Of a stretch of 64,000 nt of DNA, positions 1-64,000 are shown one piece after another. The translations under genes and the position numbers were made by a program. This DNA is from Spinacia oleracea (lineage: Eukaryota; Streptophyta; Magnoliopsida; Caryophyllales; Amaranthaceae), in NCBI RefSeq assembly GCF_020520425.1, contig NC_079490.1, forward strand, positions 5,518,001 through 5,582,000, written 5' to 3'. How positions within the stretch are numbered: position 1 is the first letter of the stretch; each line of letters opens with the position of its first letter. Below the pieces are notes generated by a model. That model was given only the letters and a program-made list of their open reading frames with translations, ran no database searches and was not told the origin of the DNA.

Positions 1-757
1 GTTGTGGGATGTTGGTTATTGTGGTTTTGTTGAAAATTTAGAAAGAAAAAAAACCTTGAATTTGAAGAAGATCCAGATCCAACAGGCAATTGCTTTACCC
101 CAGCCATAGCAATTGCTGATTATTTTTGATGAACTTCGAATGGAGAAGTATGACTGTATGAGGGATCGACAATGGTGGGGAAGAGGTAGAAGAGAAATAA
201 TGGAGAGGAGTGCAGAGATGAAGTTGAAAATCGCAGAGGAGAGAAGAACGAAAATTAAAATAGCAATTAAAGAAAATAAGGGGAATTTTTTTTAAAAAAA
301 ATTATAATTGTTATATGCCACGTAAGGGTGAATACCGCCTATAGCAGGTTAGTAACTTGTTAGGCTTAATAATAGTAGTTGGGTCATAAAGGTTGGATTA
401 TTTAGAAATATCGCATAGGTAGGCTTAATTAAAGAAAATCGGGCAATGGTTGGATTAATAATTACAAATTTTCCTAACTATTTTGTTAACTACCTTTGTC
501 AAGGTAATAGTCTTATTGAGACTTAATCTAAACACTTCACTGCATATTTCTTAGGTACTTACTCAACTCATACTCCTTAATATAATAATCTTGCTCCTAA
601 CTACGAAGTATATTTAGAGTTGGGTACATGTACCAAATGTCTTTTTTGTACTAACTTTATTGATTTTGTTTATTTACGATTTAGTACAACCGATCAATAA
701 GATAAAAACCGATTTTGAGTACACCTAATTATAAATATAGTCGGGAATAAGATAAAA
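1..757. other. Intergenic flank, no supported gene
   Basis: AT-rich sequence with no splice-supported coding structure. A 60-codon open stretch at 113-295 is low-complexity (Glu/Lys/Arg-rich) and matches no family I know, so it is not called as a gene. Nothing else recognisable was seen here. Confidence 0.5.
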
Positions 758-1112
758 GTTCTCATATTCGTTTGCATTTCCTTTTTTATTCAAATGAAAT
801 GTAGAACATGTACTGTGTATAGTATCGAGTTTCGAGTATCCAATTTTAATTTTCAACTCTTTTTGTTGAAAAGAATTCTCATATACTTTTGCATTTCCTT
901 TTTTATTCAAATGAAATGTAGAACATGTACTGTGTATAGTATCGAGTTTCGAGTATCCAATTTTAATTTTCAACTCTTTTTGTTGAAAAGAATTCTCATA
1001 TACTTTTGCATTTCCTTTTTTATTCAAATGAAATGTAGAACATGTACTGTGTATAGTTTCGAGTTTCGAGCATCCATTTTTTCAACTCTTTTTGTTGAAA
1101 AGGAAAAAAACA
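758..1112. repeat. 117-bp tandem repeat, about 3 copies
   Basis: A unit containing GAAATGTAGAACATGTACTG recurs with its ATG at 794, 911 and 1028, an exact spacing of 117 bp. The first two copies are nearly identical and the third has drifted near its 3' end. Open frames on both strands here (725-1027 minus, 794-1168 plus) exist only because 117 is divisible by 3, so they are repeat artefacts rather than genes. Confidence 0.9.
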
Positions 1113-1489
1113 TTGAAATTAGGATAGAATTTTGTCATTATTATATTCTAATTTATCTAAGGTTATAAAACATAGAACATATACTACATAGGGGTGTTTA
1201 ATTTTCAGATATAGGATCTGATCCGATCGATATGAATTTTTTGGATCGGATTCCCAAAAATCCGAAATCGATCCAAATTCAAAAAAAGTTAAAAAAATTA
1301 GGGTGCTAGAACACTATCGGAGCCAAATTTAAATATCCAGCCACACTGCGCGCAACGCGCGCGACCATCCACTAGTTTTCCAAAAAATATGCAGCCCATA
1401 TATATGGCCCGAGAATTTGTGCTCGTGTCGGGTAGTACTTTTTTCCGTGTTGGGTCGTGTCGTACATCGTGCAGTTTGACCCAGTGTCA

Positions 1490-1610
1490 TCTTTAGTTAT
1501 CGTAGATTGCCACTCTCTCCTATGTTTTTGTTTCTTCTTATCGCAAAATTTGCTTGTCCTAGTTCCATCTTCACTTAAGGTATTGTAATCGTTAATTGCA
1601 GTGTCGATCC
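1490..1610 (+). pseudogene. Decayed duplicate of the DUF1218 gene leader
   Basis: This stretch resembles 2370-2480, the presumed first non-coding exon and splice donor of the DUF1218 gene. Shared blocks include CTTATCGCAAAATTTG and CCATCTTCACTT, followed by a donor-like AAG/GTATTG here and CAG/GTAATG in the downstream copy. It looks like an old tandem duplication of promoter and leader that kept no coding part. Sequence similarity is what I see; the origin by local duplication is inferred. Confidence 0.6.
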
Positions 1611-2389
1611 TGCCATTTTATGAATTCTAGGTAAATCGAATTGTAAGGGCCCTTACGGCCTTATGTGAACGAGTAATTGTAAGGATTATATTTACGTATA
1701 TATTTAATAAAAATAATTGATTAGTTAAATAATTATTTTAGTTACTCGTTTCATAAAATACATTCAATTAAATTGACTAAATAACCCAGATTACTAAATA
1801 CAAAGTACGAGTAATGAATTAGATGCATCAAAATTTTCTTTCAACCTATACAAACAATATCATCTTAGAGGTGTAGGGAATTGTAAATAAAAAATGAAAC
1901 AACCACTGACATGAACATTACCGATGAACCACAAGTAGTAGAACTGTAAAAGTGTCATAATACACGTCAACAAAAATATCACCACAATAAATCTAGCTAG
2001 TGTCATTTCTGAACCCCTAACCATGGACCATAAGCTATTGCACCTCTTCCATAGACTCCAGACTGACTCTGGTTAATTTCTTAGTTACACCATTATCCAC
2101 CAATATGCATAAAATCACAATTGGTAACTTCTCGCTAAGATTTAAAAATGATCCTGGTTAATTATTCCACCAATATACATAAACAATCATTTGATACACC
2201 TTAAACAAAGTTAACCATCTACATAAATAAGAAAATATCAATCATATGTTAAGATATACAGATTACAGAGTATCCATATTTAGAAAGGTATCACTCTATC
2301 ATTATTACGGTATTACCCCACTTGGTATATTCAAAGAAATGACCCACACTCCGTTACGATATCACCGCTGATTGCCAATTTGCCAAACA
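1611..2389. other. Intergenic and promoter region of the DUF1218 gene
   Basis: AT-rich and without a coding signal. It presumably carries the promoter of the downstream DUF1218 gene, but I could not place a convincing TATA box or transcription start. Confidence 0.4.
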
Positions 2390-3053
2390 CTCTCCTCCAT
2401 TTCTGTTTCCTCTTATCGCAAAATTTGATCCAAACAATCACCCCATCCCAGTTTCCATCTTCACTTCAGGTAATGTGATTGTCAATTTCTTCATTTTTGG
2501 TTCAATTTTGTTATTAAAATTGTTGATTAATTGCAATTTTTCAGGTCAACTATTCAATTTTTACTTCAATTTCAATTTTGCATATTGATTTGATTAATTC
2601 ATGATGCCGTCTCTTGTTAGGGTTTCCGATTTTGGAAATGGACTTTTTTTTGTGTGTGTGTGAATTTTGTACTAATTGTTGATGAATTGACGAGCTTGTG
2701 TTGATTTTTTTCCTATGAATTTGGTATATTACGGGAATTCCATTTCCCCATGGTTTTTTCTGGAAATTAGGGTTAAATCATAGGGTTAAAGAGAAATTGG
2801 CTGATTAATTGTTGCTAAATGTGATTAATTGTGTTTAGTTTTAGTAGTTTTTCCATTTGCTTGTGATCTTTTGAATTCCCTGTTGATCACATCTATTACT
2901 GATGTGTTTTGGTGTATGAATTTTGATTGAGTTGAAAAACTTGGCATTTTGATGCTCGAATCTCGATTACAGAAGTTTAAACACTTGATAACGAACCTAG
3001 AATTGCCCTTTTGCAGGAAAAGTCAGGTTCCGGGAGTACATTTGATTGCAAAG
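2390..3053 (+). other. 5'UTR with a leader intron, DUF1218 gene
   Basis: A pyrimidine-rich leader ends with a good donor (CTTCAG/GTAATG at 2469/2470). The matching acceptor TTTTGCAG ends at 3016, giving a leader intron of about 547 bp and placing the start codon 37 bases into the next exon. Splice motifs are seen; the transcription start is not determined. Confidence 0.6.
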
Positions 3054-5202
3054 ATGGGATTGAGCATGAAACAGATGGCTCTTTTAACCTCCTTCTTTGG
3101 TGTCTTCTCCTTCCTATGCGGTGTCATAGCTGAAAACAAGAAGGTAAATCCGTAAATGTCGTATATCTAATTATCTATGTTATTCTTGTAGTTCTGTGTA
3201 TTAACTTTAAAATTGTGGCCTTTTGAATTGCACTGCTTTTAAGTTTTTAGTAAGAGTCTTTATTGTTTTTGCTGGTTGTGCAGCCTGCAGCAGGAACACC
3301 AATTTCTGGGAAGGGTGTAGTTATTTGCAAGTACCCTTCTGATCCAACAGTGATTTTGGGGTATATATCTTTTGCCGCACTGATTGCCTCTACTGTTGTT
3401 GGGCACATGTCAATATTTTACCCCTATAACAAGAGGGCTATTCCATCTAGTGCCCTGTTCCGCAGCAAAACCATGTTCGTGTTTTTCAACATTGCATGGT
3501 ATGCTTTCTTCTCCTACTTTGTATCATCATTACTACTAGTGTTACTTTTATGCTTATTTCCATCTATGATGATCCTTGGAGTTCCGCTGTCTCTTTGCAT
3601 TCTATTCTTTTATACTCCAAAGTTGTTGATGCAAGTAATGTCTTCTTCTGTAAGGACTTCTGGGTGCAATGCAATTGATGAATTATTGATTGTCGTTTCA
3701 GCTTGTAAGCCAACTAGCTTGTGTTTGATGAATTAGTTTATTATTGACTTTTTCAACTGGTTTTTCTAGCAAAATCTGTGTACTGATTGCAATTTCAGAG
3801 ACTTATTTCGAATAACATGTCTTTCTTTTAGGGAATATATGTCCTTTGTCAAGGTGAAAAAACTAAAAACTAGTATTCCATTTCACGGGCCTTTTAAACT
3901 AAAGATCTTTCTACTTTTTCTGAAGACAAAAAGCTTTTTCACCTGATTTTAACAAATAATCAACCACAACTGAACTAGTCAGACACTCAGACATTGACAA
4001 ATTCAGAAGTTGAGACTTGAGAGCTATCAATCTGGAATTCAGCTCAAGCAACAAGAAGTTTTTTTCCCCCTACTGGGAGCTTCCATGTGTTCCTTGGCCT
4101 CAGCCTGCGGGGGTTAGGAGAGAAACAATCATTTGCCTCTCTTGTAATTTGATGTTGTTCCATCTCACTGATCTGCCTATCCCGGGTCTTGGCAAGCGCC
4201 CCTTTGCATTTTTCCACACTCAATCAAATAGAATCACTCTCCACCTTTCAAGTAGCCCAATTGTGAATGAAGCTCTCTCATTCTGTCTTAGCCTCTCAAG
4301 TTTATCTGCTGTCACATTATTTCAGTTCTTTTGCTTTTGACATGGTTCTCCAGTGCTTTTCTCCCTTTTCAAGATTTAATATCATCTCATTTGTGAAGGC
4401 CTGGAGTTAATCTTCTTGTCAGTATTCTCATTTCTCACCATCCATATACTGTGCAGGATCATAGCTATTCTGAGGATTTAATTTCTTTGCATCATTTTCC
4501 CCTCGTTTGATCATTTACCGAGATCTTATAGAACCATCTCATGACCTAAATACCAAGCTCTTGTTTGACCTATATTTCTGTAAATAGGCTCGGGGAAAAT
4601 GTTCTGGCGCTTATACATTTAGCTTTAGACGGTTGTGCTAGACGAGTTTAGGTAGTGTGTAATGACTGTAATGTCTGTTGTTTTTCCAACTTGTTGATCG
4701 CGAGTACTGTTTCACTTGCATGGATTATGAACGGTAATGAAAATACTGTTCACATGTACAGCTTTAGTGCACCTCTTTAGGGTTACAATGATCATCTGTT
4801 ATTTAAGCTAGCAAATATCTATCAGTTCAGCAGCAATTTGTTGATTAAGTTTCAGAGATAACATGGCTTTTTTTTTTTGGGCTTTTAAATAGGGTAACCG
4901 CTGGTTTAGCTGCCGCATTGCTCCTTTGGCCAACAATTACTGAGCAATTCCATTTAAGTCGTACAGTACATCACAACCCAGCCTACGCTTGCCCTACTGC
5001 TAAGACCGGGGTCCTTGGTGGTGGTGCCTTTGTGTCCCTCGACTCATGCCTCTTTTGGTTGATATGCCTCATGTTGGCTAACAATGCTCGAAGTGATTAC
5101 TTTGAGGAGGTTGAAGATTCTCAGAAAGGGGAGCGCACCCAAGTTATTAATGTTGTACCCCCTATTGGTTCAGAGGTCATGAGCCATGCCAACGTTGCTT
5201 AA
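3054..5202 (+). CDS. DUF1218 four-helix membrane protein
   Basis: Three coding exons (3054-3143, 3284-3498, 4893-5202) join in frame to 204 residues. The start is the ATG opening MGLSMKQMALL, just after the leader intron. Four hydrophobic helices are visible: residues about 7-25, 52-76, 90-117 and 140-165. Conserved features of the family are seen: a Cys in VICKYPSD, an RSKTMFVFFNIAW segment crossing an intron, YACPT, and a polar acidic tail ending NVA. DUF1218 is a plant-specific family whose named members include DESIGUAL (leaf symmetry) and MWL proteins (wall lignin), all predicted membrane or ER proteins; which branch this belongs to cannot be said from sequence by eye. Intron 2 is large (about 1.4 kb) and holds no recognised element. 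Gene looks intact. Confidence 0.88.
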
Positions 5203-5827
5203 TGGCATACTATATGTGAACGACACTCTTTGGTTTAATTTATTTTTTTAGAAGAAATTGATTCATCAAAATCTTGAAATAAAGATAATGTTGCAAGATC
5301 GTGAACACATGATTGGTTTTACATGTATATATGCTTACATGACCTCTATGAGTATCTCTTTTTCGCAAGGAGAGAAAATGCTGTCAGGAATGTTGACGTG
5401 AAAAAAGGCTCTTGTCTCAATTAATTTATTTTCCTATCTGGTCAAAAAAGAATCCTTTCTGCTTCTATTTCACTTGACATATTGTACCAAAAATGTCTTA
5501 TTTGATGCCAATTCCGGATATCGCAAAAATCAAATCTGCTTGATTCAGCCGACTACCAATCCTTTAGACTCTAAGAAGCAAATATTAAAAATACTACTGT
5601 GTTATTTTTTCATAATTTTTATATTCATTTGTTATCATTTTGCAAGGAGATCTAAATGGATACAGAGGTATTTGGCAAGAAACTTCCTAGAAAATCATAA
5701 TTTCCAAGTATTGGAGCATTGTTTCCTTCTCTAGCTTATACCATGCCTTTGCTTTGTATTACAGTAATCTTTCTTTCCTTACATTCTTACATTTTCCAAA
5801 ATTGGAATATTTCTTTTCCTTATGACC
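5203..5827 (+). other. Intergenic between DUF1218 and MADS genes
   Basis: Holds the 3'UTR of the DUF1218 gene and the presumed promoter of the MADS locus. The open frame at 5474-5734 has no family resemblance and no splice support. No element was recognised. Confidence 0.5.
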
Positions 5828-7122
5828 ATGGTTAGAAAAATAAAGCAGTTGAGGATCATAGAGGATACTGTATTTAGCAGGCAATTATCTTTTGCGAAGC
5901 GACGAAATGGACTACTAACAAAGAATTAGAGTTACACTTGGTGTGTGGTGTTGATTCTGTATTTATAGCCTTCTCTCCTTCTGGTCGCTCAGCTATCTTT
6001 GTGGTGACAAAAGGTATTCTTTGTCGACTTATATGTGTTGCTTATTTTTTCTTTTTCATGGTCTCTGAACACGCATGTATCCGTACATGTAAATACACTG
6101 CTTACACACTTGGAGGATGTGCTGATTTTTTCTTCTAACTTCTAAAACCTCCTTTGCTTGTTCAGGGCTGGTGATGTTATAAGTCGTTTTGTTGCATTGC
6201 CAGAACATTTCCGACAGTTGTAAGAGTCTCATATCATTTTTCTTTTGGTGTGAAGTTAGTACGCTGTAGAATATAGTAAGAATGGTGGCAATTCATTTTC
6301 ATATTGGATTTCTTGTACAAATGCTTAAAAGAAAATCTAGTAGCAATTAGCAAGCAATGCAGTCTTGTATTAATTGGGTGGTCTCACATTTTATGTTGCA
6401 TAAATTAACTGTTTTGTAGCCATTTACCAGATTGGGAGGTAATGCCATTTGTGTTAGATTTTGACATTTATACTACAAGGGCGGTGAGTTTAGCAGTCGC
6501 TATGCAGGCTGCATAGCGACTTGCGACTTTAAATATATACTCGGATACACATGTATTTGTATTCTTTTCTTTTGGGGTTGTTTATCTTTTTTATATCGGT
6601 TTTAGGGGTTTTTAAGATAGAAGGAAAAATATGAAAGTCAAGGTTGTTATTCACTTTATTTTGTTGCAGTTGCAGCTTTTACTTGATATAGTCAACCAGC
6701 TTAGAGAACCAACAAAGGACCATATCAGAGTGATCGGTAAACCTTAGCTACATTAATCCTTTTCCTCTCTTCATCATTTTATATGCCAATATATTAGAAG
6801 AAACAACTTCACAAAAGGGCCACGGTTCACCTAGATTAATCCTTTTTTAACTTCTCTTCTTCTGCGTGTATTAATCCGATGAATGTGATTTGAATTTTGT
6901 GCTCTTATGATGTTTTACAAGAAAAAAAAACACATGATAGTATTCTGGTTTTTATATACATCTAGTATTTTTTTTTTTTTTTCCTATCTATGCTTGTTAT
7001 ACTATACATAGATTTTAAGAACACTTGAATTGTTATAGATGCCATGCACTATTGTACTATTGTCAACAGAATGTTCCATTTTTGCTAATGGTTACTAGGT
7101 TAAGAAGAGTTTTTTTTTTGTT

Positions 7123-7146
7123 GGGGGGGGGGGGGGGGGGGGGGGG
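7123..7146. repeat. Poly-G run of about 24 bases
   Basis: A homopolymer of G inside an intron of the MADS locus. Its length is unlikely to be exact in any assembly, which bears on how far the one-base shifts in this gene can be trusted. Confidence 0.85.
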
Positions 7147-9044
7147 TTATAAAAGAGCTAGAAGGGCATTACTGTAGCCTAAGCTAGTTGGCATTCTAGA
7201 ATACAGAAAAGTTAATTTCAACAATTATTGGGGGGTGGAGGTGTAAATGGAAAATATCAAGGGCAATTTTATATTTCCGTTAATAATATGAAATCTTATG
7301 CTATCCAATATGAAAAACGCGTGCAAATGATTGACACACATATTGTATTCATCCCTTCTAGCGCATTAATATGTGAAACAAATATGCGTAGTAATAATTT
7401 TCACATGCAATTCAAACTTCCCAATATTAACCGTGGAGTCGTGGACATATAACATATGGTATTGAAGTTCCAATAATTGATTTATATTTTTTGCCCAAGA
7501 CCCGCCACTGAATACAGAGTATGTATTTACAGCCCAATAATCATATGCTTACTTTTCTAGCCATCAGGACATTTTTTCTTTTTATCATCTCCGGGTTGAG
7601 GCTAATGAATTTGCGTTTGTTGCATTTGACATGCTTGAATGGCTTTGTGACGCGGCATCTAAAACATCCAGTACCATTTCGGTAAGTCCAAGGCCTGTCT
7701 GCAAAATCATTTTTCTCCTTACATTAAATAACTTTCTCAGGTGAAAAAGAGGAGATTCGGTATTTCTTACGTGAGATCAAGATTAGATTACATTTTCAAC
7801 TGATAAGTTGATAAGAATTCGAGCTCTTTCAATTTATAGTGTTAATCTTCTTTCCATTTACGTTTATGACTACTATATATGTGGTCATGTTCTGTTTGGC
7901 AAAAGTAATTAGGATACATGGATTCCATTGATAAACCAAGCTAAAAGGAGTACTTAAATTTAATTTTTGGCTTACAGGAGATACGAACCCTTGCAAGAAG
8001 CGATAATGACAATCGAAGAAGCAAACCTTTCTGAAGAAATTCTTGAGGAGACACTTGCCAGTGTCCAAAAAAGAAAGGTACCATGAATATTTCCTTCGTC
8101 TGTTAGCTTTTTTTTACATGAATGCTAACGATCTTAGTGATGATTTCTGTGTTGTGGGCAAGCAGAATGAACTAACAGCTAATCATAATGAAGATGCATT
8201 ATCTCAACTATCTGATTCCATGGTATATAATACTAATCTGATTTCGTCACCCTGACATATTTTTATTAAGGTTCTTATGGTTTTAATTTGACTGCAATGT
8301 TCTTTATCATGCCATAAATATAAGAATGGAGCAGAAAATCGATCACCAAAATCTTCAGAAGAAGTTCAGCAGGCCGAGCCTGAGCACCAACCAAATGAAA
8401 ATTCTGACGAGAACCAACAACAGTCACCAACTGCAAAAGGGTACGTACAACTGATTTTCCCTGCTTGCTAAGTCTAATTTATGAATGAGTGTATATTCTT
8501 GTTTAAATTAGTATACTTTATATCTTGGTCAATGCAGGATTAGATGATGATGGTCTTCTTACTTTACAAATCAATTTTATTCCTATGTATGATCTAACAA
8601 GATTAGTAACGCTCATGTATGGCAGCATTCAAGTTACATTGACAAATCAGAGTAGCCCATCGATAAATCTACTGTTAGAAGTGGCTAGTCCTCTTCCTCA
8701 GCAAGCTGGAGCGTCGTTTACCAGTCTTCTAACTGCTGAAAGTGCTGCTGAAACCTTGCATCCTCTTAGGGTACTTTTAGATTATTTTTAGTTTCCTGTA
8801 ATTTATTTACATACATGAAGAACTCCTACACATGAACTGATAAGCATATTTTAATAGGAAACTGTCTTCTCGCAATCGCCAGAGCAGAACAACAGCTCCT
8901 TATCATTGCAACAAAGTCAATTCGATTCTTCCCGAGATGGTGTCCTTAACAGTTATTCCTATTCGTAAGACATTTTCCCAATATCATAATTTATATATAG
9001 GTTAAGGAAAGTAATAATGTCTCACCCTAACGAGACCCACAAAT

Positions 9045-9216
9045 TAGAAGGTGTACCCGGTTGCATTTAGAGTTACATGTGTGCTTTTAAGCTGTAAAAA
9101 CGTGCTTTTCATCTGTAAAAATGTGCTTTTAATATAAAAATGTGCATTTTGAGAGGTTAAAAGTACAAAATGACCCGGTTGCATGTAGATCTACATGCAA
9201 CCGGGTGTACCTTCTA
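9045..9216. mobile_element. Small TIR element (MITE) in a MADS-gene intron
   Basis: Ends are inverted copies: TAGAAGGTGTACCCGGTTGC on the left and the reverse complement of the same at 9197-9216. The interior contains imperfect repeats of a GTGCTTTTAA-type motif. Total length about 172 bp. Flanks show a loose CAAATT/CCAATT resemblance but no clean target duplication, so the superfamily is not assigned. Confidence 0.75.
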
Positions 9217-11205
9217 CCAATTGAATTCGAGATGGTTTTATTTTGCTTGTCCATGCCTGTTGTAGGAATGGTAATTTAACAGGAATCAATCAATATCCAG
9301 AATACAATGGTATCAGCACAAATGGTTATAATTACCCTGTTGCAAGCTTGATTTCCCCAAATTTACAGCTACATTCTTTCCCTGCAAGCTTCCAAGTTCC
9401 TCATCACCCAATGCAGTTCCCTATTCAGGCCCCTAACTACTATCAAGTATATGTAAAGCCTCTCTTTAATAATCCTATCTAATTATGTTTAGAAATATTT
9501 GTACCTTACTTGATTGTCTCACAACTCAATATGATCGTGGATATATAGCAGCAAGTGCCACTAGGAAGCAGCGGTAACGTATCGCTTTTTAGTACCCCAC
9601 AGTGGTCTAATCAGAGAACTCTGCAGCAAAATCTAACTCCCTTTGTGCAGCAGAATCCACAGTGGTGTAATCAGATAACGCTGCAGCAAAATCCAATCCC
9701 CTTCGGGCAAAATTCAATGTACACAATACAATCTATGATTCTATATGGTTAATAATGGTTGGAAGAATTGTTAATTGACCCTAACATTATCTTGTTTTAC
9801 TTTGTCACGCTCTTTTTCAGGCAAAGAGGCAACTTTCTGAACTTGCTAAGTTCAGTTTCTGGACAGAATAACATGTATACAGATTCAAGACCACCAAATT
9901 TGCAAATGAATCACCAGGTATACATATTGTGATCTTTAATTAAACTGTCAGTGTTAGACTTTAGCAATTGATATTTTTAGCATCTTCATTACAAGTGAAG
10001 ATCTTTTAAAGTTGTACTAATAAAAAATAAACCGCCTTTTGAATTTCCGCTAATTATGGGATCAGTCAATGGGAAATCAAAACAATATGGAGCCTAGTCT
10101 TACTCTGAACTTACATGGGTCATTTGCAAACAATTATCTGGTTGGTTCTATTTTTATTTTTATTTTTATGGTTATACATGCTTGTAACTATCTTGCTCAA
10201 AACAATTAACTAAACTAGGACTAAATTTTTTTTTTTTTTTTTTGACATAGTAAAATTTGAATTTCAGCAAGCACATATTGAGGTGGAAAGACCAGCATCT
10301 TCTTCTTCTTCTTGTCGTAAGGTCAGTTTATCTTTAGCGTTCATTTTTGTCTTTGTAACTGAGACTCGAGTACAGTATCAAATGTTGCACATGCTGAAGT
10401 GTTAGATTCGACTATTTATAATTCTTCCAAAATGAAATGTCAAGTGTCCATGATCAAATGGGTGCTCGAGATGGTCTCAATAGCATAGACTTTTGTTGCT
10501 CTCAAAAATGTAAATATATGTAACCCTTTCGACCTTTCCCAGTAAAAAGAAAGGTTCATTCAGCATAAGTTGGTCACATCATACATACTATTATTTGCAG
10601 AGGAAATTACCATGGGGAGAAGATACATCTCTGAGGCTGTCGAGTTACCAGAACGAGATTACAGCATCAAGCAGTGGCAGTGCAATCCCTCCGGCTCCTT
10701 CTCCTCGTCTAAGGTATATATATTACCAACTCTCATAGCTTAGACTAATTAATCATAAACTCATTGAAAAAAAGAGTAAGAATCTCAACAATATATATGT
10801 ATTTTCTTGTCTTCAGGCATCCAAGATATGGACTTTATAATCCTGCATATGAACAAATGAGCTTGCCCATTGATCCCTATATCCGGATTTTTCAAGAATT
10901 ACTAGAAAATGGTAAACATCTCAACTATTCCTAGCGTACCATACTCTCCGCCTCTAAATAATTGGCCACAACTAATTAGAGGTTAAATATTGCAAACAAT
11001 ATTGACTATGTGGAAGCTGAAGGACAATTGTGCTTACCCCTTAAAAAAAAAAGACAATTGTGCTTATTATTAGGGATAAGAAAATACATATGTACAAACA
11101 TATTGACAATGCAATGTAGTACGGAGTAGTTAGTAACTGGCTAGTCTAAGATCTTTGTTTTGACATTTAACAGATAATTGCCGACGACAGCAAGGAAATC
11201 AGTAA

Positions 11206-12339
11206 GAAGAGGAGTGATAGACTCAAATGGAGTGATGATCGATCCACTACTTGTAGTATTTTGGTAAAATTACGAGTTACGAGTAATTTAGCCAAAATAC
11301 TCATGAGAAGTGTCATTTTATTCATTTCAAGACGACGAATTGATCATGTTTTATCATTTTTAGCTATTTTCTTTTATGTTTTGTGTTAAGAACCTGCTTA
11401 CTATCGTCATATGTTGGATGTCTTCTATTAGTTGGTTCACTTCACTTGGACAAAGGATGAAACCTTGCTTGACTTGTAAGTGGACAAGTTATACTTCGAA
11501 TAATTAGCTAAACTATGCAAAACTGTAGTTAATTAAAAGCTTATTTGATCATTTTGTGTTTCTTATTTTTCTTAAGGAATTTTGTATTTCTTTTATGACC
11601 TCAAAATTTGACAATTCAAAGAAAAAAATGTTTTCAAACAGAAATTTTCAAGTTACTCCATTGTATTGTCTTATTGCACTTTTGAGGGTTAAAGTTAAGA
11701 ACTATTTAATTAAGTTCTCCCTAATTTGCGAAAGACATAGATACAGGTAGTCAAGTGGGATTTCAGAGTAACAACTTTTCGAGAATTTAAATGTATATTT
11801 TCAGAGTAACAACTTTTCGAGAAGTCAAAGTTGGCGAATCCGCTTTTAAAGTAAATAGTGCATGGCCAATAAGCTTTAAAAGCGGATTTGCCAACTTTGA
11901 GGAGCTTGGTCACACCACCACTTACGTGCCCTTTCTCTTAATCCTAATTTTAGTTTGTACGAAATGGTATCTTTTTAATGACAATTTCACATAAATTAAT
12001 TTTATTTGTTTTACATTATAATCCAATTAAAAAATTCGTATAATTTCCTATAATGCATAGACAATATAACCAAATTTTTTATTAAGAATCTCGTACATCA
12101 CACGAGTTAAAAACTACGAGTAATTAGAGTATTATTTTTAAGAAATACTCTCTTGCTCTCTTAAAACTTTGTCTAAACTCAAGTGTTGCGTCAAAAGTTG
12201 ATGTAATAGAATTTAAAACATCCGACGTAAATGAAAAGTTAACTATACACTAAAGAACAGAGAAAATATGTTTAATGCTTATACATTGTGTACAATCTTT
12301 TGATTTATAGTCTATGTTACCCAGGCATAGGAACCCATG
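11206..12339. other. Intergenic, MADS to CYP97B, with a hairpin repeat
   Basis: No gene is supported. Within it, 11825-11901 forms an inverted repeat: TCAAAGTTGGCGAATCCGCT is mirrored by AGCGGATTTGCCAACTTTGA with a loop of about 22 bases. A direct repeat of TTTCAGAGTAACAACTTTTC starts near 11760 and again near 11800. It resembles a short fold-back element. Confidence 0.6.
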
Positions 12340-12540
12340 CGGGTACGTGTTCAAGTGTCTGACTCGACTATTTTGTGAAAGAATTTCATGATTACGATCC
12401 AAAATGAAATGTCTATTGTCCGTACTCATGTAGCCATGTTCGAGTCTCTGACTCGGCTATTTTGTAAAAGCATTTCATGATTATGGTCCAAAATGAAATG
12501 TCCAGTGTCTATACTTATGTAGTAGTCATGTCCAAGTGTC
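12340..12540. repeat. Imperfect tandem repeat, about 105-bp unit
   Basis: Motifs CTGACTCG-CTATTTTGT, AATTTCATGATTA and CCAAAATGAAATGTC recur in order in the first and second halves of this stretch, giving roughly two diverged copies. It lies about 200 bp upstream of the CYP97B start. A related fragment (AAAATGAAATGTCAAGTGTCC) also occurs in the MADS locus near 10430-10450, so the sequence is dispersed as well as tandem. Confidence 0.6.
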
Positions 12541-12761
12541 AAAAATCTTTCATGGATCACGAGGATACTTGAAGTAAAATAACGAGTTCAATTAACATAT
12601 TATTATAATATTATCCATAAAAATGAAGACTTCACACGATTATGGGATTTATGACAATATAATATTATTATCCATAAAAAATTGCTACAGTACAAAATTA
12701 AAAAAATATCTGGCTTTTTTTAATACATACAGTTCTTAAATCTTGTTTGCTTCAGAGCTCC

Positions 12762-15700
12762 ATGGCTGCCCACGTATCAGCTCTCCAACCTCTTTCTCTC
12801 TCATCTCATCCCCTCAATCTTCAACTCAAGCTTCTTCGCGTCAATTCTCTCAAATTCCCAAACCCATCTTTTTCATCTTCTCGATCATTACATGGTATTT
12901 CCCTTTTCTTTTCTACCAAAATCCTCAAATTTTTTGAATTCAATGTATTCCTCATTCTCACTGTTTTAGTCTTTGAAAAATGTAAATTTTGTTGTGGATT
13001 GTTCTTATTCTTTCTCAAAATTGTTGCAGGTGGATGTAAATGGAGCTTAATTACTTGTTCTTCCTCAAATGGGTCGAGACCCGGCCCGATTGATGATGGG
13101 GTGAAGAGCATTGAAGAGCTTGTGGAGGAGAAAAGGCGCGCAGAATTGGCTGCTCGGATTGCTTCTGGGGAATTCACTGTTAAGCAGTCTAGGTTGGTAA
13201 TGCCTTATTTACCCACTAATTTTTACCAATTCTTCTTCATTTTTTGTAATTGGGGTTTTTGATTATACATTATTGGAAATTTAGGCTAAGAAAGAGAGAA
13301 TTTAGGGTTTTGTAACTTTTTATGAACTGGTTGATTCATGTTGGAATGATTATTAATGGACATATGGTGCTTATTTGATTGATTTTGATTGTTTTATGTC
13401 ATAATTGATATACATGGTAAAATGACCCTTGGATGTTGGTTGGAGTCCTTAGAGAAAACTGTAGGAAGTAAGAATCACATAGAAATAAAAGACAGATTAT
13501 GATGGTTTAAGTTGGGATGCTTTAATGATCAATTATATTTCCACTAGATGTTTTGTGTGTGCCAAATGCCAATGCTGCAATGCAATCGCTTCGATTAGCT
13601 GGGGGTTTATTGTGCAATGGGATGGGAATGACATTGGTAGTGGAGAAGTTGCCGAATACCTTCTAGCTACACAAATCACAATGCATTCACTGGTATTTAG
13701 TTATGCTATATAAGAGTACATAGGATTATTGTTTATGAGAAACAATCTTGATGATGAATTTGTTATGCGTGTTGATCTCTGGTAAAAACTACTATGTTGT
13801 GGAGCTCTAGATTTGACTTCATCAAACAAGATATACAATAGTTCGATTTTATAGTCAAAGACAATGCAACTTCCTATATGCTTGACTCTTGAGTATATAG
13901 TATATTGATCTTGTGCAGATGGATATCCAAAAAGAAGAAGAAAAAAAAATCTTGTGCAGATGAAATTTTTAGAAGCATGCTCTTTGAATTTTCTTTTCCA
14001 CAAATTTTATTAATTTCTCAGCTTCTTTTAATGTTATAACTCTTACTAGTCTTCTACTTGAAACACTCATATAACTATTTCCATCTGAGTTTGACAGCTT
14101 TGATGCCTATATCAAATTGAACCATAAGAGAAATTTTCTTATGTTTTTCTATTACGATTCAGCCAAAGCATTTTTTTCAAGTATACCATTTTGTTCTTGT
14201 AGCCTTTTAGGTCAATCATTTTAGCCTTTGATGTTAACCTCATAACTTGCTTTGCTTTGTCTTTGCTCGTTTGCTGCAGTTTTTCTATGAAATTGAGGAT
14301 CAATCTGTCAAAATTAGGACTTCCTTCAAATATTCTGGATTTTGTGATCAAACCTTTCGAAGATTATGAAAAGTTTTCTCAAATTCCTGAGGCTAAAGGA
14401 GATATAGCAGCTATTCAAAGTGATGCCTTCTTTTTGCCTTTGTACGAGCTCTACCTCACTTATGGTGGAATATTCAGGCTGAACTTTGGGCCAAAGGTTG
14501 GTTTTATTCGTTTTCCATGGTTTTCTGTACATGATGCATGGATGAGCTAGATGTATTAGCGTATATAACATCTCTGTTTTATTAATTTGCTGTCACTGCA
14601 GTCGTTTCTTATTGTTTCTGATCCTGCCATTGTTAAGCATATCTTAAAGGACAACTCTAAGGCTTACTCTAAGGTATGGAATTCGACAATTGTTGTATCA
14701 GCTTTCTCATTTATCCATTATTATACGTGAGATGCAGTGAAGAAAATTATTTAGATATATTCATTCTGATTTCCTTGATCAGGGTATCTTGGCAGAAATT
14801 CTAGATTTTGTGATGGGAAAGGGACTCATCCCTGCTGATGGGGAGATATGGCGTGTCCGGAGACGGGCTATAGTTCCTTCATTACATATGAAGGTAGTAT
14901 GACTGCTTTTACAATATTGTTGACAACTTCAATTTTTCTCTTTCCATGTTGATTTGATTGTGATATTCTCTCCTTTCAAATGCAACTTGATGTTAACCAC
15001 ATTATTCTGGAATTCATATGATGGACTATCAGGCTTGACACTCCTATTCCCTTTCAGTTTGTGACAGCCATGATCGACCTCTTTAGCCAAGCTACAGATA
15101 GACTTTGCAAGAAGCTAGACACTGCTGCTTTAACTGGAGAAGCAGTGGAAATGGAATCACTTTTTTCACGTCTAACACTGGATATTATTGGAAAAGCAGT
15201 ATTTAATTATGATTTTGATTCTTTGACAAACGATACTGGAATTATTGAGGTATGTTGAAATCCTTCTCAATCTACTTAGTATGGTCCTTTCACTTAATAT
15301 TATATAGCCTCATTTTATTCTCTAGACCAGGCAGTTTATGTTGTTTTGAGAGAGGCAGAGACCAGAAGTACTGCACCAATCCCTGTGTGGGAGATTCCCA
15401 TATGGAAGGATGTGTCCCCTAGATTGAAAAAGGTGAATGCGGCACTCAAGTTGATAAACAAAACACTAGATGATCTGATTGCAATCTGCAAGGTGAATGA
15501 TGGATTCCTTTTTGTAGCTATGCTTTATGTAAGTTGATAATGGTTGCTTATTATTTCTTTTCAAATATACGTGCAGAGGTTAGTAGATGAAGAAGAACTT
15601 CAATTCCATGAGGAGTATATGAATGAACAAGACCCTAGTATTCTCCATTTTCTTTTGGCATCAGGAGATGATGTATGGAACTATTTATGTATCGTAAATT

Positions 15701-18458
15701 CATGAGATTGTTTCTCTATTATTAACCAATTGATTAAAGGCAATCTTGACCTCCATGTAGGTTTCCAGCAAGCAACTTCGTGATGATTTAATGACTCTCC
15801 TAATTGCTGGGCATGAAACATCAGCAGCAGTACTAACATGGACTTTCTATCTCCTGTCTCAGGTTTACAGTTCTACCACATCATTTATTTACCACCATTT
15901 TTTAATTTTTTTGATTTCTTTGTACTTGTTCTCCCTGTTGCGGACTTGCTTCTGCGTATAATTTCCCACCAGTTGTCTATTTATTATGTAAGACATGATT
16001 CTGGAAAGTGGAAACAGTGAACTATGTAATATGATTAATATCTGCAGCAAATCTGTATCTAAATGTCCTGTATGCTAATTATTGTGTATACTTTTTTGGT
16101 TCTTGATGTGTATGATCTGCAAGAATCCTTGAGTTTAACGGTATTTCATTTACTGCCTGCAGGACCCGGGAGTTATGGCAAAGCTTCAAAATGAGGTAAC
16201 ATGAATCATGCTTTAGGGAGCTTTACTGACAATGTTGGGTTTTCAGAACGCCGCCTCTCTTAGGAAGGGAGGGAACTGAGAAACATATAGTCTTCCATTG
16301 AATTGTTGCAACTACTTATTCATGTGAACTTGTACCTTGCTTAGGTGGATACGGTGTTGGGAGATAGAATTCCAACAATTGACGACTTGAAGAACCTAAA
16401 ATACGCAAGTCGAGTGATAAATGAAGTAAGAGCACTTTTCTTTATTGTTTGCTTGTTCTTGGCTTCTTGACCTTATGTTTTTGTATATTGCCTTTTGTAG
16501 TCTTTGAGGCTTTACCCGCAACCACCTGTCTTAATTCGCCGATCTATTAAAGAGGACATGCTTGGACCATATCCAATCAAAAAGTAAGTTTTGATGACAT
16601 ACTAAGTATTAAAACAAGGAAATCCGCTTCAAATGACTCTATTGTGCTTAAATTTCTTATACGCATGAAAGTGGTGCCTTTTGCTCAAGGAAAAGCGAGG
16701 GTTTTCAGCTCTAATTATATCACCTATTCTATACTCTAGTCTTCCTGAATGTTCTGTTTGGCAATTACATGAACTGAAAAATTTATTTAAGTTTAACATG
16801 TGACCCTACATTTCTAAACTGTGCTTATAGCAATTAGGTCAACATCAATGTAGAACATAACGGTGAAAAATGGAACAAAATCAAACTTTTCCTCGCAGAT
16901 CACCTAGGAGACTACTCTCTTGCTTTTTTCAGCTCCACTTAGAAGTAGACTCAAAAGTGGCAAGTAGCAAATAAATAAACTACCTTTTGATCTAATTATC
17001 TGTACCATATTTCCATCTGTTGATCTTTGTACCTTGACTTGTTCCAGTACTTTCTAATTTTTATGGAATATCTTTGATGCATAGAACCCTTTTACAGTAT
17101 TTCCACATTTGATTTCTTTGACTTTGTAAACTCCCTTCTTTGGATGATTCTTTATGACAAAATATAAGAATGAACTCTTTTTGACAGAGATGAGGATATT
17201 TTCATATCCGTTTGGAACTTGCATCGTAGCCCAACTCTCTGGGAGGATGTAGACAAATTCAATCCCGAAAGGTGGCCGTTGGATGGGCCTGGACCAAACG
17301 AGACTAACCAAAACTTCAGGTATCTTCTCTTTTACTTCACTGAATACTAGAATGTGCTACGCAATTGAAACTTGGCTCCTCATTCGAGCTGATATTTCAC
17401 GATGTCATTTAGCTTATCCTTTTCATTTATGCGTTTTAAGATACCTGCCATTCGGTGGAGGTCCACGGAAGTGTATAGGGGATATGTTTGCTTCCTACGA
17501 GGTACGGAGTAACAAACATCTTCTTACAAATTCAAAGGCAGCCCTAATATAGTTCTACTCTTTCTCTCAGCTTGGATCAATTTTGAGTCTTACAAATCCA
17601 CTGTTTGGTTTCACAGAACGTAATAGCATTAACAACACTTGTTCGACGATTTGACTTTGAGCTGGCACCTGACGCTCCTCCTGTAAGACATTTGCCTTAT
17701 TTTCTAAATTAAGATACATGAATTCATTCCCGATAATTATTTTTTCCGTAATAGCATTAACATGAGACTTGTGTTCGTAATAGCATTAACATGAGATGTG
17801 TGTCAAACTATACCTGTTCTACGGGCCGGTTAGGTCGGGTCAGAACTAAATGGGTCGGGCTTAGTCTAAATTTATGTTGGTCGGGTCGGTCGGAATTAAA
17901 CAGGTCGGGCTGGGCTTTGTTTTGGGTCTACGGGTGCGTTCTATTCACCTGATTTTCACTTATTTTTTCTGAACTTATCAAAACTTATAACTTATTTTAG
18001 TTATAAGTTGTACTTGGCCAATCCTTATTTTTCCTGAACTTATCTTATATGAACTTATTTTTCCTAAAATAAGTGGAAATAAGGTGAACAGAACATGGCC
18101 TACATGTTCTTCAAATGGCTTTACATACGAACGGGCCGGGTTTTACAAATATTTAATAAAGTGACGACGTTCCACTACTAATTTGAGTTTACAATGGACT
18201 TCAAACATATGCAATGGTTGGACCTTTGTGACTCACAAGGTCAAGCCTAAATGAAAAAAACGATAAGGAAACGGATGAATGGTTATAGTAACTTTCTAAT
18301 CAATATGTATGCAGGTGAAGATGACCACAGGCGCAACCATCCACACAACAAATGGGCTTATGATGAGGGTTAGGCATAGAACAACATACCCTATTAAACC
18401 CACAATCCCTGTTGTGGAGACTGCTTCTCCTGCAAGTATTATTGAAGCTGCTATATGA
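12762..18458 (+). CDS. CYP97B: CYP97B-type cytochrome P450, plastid
   Basis: Sixteen exons join without a break: 12762-12894, 13030-13192, 14280-14496, 14602-14673, 14783-14893, 15058-15249, 15331-15492, 15577-15672, 15761-15862, 16163-16195, 16345-16425, 16501-16583, 17188-17319, 17441-17501, 17617-17682 and 18315-18458, about 615 residues. The first 45-50 residues are Ser/Leu-rich and lack acids, as a chloroplast transit peptide would be. P450 signatures are all present: I-helix AGHETS (398-403), ExxR (E454, R457), NPERW, and heme loop [10 protein letters not shown] with the Cys ligand near 537. The segments [20 protein letters not shown] and [12 protein letters not shown] match CYP97B3 as I remember it. 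CYP97A and C hydroxylate carotenoid rings in plastids; CYP97B is the least understood branch, with weaker or disputed ring hydroxylase activity. Start chosen at the first ATG in frame, MAAHVSALQ. Looks intact. Confidence 0.93.
17808..18150. mobile_element. GC-rich element in CYP97B intron 15, with a nested MITE
   Basis: Blocks of GGGTCGGGTC-type sequence on the left and ACGGGCCGGGTTTTAC on the right surround a separate insertion. The flanking GC-rich parts resemble the other GGGTCGG elements of this window, but clean ends and a target duplication are not visible, so the borders are approximate. Confidence 0.45.
17931..18099. mobile_element. PIF/Harbinger-like MITE nested in the GC-rich element
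   Basis: Left end CGGGTGCGTTCTATTCACC and right end GGTGAACAGAACATGGC are imperfect inverted repeats. A CTA flanks both sides (17928-17930 and 18100-18102), consistent with a 3-bp target duplication. The interior is an inverted array of ACTTATTTT/AAAATAAGT words. Similar interiors occur near 22090-22300, 42510-42650 and 55960-56085, so the family is dispersed locally. Confidence 0.65.
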
Positions 18459-19440
18459 TTAAGATCAAAATGCCCATTTGTCTGTTTGTACAGAACGAGA
18501 ACAAAGGACCGAGAGAGGGAGTAACTAGCTAGCTTTCGTTTGGACTGGCACGTCTTCATAAAACGGACAAGTGAGCAACATCTCTAGTTATTCATAAGTT
18601 GATCTACAGTTCGAACACCCCCTCCTCCATCGTATAAGCCCGTTGTTGAATTGTTGGCCGATTATTTTGTAAATTGTGTCATTTTTTCCGTACTGTAAAG
18701 ATTTAGAAATTACAGAAGGAAATCTCACAGGAAATTTGAATTGTATATTTCATGTGCCAGTGTAGCAATAGACTAATAGTGTAAAATACTGACTATAAAA
18801 TTATTATGATTTTTTTTTTGGTATTTCCCAGTTTGTTGATTTGGTGGACTTTTATGGTTAAGGGCCTATTATGCGTTATACTGTAATATTTTATGGAGAT
18901 ATGCAATCAGGGAAATTTTATGTGGAATTCAACCGTTATCTTATCAGGAACTGTATTGCATTATACGGAGTATCAGATAAAGTTTGACGGTGGTTTCTGC
19001 GTGGAAATTCTAAGTATAAAATGAGTGGGGAGCTCGTCCGGGTAGGCGAGTAACGTCCTATCCTTGGGAGACTCGTGACCTACAAAATCAACAAAGTGAG
19101 GTACCTTTGTAGTGGTGTTTTCGAGAAAAATCCTCTCTGATGCTCAAGTCAGTTGCATGTTGCAAGCTAGAGAGAGAGTCGGGAAACATTGAATACCTTC
19201 GTAGTGATTTGGGTCATTATTTATAGGGATACAGGGAATGACATTTGGTATAAAATGAATGCGTTTGTAGGGGTGTAAATCCAGTCCACCTTGAGGTTGT
19301 CATCAGGGGTATTTTGGTAATTTTATAGGTTTTGGATGTGAGTCCCATGGGGCCGAATAACTGCAGCTGAAATTTTAGGTGAATACAAATTTTTATACTA
19401 GACGGTCTTACGCAAAATACTGCATTGGTATCATAAAGTT
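18459..19440. other. Intergenic downstream of CYP97B
   Basis: Contains the CYP97B 3'UTR and AT-rich spacer. No coding signal and no clear element was found. Confidence 0.5.
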
Positions 19441-19600
19441 AAGCAATGAAATCAATTAGTTAAGCACTATAACTAATTAGTTACAAACTGAAAATTAATT
19501 AATTAAACACTGAAAATAATTAGTTAAAAAATGAAACTAATTAATTAAGCACTAAAACTAATTAGTTAAGCAATGTAACTAATTACTTAAGCAATTAAAG
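19441..19600. repeat. 21-bp minisatellite, about 7 copies
   Basis: Units of the type AAGCACTAAAACTAATTAGTT follow each other head to tail with a period of 21 (occasionally 22). Copies differ by one to four bases. GACGGTCTTACGCAAAA just before and GGCGGTCTTACACAAAA just after frame it as direct copies, which suggests the array sits inside a small element. Confidence 0.75.
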
Positions 19601-19860
19601 TGGTATTTCCGGTAAGGCGGTCTTACACAAAAGTTATCCTTCCTAAATTCTTACCCACAGGTAATGAGCTCATAGCATTCAATAACACAAACCTTCAAAA
19701 TTACCACCATTTAACGGAAACTTAAGTTTTCCGTTAGTGGGGCCCACCTTTTTGTTTTTTTCCCTCCATTTTTTCCAAGATTGGACATTCACAGACACAA
19801 AAAAGAGCTGCCATCTCAAACACAATTCTTCTGCTAACCGTAGAGTAGAATAAATGGTTA

Positions 19861-20195
19861 GAGCAACAATAAGGGGAGACTCTTATTTAGGGGGCTCTTA
19901 CTCTCTTTCTTACGCCACCTAAGCATCAACTCCAAATAAGAGCCCCCTCCCAAAAATTGTAGAAATGGACTAACTCTTAACACTACCTCTTATTCTCTCT
20001 TACCCTATTATTTTATTTTATTTCCATGCAAAAATGTTGACATGGCACTAGCTCTTATTTATTGGAGCTAGCTCTTATTTCAGAATTTTTACTTACAAAC
20101 TCTAATTAAGAGTCTCCCATTTCTCACCTAAAAGCTAGCTCTTAATTTTTCTCTCTCCTTAAGAGACACCTAAGAGCCTCCCCTTATTCATGCTC
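19861..20195. mobile_element. MITE with GAGCA...TGCTC ends
   Basis: The left end GAGCAACAATAAGGGGAG is mirrored on the right by CTCCCCTTATTCATGCTC. It is flanked by TTA on the left and TAA on the right. The interior contains repeated GAGCCCCCT/AGGGGGCTC and GAGCTAGCTCTTA words that would fold on themselves. Probably a non-autonomous DNA transposon; whether the target duplication is TA or TWA is not decidable here. Confidence 0.7.
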
Positions 20196-20765
20196 TAAGA
20201 ACTATGCAGCCTTACCACTACGAAAGCAAAGAGGCTCTTTTAGCATCAACCGTATTTGCAAAGAGGATGTTTCCATTTATTTATTAGAAATCGCCTTAGG
20301 CGAAACAAGAAGAAAAGGCCCATATTAATAATTTGTTAGAACTCATTACTACCATAGAGAATTTCGTTAAATGTTAAATTATTTTTCAATAAAAATATTT
20401 CTTACTATATACAATTACGTTAATCAACCAAATAATAAGAATTAAAATTCCCCTAAAAAAGTATGTAGTAATTACCAAAAAAAAAAAAAAGAAAAAAAAA
20501 GAAGAGTATGCTAAGTACTTATACTTCTTATTTTATTTCTACAATCAATTTGAGTCTCTTTCATTAACACATGCCTAATCAACTAATGTAATCACAATAT
20601 TTTATTCAAAACAACTATTCTATATTACTACTAGTGCCCGAAACGTAGTTTTAGGAGAGTAAGTTCAATTTATTAAAATAAGATGCAAGTGTGGTAGTGG
20701 GTGAATTATTTATTATAGTAAAAAGATTGTGTGAGTAAGTGTGGGGACCACTAGAAAGAGAGAAA

Positions 20766-21932
20766 TCTAATCTAATATACATATATAAAGGAGGCATATT
20801 TGCTGAAAGATTAGAGTGCCACCTAGGATTACTAATGGTTTCGGCCAATGAAAAATAAGATTTCTAATTTCTTTTTGAATTAAAAAATCAAGTATCACGT
20901 AGATAATTAATTAGGTGCCACGTAGATATTTTAATTAATTAATTATTAATATATACAACTCCATCGAAAATCAAACACTCTAATAATTAAAAAATAACCG
21001 ATTGCCACGTAGATAATTAATTAGGTGCCACGTAGATATTTTAATTAATTAATTAATTACTAGCTATATACAACTCCATTTAAAATCAAACACTCTAATA
21101 ATTAAAAAATAAATCTAAAATAAAATTCATCCAAAATCAAACAATAAAATAAATAAAATTCAATTTAAAATCAAACATTAATCCAATATTAGAGCGCCAG
21201 GTAGAAAAATCTAATGGTTTCGGCCAATGGAGGCATATTTGCTGAAATATTAGAGCGCCACCTAGGATTACTAATGGTTTCGGCCAATGAAAAATAAGAT
21301 TTCCAATTTCTTTTTGAATTAAAAAAATCAAGTGCCTGGTAGATAATTAATTAGGTGCCATGTAGATATTTTAATTAATTAATTACTAATATATACAACT
21401 CCATCGCAAATCAATCACTCTAATAATTAAAAAATAATCGATTTCCACCAGATAATTAATTAGGTGCCACGTAGATATTTTGATTAATTAATTAATTACT
21501 AATATATACAACTCCATCTAAAATCAAACACTCTAATAATTAAAATTAACCTAAAATAAAATTCATCCAAAATCAAACAGTAATCTAAACTAAAATAAAT
21601 AAAATTCAATTTAAAATCAAACATCGTAGAAAAATCTAATGGTTTCGGCCAATGAAAAATAAGATTTCAAATTTAATTTTGAATAAAAGAAGTCGAGTGC
21701 CACGTAAAGAAATGATTAAGTGTCACGTAGATATTATTAATTAATTATTAATATTACGCATATATAATTTTATTCAAAAACAAATACTCTCATAATAAAA
21801 AGAATCTAAAATGAAATTCAATGCAAAATCAAAAACTAATCTAATCTAATATATAAAAGTGGTATATACATAGGATTTTTATTTAATATAACAATTTAAT
21901 AAAATCCGTGCATCGCACTGGCTAAAATCTAG
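20766..21932 (+). mobile_element. Non-autonomous Helitron
   Basis: It starts TCTAATCTAATATAC and ends with a small hairpin (CCGTGCATCGCACTGG) followed by CTAAAATCTAG, the 5'-TC and 3'-CTRR hallmarks of plant Helitrons. It sits between A and T without target duplication, as the family does. The interior carries no protein. A block beginning GGAGGCATATTTGCTGAAA and containing GGTTTCGGCCAATG recurs at about 20790 and 21226, with a truncated third copy near 21640, so the element grew by internal duplication. A second TCTAATCTAATATA at about 21839 could be the start of a shorter nested copy sharing the same 3' end. Confidence 0.75.
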
Positions 21933-23020
21933 TATTAATATAATTAGAAGTGGATACCAAAACATGTTAAAAAAGGAAAGTGTATCTCTGTTTATAATAC
22001 GACATTTTAAGAAAAGTGTATCTCTTTTTAAAATACCGGGGGAGTAATATTGTTAAAACAACGCACTGGATTTTTTTTTAATATAAGATGAATTTAGGCT
22101 CTGTTCTGTTCGACTTATTTTGACTTATTTCAAACAAAATAAGTTCAGATAAGTTTAGTTAAGTTCAGATAAGTTCAACAAAAATAAGCTTTTTTCAGTC
22201 ATTTTTACCCACAAATAAGTTTATTTCAGACAAAATAAGCTTTTTTCAGAAAAAATAAGTTCAAATAAGTTCAGATATTATAAGTCCAATATAACGGAGA
22301 CTAAAATATCCAGATAAAAAATAGGCCAGACTTATCTTCTGGATAAGAACACAAACAAATTTCCATATAAAGAAAAAGAAATACAAAGAAATAAAAAATG
22401 AGAAGTTATCTTTTTTAAAACTAAAATTAATTCATTTATAAAAAGTCATACAACATCTCCAAAAGAAATTTAAATTTATCAAAAACATAACAAATCGAAT
22501 CAAATAAAAGTCGTTTTTCTGCAAAACTACGATCATCGTGCATCGTACATCTTGTATACCCTCTAACACATCGATGTTTGATACAACCTTCAATGAGAGG
22601 GTATTTTGATCTGTTGTAATTTTGATATTGAATTAAATAAGATTCAATTGATTGCATACGTAGAACTGACATCTCTGCGATACCGCATATCGTTGAATCA
22701 ATTTCTCCTGCAAAATTAAACAATATTTTCCCTCGTACTCCAGAAATTTAGGATCCTCTAACCTAAAAAAAGTTCCTCCTAAAGAAAGAAGAAAAACCCT
22801 GTCTTTCGAGAGAGAACAGTTCCTCGTACAAGGAGGGAGAATTGTTAAAACCCTAAAAAACAAACACGTTTAAAGAAAGAACAACAAAATAAAAAGATCA
22901 GGGCTTTCCACCTATAAATATCGATGAAAACCCCTTCGAAATTCACTAATGGAGGCCAGAGTCGGGCCTGATTCCATATTTCCATTTACATTTATTGACA
23001 CTTAGTAAAAAAAAAAAAAA
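21933..23020. other. Intergenic, scattered MITE remnants
   Basis: The stretch 22090-22300 is built from repeated AATAAGTTCAGATAAGTT words in inverted arrangement and resembles the interior of the CYP97B-intron MITE. Minus-strand open frames at 22436-22863 show no family similarity and are not called. Nothing else was recognised. Confidence 0.5.
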
Positions 23021-23083
23021 GAACTACCAGGATTGGATTAGTTTGGGAGAATAGAAATATAAATGGACAGATTATACGAGTGC

Positions 23084-23569
23084 GAGAAATTCCGAGTTAA
23101 TCTCAGTGATTGGAAAAAATTTCCAATCAAATGGCATTTTCGTAAATATTTTGCTTGAAAACTGTAGGTGGTATAATGTTAGGTGTGGACTGTATATTTG
23201 TAGTTATTGATTGCATATTACTCGGTGTTGATTGTATACCACTTATCGCTGACTGTATATTTTATGATTGTTGATGAATTACTAAAATGCAATATTGTTT
23301 ATTGGTAAGTCAGTAAGTGGTTGACTGTATATCTATAGTTGTGGATTGATTTTTAGTAGAAGTTTATTGTATATTGTGAGCTGTTGACTGAATATTATAG
23401 AGTTGTTGATGTATTATGAAAATACAATTATCACCGTACATGTGGCCCATATTTAATGACAAGTCACCCACTTTTAATGGCATTTTCGTAATAAAATCAT
23501 CAATTATTTACGAAAATGCCATTTGATTGGAAAAATTTCCCAATCATTGAGATTAACTCGGAACAGCTC
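23084..23569. mobile_element. Mutator-like MITE with a 10-bp target duplication
   Basis: Terminal inverted repeats of roughly 65 bp begin GAGAAATTCCGAGTTAATCT on the left and GAGCTGTTCCGAGTTAATCT on the complementary right end. ATACGAGTGC flanks both sides (23074-23083 and 23570-23579). The same site without insertion is visible in UGT80 intron 9 near 31518 (ATGAGTGT then CGTTAAAAG), so this is a documented filled/empty pair. The interior has degenerate repeats of a GTTGACTGTATAT-type word and no protein. Long TIRs and 9-10 bp duplications are typical of MULEs. Confidence 0.88.
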
Positions 23570-23767
23570 ATACGAGTGCCGTTAAAAGTGAAAAAATTAA
23601 AGACAATAAACAAGTGTACATAATTAAGCATGTTGAAACCTTGATTACATCTTTAGAGGGTTCAAAGAAACATAGTGGTTCAAAAAGATCTATGCAAAAA
23701 GAAATTTTGAAACACCCAGCTTCACTAACCTATAAACCATTTTCTTTTCTTTTTTTAAATGAGTAAG

Positions 23768-23880
23768 ACCCTGTTCGAACTAAACTGAACCGAATTTGAT
23801 GATCCTGAACTGAACTGAACTAACTGAACTGCGAAATAAGTCCTGAAACTGAAATTAAGCCAAAAAAAACAGTGCCTAGG
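23768..23880. other. Small insertion in the UGT80 fragment copy
   Basis: Compared with 32630-32645, where GAGTAAG runs straight into GAGTAG, about 112 bp are added here. The insert contains several CTGAACTGAACTGAA words and no recognised ends. It could be a small transposon or filler DNA from a repair event. Confidence 0.55.
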
Positions 23881-24207
23881 GAGTAGATAATAGACTATCA
23901 ACCAAAACAGATCACTGACCTTTAGGCTTGGCAACAACTAAGCAAACAGAAGACTGGCACACACCCAAGACAGATCTTGCATATATCAATCAAGAAACCA
24001 AAAGAATCACATAGGAAAAGGAGAAAAAGGACAGGGAACAAAGAACCCTTAAAATTTGTGCAAAATAACTTGTTTAAAGAACTTTAACAAAACAAACTAA
24101 TAGAGCATACCTCAGGCTATTAATTAAGAAATGCAGGTATAAATAAGCCCTCGAACTAATTAAGACACCACAAGTATCTACACCATATCCTCCGGAAAAT
24201 GTTTGGT

Positions 24208-24362
24208 TGACCCTAAGGGTTGGCAACCCCTAAGATACATATAATATAAAATAATATATAAGCATAATTAATTGGAGAGAGAAAGTGTTGTATGTAAAGT
24301 TTTAATGCATTTGTAACCAATCAAAATTCAATATTGAAAGGGTTACCAACCCTTAGGGTCAC
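24208..24362. mobile_element. Short TIR element just 3' of the nucleoredoxin-like locus
   Basis: The left end TGACCCTAAGGGTTGGCAAC is mirrored by GTTACCAACCCTTAGGGTCA on the right with a single mismatch, over an AT-rich centre. Total length about 155 bp. No clear target duplication is seen. The ends themselves contain a small palindrome (CCCTAAGGG). Confidence 0.75.
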
Positions 24363-24644
24363 TCTATCATTGTCCATATCCTCCATATGCACGAGGCAAC
24401 TCTCAAGTCGAGTAATGACGTCCCTACGTAAACGTACTACACTCAAATGGAATACCATCACGACTTTCAGCTTTAAATAGATTTTGAGTATCAACTGAGC
24501 AAACATGGCCATCGATTCCAAATTCAACGAGGGTATCAAATGGAGTGACCCGTGGTGGGAATAACTTTTTCTGCAGAGATTTTGAATGATTAGTTTGGAA
24601 CGGACGTACCAACCAAGGAATATCAGACAGTGCTGGGTCAATAG

Positions 24645-25479
24645 TAGAGCTGTTAAAACAGTTATTCGAATCGGGTCCGGGTCTGGTCATCTCGGGTCTC
24701 GGATCATGAACTGGTCGGGTCGTGTCGGGTCATTTTATTACCGGATGCAGGTCGGGTTCAGGTCGGGTTGAAAATTTGTCGGGTCATATCGGGTTATTTT
24801 TCCATTTCCGTTTAGGTCGGGTTCGGTTCGAGTTCGGGTTCGGATCCGGTCTTTTTCTAGCCAGGTACAATTATGGGTTCGGGTCTTAACGAGTCGGGTC
24901 AAGTTCGGATCGGATAATTACCTGGTCGGTTAAACTTCAAGTCGGGTTAAGACCGGGTACGATAGCTATCAGGATTAGTCAAGTTTTTTAACCTTATAAT
25001 TAACTTTTATAAATTTGGTTAAATTTGGTTTAACGTTTTCTACTTGTTCTAGATTAAGTAATTATAAAAAAATATATTAACTTGATTTAAGTTATTATTT
25101 AGTTAGGTCAATGAAAAATCGGGTTGTCAACAGGTCGCGTAAATTCAGGTAACGGGTTGTCACGAATTGAGTCAATAACAGGTTTCATCGGATTATAATT
25201 GGTTTCGGGTTGACATCGGGTCGGGTGTTGAATCGGGTTCGGGTCATTTTTCGGTCAGGTAAGTTGACTCATTTTTGTTATCGGTTATATATCGGTCGGG
25301 TATCAGGTTCGGGTTCGGATCATGCATTAACGGGTCGAAATCGGTCGTCGGTTTCAACGGGTTGGCTACGGTCAGGTTACGGGTTTCCTATTTTAACAAA
25401 ATTTCGGATCTCGAATCGGATCCGAGTCCATAAAAATACAGGTCGGTTTCTAGGGTCGGGTCAGTTTTTGACATCTCTA
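24645..25479. mobile_element. hAT-like non-autonomous element filled with GGGTCGG repeats
   Basis: Ends are TAGAGCTGTTAAAA and TTTTTGACATCTCTA, imperfect inverted repeats. An exact 8-bp duplication GTCAATAG lies on both sides (24637-24644 and 25480-25487), the hallmark of hAT insertion. The 835-bp interior is largely degenerate GGGTCGGGTTCGGGT-type sequence. It interrupts the nucleoredoxin-like coding frame exactly between Asp and Pro codons once the duplication is removed. Confidence 0.88.
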
Positions 25480-25722
25480 GTCAATAGCCTCGTTATCCTC
25501 ATTGTTTCGTTGAACATAAACCACTTGAATATTAGGATTCTCGCGATACAATTTCTGTAGATGTTGAATAATTAGCAAATTGTCTTTGGAACCAAAATAT
25601 AGAAGTATGTTCCTGGGTTGGAGTGAACCCACAGTGATCATCCGGGTATTAGCACCTCTAAGAACATAGTCACATAACTCAGAAGTGAGCAATGACTCCA
25701 AAGTGAGTTCCTCAACAACTTA

Positions 25723-26113
25723 GGGTGTGTTCGGCGGTAGCGTTTGAGGTAGCGAGTAGCGTTTTGACCTAGTCAAGACGCTACTTGTAAAATTTGTAAG
25801 TGTTTGGTAAAGTAGCGATTTAGGTAGCGGTTAGCGGTTGAGGTAGCAGTTGGGTAGCTTTTGTCAAACATTAAAATTAGTAGCGTTTAAGGTAGCGGGT
25901 AGCGCTTGACAAATTTATACGGAAATAATAGTCTTGCTTTTATTTTTATTTTTAATATCAACCGCTAATTTTACCGAACACTCATATTAGTTACCGCTAC
26001 TTTGATAGCTAACCGTTACCCGCTACTATTCACCGTTACTCGCTACTTTAACCGCTACCCGCTACTCAACCGCTAACCGCTACCCGCTACCGCTAATTTT
26101 GCCGAACAGGGCC
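25723..26113. mobile_element. PIF/Harbinger-type MITE with GTAGCGG-rich interior
   Basis: Left end GGGTGTGTTCGGCGGTAGCG and right end CTAATTTTGCCGAACAGGGCC are inverted relatives. TTA flanks both sides (25720-25722 and 26114-26116), the TWA target typical of PIF/Harbinger. Most of the 391 bp is inverted arrays of GTAGCGG/CCGCTAC words, so the single strand would fold strongly. It is inserted in the nucleoredoxin-like coding region. Confidence 0.87.
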
Positions 26114-26889
26114 TTAACATGATTACTGATAAGGCCCTCTATAGTGAACGGATATCCATCAGATCCGAATTCCTTCAAGATCTCTCGTCCATAAAGATCC
26201 ACGTATTCGTTACAGGGTCCCACGATAACTAGGCAATCAGGAACATATCCGCAGATTCTCCAAATCTTGCGGCATATGGAGTTGTTGAAGGGCATTCGCC
26301 ACCAAGATATCTTGTTTTCTTCCATAAACTTATCCACTTTCCCCTGGTAAACCTCTGAGGGAAAACAGTGAGCAAAGAGTATGTAAACCACTACAATCTC
26401 GAATTCTTTCTGAGTACCTCTGCATTGTTCATAGACCTCGTTAAGGGTGTGAATGAAACTACCTTCAGCGATACAGCAATTCCCTTCAGCCCACAAGTAC
26501 AACCCGACAACCTTGTTCTCATTCAGTTTCGAAAAACACAACTCCTCCTCGTTCCCACCTTCTTGATGATTATGATTATTAATCTTATGTACAACAGTAG
26601 TAGATGCAATGCTCGTCTTCAGAAATTTCTGAAGCTCGGTTTTACTCATGAATTCCAATTCATTACGATGACAGAACGGAAAGGAGTCAGCTCCTTGATC
26701 CACTGCAAAATCTGGATAAACACGGAGCAAAGCAATGCTCGAACGATCCACAATGAAACATTCACAAGGAAGTCTAACATCAAGATAACAGCATATATAG
26801 TCAAGACGATTAGGGTCATCAAAGGGTACTACAAGGCAAGAAGGGGGAAATGCAGACAAGAAATTGGAAAAGAGGCAATTCATAATTAT

Positions 26890-27432
26890 TAGACCTGTCA
26901 AAAATCGACCCGACTCGAAAACCGACCCGAATCCGACCCGAAAAAACTGGGTCCTGAACAAGATTTTGTAACCCATAACCCGTTTTTATCCGAACCCGAG
27001 CAACCCGAAAAGTAACGGGTCAAAACCCGACCGAAGCCGTTTTGGACCCGGCCTATTGAAAATTATTGTATTTATAGTAATAAATAAGATTATGAGAAAA
27101 TTTAAGAAAAATAAACGAGTTTGTTTTATTATTGTTGTGTGTAATATGATTTTAATTTGAATTATAAGCCATTTTATGGTTGAATTTGATTAAATATAAA
27201 CGTGTGTAGGAAAATTTGTTAATTTTTACCCATATTTTGTATATTTATCACCTAAATTAGTGAAAATATAATGTCCATTTTAAAATCTCTCAACCTGTTG
27301 GGTCGACCCAAACCCGAAAGTTCTGGGTCTTGAACAAGCATTTGTGAACCCGAACCCAAAAATGACCAATCCGATTCAACCCAAACCCGAAAATAATTTT
27401 TTACAACCCGACCCAACCGACCCTTTTGACTA
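26890..27432. mobile_element. GC-rich non-autonomous element, CCCGACCC type
   Basis: It begins TAGACCTGTCAAAAATCG and ends CCCTTTTGACTA, an imperfect inverted repeat matching the hAT element at 24645. The outer parts are CCCGACCCGAA repeats and the centre is AT-rich. ATTCAT occurs at both borders (26878-26883 and 27435-27440) and corresponds to the Met-Asn codons of the interrupted frame, but a clean 8-bp duplication is not visible, so this copy is probably older or its borders have shifted. Confidence 0.7.
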
Positions 27433-27893
27433 GTATTCATCTTCAAAACCAACACAATCTGAAAATCATCATAAAAATCAAACATCTCATAACAGATATT
27501 TGCAATTGACTGAAAAGTAGATGCATCTTCTTGTAGATGATGAATTGGGACATGAAAACAGCAAATCATAACATATTTCCCTTGAAATGTATCCTTGTTC
27601 AATTCAATTCGATCATCATTGATACGGAAAAGGTAATTACTCTGAAACTTAAAGGATAACAACGATATAACATCAAAGGGTTCACCAATTTTAATAACAG
27701 GAGATTCAGAAATCATCTTCTTTATATCATCACTGTATTCTGGGTTTTCACTTTCACGAATAAAATTTAAGAATCTGTTGTAGTTCTCACCTTTCCTTGC
27801 TAATCGGCACAAATTCTCGTCGGGCACCTTTAATGGCCAAAAATCATCCACACAACAAGAATCTAACAATTTTCTGATATTTCCTGAATACAT

Positions 27894-28880
27894 CCTACAA
27901 AACTTGCAAAATTAAACCTAATCACAATAATAATATTCAACAATACAAGTTTCTTTCAAAATTAAAACCCCAAACTTACAAATTATCATCTTAGGTTTGT
28001 TTCTAATCGTACTTTTGTTATTTGATTGACCCAATCCACCAAACCAACCCGAACCCAACCCAATAATAAAGGGTTGGGTTAAGATTTTCTACCGTTTAAT
28101 TAAATGGATTAATCCTACCCAACCCGTTTAATTAAATGGGTTGGGTCAGGTTAAAATTTTCAACCCGAAAACAATCCGACTAATCCGTTTAAGTTCAAAC
28201 AAGTATGTAACATTGATCGGTAGGATATTATTTGAAAGATTTTACTTCAACATTGAATAATTATTTGACATTTTGATCATGTCAAATACATTAAAAACTG
28301 ATTTATCACCTCTACTTGTATTTTTTTGTGTTCGCAATTAATTGACATCATTAAAACGCTATAAAAGGAGCGAGGAGAAGGAAAATACTATTTGATATGA
28401 AGTATTGCGTACGTAATTAGTAGAGTGGTAACTCGATCATATACTAATACATAGGATACAAAAGAACTCCATGAATTTCAATCAGATCTTATCCTAACTT
28501 TTGATAAATTTTGTAACCCGGTTATCTTTTACGGAGTTTTTATTTTGATTTAACAATTTAAAAGAATTTGTTCATCGCACGGCTAAAATCTAGTTACTAT
28601 ATACCATTTTAAAATGTTTATCCATCAAAAAAAATTATAATATAAAAGTTAATCAAAACATGTTAATAGTTATCAATAACTGGGTAAAAGTTACCAAAAT
28701 CTACAATAAATTTATCTTACACCTAATGCGTGCAAGTCCTTTTGGAAAAAGTTTGACAGTGATTGTAATTGTTTAAATAAGTGAATATGTGCATATTTCA
28801 CGACAAATTCAACCCTAACTTATCAATTGTTAGAAACTCAGGAATCACAAGGGGGCTACAAACAACTCCCTCATTTTTAA
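27894..28880. other. Intergenic, upstream of the nucleoredoxin-like gene
   Basis: Contains another CCCAACCCGAA-rich patch at 28030-28190 related to the GC-rich elements. At 28545-28595 is a Helitron-type 3' end (TTCATCGCACGGCTAAAATC then TAG), similar to the end of the Helitron at 21932; its 5' end was not located. No gene is supported. Confidence 0.55.
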
Positions 28881-29158
28881 GAGCAATCTCTTGCTAGATC
28901 GAGATATTTCAAAACAATCCCCTTGAGAGGCATATTAAGTGGACATTCTCGTAATTATAATGAAAAAATATACAATCTAAAAATTACAATGTACATTATA
29001 TTTGATATTTTTAAAAAATAAAAATAAAAGAAAATAAATTTTAATATAAAAAGAGTGTATATTTAAATACGTAGATTGTATATTTTGACAATTTATTTAC
29101 AAAAATACCCCTTAATATGTTTTACTTGCCAATCATGGAGATTGACTGGGCAGAGCTC
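28881..29158. mobile_element. Diverged relative of the Mutator-like MITE
   Basis: The right end (CCAATCATGGAGATTGACTG then GGCAGAGCTC) resembles the right end of the 23084-23569 element. GCATATTAAGTGGACATTC on the left is mirrored by a TTAATATGTT word preceded by ACCCC on the right. The inverted ends are diverged and no target duplication is visible, so this would be an older copy. Confidence 0.45.
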
Positions 29159-29470
29159 AGCTAGACCACACAGCCATTCTATATACAAGGGGAACATATT
29201 AAACAGAAGTATTTTCTTCACAAAACTTGTACAAATATTTTGTAATAAAAAGTATGACAGTATTTGGATGTTCCGAAAGCATAGTTACATGTCAAAACAC
29301 AATGATAATATAGCTGCACAAGCAGCATGGGCATATTATTATTTACATATCAACACACAATAATCTGGTATCTACACAAGCAATGAATGAACAAAACTGC
29401 TTGAACTTGAAAGGATTATGGTGATTTGGTGGTGAGAGGTTGCTGGTTAGTCAAGTAATTAAGGGTTTAA

Positions 29471-32400
29471 TTAATGTGTTCCCAAAAAACACCCTCTTAT
29501 CGATAAATGTGATTTTTGCGGCTTGTGAAGTTCTGAATGGTCTCGTTCGGGTTTTTTCCGGGGAAATTGCTTGTGAAAAGCATTCACAGCACCTGCAACT
29601 CCATCTTCATTTTCCATTGCCTTTGCCAGCTCCACGGCACTTTCTTTTACCTACATTCCCAAAGAATTCTGGTCAGCCTTCTAAACTAGGATCAAGAAGC
29701 AAGAGAGCTACTCCCCCCTGTCCCTTTTTATTCTCTACGTTTGGTATCATGCACGCGATTTAACAATAATTAATGTGGATGAAGATTTTCTTTTTATTTA
29801 ACTTAAACAGTGCAAATTACGTTTATTAGTAATATTTTAAATTTTATAAAAAATTGACATTGGAAAAATGAGAAAGATTTAATGTTCCAATGGGAAAATG
29901 TGAGAGATCGCGCAAATGAATTAGTTGGTACTAGAAATGTTAGAAAAAGTAAACGAAAAGAGTAATAAGACTACAACGGATGTAATAGCTAAAGCAAAGC
30001 TTAAGGTCCAAGAAAACGGCTGCGCGTTAGCGCAACTTCGCACTTGCTTGTTTTCAAGCTTAAGCGAAGCTTTCGGTTGTTAAAATGGCCTAATGAATTT
30101 GATTGGTTGAAATAATCATTTGACACGATTTTTGACGGGATATTAAGAACTTTTATGCTACAATATAAAAAGAAAGATTCTAAGTGTAAAGATTGAAATG
30201 GGACACTCGAAATAGAAAACGTAAAGAATACATTGGGACGGAGGGAGTATCAATTTCGCATTTGCAAAGGGGAAGCATACAGTGGATATTGACTTGTATT
30301 GAAACTTTAAATTTTGATCAACAACAGGGTTGCAACTTTACCTTGGGATCCAGCATGAAGCGTATTGCAGAAGTCAGTTTCTCAAGTGTAAACTCCTCGA
30401 TTGGGATAGGCGGCGGCCCTACACCCTTTGCATGTACTTGTTCTCCCCAAAAGGGTTGGTCACCGAAGAACGGCACAATCGCCGTCGGACACTATAGAAA
30501 TTTATTTTAGTAACCAATATGCATATATATAGAAAATGAAACGATCAAAAACAAAAGGCTGGTTAACATGAGAGCATTTACCGCAGCTTTAAGACCAGCA
30601 GCAGTTGTCCCAGCACCCCCATGATGCACCTTCATTTATTTTTATTTTAAAAAGTCCAAGTTAGGAAGGAATATAATCTGCAGAATACTAAAAAAGGAAG
30701 TTCGTGCTTGTACACAACAGAGAAGGAAAACTTCAATTCCAATAAATTAAATCCCAGTGGTGACACTAAAAACTGGAATATAATTATGATCATATTGATC
30801 AACAAAATTACATATTTAAAAAATACATCACTGAAAAAGGTCTTACCACAGCAGCACACTGTAAAAATAGCCAATCGTGGGGGACATTGTCCAACAGGTA
30901 CACAAAATCCTTCGGTTCAGCCACTGGGAAGCAGAAAATAATGAGAAAACAATAAAGTTGGAAGCAATATTTTCTTTCCATCTTCTTAAGTACAGATTAA
31001 AAAGAAATAAGCTGTCTCGTCACAAATGGTTAAGACCTATAAATAAGCAGGCAGAATGCATCACTCAACCTGATTAAACAAAGGGAATACTGGACAATTT
31101 TCCCACTATCACAACATATGTCTAGTCAATCAAAAAAGAACCTTGTATTTGGGGTATCCTACCCTTATCCATTTTCTTTCAGACTGTACAGAGATCTATT
31201 AAGGGAAACTCTAAGTCTCTAACCACTAGAGAAAGGTATCATGGTATCTCATAATCTAATCTTTGATATTGGATGAAAAACGAGGGGGGAATAAGAAAAA
31301 AGGACAAGCCATACTTCAAAAAAGACTGAAACAACACAAACATCTTAGTATCTTACAATTGCCAAGACCACCCCATCCTTTATTGATGATTCCTCTTTGC
31401 CCAGTGAGTTCCAGAGCTTGTACAATTATCTTGGTCATCTTCTCAGGTTCTTGGACAGGCTGATAAGGAAAACTACAAGGATTAGTTTGGGAGAATGGAA
31501 ATAGAAATGGACAGATTATATGAGTGTCGTTAAAAGTGAAAAATTAAAGACAATAAACAAGTGTACATAATTAATCATGTTGAAACCTTGATTACATCTT
31601 TAGAGGGTTCAAAGAAACATAGTGGTTCAAAAGGATCTATGTAAAAAGAAATTTTGAAATACCCAGCATTTTGTCTTGAATAAATGTACAAAAAAGCTAC
31701 TTAGTACTTACCAGGCTGCCAAATCCAATATATATTGGCTTTTGACCCTTTCCAAGCCATTCCACGAGATCTTTGGGGGGTTCATAAGTTGAAGCCAGAT
31801 CAAGGAAACAGAAACCAACTACGTCAATTTTGGGTCCCCAGTCTGCAAGACAATTAAGCATAAACATTACAAATAATATAAAGGTACGAGAAAACGCTCC
31901 TAGCATAGTATTGCCTAGTACCTCTAAGAAGGCTCCCTCCCACATAAGACAGGAGTCCCAGGGGAGAAGAAGTCTACAATGGAACCCTATAGAAAAAAGT
32001 GAAGATACGCGAAGCTAAAAGATACAGACCCCACATTCTTAGATTAATGTCCAAATCAGAATTCAAGTGTATAATGCACATCATTCTCCTGTAGGTCCAG
32101 ATTTTGCCAGAAATTACCAACCAGGTAGCAAAAAATACAATTGTCTGCTTATGGAAGTAAAAGCGCCCATGAGAATGGAAACATCCTGTTTTCAACTAGA
32201 AGAAACAGACTAGAGAAAAGGCCATTAGAATAAAATTCTGCTAGCTGAAGAAGAAGTTTGTTTTAGGTTTATGGTCGTAGAGGAAAAGATGAAACTGAAA
32301 TCCATAATCAAGAACTAGGAGAAGGATCATCTCGCCGCTGGATTAGTATATATGATAAAATGAAGAGCATACAATAAGAAACAAATGTATAACACTCCCT

Positions 32401-34388
32401 CTGGCTCTGTCTCTTGATTTCTCCACTTACCTGAGTTGGCCCAAAAATTCTTAAGTTCTATCTTACTTTTATTTCTCCGTCATATCATCCCTTTTTCTCA
32501 AAAAATCTGCTTACTACACTTGATTTCCATACCCAAACGTTAAAAAGGTAAAAGGATGGAGAGTGTTGAACAACATATATGTGTAAGAGACACCTATAAT
32601 TCTATAAACCATTTTCTTTTCTTTTTTTAAATGAGTAAGGAGTAGATACTAGACTATCAACCAAAACAGATCACTGACCTTTAGGCTTGGCAACAAGGTG
32701 AGGGCTCCAAATATATCCATAAGGGGTATCAGGGGGAGCACTATATGAAGGTTTTAAATAGGTTACAGGTCTCAACTTCAACGTTTTCTTCCTGAATTCA
32801 TTAATCAGGTCCCGTATTCCAAGCCAAATCAGTACGTCAACAACTTGGTAGGAGAGCTGAAAGCATATGTTAACATTAATTACATAGCCTACAAGGCTAC
32901 CAAATGTGCGAAGTATGTACAGTAGATTGTACTGACATAGCGGAATCTTGAGAAAAAAAACAACTTACTCTGTATGCAACTGGTTGCTTAACCCGTGACA
33001 GAGGATGCGGAAATTCACTAGTGGGCCTGCAAAGAATAAGCAATTACTAAGCACTCTTAGTTTGAAGCTAGAGTTTTGACGCAGGAACCCAACTCATGCG
33101 TCAAAATTCAGGACACAAAAGGGCTATAACACATCTATCATTAAAAATATGTCTGATCCAAGTTTAAAAAACTAGAGTCAAAACAACAATTGTACCCATG
33201 AACCCTATAAAATTGCAGATCTAACATCATGTCATGAAGGTCACAGATAAAGCAAACAAACATAGCAGACTGTAAAATCTTTTAATCAAGATAGTGGCAA
33301 AAACTTAGAATAATTTTCGTTTCAAAATTTAAATGTTCATTCTCGGGCAAAGGGCGCCATAAAACCAAGATCCATGAACTTAAGAAAATAGTGGAGAAAC
33401 CAAAAAGTTACTAGCTGTGGCATGTAAGAATCCAGCATTAGATTTATATCACAAGCTCACTTACGTCCAAGGCATTGTAAAGAATATGTGAATCGGTACT
33501 TGAAGAGCCTCCGCAACATGTGTATGTCCTGAAACAAAACTTAAGCATAAGGCCCAGTCTCAAACAAAAACAAAATATATATTTAAAACATTAACCACAA
33601 TACAATGGTCTACACATACGATCAGTTGAAATTCTGCTGCTTTGTATATCTCTAGTTCAGCTCACCTTCTTTTAATATACAAAATACAACCTTAGCATTC
33701 GAAGTTTTCAAACACATCTCTCAGTGATTTTAAAAATAAATTGTGTCGATCACCCCTCTCCAACGTAAAGAAACATTTGACATCAAAAAGGAACTTTTCC
33801 TTATCTTTCCTGTCTAAAAACATGAACCCAAAAAATTGCCAGGCCACTACCTCACTTCAATTCTTTCACCATTATCCGCTACTTTCTTCACCCAAAAGCA
33901 GAGCCAAAAATAGTTGGATTGCACTCAATATAGAACACAAAGGGGGGGGGGGGATTCAAATTTCAAATAGAGAAGAGTCAATTCCTAACCATATGCTGGA
34001 GGGTTAGCAATTATTGCATCAGCAGTAAATGGAACCTGACTTTCAGGATCAGGATCCTTGCAAGCAGGTAGCAAAGAGAATATAATATCTCTCATCTGTT
34101 TCCTCTGAACAGGTATCTCTGAAGGTTCTGAAGGCAAAAAGCCCTTGTTTTTCACCATGTCTGCATGAATGCTACAAATTTGTTGTTAATAAATGCATTT
34201 TAGGCATAATGTAAGCAAGAAAAAAGGAAGTGGCTGGACTTCCCAAAAACTTTGCACTATTCCCCAAATAAAAAATTCATAAGTCAAACCAATTTCCAAA
34301 CAAAACATAGAAAGTCCCACCATAGAGTTCATTATTAAACAAAATATTTTTTAACAATCTAGATACAAAATTAAAAACAATCCCCACA

Positions 34389-34423
<35 letters not shown>

Positions 34424-37400
34424 GAGAAACCCAACAGGCATACAGCAATGAGGAAAACGACCAAACAGCAGTTGCAAAGAGGTTTCTGTTACAATTTGTA
34501 CTGGGAAGGAGATTAAGTGACTTGTAGTGGGAAGGATATTAAGTGACTTGTAGTGGGAAGGAGATTAAGTGACTTGTAGTGGGAAGGATATTAAGTGACT
34601 TGTAGTGGAAAGGATATTAAGTGACTTACTAAGTCGCAACAAACAAGGAGTACAGCAATTAGCTGAAAGTTAGTCATTTTATATTAATCCTTTGCAATCT
34701 GAAGCTGAAAGCTTGCTAATGTCGAGTCTTTTCAAAATAAAAGAAAGATAACAAACATGCTAATCTCTTAATGATATAGCAAAAAGCAACTGATTGTTCT
34801 CGTATATCTAACAAATGAAGGTTAAAAATGTTTTCAGGAACACTCTAAACCGCAACGTAAAAACGTAACATCAGTGCAAAATGACAAGGATGGAGATTAC
34901 GCTCACAATATTTTAGTGGAAAATATTACAATTTAAGAATTAAGACAAGAATAGGTGTGATTAACAATATCATGGTTATTCAGAACTTCCGCGAAGGGAC
35001 AACAGCCTCTAAGTTCTAGCAAAAAGATAACCCAAAACAGCAGTCTCGTATCAGCCTTTTAGGGAACTTACATTCAGCAAGAACTTTGGGATCCCCTCCT
35101 AAAGGAAAGAACTCCAAGCCAGAAGCCAAAACAAACTCTTTGAAGTTTCGGTGAGTTGCTAATCTGACCCTATGGCCATATTCCTGAAGAGAAACACAAA
35201 ATGAATGGGTAGTGTCGGACAACCAGGGTCACATATATAAACCAGAAATAAATCAGCGAGAACCAGCAATATATAAGTAACAATTACACAATATAACAAG
35301 AACCTTGTCAAGTATGGAAAAAGGTCAAGCACATCCACTAACAAAACCAAGAATAGACTTCATAAAAGAGAGGACTAACAAAGAGGGAAAAGGGAAAATA
35401 GGGAAGTTCACTAATGAGTAATAAAAAATCAATGGTACAGTAGCTCCAGCTTGTAGGAACTGATAAGCAACATCATCGAATCCTCCACATTAATGTTAGA
35501 GCCCAGTTTGTTCATCTTTGTTGCACGAAAATATTGGACCAGACAATATTCCTGGTAATTGTTCTGACCTCCAAGTGTGCATCAAGGACAAATATAAAGC
35601 ATCATGAAGAAAACACTTGAACGGAGGTTCCAAGTAAATTCAATAAACTACTCGGAACCATGACTACTTCTAGGTTTCTAGAAAAATGAAAATACAGAAA
35701 ATAAGTTCTTAAGATTTTGGAGAATCAGAACCAACTAAAAATTTTAAGTTTCAAAGTCAACATAAAAAGAAAACAAAGTGACTTGCAGGTCTGTCAAAAT
35801 AAATATGAAAGCTTTCACTTTCCTTACTTACCCAGATGTGCTAGGGACAAGTACATCATGGATCTCTATATGTGGAACAAAACAGCATTTACTAAGATCT
35901 TTGATGCATAACGAGGATAAATGACGGATAAAGTGGGTGCCTAAGCTTTGGACAATTGCACAAACAGAAAATTTCTAGGACGCTTATGACAACCTTTCGC
36001 TGGAGAAAACAAGGCCTCTTCTAAGGAGAGAAAGCAGATTGGCAGAGCACAATGATAAAATACTCTTTCTAACAAATAAAGAAAGAGAAACCATCTGGTA
36101 TCTATGGTTCGTTCCCGAAACATTATGGAGAAGAGTAATACAGAAAACATAATAAATGAAGTTTCCCAAGGAAAAAAATATTTGTATATTTATGTCATGC
36201 ATATAATCAAGATGGAACTCTTGCCATATAAACTCACGAAGCAAGAACAAAAAAACGTGGAGAATATAATCTCCATCCTGATAAGAATAGAATACAGACT
36301 AAAGCAACAAGAAGACAACCAAAGAAGGAAAAATAAGAGGAAACCAGAAGCATGAATACCAACTAGAATCAAGATATAAATTTAGTTTTAATTTACTAAA
36401 GAAGTTGCAGAAACAAAAGCACCCATAAGCAATAACATTTTTTTTACAAAGTACTGTGATAAGGAAATGTACTAAAAAGACACGAACACCAACAGGGTGT
36501 CACCCATGACCCATATACAAAACCAAAAAAACCAAGCACACAAACTATCATATACACAACAGTTTGTTAAGGAAACTATGAAGTACTTCTCTGTACCCTG
36601 CATTTTAATCCTGTATACTATGCAAAGTCACCGCACTATAATAGAGGACATCTGTATTATTAGAAACTTAAAACTAGTTGCCCAAAAATGTAATATATGA
36701 AGAAAACCAAGAACAAATACCTGCAAACGCTTCCCGATGGCAACAAAGGGTTGCACATCTCCTCTAGTTCCAACAATTAGAATCACAATTTGCATTGGGG
36801 GCAAATCATCAACGTCAGGTGAATCAAGTTGTTCTACTTCTGTACTGCCACCAGATGCCACTCCAGTTCCCAAATCAAGGCTTGAGGTTTTCATATCTCC
36901 AGGAACGTCAAATTGTACAGTTCCATCTCCTTTAACAGTTGCAATCCGGTTCAGCCATTTGAGCTGGAAATACAAGAATGCTCAAATGCCCAATGAAGCT
37001 TAAAAAAACTAGACTGGGCCATGTGTTTACTCTAGTATAGAGATTAGTTTCATTAATAATTATAAACTTCTTAAAATGTGGTAATATACAAATAGCTACC
37101 AATACCTAGAAAAAAGGACATTGTAAAATATTGAAACGTTACCACGCATGGGTTGAGGGGGGGGGGGGGGGGGGGTGTTAATACTAACCTTTTTCTTCAG
37201 GGGCACTGTTTCATCAAAAAGCTTTGCTGCTAATTTACTGAGTGGGTTATGACGTTTTGATTCTCCAACTTTCGCAAGATGATTAGAAGTTGATGATTCC
37301 AGGAATTTATTGTTTCCATTAGAGCAATTTCCACTAGAGGATCCTAAAAAAAATACATACTTTAGATATATACTTCCAAGTTCCAATAAAAGTGGACATT

Positions 37401-39515
37401 TTGAAACCCATAAGAAATGTCCTTCATATGCTACTAGATAAATTCATGATAAGTCTACAAAGCAATGGTTGTATGGTGGTTGCCTGGTTGTGCTGGAATT
37501 CCATACAACCATCTCATACATCAATAATAAAGTTTTAAGAAGCATTTTATCTACGCTAGATATTTAGGGGTACATAATGCACTAAATGTACCCCATACTT
37601 ATAATGTTAAACCCTAGTGGCCTAGTACCCCCTAGCAACGTGTGTAACCACAGTGGATGTCAACTAGCTTAATCGGTAAGGTAAAGTCTTGAGGGAGTGG
37701 TACCCAAGACCAAACTGAGATCGAGCCCGTCTACACCATTTGTCGTCTTGCCCTTTGTGGCTTTTTGTACACCAAAAACATATGTAACTCACATCACAGT
37801 GTAACAAATGGTGTATAAGGTGTGTAGTTTTCTGAAGCATAAGGGTTCATAGTCCAATCAACAGGCATATGAGCACATTGTGCATGATCTGATATTATAA
37901 CTATTCCCACATTTTTGCAATTTCCTTCCCACAAGGCACAAGCGCAACAGATTTTGAGGGATTAATCTTCTATAATGATTTTGCATAGTTAGAGGCGTTG
38001 CATCATGAGCAACACTTGACTTTGCATTTCGTGGACGAGGATAATGTTTGTACTACCCATCCTTTTATCTAGGGGTAACAAGTCTCACAACTGATGGGTG
38101 TCCATTTAAGTGTTAATTGAATTCTTTACTACTTATCCACCGAACAAGTGAAGAGGAGAGGGGGGCGTAGGCAGAGATTTATATCTTGGGCACTTCTGCC
38201 AACCAAATTTACCTATCATCGCATGTACAAGATTAAGGAGATAAACACATGGAAATTTCAAATTCAGTTCGCAAAATTTACAGTACAAACAAAGGACTAC
38301 TACCAGATTGATTTAATCTATGAAAAAGTTTGATGGAAAAGGAAAGGAAGTTGATGGATCCATTTACCTCCGTTTGGATATGTATGCTTACTCCGTTCCG
38401 TAAATACCGCACCATTTTGATTTTCACACTATTCATACTACGACTTTGGATTTTTTGTGATTATTGTAGTAATGTGTGATCATGCTAGATTCGTATCGAT
38501 ATATATTTTCTAAATATCAATTTTTGATAATTTTTACTTATCCTCCTACATAATTTGAGATATTAAGAGTCAAAGTAGCATGTTGGAGAAGTAAAAGTCA
38601 ATCATGGTGCAATATTTAAGGAACGGAGGAAGTATATAGATTGCGGAAGAGTAAAGATGAAAACAATAGGATATTTCCTTCCCTTTCTATCCCTACTCCT
38701 CCCATTCGCTTCCTTCCCCTTGCCTCCCCTCCCCTCCAACATATCTAAACACATAATAGTTGAGTTCCTCGTGTCGAAGCTCTAACTCATGTAACCACAA
38801 ATTCAATAAGAGATCGGACACCGCTAAACTACTGTCAATCTGCCATTGCCAATTTACCATTATCCCTCATTTGTTACCATTCCAACTCCACGGTGACTAA
38901 AATTCCCCAACTTGATACGAGGGCTTTGTTTTCTAGTTATACCAAACAACTACAATGGTAACAATTAACATTACTCTTTCTCCTTATTTGTTTCCTTTTT
39001 CTTTCCTAAATTCATATCAAACATGCACTTAATTCTAAATTCTAACTGTCTAAGTCGCAACATAATTCAAGCCTTATTCAAGGTTGAACGAAAACAATTA
39101 GTCAAATGCGGAATTAGTCTTTCTCAATTCCTCTCTTATTGATCTCATATACTAAATTCCTAACACTATAATTTCCTGCAATAAGTTACAAAATTTCAGT
39201 TCACCAAATTTTCTCAATTCAGCAAATCATCATCACAAACATAATATTAAAAAAACAAAAAAAACAGTCAAAATCAGACTTAAAAAAGGAAAATGGAAAC
39301 ACACCAGAAGCAGAAGAGCACTCCCTACTAACACCTTCAGAACCAGCAACTCTCTCGCCATTACTATCACCATGATCAACAACACCTTCACCATCTCCTT
39401 CGATCGCAACGTCGGAAAATCTCTTCTCCGAGTGATTATCGTCGACTAAGTCAACGGAATTGTCGCCGGAACTCATCGACAAACTCCGGCTAGAATGATC
39501 AGAATTGTTCGCCAT
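29471..39515 (-). CDS. UGT80: UGT80-type sterol 3-beta-glucosyltransferase
   Basis: Fourteen exons join in frame on the minus strand: 39515-39305, 37343-37189, 36963-36721, 35183-35072, 34160-33990, 33528-33465, 33026-32969, 32856-32679, 31842-31712, 31459-31357, 30923-30847, 30629-30582, 30491-30342 and 29650-29471, giving 626 residues, close to the roughly 637 of Arabidopsis UGT80A2. The enzyme moves glucose from UDP-glucose to the 3-OH of membrane sterols, forming steryl glucosides. An acidic Ser-rich N-terminus (1-120) precedes the GT-B fold: VILIVGTRGDVQPFVAIGK (about 182-200) starts the acceptor domain, and GWGGLGN, VPHDWLF, then HHGGAGTT (503-510) and FFGDQPFWGEQ form the UDP-sugar site. 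Start is the ATG of MANNSDHSS; an upstream in-frame TTG is not used. Introns hold a 26-bp minisatellite, a CA repeat and a 20-base G run. Appears intact; UGT80A versus UGT80B is not settled, with A favoured by length. Confidence 0.93.
29711..30247. mobile_element. Stowaway-type MITE in UGT80 introns and exon 14 flank
   Basis: Left end CTCCCCCCTGTCCC and right end GGGACGGAGGGAG with TA on both sides (29709-29710, 30248-30249) match the Stowaway (Tc1/mariner) pattern. CTCTACGTTT near the left is mirrored by AAACGTAAAG near the right. It lies wholly in the last UGT80 intron. At 537 bp it is long for a Stowaway, and the GC-containing stretch near 30000-30070 may be a second insertion. Confidence 0.7.
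33942..33952. repeat. Short poly-G run in a UGT80 intron
   Basis: Eleven consecutive G in intron sequence between exons 5 and 6 of UGT80. Confidence 0.8.
34387..34422. repeat. (CA)n microsatellite
   Basis: About 17 CA units in the UGT80 intron between exons 4 and 5, likely polymorphic between individuals. Confidence 0.93.
34500..34628. repeat. 26-bp minisatellite, 5 copies, in a UGT80 intron
   Basis: The unit GGGAAGGAGATTAAGTGACT plus TGTAGT starts at 34503, 34529, 34555, 34581 and 34607. Copies alternate GGAGATT and GGATATT, suggesting a former 52-bp dimer amplified in pairs. No spacer variation of the CRISPR kind exists. Confidence 0.92.
37157..37176. repeat. Poly-G run beside UGT80 exon 2
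   Basis: About 20 G on the plus strand, so C on the transcribed sense strand, 13 bases downstream of the exon 2 donor at 37189. Exact length is uncertain in any assembly. A run this close to a donor could affect splicing or polymerase passage. Confidence 0.85.
37640..37790 (+). mobile_element. Possible tRNA-derived SINE in UGT80 intron 1
   Basis: TAGCTTAATCGGTAAGG (37665-37681) looks like a pol III A box, and GAGATCGAGCCCG (about 37717-37729) like a B box with roughly the right spacing. The following CCCTTTGTGGCTTTTTGTAC resembles the body of plant tRNA-related SINEs. No poly-A tail or target duplication is certain. A similar stretch occurs in reverse orientation near 48415-48510. Confidence 0.45.
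38391..38632. mobile_element. Stowaway MITE in UGT80 intron 1
   Basis: Left CTCCGTTCCGTAAATACCGC and right GCAATATTTAAGGAACGGAG are inverted, followed by GAAG; TA flanks both ends (38389-38390, 38633-38634). No coding content. Confidence 0.82.
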
Positions 39516-39896
39516 AGCCAATTTTGAGGAGATATACCAATTATAGGTAGAAATGTGGAAACCCTAGAAATCTAGAATCGAGAAATGCGGGGAAAGAGTC
39601 ACAATTAAGATGGTGGGAAGGTGAGAGGGTGACGGTTTCAAATTGGGAGTTTGTTCAACGAGAATTAAAGGAGAGAGAAAGTAGGGAATGTTTGATTTTT
39701 GGCTGTCTGTTTTGGGTATCTGAAAAAGGACACGTTGAGGGCGAATAAAGCAACTTTTTGAATTTCCAGTTCGCGTCAAAAATAATTCAATTTTTTTTTG
39801 CCGATAGTTTCTTGTGGAGCTGGTAAACGTGTCGATGATCCAGTGTCGATTTCTTTGTTGCTCATAAAAATTATTATTGAAACTACTTAAAAAGTA
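39516..39896 (-). promoter_or_regulatory. UGT80 promoter and 5'UTR region
   Basis: This is the only sequence between the UGT80 start and the first upstream transposon. No TATA box could be placed with confidence. The Stowaway elements immediately upstream mean that the usable promoter may be short or may include MITE sequence. Confidence 0.4.
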
Positions 39897-40154
39897 TTTC
39901 CTCTGTTCATAAATACTCGTAACGTTTGTCACTTTTACGCATGTTAATACACAATTTAGATTGTCAATATCTTAAATTTTACTCAAGTAAAAATTATAAA
40001 AAGTTGATATTTTGAAAATGCGTATTGAGGCTAATCTAACAAGATCTATATGACTATATTTTATTTGACATATAAATCACTAACAATATTCAAAGTGGAA
40101 TATGCGAATAGTGTAAAAACATCAAACGTTGCGAGTATTTATGAACATAGTAAG
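39897..40154. mobile_element. Stowaway MITE upstream of UGT80
   Basis: TTTCCTCTGTTCATAAATAC on the left is mirrored by GTATTTATGAACATAGTAAG on the right, with TA on both sides (39895-39896, 40155-40156). CGTAACGTTTG inside the left arm pairs with CAAACGTTGCG on the right. Confidence 0.85.
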
Positions 40155-40195
40155 TATATGGGAAGAGTATGATAATTTCATACGGTATAATTATA

Positions 40196-40454
40196 CTTCC
40201 TCCATTCTTTTTTAAATGACACAATTGTACTTTTGGCAGTATTCATATAATATACTTTGACCATCAATTGTGATTTATACGTAACAAAAAATATAGTCAT
40301 GTAAGGTCTTGTTATAATCGTCTCATCCTATAGTTTTATAATATCAAACTTTTATAATTTTTAACCATTGATAGTAAAAGTTATTAATGGTTGAAATATT
40401 GCATTGGCAAACGTGACAAAAAAAATTGTGTCGTTTAATAAAGAATGGAGGAAG
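40196..40454. mobile_element. Second Stowaway MITE upstream of UGT80
   Basis: CTTCCTCCATTCTTTTTTAA on the left and TTTAATAAAGAATGGAGGAAG (ending at 40454) on the right form the TIRs. TA flanks both ends (40194-40195, 40455-40456). It lies only about 40 bp from the previous Stowaway copy. Confidence 0.87.
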
Positions 40455-40604
40455 TATATAATTAAATATATTTTGATGATTTAAGTTAAGAGTCAAAATT
40501 TTCAAACAAGTTAAATTTAATGTCAACAAGGCACAAACTCAAATAAGTTTTTTTTTTTTTAATGCAGACAAACTCAAATAAGTTAGGAACATAAACATAG
40601 GGAA

Positions 40605-40771
40605 AAGGCTACATGTACACCTAGTGTATTAGATTCTCTTGTACATCCTCGTTAATTTGTTGACACATCATCAAACCCACTAAAAAAAATGAAAGACAAT
40701 AAATATGTCATTTCAACCAATAAAAAAGCATGGTGTACAAGATGCCTAACTTGTACATTAGATGTACATGT
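40605..40771. mobile_element. Small fold-back element with CTACATGTAC ends
   Basis: CTACATGTACACCTAGTG on the left and CATTAGATGTACATGTAG on the right are inverted relatives. The interior GTGTACAAGATGC / CTTGTACATCC words also pair. No target duplication was established. Confidence 0.6.
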
Positions 40772-40969
40772 AGTATGATCCTAAACATAGACATGAAGTA
40801 GATTGTAAGATTCAAACATTTATTGAACTAAAAGTTTAGATATGATATTCTGTGTTCTAAAACAATTTGTTACGTATTTCGAAGTACTTCGAATGATTAT
40901 GTCAATAAAAGACAGATGTGAATAGTGGTGGGAAATCAATCATAGCAAGACGTCAAAGACGTATTTGTA

Positions 40970-41880
40970 GACGCGGTAAGACCTGAAAAAACTGACCCAA
41001 AACGAGTAATTCTACCTGATACCCGGATTCGACCCAAAAAGTACGACCCAAACTTAACACGGAATCGGAAATAATCTAATAAAAAACGAAATCGACCTAA
41101 AATTATTTCGACGCGATACCGGAATTGATCTGAATCAAGTAACAAACCATAATAACTTGATCAAATTGTCCAACCCATAATATAATCATAAGTAGTTCAT
41201 TGCATCAAATTTATTGTTAATCACTAACAAAATATTATATTTTCCTATCATTATTACTATTACTAACTGAACATTTTTATAAACAACGACCGGATGTAAA
41301 CATAAAAACTTAATTTAGAAAAATGTAATCATCTAAATCGACGTGAACCGACCAGATATGACACAAATGAATCCAAAATAATTATCCGTAAACGAATATT
41401 TAAACCCCATATCTGAATGCACCCAATCTAAACCAATACATGACCCACAGTCGGACTGACACGGAATAACTTACCCAAACCGAAAAAACTTAATCCGTAA
41501 GGATTCAAACGACCCATTTGGCAGGTGTATGTAGACGTAAAGCATGCAATATACGGAGTAGTACTTAAAGATGGATGTGGGTCGTGTCGTGTCGTGTTTT
41601 GTGCCAAGCCAGCGTGCCTTGGGCCTGAATGAGTCCGACCTACTTATTTAATGCCGGGTCAGCCATGCTGGAAATTTTAAAAGGGCATCACATGCACCAA
41701 GCACACGTGACGCATGTCTAAGACTAATTTTACTTAACTTAACATGCTTTAGCGTACCGAGCCATGTAGAGCCTTTTCAAAAAAATATGACCTGCACTCA
41801 ACCCATAACTTCGACCAGTGTTTTTTCCGTGCACGACTGCACGTAATGGACCATGTTGGACCCGGCCCGGCCCGATGTAT
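40970..41880. repeat. Old GC-rich repeat remnants
   Basis: Dispersed ACCCGGATTCGACCC, CAAACGACCCATTTGG and CGGCCCGGCCCGATG words resemble the GGGTCGG elements elsewhere in the window but are heavily decayed. At least two separate pieces seem present (about 40975-41530 and 41575-41880). Borders could not be set. Confidence 0.45.
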
Positions 41881-42704
41881 CTTTAAAACTATGTAATTCC
41901 GTATATCACTAGCAACTACGGAGTAGTAGTACGTTTGAGTTTTTTTTTTTCTTTTCCCAATTCCACTATTCTACCTACGTTTGAATTTTTAACCCTCTAA
42001 CAGTCAACAAACAACAAAAACAAGGAAGCCATGAAAATTTAATTAACCCTCTTTGGAGTAATATTATCATCTTTTAACTGTTTTACACCTCCACACGCAA
42101 AGAGGAGGAGAGAGAAAAACAAAAAAACATGCACAGTTATCCAGAAAAAGAAACAAGAGAGAATGAAAAGAAACAAGTGAGAGATTAGTTGGGAGGTCCT
42201 ACCCTTTTCAGCAAATATTGAAATGACGTATCAATAAATACACTGCCCGACTCTGCTATAGTATACCAGTACTAGTATTTCCCTTTCAAACGTACACCTA
42301 CCTTTTCCTCTAATTTTCCTCTCCTCCAACTTTTTTATTTATTTGTTGTTGTCCATAATTTGTTCGCGAGTAGATCACGAATGCGCTCGTATTTTGTGAA
42401 AGACATTAAATTACGAGGTAATGTAAATTTAAACGAGGATGAGAGATTTGAATATAAGACTTACTGTATACAGATTCATACACCCTCAATTTTATCTATT
42501 AGTTTATTCTATTCGGCTTATTTTGACTTTTTCAGACAAAATAAGTTTAGAAAATAAGTTTTATTTTCCACATTTCTACACAAAAATAACTTTATTTCAA
42601 ACAAAATAATTCGTTTTCAGATAAATTCAGAAAGATTCAGAAAAAAAAGTCTAATAGAACTGAAGGTCGAGACCTCATTGCCACATTGGTTCTTGATATT
42701 GTAA

Positions 42705-43216
42705 CTAAGGATGGGTTGCGTCAAGGACCAGACCTAGGCCCTATTGGACCCGTCCCATTTTTAGGGTATGGGGTCCAAGTTTTTTAGACCCATTGAATAT
42801 GGGGTGGATTTGGATCCAGTTGTTAGAAAAGGGTACGAGTCTAATATTTGTAGACCTGGACTTGATCTGAATCCGATCCATGGACCAATCAATTAATAAA
42901 ATAATAAAAAATATTAGGCATATTTCTGACATTAGATTGTATGGGATGTAATATGTATTAACTTATGATATTTTATACACGAACGTAATTGTCAAATTAA
43001 TGGGCTAGAAAAAAAATAGGGACAAAAAAGCTTAAAAAACACTAAAATTACCTAACTCATTTTAGACATAAGAACCGACATACCCATTCGATCAGGGGCT
43101 TAGGGTAAGGGTCTGGATTTTTCAAATCCAATGGATTCGGAGCGAATCTAGGTCTACGTGAAAAATATGGGTCTATTCACTGGACCCGCCTCAAATCCGC
43201 CCATGCCCATCCCTAG
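42705..43216. mobile_element. GC-rich TIR element, GGATGGG ends
   Basis: CTAAGGATGGGTTGCG on the left and CGCCCATGCCCATCCCTAG on the right are inverted. Internally, blocks such as GGGGTGGATTTGGATCC and its partners alternate with AT-rich sequence. A degenerate TGTAA occurs on both flanks. Structurally it matches the other GC-rich elements here. Confidence 0.65.
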
Positions 43217-44039
43217 CTGTAAACGAGGTTCAATCTAGTGCTATTAAGCTTGTTCGAGAGCAGTCCACTACCCCTTGAATGCCGATGTACATTTGTGTTC
43301 TTTTGTTTTAAAGATAAGGTAAATAATACAATTAGGAGGCCCTCCAAGGTACACCTAATTTACTAGTTTGAAGAATTGAGAGGAGTTGAGGGAAGTCACA
43401 GTCCTGGCATTTTAAGGACTTGAGGGCTATTACAAGGATTAATGTACATAGAAGAACTTACAAGATGTCCTACATCAGCTAACCAATCCGATTATCTATT
43501 TTTTTCGCGGTATACATGTTTGATTTCACAATGTTCGAAGTGTTGAGAAGTAATTTTACGCCAGTATATAATGTTATGAATTTTTCATAGAGTGTTTCAG
43601 AGATTTTTGACTAAACTAATCACTTATAGATTGCAACTTTTTATTTGAATCCTTGAGATGCCTTAATCAATTGCAACTTAGAACCTTCATCATTCATGAA
43701 GTGCTATTATTTCTCCTAAGTGCTAAATAGGCTGATTTTGCGCCAAAAATAAAAATAGTGTATCGTTATTCGACGCCTGCATACTCTAAACGTCTACGCT
43801 AAAGGTCGAATAATGATGCCGAAGAGTTCTACGTGCACTATACCAGGTACTCCGTATTTCCTACTGTATCAAACTCCTACTCTTTTCCGTATTTTCTGTC
43901 CTCAAATTTATTTTAAATCTAAAAAAAAAAGTAAAAAACAAAATCAAACTGACAAAAAATTAAATAGAATGTGCCACAAAAAGAAAAGGAGTGGTGCAGT
44001 AGAGAAAACAAAGAACTTCCTTCATTACCATTTTAGAGA
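43217..44039. other. Intergenic and promoter of the SANT gene
   Basis: No gene or clear element is supported. The last 200 bp are A-rich and lead into a pyrimidine-rich leader. Confidence 0.45.
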
Positions 44040-46712
44040 GAGGAGAGAGAAACTTTAAGACGGTGCTGGATTTTCTCGTCTTCTCCCAATTCATTCCTTT
44101 TCCTTTTTTCCTGAGTTTTTTTCTCTCTCCTCTTTATCTTCCGTAGATTCTGCTTCGGTAAGTAATCTTCCGGATTCTTTTATTATTTTTTCAAAAGTTA
44201 ATTTTTGTTAATTATTGTGTTATGTTGAATTTGTTTTATGTTGATGGACTTGCATCATCTGTATAAATGTTGTTCGTGCTGTGTTAATTTGGTGTTTGTT
44301 GGTTTGATTACGTAGTTTATTTTTATATAAATTTCAGAATATGAACTTGCTTTAGTTGGAATCAGGAAATTGAGCTAGAATTGGAAGATAAAAGAGGGTT
44401 TAGTTCGAATTAGGAATTTATTGCGGCAGGAGTTGGAACTTAATGATGTGAATGAATTGGGGAAACTATGAGTGCATTTGGGGGTTAATTTGTTGGTTTG
44501 ATTACGTAGTTCATTTTTATACAATTTTCAGAAACTTGAACTTGTTTTAGTTAGAGTTGGAAGAAAAAAACGGGGGTTTAGTTTGAATTGGGAATTTATT
44601 GCAGTAGGAGTTGGAATTTAATAATGTTAATGAATTGGGTAAAGTATGAGTGCATTTGGGGGGTGAAAAGGGTTGAAGATTATGTTTGAATTAGCAATTT
44701 AATCATTTGTTTGAAAGGGTATTATGAGGTTTTTAAGGGTTAAAATTTATGCTGCCATGCTGGGAGTATATTTCTTGCTTGACATTAGTAATAATTCTAT
44801 GAGGAAGATACAGGATTGTAAATGCCAAAGCCGGGTGTGGCTCTTTTTCTCTGGCATTACCTTTGAAGTTTGAACTAAATGACATTTGATGTTTGTGGGA
44901 GTTGTTTGAACCAAGGATGTAATGAATGCTCGAGTTGGAAAGCTTCTAAAGAGTTAGCACTCAGTTTGTTACCTTTATTTTAGCTAGGTTATGAAGGTTT
45001 GGTTTTGGGGAATTTATCATCGAGCTTATGGAAAAAATAGCACTATGGAGGAAGATGCACTGTTGTGAATGCTGAGGTGTGTGTCTTCTGCTGACATGGT
45101 CCTTAACTAAATGACCTTTGATGTTTTGGGGGTATTGTTTGACTCAAGGTTATAGTGCAGAAATTTAAAGATTTGAAGTATGAGAAAGCTTCTTGATTTG
45201 CCTTCTTTTTAGCTAGCTTATGAACTGTTGGTAGTAGGGAATTAGCAATGGAGGTTATGAGAGAAATTTACGAGTTTCTCACTCTATCTATGAATGTTTC
45301 AACTGAAGAAGTGATAAGCTGGCTGTAGTTGGTTGCAAACATGCTTATACTATATATTTACAGCTAAAAAATACAGCAATAGAGTTATTGTGAAAGGATT
45401 TCGTTGTTTTCGTAAAATGATGTTAGTTGTTGCTTTGTTGTACAAGGGTTTATGATTTTGTATTTAATCGCCGTTTCTTGTTAACGGCTTATTGCTTAGG
45501 ACAAGTGTTCTGCTGATGTTTTTGTTGGTCATGTCATTTCTGTTTGCTGATTAGCAGTGTTTTGATTCACTTCGCTTTTGTTGTTGTTTTCCTGTCAAGC
45601 TCCAGATGATAGTCTTTTTTTCAACTGTATGCAAGACTTAAGATCAATAGTCAATGTTGAAGCTTTGAACGTCATCATTTTTTGTAAGCAACACATTTTA
45701 GCTTTTAAGCACTTGAGTTGTGGCCAGTTAAGGAAAACAGGTGTTGTTTATGGAGAATTGTTCCAATAGAGAAATTATGAATGTCTGCATGTCATTTTCT
45801 TCTTGGTAGCTCTTCATCTGTGAAACAACTTATGTTTCCAACTCTTGTGTGGTTTCTTTGTTATTCCTTCTCACAACAAAAGTTTCTTGTGCTTGCTTTA
45901 GTTTAAATGAACAAGGACGAAACATATGCACTTCTGTACAAATAAGAAAATAGTGGATGCCATTGAAAATGGAGCTGGGGACTGAAAGCTGCATCTTTGA
46001 AAATAAACCTTTCCTTGAGTTATCATGGATCTATTTGACACCTTTGTCAAATCAACTTATGTTTGATGTTCTATGACATGTCATGACATGTGTCCATAAT
46101 TGTCATGTGAGCCCTGCCTGTTTTGCATATTTTCGTTCTAGTATATCAATAAGCGGTGTTGAGATTGTGGCAATGCAGCTTTAGAGGTAGCTAAGGGCTG
46201 TGTAAGTGTGTAAACACATTGCATAATTATGGCATTTAACGGCTAACACTTTGGGGATTTATAGATTTTAGCCCAGAGAATCCGTCAGTACTCAGTAGGG
46301 GATATATATTTTTGACATAAAAATCTTGTCTGTTGCGGTGTCGCACCACAGTAATATATTTATTTCTATAACCACATTTTTTTTTATGTATGTGTATTCC
46401 TGATGTATCAACTTGTACCTATCATTGATGAGAGCTTGAGAGTAATGATATGTTTTCCATGTCTCATGCTGTCATGCACGATCATACTCCTACCGATCCT
46501 TGTGTGTTTAAATCTGCTTTGTAAATTTGGCAATTTCCTGTTGTTTGCTGTTTTGACTGCTAAACCTTGCAGAGCCCTTTTCTGGCGTAGAGTGTATTTG
46601 TACGAGCGCTTCAAGCTGTACATAAGAGCTCAATTTTTGTTAACATTTTCTGGTGTACGGAGAGCTTCAATCAGTACTGCAATTTTTGTGGAGGACTCTG
46701 TGGAAGCTTAAG
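44040..46712 (+). other. 5'UTR with a 2.4-kb leader intron, SANT gene
   Basis: A CT-rich leader ends at a strong donor (CTTCG/GTAAGT near 44157). The matching acceptor CTTGCAG ends at 46572 and the start codon follows 140 bases later. The intron has T-rich, coding-poor texture and a local duplication: two stretches near 44300-44460 and 44500-44660 share GGTTTGATTACGTAGTT, GAATTTATTGC and GAGTGCATTTGGGGG. Long first leader introns often raise expression in plants; whether this one does is unknown. Confidence 0.6.
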
Positions 46713-49700
46713 ATGTCTACTGCAAAAGTGATTTTTACATACAAACGAAAGCGCTTATCTTCATGCTCTGGTGTTGGGCATGCGGATGTCTGTACTGATT
46801 TTTCTTTCGATATTGAAGCGGACAAACATCAGGATGGCCCCAACGAGAAAGTCAGGAGTCCAGAGAAAGATTTAAGGGTGAGAACAGTTGTTTTGAAAAA
46901 GTTATCTGAGTACAACCATGTAAAGAGGCATTAAGAGATTAGAGTAGTGTGGAATAATTAACTGGAAAGCTGGAAAAGAAATAACATTGCAAGTATACGG
47001 CATGAAAGAACTCTCCCACACTTTCCACACAGTTCCTTGTAATATATGGAATAAATATTCACACCAAACTTTTGGTCTCATGTGTTTAATATCGTGATTT
47101 AGCGGAATTTTTCTTGAAATTCTTTAGGGTGAACACATAGTAGCATAGATCTTTAGCAGTTGACCCCATTCTTTGCTGTAAATCCCTTAGCCGTCATAGA
47201 ATGAAGTTAGCTCTCAGAACTTAGCCCATTGCTGCCCTGCCTGTGGTCTTCCAAGTTATACTGATCTCTCATAAATTTCTATTAGTGGCACCACTGTCTC
47301 GCTAACATCCTTAAAAATGATCTTCATCTGAAATATATTGCTTCACGTGGGAGAATGAGATCCTGTTTCTATCTAAATTCTTTTATTCAGATTTTCAAGT
47401 GTGTTAATTGCAATGACACGCTCTATGGATTGTTTGTCTATTATGAATCATGATTTTTCATATGGTTTCTTATTCCGGCAGGGGATAAGAGAAGGAATTG
47501 ATTTAATGAACTCCTTATTCTTTTCTAACTACAATTTTTCTATGGGTGAAGTGTGTCTGTAGTGGGGAAGAAATGCAAGCTACATGTTCATCTCCTGGGG
47601 ATTACAATTCAAATAGATCGGGAGAGAAGTGTGATGTTCAAAGATCTGATACATCAATTACAACTAACTCAAGCAAAATGGTCCTTGGTTCACATGAGTT
47701 GCCTGGGGACAATGCATGTAAAACATCAAGCGGAAATGTTTCATCTGTAGCATCTTTAGGGGAAACCACCAACTCAATTGAGAAGCACTCTTCTTTACGA
47801 CACTCCAGCTGTGTAGACTTTGAGGGGTGTATGCAGGGTGGTTCAGTTTCTCAATCAGTGGAGAATAAAACTGAAGTTGCAAAAGGAAAATCTAGTGCTC
47901 CACTTCGTACATTTAGCAGAAGGCTGAAAAGGAAAGTGGACGCATGTGATGCAGGTATGTTTACCGAGTTACCACTTAGGGAAAGAGAGACACTCTTGAA
48001 AAGGCGTGACTCAGGGCCTGTTCAGAAATCTTTGGATATAAAGGCTGAAAGCAGCGATGCTGACATGAGGAGTATGCTCTGTCAAGGTAGTGAGAAAGTA
48101 AGTTCCTCTGTTATCATTTTCTTTGGGGGGTGGGGGGATGCGGGGAAGTTTGCTGCTTGAAGGGTTGTATTAGATTTCTCTTTACATTTAGAAAAGCTGT
48201 CTGCCGGGAATCTGGATGATAGTATTGTTTGTGCTCCATCTCCAAAAGAGAGGTCTTGATATCTTATTTAGAGGGTATGGCTAGATTGGGCTGTTTATAC
48301 TTTTACTCCTCTGGAGCCCTGAAATGATTGGAGTAAAGTACAATTGTACAAACCAGCAACACAAATCAACAAGACAGAATTTTTGTTGGTTTTTACTGAT
48401 TTGTGTTGCTGGTCTGTTTTTTTTTTGGGTGCGAATGAGCCACAAGGGCGGGGATGAGAATCGATCCCAGAATCATCTGTTTGTTTTCTGTACCTAGCCA
48501 ATGGAAGTGATAAATAGGCTTTGCTGTCATGTCAAAGATAATCGAGTTGATGATAGATTTTATTAAACTTTTTAATCTGTTTATTCTTGGTAAAACTATG
48601 CCACTATTTTTGTGTTTGGACTATGTCGTGTCATGTTAATTCAAGTTTTGTTAATTCTTGACTTCTTGGTGTATAAATTTTTAAAGGGTTAGTTCAGGTT
48701 TTTCCAACTCTTGCCTTGTTATGATGTTGGAGTGTGTTTTGTTTGTGTTTGAAAATCCGTTACTGACAAGAACCCGTTTTACTAAATGAGTCAATTATGT
48801 TGATTTCCGCAACTAAAACAGGTTAATACCTCTATACTAGCTTACAGATTTCATGCTAGTTATTGTTGTGATGTTTAGTTTTGAGTCCTTTTGACAGTCT
48901 TGATGGCAAGTGAAGAACAATGCATAATCATTGGATTCTTTTCTCTTCCTGACAAGTCCGTAAACTTCTAGCATATTCCTATCTAGGAAGACGTTGGGTC
49001 TACATTCTAGATTTAGCTGTTTATTTCATCTGATAAGCAGAGGGTGTTTGTGAGTGAGAATGGGAGCAATTAGGATATGTAAATTCCTACTGGTAAAATT
49101 GCTTTTAGCTTAAATGCTGAATGTTTTTCCCTCGGATTGCAATGCCACTAGCTTATCCTGATATATTCTACTGTTGTGATGTTCTTAATTTGAGTCTGTT
49201 GGTTCTTATCACGATGGTTTTAGTTAGTGTCTAATTCTCCTCAACTAATTGTGAACAGATGACTGGAAATGGAATTAGAGCTTCTCCATGTCCTTGTGCA
49301 CGATCTTGTGCAGAAACTCTGATGTACGTAAAATTGTTACTAAATTCCTCATTTGTTCTTTCTACTTTTAGAATTCTTGCATGCTTAATTAGTTATAATA
49401 TTCAATGGACAGCATGAAGCAAACTGAGAAAACAAGTAATTCCCAGGAAGACTTGGTTGTGGACACCTCGTCTGTTACTAAATCAACTGCAATTAGGACA
49501 TCAGGATCAGTTCACTATCCTGATGCAATAGGAAGTTCTAGACTTCAGAAGGATGATGTTAGATGCTCATCATATGATGAAACTGTGGTTTCCTCCTGTA
49601 ATGATGTAGCCTGTAAAATGGATAAGCAGCCTGTGTCACACCAACGTGGAGCTTCAAGTGGTGATTCTCAGCTCACATCAAGTGATTCCTCGGACTTGAA

Positions 49701-51531
49701 AATAGGTGATGCCAAGAGAGGGGAACATAGTGCTCGCTCAAATTCATTGGACCTTTCTCGTCCTCCACCTGGTATTGTAACTTTTCTTTTCAGTTTTAGT
49801 GGGCACCACCACACCATAGATATAGGTTTTTAGTTCTTTACTCTTAATCCTGTCGGCTGATACCTTGGCTTATTGAAGTACTTATTGGCGTGCCTGTATG
49901 CTTTATTTGTGCCATGTCTGGGAATAGATAATTTCAGATTAGCTTGAGTGAAGCTCCATGCTAAAATTGCATCTGTGTTACAGGTGATTTTATAATCGAC
50001 TGCAACATGGTTCCAGAAACTGATGTTCAAGGGGAGGCTTCAGATATTATTCAGGATTCCTTAACAGTAAAAAATAAGGAAAAGGTTATGCAAGATGGAA
50101 ATATAAAGAACAAGGGTTTTGAATTGTTTGGTGATAACAGTGTGCTAGTTGAGGACTCATCTGCTGGCATACATACTTTAAAAAAAACAAAAAGTAAACC
50201 CAAAACCAAATGTCTTCAGGTAAGAAAGGAAGAGTTTTTATTCTGTTTTTTTTTTTGTCTAGTTTTTATGTGTGTGATTCAACTGCCTTGTATTTCTTGT
50301 TGTTTGCTTTCCATATTCTGTGCTCATCTGCAATTATGTTTTCTGTTGAGATAATGATGTATGCCATTCTGCATCACTCCAGCTATTTTCAGAAGATGGA
50401 GAATGTAGTCAATTCAATCCGTCAAATACACATTCCGTGATTGGTCGCAGCAAACCTCAGCAAAATCTACCCTTTATTCTAGATAGTCAAAGGCATCAGA
50501 TTGAGCAATCCTCCAGTAAAACTTCAACTGTTCTAGGTCAAACATCCAAGAATGGCCCCACCACACACCAATTCCAAAACCCTAATATCAGAACCTGTGA
50601 TCTCATTCAGAATCCACCTGTCCAACCTTTTCCTGACCAGGCATCATTGAGACACAAGCTATTACTCGAGAGTATTAACACTAAAGCTACTTCTCTGAGG
50701 GGAAATAGAAACATATCTCTGGAAAAGTTTGACCCATGTCCAAGTCAAACCATGTGGTCAGAAGAGGAGTTAGATTCTCTTTGGATCGGTATGAGGCGAC
50801 ATGGAAGGGGTAATTGGCATGCTATGATACTAGACCCTAGGTTGCGGTTTGCACCTTGGAGAACGGTAGCAGACCTAGAGGAACAGTGGGGAAGAGAACT
50901 GTACAATCTTTTCAGTGCTAAACATATGCCATCATGTAGATACCTAAAACCACAACAAGATGCTTACAAGTTACATTGCAATGGTGGTGGTAGAAGAGAG
51001 GCTGTTGCAACTGAGACTCATCTTTCTTTGGGTGATGTATATGCTCAAAAAGGGTTCCTTTTAAGAGGAGGAATTGGTCCGAGTTATGGGATTACTGAAG
51101 CTCAAAAGCATGTAACAATGGCTAGTAATGGTGGAACTTATGCTTGTGGTTTGTTCAACAATGTCCAAGCTAGTGTTATGATTCGAAGTGAAGTATTATC
51201 ATCTGATTGTCCATCTGTTGCTTTTGGTATGAACAATTGTTTACCTCATTGGCTTAAAGATACGAACAGCGCACCTTCAAGGCCACCGGTTCCACATCAA
51301 ATGGGAGGAGGAGTTCAGGTTGTTCATGCATTTCCAGAAACTTCTGGAATATCTTGTAAGGAGAAGAAGAATCTAGTCAATACTACTAAGCCTGCTGAGC
51401 TGTCCAGATCGAGTCGTTTACAGTGTGGCAACCCTTTAACAAGAAAACCAGGTTTGACTGAAAACCCTATCGTAATTGACAGTGATGCCTCGTCAGAGGA
51501 AACAATATCAGACGATAATAATAATAATTAG
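46713..51531 (+). CDS. SANT/Myb-like domain protein, CHR4-tail-like
   Basis: Six coding exons (46713-46877, 47552-48097, 49259-49323, 49413-49771, 49984-50219, 50383-51531) join in frame to about 839 residues. It opens MSTAKVIFTYKRKR, with a basic nuclear-signal-like patch. Most of the first 570 residues are Ser/Thr/Asp/Lys-rich and probably disordered. A SANT/Myb-like domain lies at about 581-632: WSEEELDSLWIGMRRHGRGNW, then PWRTVADLEEQW. This segment recalls the C-terminal Myb-like part of the plant chromatin remodeler CHR4, but the PHD, chromo and SNF2 parts of that family are absent. The tail ends in Asp/Ser/Glu followed by Asn repeats, with PIVIDSDASSEE resembling a SUMO-interacting motif. 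A nuclear chromatin-associated role is likely but inferred. Start is the first in-frame ATG after the leader intron. Confidence 0.75.
48415..48510 (-). mobile_element. Possible SINE fragment in a SANT-gene intron
   Basis: On the minus strand, GATTCTGGGATCGATTCTCA looks like a pol III B box and is followed by CCCTTGTGGCTCATTCG and an A-run. The CCCTTGTGGCT part is close to CCCTTTGTGGCT of the candidate near 37750. No A box or target duplication is certain. Confidence 0.4.
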
Positions 51532-52927
51532 GAGTTAATTAGCGAGGGGACTGTGTTTAAGGTCTCACGGTTGATTTTGTACAAATGTGTTTCTAATGTA
51601 TAGTTGTGTACTTATATAGAAACTGTTGTAGGGAACTGCTTAAACTTTCCAGTTCCTCAATTTTGATCCCTGTGATTCTTTGTTGTGCGCGTTTTCTCTG
51701 TTGACTCGATATGCTTGCAGCTCGGACATGCGAAGTGCTGATTGATATTCATGGCATTGATGTGGTTTTATATAATGTAAGTCATTATGTAGAGACTTTG
51801 CTGTTATAGAAGGCTATATAAGCATTATGAAAATACACCAGGAATTTTGCAGGTAAAATGTAAACAAGAAAGAATCAAAGTGGAATTTGATGCATATATT
51901 CTAACCTAGAAAGTTAGAACATAGATATAAAAATGTAGATACTTCACTATATTCTAGTAATAAACCACGAAATTGTTGGAAGTAGGAATATATATGGGAC
52001 ATGGTTAAGTGATAGAAATGATATAATATTAGCAAAAGTATGTCATTTATAGAAACGAGACAAGTATTAAGGGACGACTTTATAAGGAAAGCTGGACGAG
52101 TATTATGGGCCGGAGGGAGTATTAGACAATTCTGGTAATATTTTAGTCAAATCGTCATATCAATAATAGAAAATATTCTTACTCAATACTTTGGTCAAAT
52201 TAGCATATTAACAATATTAAATATCTTGGTTAAATCATCATATTAAACATGTAAAATATATAATACGTAGTAAGGCGGACATTGTATATTATATGATAAA
52301 TTGAGTACATTCGAAATTTATTAATTACGCAATAGATCTAAGGGATAAATACTGTAGTTAAATAATTTATAAAAAAGATGTCAAATAATTTTCAAATATC
52401 TGTCAAATATAAAATGTGGTCTATTATTTAGGCACGGAGGAAGCACCATATCTGTTAGTAATACTTTGTTGCTCGCAACCAAATCACATTGTTGAATAAC
52501 TTTGTTATATATAGTTGCAGATCACATTGTTGAATTAGCAAGGAAAATGCCTGGAAATTTACCAAGTGATTAGTAATTCGACTCAATCACCAGAATACAA
52601 AATTTACCAAGTATTAATGCAGATTTTTAGTTTGATTTATAGTGATTTCAACATCATGTTTTCGTGTTTAATAATCGCTTACACTTATTTATCAAATGCT
52701 ATTACCCAACTGCAGTTCATAATTATGGGAAAATATATGCGAAGAACTTGGTATATTTTTCTAAACACACATGACAAAATTAGTGGATAATAAAATGCGT
52801 AGAACTTCATAATAGTTAATGAATGAATGAATTAAACATAATTATCGACTATTATCTGTGATAATACTTGGCTAATTAACAATCTTAAAATATGTAACAC
52901 TTCCTAAAATACAAAAATATAATGGAA
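51532..52927. other. Intergenic between SANT gene and STP fragment
   Basis: Holds both 3'UTRs (the genes are convergent) and AT-rich spacer. GGGCCGGAGGGAGTATTA near 52108-52125 looks like one end of a Stowaway element whose other end was not found. No gene is supported. Confidence 0.5.
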
Positions 52928-54117
52928 TTAAGCCTTAAGCACGGGCATCTCGGGAGTAACAACATCCTCAGGAATGAAATGACCCCAAAACTTGTGGTTC
53001 TTCCAGACAAGATTCATCTCTTCAATAGGCACATTCTTGGTCTCGGGCAACAAGAAATAGATGAATATTGTCATAATCACCACGAAGAAGGCGAAGAAGA
53101 TGAAGAGTCCAAACTTTAAGGCGCATAGCATTGGAAGGAAAGCTTGGGCTATAATAAAGGTGAATATCATGTTAACTGATACATTGATACTCTGTGCAGC
53201 AGATCGGACTTCGAGAGGGAAGATTTCACTAGGGACGAGCCATCCTAGAGGTCCCCATGACCATGCAAATCCAGCTACGTAGATGCATATAAACAATACA
53301 ACTACAATTGCATACCATTCTGGCAAATTCGTTGCATCCCCTGTCACTCCAAATTTCCATCCGATGAATGATGCTACCAGGATCTGACAATGCAATGCAA
53401 CAAAGATAAGTTGACAATTAATTAAACGGTCAATTAATGCTACCATTAATTAAATTAAATTAAGATGGAAGAAATTGATTTGATTACCTGAAGAACGAGC
53501 ATTTGAATGCCACCCTGAAGGAAGAGAGAACGCCTTCCCCACTTATCAACACCGTAAATGGAGACCAAAGTAGCAACAACATTAACGCCACCGGTAATGA
53601 CAGCTGACATAAGGGAGGCATCATTTGCAAATCCAATTGTTTGAAACAAAACAGGTGCATAAAACATAATCACATTGATCCCGGTAAGTTGTTGAAACAT
53701 AGGAATCGCAATAGCGAATATGAGAGGAGGTCGATATTGTCTCTTTTTTAAGAGGCTTTTCCAAGGGTCTTCCACCTTCATGGAGGTTTCACTAGCTGTA
53801 ACTAGGTCTTGGAATTCAGCGTCAACATTGTCTACCCCTCGGATTTTTAACAGTTGTTTCTTAGCTTCATCGGGTTTGCCTCTTTCAATGAGGGAATTGG
53901 GGGTTTCAGGAAGGATTAAAGAACCAACAAGAATAATAAGAGCAGGAACCATAGCTCCTCCGAGACTCAACCTCCAGCCAATGTGATCAACTTTGGCAAA
54001 TACGTAGTTGAGAAGATTGGCTATGAGAATTCCTATTGTGATTGTGAGTTGGAACATCATGTTTAGCGCCCCACGGTGCTTGTAAGGTGCCATCTCTGAC
54101 AAAAACACAGGTACTGA
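52928..54117 (-). pseudogene. STP-type hexose/H+ symporter, 5' part missing
   Basis: Two exons (54117-53488 and 53383-52928) join in frame to 362 residues of a major facilitator sugar carrier of the plant STP family, which imports monosaccharides with protons at the plasma membrane. Family words are plain: [78 protein letters not shown] and [13 protein letters not shown]. The first exon here starts at a normal acceptor (TTTTGCAG), so earlier exons should exist. The missing part is about 140-150 residues (helices 1-4, including the GYDIGISGGV motif). I see no such coding sequence in the 2 kb up to the divergent RPAP3 gene. So it is a 5'-truncated copy, or its first exon lies unusually far away. 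Remaining frames are clean, suggesting recent loss. Confidence 0.8.
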
Positions 54118-54320
54118 CTGCAAATATTATCCAACAACCAATAATTTATTTAGTTTAATTTTATGAACAAATCTCAACTTACCATTACAATTACAAAATA
54201 TTGGTTGTATACATCTGTGCATGATATAACAATGAGTATAAATTAGAAACCGTAACTCTATCAATATTCGTATATCATATATATGTCAGGAACTATGAGA
54301 TCGACTAATTGGTTATATTA

Positions 54321-54357
<37 letters not shown>

Positions 54358-56213
54358 AATAATGCATTAATTAATTAACACTTTGATATAAATTGTTTCG
54401 TAATAAGCTACGTAGTTCTTCAAGATAGAATGCAATATCAATATTAAATTATTAATGTCATATTGCTAACTTTGAACTTTGAAGTATCAAACTAACTGGT
54501 TATATAGTTATATATGCATAATTCATTAACACTTTGATATAATCATATAAATCGTTTCGTAATCTACGTACTACTTTAAGATATAATGCAAACTGACAAT
54601 GACGTAACACCTAGTTGCTGTTGCTTTCAACTTTGGTTTCACCTCAGGGCTGAGTGACTGACGACCATACTATCAAAATCTCAATCCCATCAAAACGTCT
54701 ATTCACTCACAAGATGGAAACACCCCCCTTTCTTTTCAGCTTTGCATACGTCATTTTACTACATTTTTTACGTCATTGACGTACATGATCGAGCTAGCAT
54801 AGGACTCTATTGCCTTGAGGTTTTCCAAAAATTCAATAATCCGTATGTATTTTAATCAATAATTACATGATGTGATCAAATAGTTATGTTCAATAACTAT
54901 ACGGAAGGGTTAATTAAATAGTTATATGTAGTCATCATATATATTTTTTTAATTGTTAACGTCAGAGGTCTTATGCGTATGACGATCTCACAAAAACAAA
55001 AAAACTTACTTTTTTAATTATTTCATATAAAAACAAATTATACATTTATGATACTGCGCATTTTAATTTTATTATGGTCCGAAATGAAACTTAAAAATAT
55101 CGTCCACATGTAAGCTAGACATGAAATAATATGTCAAATTTGAAAGTTTTTTCATTATTATCATTCTACCTTAGAAATTAGGTAATAATTGATAAATTTT
55201 ATTAAGTTATGTAGTAATTGATAAAGTTATGCATTTACAATCGTAAAACTCAAACGGCTGCAACTAAAAAGAAACCGAGAAAATAGTTCATATTCATATT
55301 CATCTCCTTTCCTTTGATCGTGGTGAAAATTACAATTGGATTAGTGTTTGAGTGAGACAAGGTGGGATAGAATGAGATCCTAACCATTCTAGCTTAAATA
55401 TATATACCTATGAAGCCATCACTAACTAACTTTGTATCGAAGCACAAAAAGAGCAACCTAAGTAAATGTTGCACCTTCTCTATTTTTCACGTTTCTCAGG
55501 TTGTTGGATTATTTACAAACTTAATTGCAATTTATATTTTTATAAGGAAAATTTGATAAGAATAATCCCAATTTTCACTCATCTTCTAAAAATAATTACA
55601 ACATTGAATTATTTTACAACAACTCAAACTTTTGGGGTTACATGCTCATAATAATCCGAAGTCGATCTTTTTTTTTCTTGTCATTACTAAACCATTTTGG
55701 GTCATTTGTACATAGGCAAATTGATAGTTTGGATTATTTTAAGGAGGTATATCCGAAAGTTGATATTATAACAAAATAATTCAAAGTTGGGGAATATTTT
55801 GAGAAGATAAGTGAAAGTTGAGATTATTTATATCAATTTTTTCCTTTTATAATGTCAAATTTCATATTTTTCGATAGAACTCCGTAAATAATTATCGATA
55901 TAAATGCTCTAATGCTCAAAGTTCTTGATTAACACATGTGCTAATTAGATGGTTGTACTCAAGAGCCTGTTATTTCCTCTTTATTTCCACTTAAAAAAAA
56001 ATTATTTCAGAAAATAATAAATTTAAGTTAAGTTCGTAAAAATAAGGACCGGAAATCAAGTGAATAAAACGAACCTTTATTATGGATAAAACGGGTTAAA
56101 AAAATTAAACCGGGCGGAGTATCATTTGGTGTTTTATGCGCTAACATTCCAGAAACGTCGAAAGCAGAAGCAGAATCCCACCTCTCTCTGAAACTGTACT
56201 CATTGACATCGCA
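54118..56213. other. Spacer between STP fragment and RPAP3 gene
   Basis: Very AT-rich. No STP N-terminal coding sequence was found on the minus strand. It contains a (TA)n run and, at about 55960-56085, a fold-back patch built from TTATTTCCACTT / AAGTGAATAAA words like the CYP97B-intron MITE. The last 100 bp are the RPAP3 leader. Confidence 0.55.
54325..54352. repeat. (TA)n microsatellite
   Basis: About 14 uninterrupted TA units upstream of the STP fragment. Confidence 0.9.
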
Positions 56214-59200
56214 ATGTCTAAGCAAAATCTGGTAAGCTTTTTACTCCTATTTTCTCTTTCCCCAATTTGCATTGATTTTATTTTGGTCAATTCTTTCAAA
56301 ACAATTTGATTTTCTTCTTCCTTTTGATTGTTTTAGTTGTATGCTTTACTTGTTGTATAAAACCAGAAAATTAGCTAAATCACTGCATAAGAATGAAACT
56401 GCATAAATGTGAAATTACCCAGTTAGTTGTTAATCTTGTAGTCATGCTGAAGTTTATTACACCGTGTACTAGAAAAGGGGGCATGGAATTTCCATTTGAT
56501 TACCGGACCGCCCTCCGCTAAGTCGCTAATTGGCCAGACGGCCGTCGTGGCACCACCGCACCAACCACCAACAACTAGGATTTGGGGTTTAGCCGTTATT
56601 GTTGGGGTTTGGGACTCTTTTAACTTTGAAGGATTCGCAACATGGATATAGTAGTAATTTTATTGCTTTAGATTATTATTCCAAACAGTAGTATTTACTA
56701 CGGAGTATTTTGCATTGGTTTTGGTTGATCAGTCAAAATGTTCCATGAATCATGATGACCTTTAACTTGGGGAAATATCAAGCCTGAGATGTTTGAGACC
56801 CAAATGTTTCTCATGGACCAGATGATTACCCCTAGAGTCCTATTCGGTGGTTAGAACCATCTATTTCAAATGTCGTTTCAAGTTTTCAACGGTATAAAAA
56901 TTGTATAATGTTGTTGCAGCTGGGGTTTTAACTTGGATAATGTAGAGAGATTTAGGCATTTAGCTAGGTTATTTGTCATTCGTAGTCCACGATTGGAGTG
57001 AATGATGTTTTGTTTGAGAAAAACGGATTACAGAATGTGAGGGGCTAAGTTTCTTTTCTAAACGAACTTGTACTCAAAATGTATACGAGTTCTTAATTAT
57101 CTAGGGTTGAGTGTTTGTTTTGGTTATTGATCAATGTGGGGTTCCCTATCATACCTAAAATCTTGCATCGCCACTGGTTTTTGATGATCAATGTTTTGAT
57201 TCATTTCAGAATTTTCAAGGTTTTCTAAGTGACTTGCAAGACTGGGAACATTCTCTAAAAGACAAGGATACGAAGTTGGAGAATCAGAATCCTCAAAAGG
57301 GTAAATTGGTAATTTTTCTTCTTCGTGGCTCTTACTCTACATCTTCCGCAATAAATGGTGTGTATGCAATTGACATGAAAATGTACCAATTTTGTTTATA
57401 ATATGATGAGTTTGGTTTTAGTTGACTGTTTTCATTCAAAGTGATCATTGACATCAGAATTACTACTATTGTTACCAAGTTGCTTTGCCTAGTTATTTTT
57501 TTGTCATTGGTTTGCCTTATATAGCTGTGGTAGTGTGGTGATGTTTATTTTAGAAACATGTGTTGTTGCAATTGTTGGTGTGCATTTTTTGGGGTGGGGG
57601 ATGGGCGAAGGGATAGTGAGGCAGATAGGATCACGAAGGGTCCGGTCTCTCTTTGTTTCCAGTTGATATTCATGTTTGTGTAAACTATTAAGTAGTGTGA
57701 TGAGATACTAATTTGTTGCAATTGGTCGTTTCACTGTATTAATCCTTCAGAAACTTGAAGTGGTTAGTGAGGACAAACGATCTGATGGTAAAAGTAATGC
57801 GTCTTATTTGAGTAGTAGTACGAGTCAGCATCGACTTTCTACAAACTACGATCCATTGAGCCAGATGTCAAGTAGTTTGATGACTAACGAGAATACTGTG
57901 GATGCTGCCTCTGAGAAAGATCTGGTAGAATATACTTTCCTCTAATCTTCTTCCTCTCCACTTTCATCTTTTTCATTGCTCTGCCAATTTCTCCTGTGGC
58001 TCTAGCCCCTATGAAATTGATCGAATTAATGGAGCATTATATGCAAATTTTCAGGGTAATGAATATTTTAAGCAAAAGAAGTTCAACGAAGCTATAGACT
58101 GCTATTCTAGAAGCATTGCGTTCTCGCCAACAGCTGTGGCTTATGCAAATAGGGCAATGGCCTATCTCAAAATAAAAAGGTAAGCTACAGTTTCAAAATT
58201 TCAATCATCAGATACATTGCCATTCGGATTGATAGAGTTGTAGCAACTGTGAACTCCCTGTTTTTGCACCTTTTATATTTATATGTTCTTTTTCGGGTTC
58301 AACTATATCGAAGTTGCAACATGTTAGTGGTGGAAGATTGTACTTTTGGTCCTTGATTCTAATTTAAACTTCTCCTGGTCTTTCAGATTTCAAGAAGCTG
58401 AGAATGATTGCACGGAGGCCCTAAACTTAGATGATCGCTACATCAAAGCATATTCACGCCGAGCTACAGCCAGAAAGGAACTCAGGAAGCTCAGAGACTC
58501 GATAGAGGGTATGTTACATTGACGAAAATTGTGCCATTTTTCTAAGTATAAAGTTGGGGGAAAATTCTCAATTAAATTGCTTGCAGATGTTGAGTTTGCA
58601 TTGAGGTTAGAGCCACAAAATGAAGATCTCAAGAAACAACGTGCCGAAGTGAAGTCCTTGCTTGAGAAGGTTTTTTTCCCTCTTTCTGTTACATATGATA
58701 TCATTTTCTCTTATCAATCTTGAAGGAGTTTATTTGTTTTGAACTTTCTTCATTCATGTTATGTTTGGATGGAGGTTAGGTGGCTTCAATCCTGATAGCC
58801 AAATATTATCATTATTTTCTCAACTATGATATATGGAATTCCTTTCGTTTCCTATATTTCATTGGATGTTCTGTTTAATACGCTGAGCTTAACTTGTAAA
58901 TGGAAGCATGAGTAGACAACTGAAAAAAAAACCGAACTAGGAAGAATGAGTACGGAATTGAGATCAGTTCCTTTTGACGAGAAGGTGCTGTAGAACTGTC
59001 AAGATTATGAGTGCATATTGCCTTCGACACAGTTTACTATGTTGAACATTATCAATGTAGTTGAAGAGCAAAATGCCAGCAATGCAAGCAAGTGATGCAT
59101 AAAATGAGAGGAATACAGTCAAATTCATTCACCAAATCATTGAGTATTTATAGCTTTTCTCTAGGAGTATATATAGTACCTTGTACTATTTCCTACAATC

Positions 59201-61829
59201 ACTCACACCCATACAAGCATTATTCTAACAGCTAATCACTGGTGATGTCATACACCAATGATGTCATAGAAAAGACAAGAAAACGGCTAGAAATACAATG
59301 GCTACAGCTAGCTCATTGCTTAGGTAAAAACAGATAAAAACCTAGGAATAAAAACTTTAGGAGAGGCATTATACGGTGAGTAATGTGCATGGCTGCTCTG
59401 ATGGACTTCATTCTTCAACAGTAACGTAGAAATTGGTGTACTGCAGCTGAGATCCTGCTTGTGATACAAGATATAATTGCTTTTTCCACTTCTAGAAGTG
59501 ATTTGGTGCTAACAGACACTTAGAACATGTACTTGTCAAGCTTAAATTATATCTTTTGTAAGTTGTTGAATTTAGTCATTTCTCCACATATCAAGATCCC
59601 ATTTAAAGAAGCAAAGGCAAAGCAAAATAAGGAAAGACAAAAAGTGTTCTGAATTCATGCAAGTCAAGGTTGCTAGCTTGTTATGTATTTGCTTTAGAAT
59701 GGTAGCTTCACTTGGGTCTAGAACCTAAACATCTGTTAATGTACCACTTATATAGTTGTTAAAAAAAAAAGCTGTACCACTTCTATCCTGCAAATATGGT
59801 GTACATTTTTGTTTTATTTACTTTATTGTTATGGAAATATAGTGTTATTGAATCTTCCAGTTAAATTTGTAGGCAATTCTTGCAAAAGCTGCTGGAGCAG
59901 CGACGAAAGCTGCACCTGTAGTGAAAGAAGTAGATACCAAGGTGGATGCAAAAGGGCGTGAAAAGCGTGCCCTATCTGCTCCTGAAAGAAGTAAGAAATT
60001 GGGAATAGATGTTCTTCCAGATAATATACAGGTATGGACTTCTTATGCAATTTAATAGTTGGAATGGTTTTGGCTTGTTTGAATGTTTATAATAGAGTTA
60101 ATAAATCCATCTCATGGTCCAAAATATTGCGTAATTCTTATTGAATTTTACGGAGTATAAAAACAGCATGTGAGTGGTTTCTTTAGACACTTTTTCTTTC
60201 ATGTGTATCATCTTTTGATTTGTGACAGTTAATTTCGCTGTATGATCAACAGTTGAACAAAACGGTCGATTCTGGAGATACAATGATCAAAAGCAAGACA
60301 AATGGAGATAGAAACAGACAAAAAGTAAATGGCTTGCATGAAATTGCACCAGGCAGTTCTCATTTGGTAAGTTCTCGTCATTGAGTTCATACAGCTATGC
60401 CATTCACGTATTATTTGGTTGAAATATTCATTCTGTTCTAATTGTGTGAGAAATGTGAAATTCAACTTCATGATTTTACATGGAATTGTTCCCCAAAACT
60501 TATAAACTCTTGCTTTATGAGGTCCGTTCATAGTCATTTTTAACTTAGTGTTTGTCATTTGAACAGAAAAATGATAAAAGTGAGAATAGAGACCTTGGGT
60601 TATCAGTACAAGAGCTTGCTTCTCGAGCTGCATCTCGAGCCAGGGCAGAAGCTGCTAAAAATATCAGCACCCCAAATTCAGCTTATCAATTTGAGGTTTC
60701 TTGGAGAGGGTTTTGTGGCGATCGTTCTCTACAAACGCATTTATTGAAGGTTTGATATTGTTAATATTTCTCCAAGGCTTTAGACTGTGTTTCTGAGACA
60801 TAATACTTCAGTTGTGCGTTTAAGACTTTAAGTATACATTATCACGAACAGATGTTTACGTTTCATGACCTTCTTCCTCGATTTTCCTGATGATATTCAA
60901 GTTTTTTTCTTTCTTTTTGGAATGTGTAGGTCACTCAACCTGATACACTGCCGCAGATTTTTAAAAATGCCTTGACCGCTCCCTTACTCATTGATATTGT
61001 CAAGTGCATTGCAACATTTTTTATGTAAGTAAAGGCATCATGTACTGTTGTATTACTTTTATATATATATCGGGGTTACCTATCTCTAATCATCCCATTT
61101 ATCCTTTTGCTGCATTTGTTGACTTGTTATAGTGAGGAGACTGAGCTTGCTGTCAAGTATCTGGAGAATTTGACCAAGATCCCAAGATTTGACATGATCA
61201 TCTTGTGCCTCTCTCCCGATAACAAGGCTGGTATGTGCAACTATCAGATGCAAGCGAGCTATTTACTCCGCATATTGTTCTATTTAACTATTAGGATTGC
61301 ATGCAGTAAGATAAGATCACTTCATTAACTTGGTGTCAACTTGCAATTTTACACGGTTATGCAGAAAGTAAAGATGGTTGTGGTCCGGGTCAGGTCGGGC
61401 TGTCGTGGGTCTAAACGGGCCCGGCCCAAGCCAAGACCACTCTGCATCGGGCCATGCCTGGGTAGAAAGTTCGAAAAAACGCCCAGGCCCACGGGCCTCG
61501 TGCCTATGCCTAAATATACTAAATTTAGTGTGCTTGCCGTGTCGTGCTTTTTCAAAAAATGCGGCCCAGTCCACAGTTTCATGCTCGTGCTGGGCCGTGC
61601 TTTTTTTTCGTGCCGTGCCGGGTAGGTCATCGGGCCGGGCTGGGCCACAGCCATCATTATGCAGAAGGACACTGATTGTACTTGGAATCAATGAAATTTA
61701 GACTAATGCAATACCTTTTCTACAGAACTTCGCAGGACATGGGATGAGGTATTTCTCAGCAAGGCTATTCCGATTAAATTTGTGGATTTACTTAGCGAAC
61801 TCCATACAAGGTATTGCCCTCGACAATGA
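56214..61829 (+). CDS. RPAP3: RPAP3-like TPR co-chaperone
   Basis: Twelve exons join in frame: 56214-56231, 57210-57308, 57751-57924, 58055-58179, 58387-58508, 58587-58669, 59873-60031, 60229-60366, 60567-60749, 60930-61024, 61133-61230 and 61726-61829, about 465 residues. Three TPR units occupy residues about 98-200 (GNEYFKQKKFNEAIDCYSRS, YANRAMAYLKIKRFQEAEND, AYSRRATARKELRKLRDS), with basic residues placed as in HSP90/HSP70-binding TPR clamps. A charged linker follows, then an RPAP3_C domain at about 345-455 (AYQFEVSWRGF through PRFDMIILCLS and TWDEVF). RPAP3 works with the R2TP complex (PIH1, RUVBL1/2) and HSP90 to assemble RNA polymerase II and other large complexes. Start is the ATG of MSKQNL, whose first exon encodes only six residues. 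The eighth exon has a second acceptor 24 bases on (60253) that also keeps frame. Confidence 0.9.
59040..59420. mobile_element. Possible solo LTR in RPAP3 intron 6
   Basis: The stretch begins TGTTGAAC and ends CTTCAACA, short inverted ends of the Copia LTR type, with a TATA-like GTATATATAG inside. Length is about 381 bp. The flanking pentamers do not match as a target duplication and no internal retroelement sequence is nearby, so it would be an old solo LTR at best. Confidence 0.35.
61367..61658. mobile_element. GC-rich hAT-like MITE in RPAP3 intron 11
   Basis: Left end AGTAAAGATGGTTGTGG is mirrored by CCACAGCCATCATT on the right. ATGCAGAA lies on both sides (61359-61366 and 61659-61666), an 8-bp duplication fitting hAT. 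The 292-bp interior is GGGCCGGG/CGTGCC-rich. Open frames of about 100 codons on both strands are composition artefacts. Confidence 0.8.
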
Positions 61830-62716
61830 TCTACATTTGCCTCTCTGGAAGTTTTGATCCATCAGGAATCCTTGTTCTGAGTAAACTGACTTTATGTTTA
61901 GATTGACTCAGTATTTTGCATACTCTTTGAATATAACCTTTGTACACATTGTACATTCTACTAAAGCCGAGTAGGAGTCTTCTTTCTATTTATATCCGTG
62001 ATTCCAGTTTAGCGTGAGAGTTGGTTAGTTATTTTGCTTCCCATTGCCTTCGTTTCTTTGGCGATTATGGTAGCGAATGTTACATACCTGCTTTTAGTAA
62101 ACTTGTCCTTTCTACTTAACATAAATGGTGTACTATATGGACATCTGCTCACCAATTTGATTTTCTTTAATATTTGGGTCATTTGCTTGCATAAAACCTC
62201 TTAATTTGAGAGTATTGAGACAGGTAATGTTTAGACATGCTCAAAAAATTATGAATGATATTGGAATTGATCAACAAGAGTGTGAGTAAGTAATGTAAGG
62301 TTTTGTTCTCTTCAATCGAATTGAGGTGTTATGATCTAAATTAATTTAGGTGTAGTCTAAGCGTAGTTTGGTTATGGTCTGAATATTTCTAGTCTGATTG
62401 AACTGGACCAATATCTTCGCTTGATTAAATTTTGACTGTTTATTGATGTTAAGTTTATGAGAATCGATATCTTGTGAATGTTTGTTAGATTTGTTTCAAT
62501 GTGTACTTGGCAAAGTTCGAGTATGAACTATGAAAAGTAACAAGTGTTCTATCCTAATTGGACTTGTGGATTGAGAGAGGCCAACCAATGCATCAATGGA
62601 GTATTCATGAAGGCCTTGAAAGGTGAAATCATTGATTGGCAAAACTTGTACTTGCCTCACTAGCATTAGCAAGTTATTATGCATCATCAAACAGTTGAGA
62701 GTTGAGACCTTATAAG
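61830..62716. other. RPAP3 downstream region
   Basis: 3'UTR and AT-rich spacer with no further gene supported. An alternative donor at 61809-61810 of the last RPAP3 exon could join to later sequence, but I found no convincing coding exon. Confidence 0.45.
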
Positions 62717-63068
62717 TAAAGATGGCTGTGTGGCCGGCCCGGACCGAAGCCCGACCCGAGCCGGCACGAAAAAAGACCGGCCCCACACTGGCACGAAGTC
62801 GTGGGTCGTGGGCCGGGTCTGTGCCTTAATTTTTTGGAAAAAGCATGACAAGGCACGACTCGACCCGGCACGACAAGCACCCAAAATTTTGTAAAGACGA
62901 CCCGTCCCGGCCCGACACGAAAGCTTGTGGGCTCGTGCTGGGTCTGGGCCTTGTTTTGAACTTTTTGGCCCGGCACGATACAACGTGGGCCTAGATTGGG
63001 CCTAGCTTGTTTAGGCCTACCACCCGTGGGCTCGGCACGAAGTCCGGCCTGGCCCATAGCCATCTTTA
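62717..63068. mobile_element. GC-rich hAT-like MITE, second copy of the family
   Basis: TAAAGATGGCTGTGTGG on the left and CCCATAGCCATCTTTA on the right are inverted. CTTATAAG flanks both sides exactly (62709-62716 and 63069-63076), an 8-bp duplication. The 352-bp interior is GGCCCGGCACGA-rich. The ends match the element at 61367-61658, so the two are family members 1 kb apart. Confidence 0.87.
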
Positions 63069-63076
63069 CTTATAAG

Positions 63077-64000
63077 TAGATATACACATGCAGGTTGAAT
63101 TGTCCTACGTCGGAAAAGGAAAGAGATAATAATAAACTTATAAGTCTGGAAAGCTGGAACTACTCTTCCTATTGTCGATTGGTTTTAAGAATGAATCTCA
63201 TATCAGAGTTCATAGTGGATAACTTTTCTCCTTGTTGTGTACGACTAGACATATAGACGAAATTCATTACAAATGTGAAAAAGTTGAACCCCCCATGACT
63301 TGGATGACAAGATAGAGTCCATCACCGCAAAATGTTTTGACATTTTGTGGAGATGGGGTTAGGTTTTATAGGTGAAAGTGGTTTGGTGTGGGTTGTGGAA
63401 ATTTATTTGTGGGGTATTTTTTGAAGTACTCTCTTTTCATGTGGCCTTTCAAGAAATTGCTTGCATTTCAAGACAATGTAGCCAAAACAATTATGCAAGT
63501 ACATAAGAGTAAATCATTATTTTTCCATGATTGTATGAATTGATTCTCGTGGGAGCAAACTATGCCATCAAGTAATAACTGTTTGCCGGTTTTTTTATAT
63601 GACGGGTTCTGATTGGTTTGACGAAAAATGTTTTTCATGGTCAAACTGGAGTATCAACATATCGCGACTATGGGTATGAGGGTAAAATCGTCTTTGCACA
63701 GAGATAGTGATGGTGATTTAGTCTTGACACGCAAAATAACATGGACACGTCGACGTTATGGTACTGATAGTTGTAAATTAAAATCAATACCATTAAGTAG
63801 TTATTAAGTAGTTAAATGATTCGAAGTACCATCAGATACTTTTTATACGTCCATACATATCTTTTATAATTATAAGGGTATTTAAAATTTACAATTTGTG
63901 CTAGCACCGATACTCAAAATTTACAATTTATGCTTACAACGGTACTCAAAATTTACCCATGATATTTTGCGTTGCGATATTAACAAACTAATTTTTAGTT
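63077..64000. other. Right flank, no gene supported
   Basis: AT-rich sequence. Near 63875-63960 a roughly 33-bp unit containing ACTCAAAATTTACAATTT recurs about two and a half times. Nothing else was recognised. Confidence 0.5.

Follow-up and report, generated by a model that had tools for sequence, protein, structure and literature searches.

In the spinach genome, a dispersed duplicate of a nucleoredoxin-like gene that lacks a CxxC motif very likely spent most of the time since its separation constrained by purifying selection before decaying, probably late, into a pseudogene. Two hAT-type elements, a Harbinger-type one and a MULE-type one, all non-autonomous and unrelated to one another, lie in sequence that is coding in the paralog; a fifth repeat occupies the leader, and three frameshifts are present. 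Going by point estimates, hAT-B, one of the hAT-type elements, would be the earliest arrival and the MULE-type element the latest or close to it, with constraint ending within the span of the insertions, nearer its recent end. If one insertion is to be singled out as an irreversible hit, the strongest candidate is the second hAT-type element, hAT-A, since it is flanked by no good splice pair that would restore the frame; it may have been preceded by other lesions.

Results

Identity of the gene copy

The window, the whole 64-kb stretch of DNA analysed here, spans positions 5,518,001-5,582,000 of contig C4; the genome comprises 894,210,420 bases in 242 contigs. The matches listed, for gene relatives and element families alike, are confined to contigs C1 to C6. 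The gene copy has its start ATG near 27893 and is interrupted repeatedly (Table 1). Its piece at 26083-26985 matches Pfam Thioredoxin_8 with E=1.7e-5 and 25.5 bits, under the curated cutoff of 27 and thus under the score that would place it among the nucleoredoxins, while the paralog protein P0001 returned no Pfam family at E<=1. Nucleoredoxins are marked by a WCxxC-type redox site. P0001 contains no CxxC motif, and the four window pieces read show just one, a CKFC upstream of the start codon. Judged from these matches, "nucleoredoxin-like" seems a fair label for the gene copy, and a working redox site in this family copy is not indicated. PDB sequence searches gave a best E of 0.049 with P0001 and 0.062 with a profile, and a fold-based identity was rejected, the predicted model of the window's 255-residue piece having a mean pLDDT of only 40.6. 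A literature search for nucleoredoxin and spinach returned, among the matches listed, no title on a nucleoredoxin-like family in spinach, and the locus itself was likewise absent from the matches listed in the literature searched.

A remoter relative, L079 (2753-4666), shares 39% protein identity with the L075 protein and contains two in-frame TAA codons; it is apparently another decayed family member. Two of its pieces match Thioredoxin_8 weakly (E=0.02 and 0.063), and one piece carries overlapping CNAC and CWWC motifs. Window positions 20790-21852 give several overlapping matches to one L079 stretch (5731-6045), as from a repeated block.

Table 1 Positions of the gene copy, its insertions and lesions in the window, and of its paralogs elsewhere in the genome
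Feature	Position	Strand	Basis or remark
Nucleoredoxin-like (Thioredoxin_8-like) gene copy, interrupted	24385..27893	-	colinear with the L075 650-codon stop-to-stop ORF
Coding remains of the gene copy	27431-27893, 26117-26889, 25488-25722, 24385-24644	-	
MULE-type MITE, 182 bp	24194..24375	.	TIR, 9-bp TSD, empty site in L075
+4 insertion, then premature TAG at 24424-24426	24432..24441	-	alignment to paralog
hAT-A, 835-bp non-autonomous hAT-type element	24645..25479	.	TSD, family, empty site in L075
-1 frameshift near Harbinger junction	25709..25714	-	alignment to paralog
PIF/Harbinger-type MITE, 391 bp	25723..26113	.	TIR GGGTGTGTTCGGC / GGCCCTGTTCGGC, TSD TTA at 25720-25722 and 26114-26116
+1 frameshift near hAT-B junction	26875..26881	-	alignment to paralog
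Remaining hAT-B TSD copy ATAATTAT	26882..26889	.	comparison with L075 and L076
hAT-B, 541-bp non-autonomous hAT-type element	26890..27430	.	family end, TIR, empty site in L075/L076
Inverted 42-47-bp segment matching the paralogs' leader	27983..28029	.	comparison with paralogs
Fifth repeat, 5' leader/promoter position	28025..28291	.	443 candidates, 40 scored
L075	C4:9.71 Mb; L075:3180-5021		among closest relatives found in same genome; 650-codon stop-to-stop ORF
L076	C3:5.81 Mb; L076:2560-4416		paralog with one frameshift and an early TGA just ahead of the L075 stop
L077	C4:0.84 Mb		paralog fragment

Insertions and empty sites

An earlier, sequence-only reading had placed three small transposons inside the coding sequence of this gene rather than in introns, and the insert-free paralogs bear out both the places and their coding nature. 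L075 and L076 align on either flank of the hAT-A, Harbinger and hAT-B sites with no insert between (bracketing L075 coordinates 4717/4723, 4460/4463 and 3684/3688, respectively), and the Harbinger empty site is present in L075, L076 and L077. Each of the three inserts terminates where its element family terminates (40 copies scored per family, the window's own included), a coincidence that cannot be due to chance.

Members of the hAT superfamily have an 8-bp TSD and a short TIR beginning TAG/CAG. Both were found for hAT-A and, the TSD through other copies of its family, for hAT-B; by these ends the two are taken to be hAT-type, non-autonomous elements. hAT-A, with the terminal inverted repeat TAGAGCTGTYAAAA, lies between exact copies of GTCAATAG (24637-24644 and 25480-25487), as the first reading had it; its family yielded 893 first-look candidates, 40 of them scored, and exact 8-bp TSDs in seven of the eight other copies printed, of 19 aligned. 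hAT-B has the TIR TAGACCTGTCAAAA, intact on the left and without its outer bases on the right, and belongs to a family with 1427 first-look candidates (40 scored) and exact 8-bp TSDs in every one of the eight other copies printed, of 19 aligned. From comparison of hAT-B with the paralogs and with other family copies, we infer that its second TSD copy and the outer TIR bases were probably lost in a single 18-bp deletion at 27430/27431. This third element had been described as GC-rich, a label we reject, its GC content of 35.7% being close to the window's 35.4% (hAT-A, 42.4%; Harbinger element, 43.0%). A further copy of the hAT-B family, 85% identical to the window copy, lies upstream of the paralog L076 (L076:4878-5376).

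PIF/Harbinger-type MITEs have a 3-bp TSD, typically TWA. The window element shows a 3-bp TSD and a TIR starting GG, and the TTA duplication reported in the earlier reading is indeed found on either flank (Table 1). Its family comprises 979 first-look candidates, 40 of which were scored, with an exact 3-bp duplication in seven of the eight other copies printed, of 19 aligned (TTA/TAA in five, ATA in two).

Two elements, a MULE-type MITE and the leader repeat, are absent from the earlier reading. MITEs of the MULE type have a 9-11-bp TSD and a longer TIR; the window element combines a 36-bp imperfect TIR (83% complementary) with an exact 9-bp TSD, ATATCCTCC, at 24185-24193 and 24376-24384. This family gave 226 candidates, of which 40 were scored, 39 besides the window copy at 96-98% identity, and two of three fetched copies have exact 9-bp duplications. 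The insertion site is still coding in L075, about 11 codons ahead of that frame's stop, and lies downstream of the window copy's own premature stop. At the other end of the gene, homology with the L075 and L076 leader stops at the fifth repeat, whose best other copy is 88% identical, gaps included. The leader common to L075 and L076 is conserved at 88% over 181 bp; its remainder was sought in the 64-kb window and was not found there beyond the inverted 42-47-bp block.

Reading frame and disablements

The frame had been said to continue across the hAT-A site and the third site once the inserts were set aside. This holds at hAT-A, where the paralog frame, counting a single copy of the TSD, runs on to the premature stop, and fails at hAT-B because of the one extra base at 26875-26881; the 1-bp deletion at 25709-25714 likewise breaks the frame across the Harbinger site. 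An additional +1 lies at 24177-24183, behind the premature stop. Alignment with L075 gives 20 indel rows, 13 of which are multiples of three; in the remainder, a neighbouring 1 and 8 sum to nine, a 5-base row is the hAT-B junction (3 bases under the boundary at 27430), and four are single events. The joined gene sequence used for frame, indels, quartet and rooting was short of two gene bases at this junction, and for dating hAT-B was taken as 26890-27432, two bases beyond the family end at 27430.

The count of disablements is three (the +1 near hAT-B, the -1 and the +4); it disregards the inserts, the deletion at the hAT-B junction and the +1 that follows the premature stop. Two of the three frameshifts lie within 14 bp of insert junctions, a proximity with P ~0.007 that was computed post hoc and is weak. 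Nonsense substitutions in the window copy number zero in 537 codons of the L075 frame.

Selection on the window copy and its paralogs

Selection was estimated from the 537 codons ungapped in the window copy, L075 and L076, of which 536 were fitted, the L076 TGA codon being dropped. In a free-ratio maximum-likelihood model, the branch of the window copy has an omega of 0.547 (p=0.0027 against 1; 2dlnL stays below 3.84 for ~0.38-0.81). The L075 value of 1.41 does not differ significantly from 1 (p=0.27), and that of L076 is 2.10 (p=0.0016 against 1; 0.0004 without codons near gaps); equality of the window and L075 values has p=0.011. Excluding codons near gaps left 430 (429 used) and gave 0.51, 1.27 and 2.81 for the window, L075 and L076. 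Parsimony, which leaves out 79 codons where all three copies differ, gave synonymous/nonsynonymous counts of 34/51 for the window copy, 12.3/39.7 for L075 and 15.7/100.3 for L076. Thus 34 of the 85 window changes are synonymous, against 20% expected (p=3e-5), and the segment downstream of hAT-A holds four synonymous and no nonsynonymous changes in 72 codons (p=0.02 against the rest, as one of four segments). The window copy's branch was under clear constraint, and that dN/dS is lower in this insert-bearing copy than in either L075 or L076 speaks against a long death; since the insert-free paralogs show higher omega than the window copy, omega is a weak clock here.

Positive selection in L076 is doubtful: p rises to 0.10 when changes are compared by a simple count test, and the copy itself carries a frameshift as well as an early TGA. 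The dN/dS values at or above 1 in L075 and L076 could reflect relaxed or diversifying evolution in a thioredoxin-like family.

The window copy and L075 pair on 19 quartet sites, against 7 and 7 for the alternatives, of 636. Because rooting the family tree on the remoter relatives L078 and L079 gave 41% support, and because the window copy carries an excess of synonymous changes over L075 (34 vs 12, p=0.002), part of the window "branch" may predate the window/L075 split and belong to other copies.

Ages of the insertions and the end of constraint

Terminal branches, in substitutions per site, were 0.065 for hAT-B (22-sequence tree), 0.042 for hAT-A (23) and 0.030 for the Harbinger element (19), and K measured against a consensus built from 19 further copies was 0.090, 0.049 and 0.031, respectively. 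Private changes number 25/543, 20/826 and 9/391, with overlapping intervals. Across its 182 bases the MULE-type copy shows 3, 4 and 4 substitutions relative to three fetched copies, plus a 4-base gap relative to the last; its point age is ~0.016. Insert divergence had been proposed as a way to order the events. It does yield an order by point estimates, hAT-B, hAT-A, Harbinger, MULE, which is not statistically settled, the intervals overlapping; the ages also depend on subfamily history, as the two hAT-B values (0.065 from the tree, 0.090 from the consensus) illustrate.

For the end of constraint, our clock used a nonsense share of 4.3%, a ratio of indels to substitutions in the elements of 8 to 97, and an assumed 75% of indels frameshifting. 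The three disablements then correspond to K ~0.018 (0.004-0.052) since constraint ended. At the raw hAT-B age of 0.065, 10.9 disablements would be expected against the three counted (P(<=3)=0.005); the raw ages of hAT-A, Harbinger and MULE predict 7.1 (P 0.075), 5.0 (0.26) and 2.8 (0.70). The probability of zero nonsense substitutions is 0.011 at K 0.065 and 0.002 at 0.09. C>T and G>A account for 13/25 of the private changes in hAT-B, 9/20 in hAT-A and 3/9 in the Harbinger element, compared with 23/85 of the gene changes, and discounting the C>T excess lowers the hAT-B age to 0.043, with 7.2 disablements expected (P=0.074).

The hAT-B insertion may therefore be older than the end of constraint, and since the discount removes significance, the data do not compel this order. 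The sequence-only reading held that the inserts record when selection ended and that all three must be younger than the gene's death. The first part holds in part, the branch having been constrained and the end of constraint being datable; the second is contradicted by the raw age of hAT-B and allowed after the discount.

The same expectations bear on a different course of events, in which the gene died first through loss of its promoter or leader, by a small inversion and the repeat at 27983-28291, and the coding inserts were passive passengers, as the first option of the earlier reading has it. The paralog leader is indeed not found in the window save for one inverted block, with the repeat sitting in that place, and four elements within one short gene suggest weak constraint on insertion. 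We nevertheless regard this course as rather unlikely: a leader loss as old as hAT-B would predict the same 10.9 disablements, or 7.2 when C>T-corrected, in place of three; the repeat's best copies are 88% identical.

Candidate splicing of the inserts

In a GT-AG scan with splice-site weights not derived from spinach, 23 of 64 pairs around hAT-B, counting in the +1, connect its flanks in the paralog frame and leave no stop; chance alone would give about one in three. The top-scoring acceptor tried there is TTTTTGACAG, within the hAT-B TIR; donors score poorly, the best at 1.3. Only 4 of 114 pairs restore the frame around the Harbinger element, with poor scores, and 1 of 36 around hAT-A, with very poor scores. 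These poor frame-restoring pairs make a full-length product from the window copy seem unlikely, whereas tolerance of hAT-B alone through splicing appears possible.

hAT-B might on this basis have been tolerated as a new intron, with the TIR acceptor TTTTTGACAG as its 3' splice site, until later lesions killed the gene. Such splicing would account for constraint persisting after hAT-B, it would use the best acceptor of those tried with many frame-keeping pairs to choose from, and maize Ds1 is a known precedent. We consider it improbable, the number of frame-joining pairs being near chance, the donors poor and the weights not spinach-derived; it would also be superfluous if the age of hAT-B is inflated by C>T decay. 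An elaboration has hAT-B becoming a working intron with the +1 keeping the frame, followed by a -1 repair near the Harbinger element, until hAT-A finally ended the gene. This is very improbable; if true, TE-derived introns and compensating frameshifts would have arisen stepwise before hAT-A ended the gene. That the inserts are ordinary ancestral introns resembling elements, for which nothing but position within the gene was found, has practically no chance of being right and is rejected within this genome, given the exact TSDs, the large dispersed families and two paralogs uninterrupted at all three sites; introns at identical positions, which the earlier reading had named as the finding that would overturn it, are thus not present in L075 and L076.

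Discussion

Our preferred reading remains a duplicate long held by purifying selection and lost late, with hAT-A as the best candidate for the irreversible hit. The either/or of the sequence-only reading, that the inserts followed the death of the gene or one of them caused it, is plausible, and is not forced, as it leaves out insert splicing and lesions unnoticed earlier, namely the frameshifts and the lost leader. That inserts must postdate death is not automatic: the oldest insert may have been tolerated. With four roughly datable insertions, three frameshifts and usable paralogs, this one short gene offers a compact test case of insertion against loss of selection.

The window locus is an ordinary duplicate-gene pseudogene with several TE insertions, of a known kind and unusually readable. 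Duplicate-gene pseudogenes with several MITE or other TE insertions are a known kind in plant genomes. Those and the window copy share non-autonomous TIR elements in former exons together with frameshifts, and the mechanism is the same; the window copy differs in having four TE families that can be compared with the end of constraint.

Maize Ds1 reportedly acts as an intron, in work attributed to Dennis in 1988, Wessler in 1991 and Giroux in 1994 and cited in PMC3260210. Ds1 and hAT-B are alike as hAT elements in an exon, with possible splice sites in the element ends; splicing is reported for Ds1, whereas here it is only a candidate for hAT-B and unlikely for hAT-A.

Introners are described as TIR elements with TSDs that are able to supply a splice site, and that study reports none in land plants (PMC9860276). 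The window inserts resemble them in having TIRs and TSDs and in the potential to supply splice sites; introners are spliced, TE-derived introns, whereas the window inserts are at most candidates for splicing. A last comparison is with Mariam, a small element that interrupts exon 6 in a wheat gene and creates a stop there (PMC6824096). Both cases place a small element in coding sequence; Mariam is a single element without TIRs, whereas the window copy has several TIR elements.
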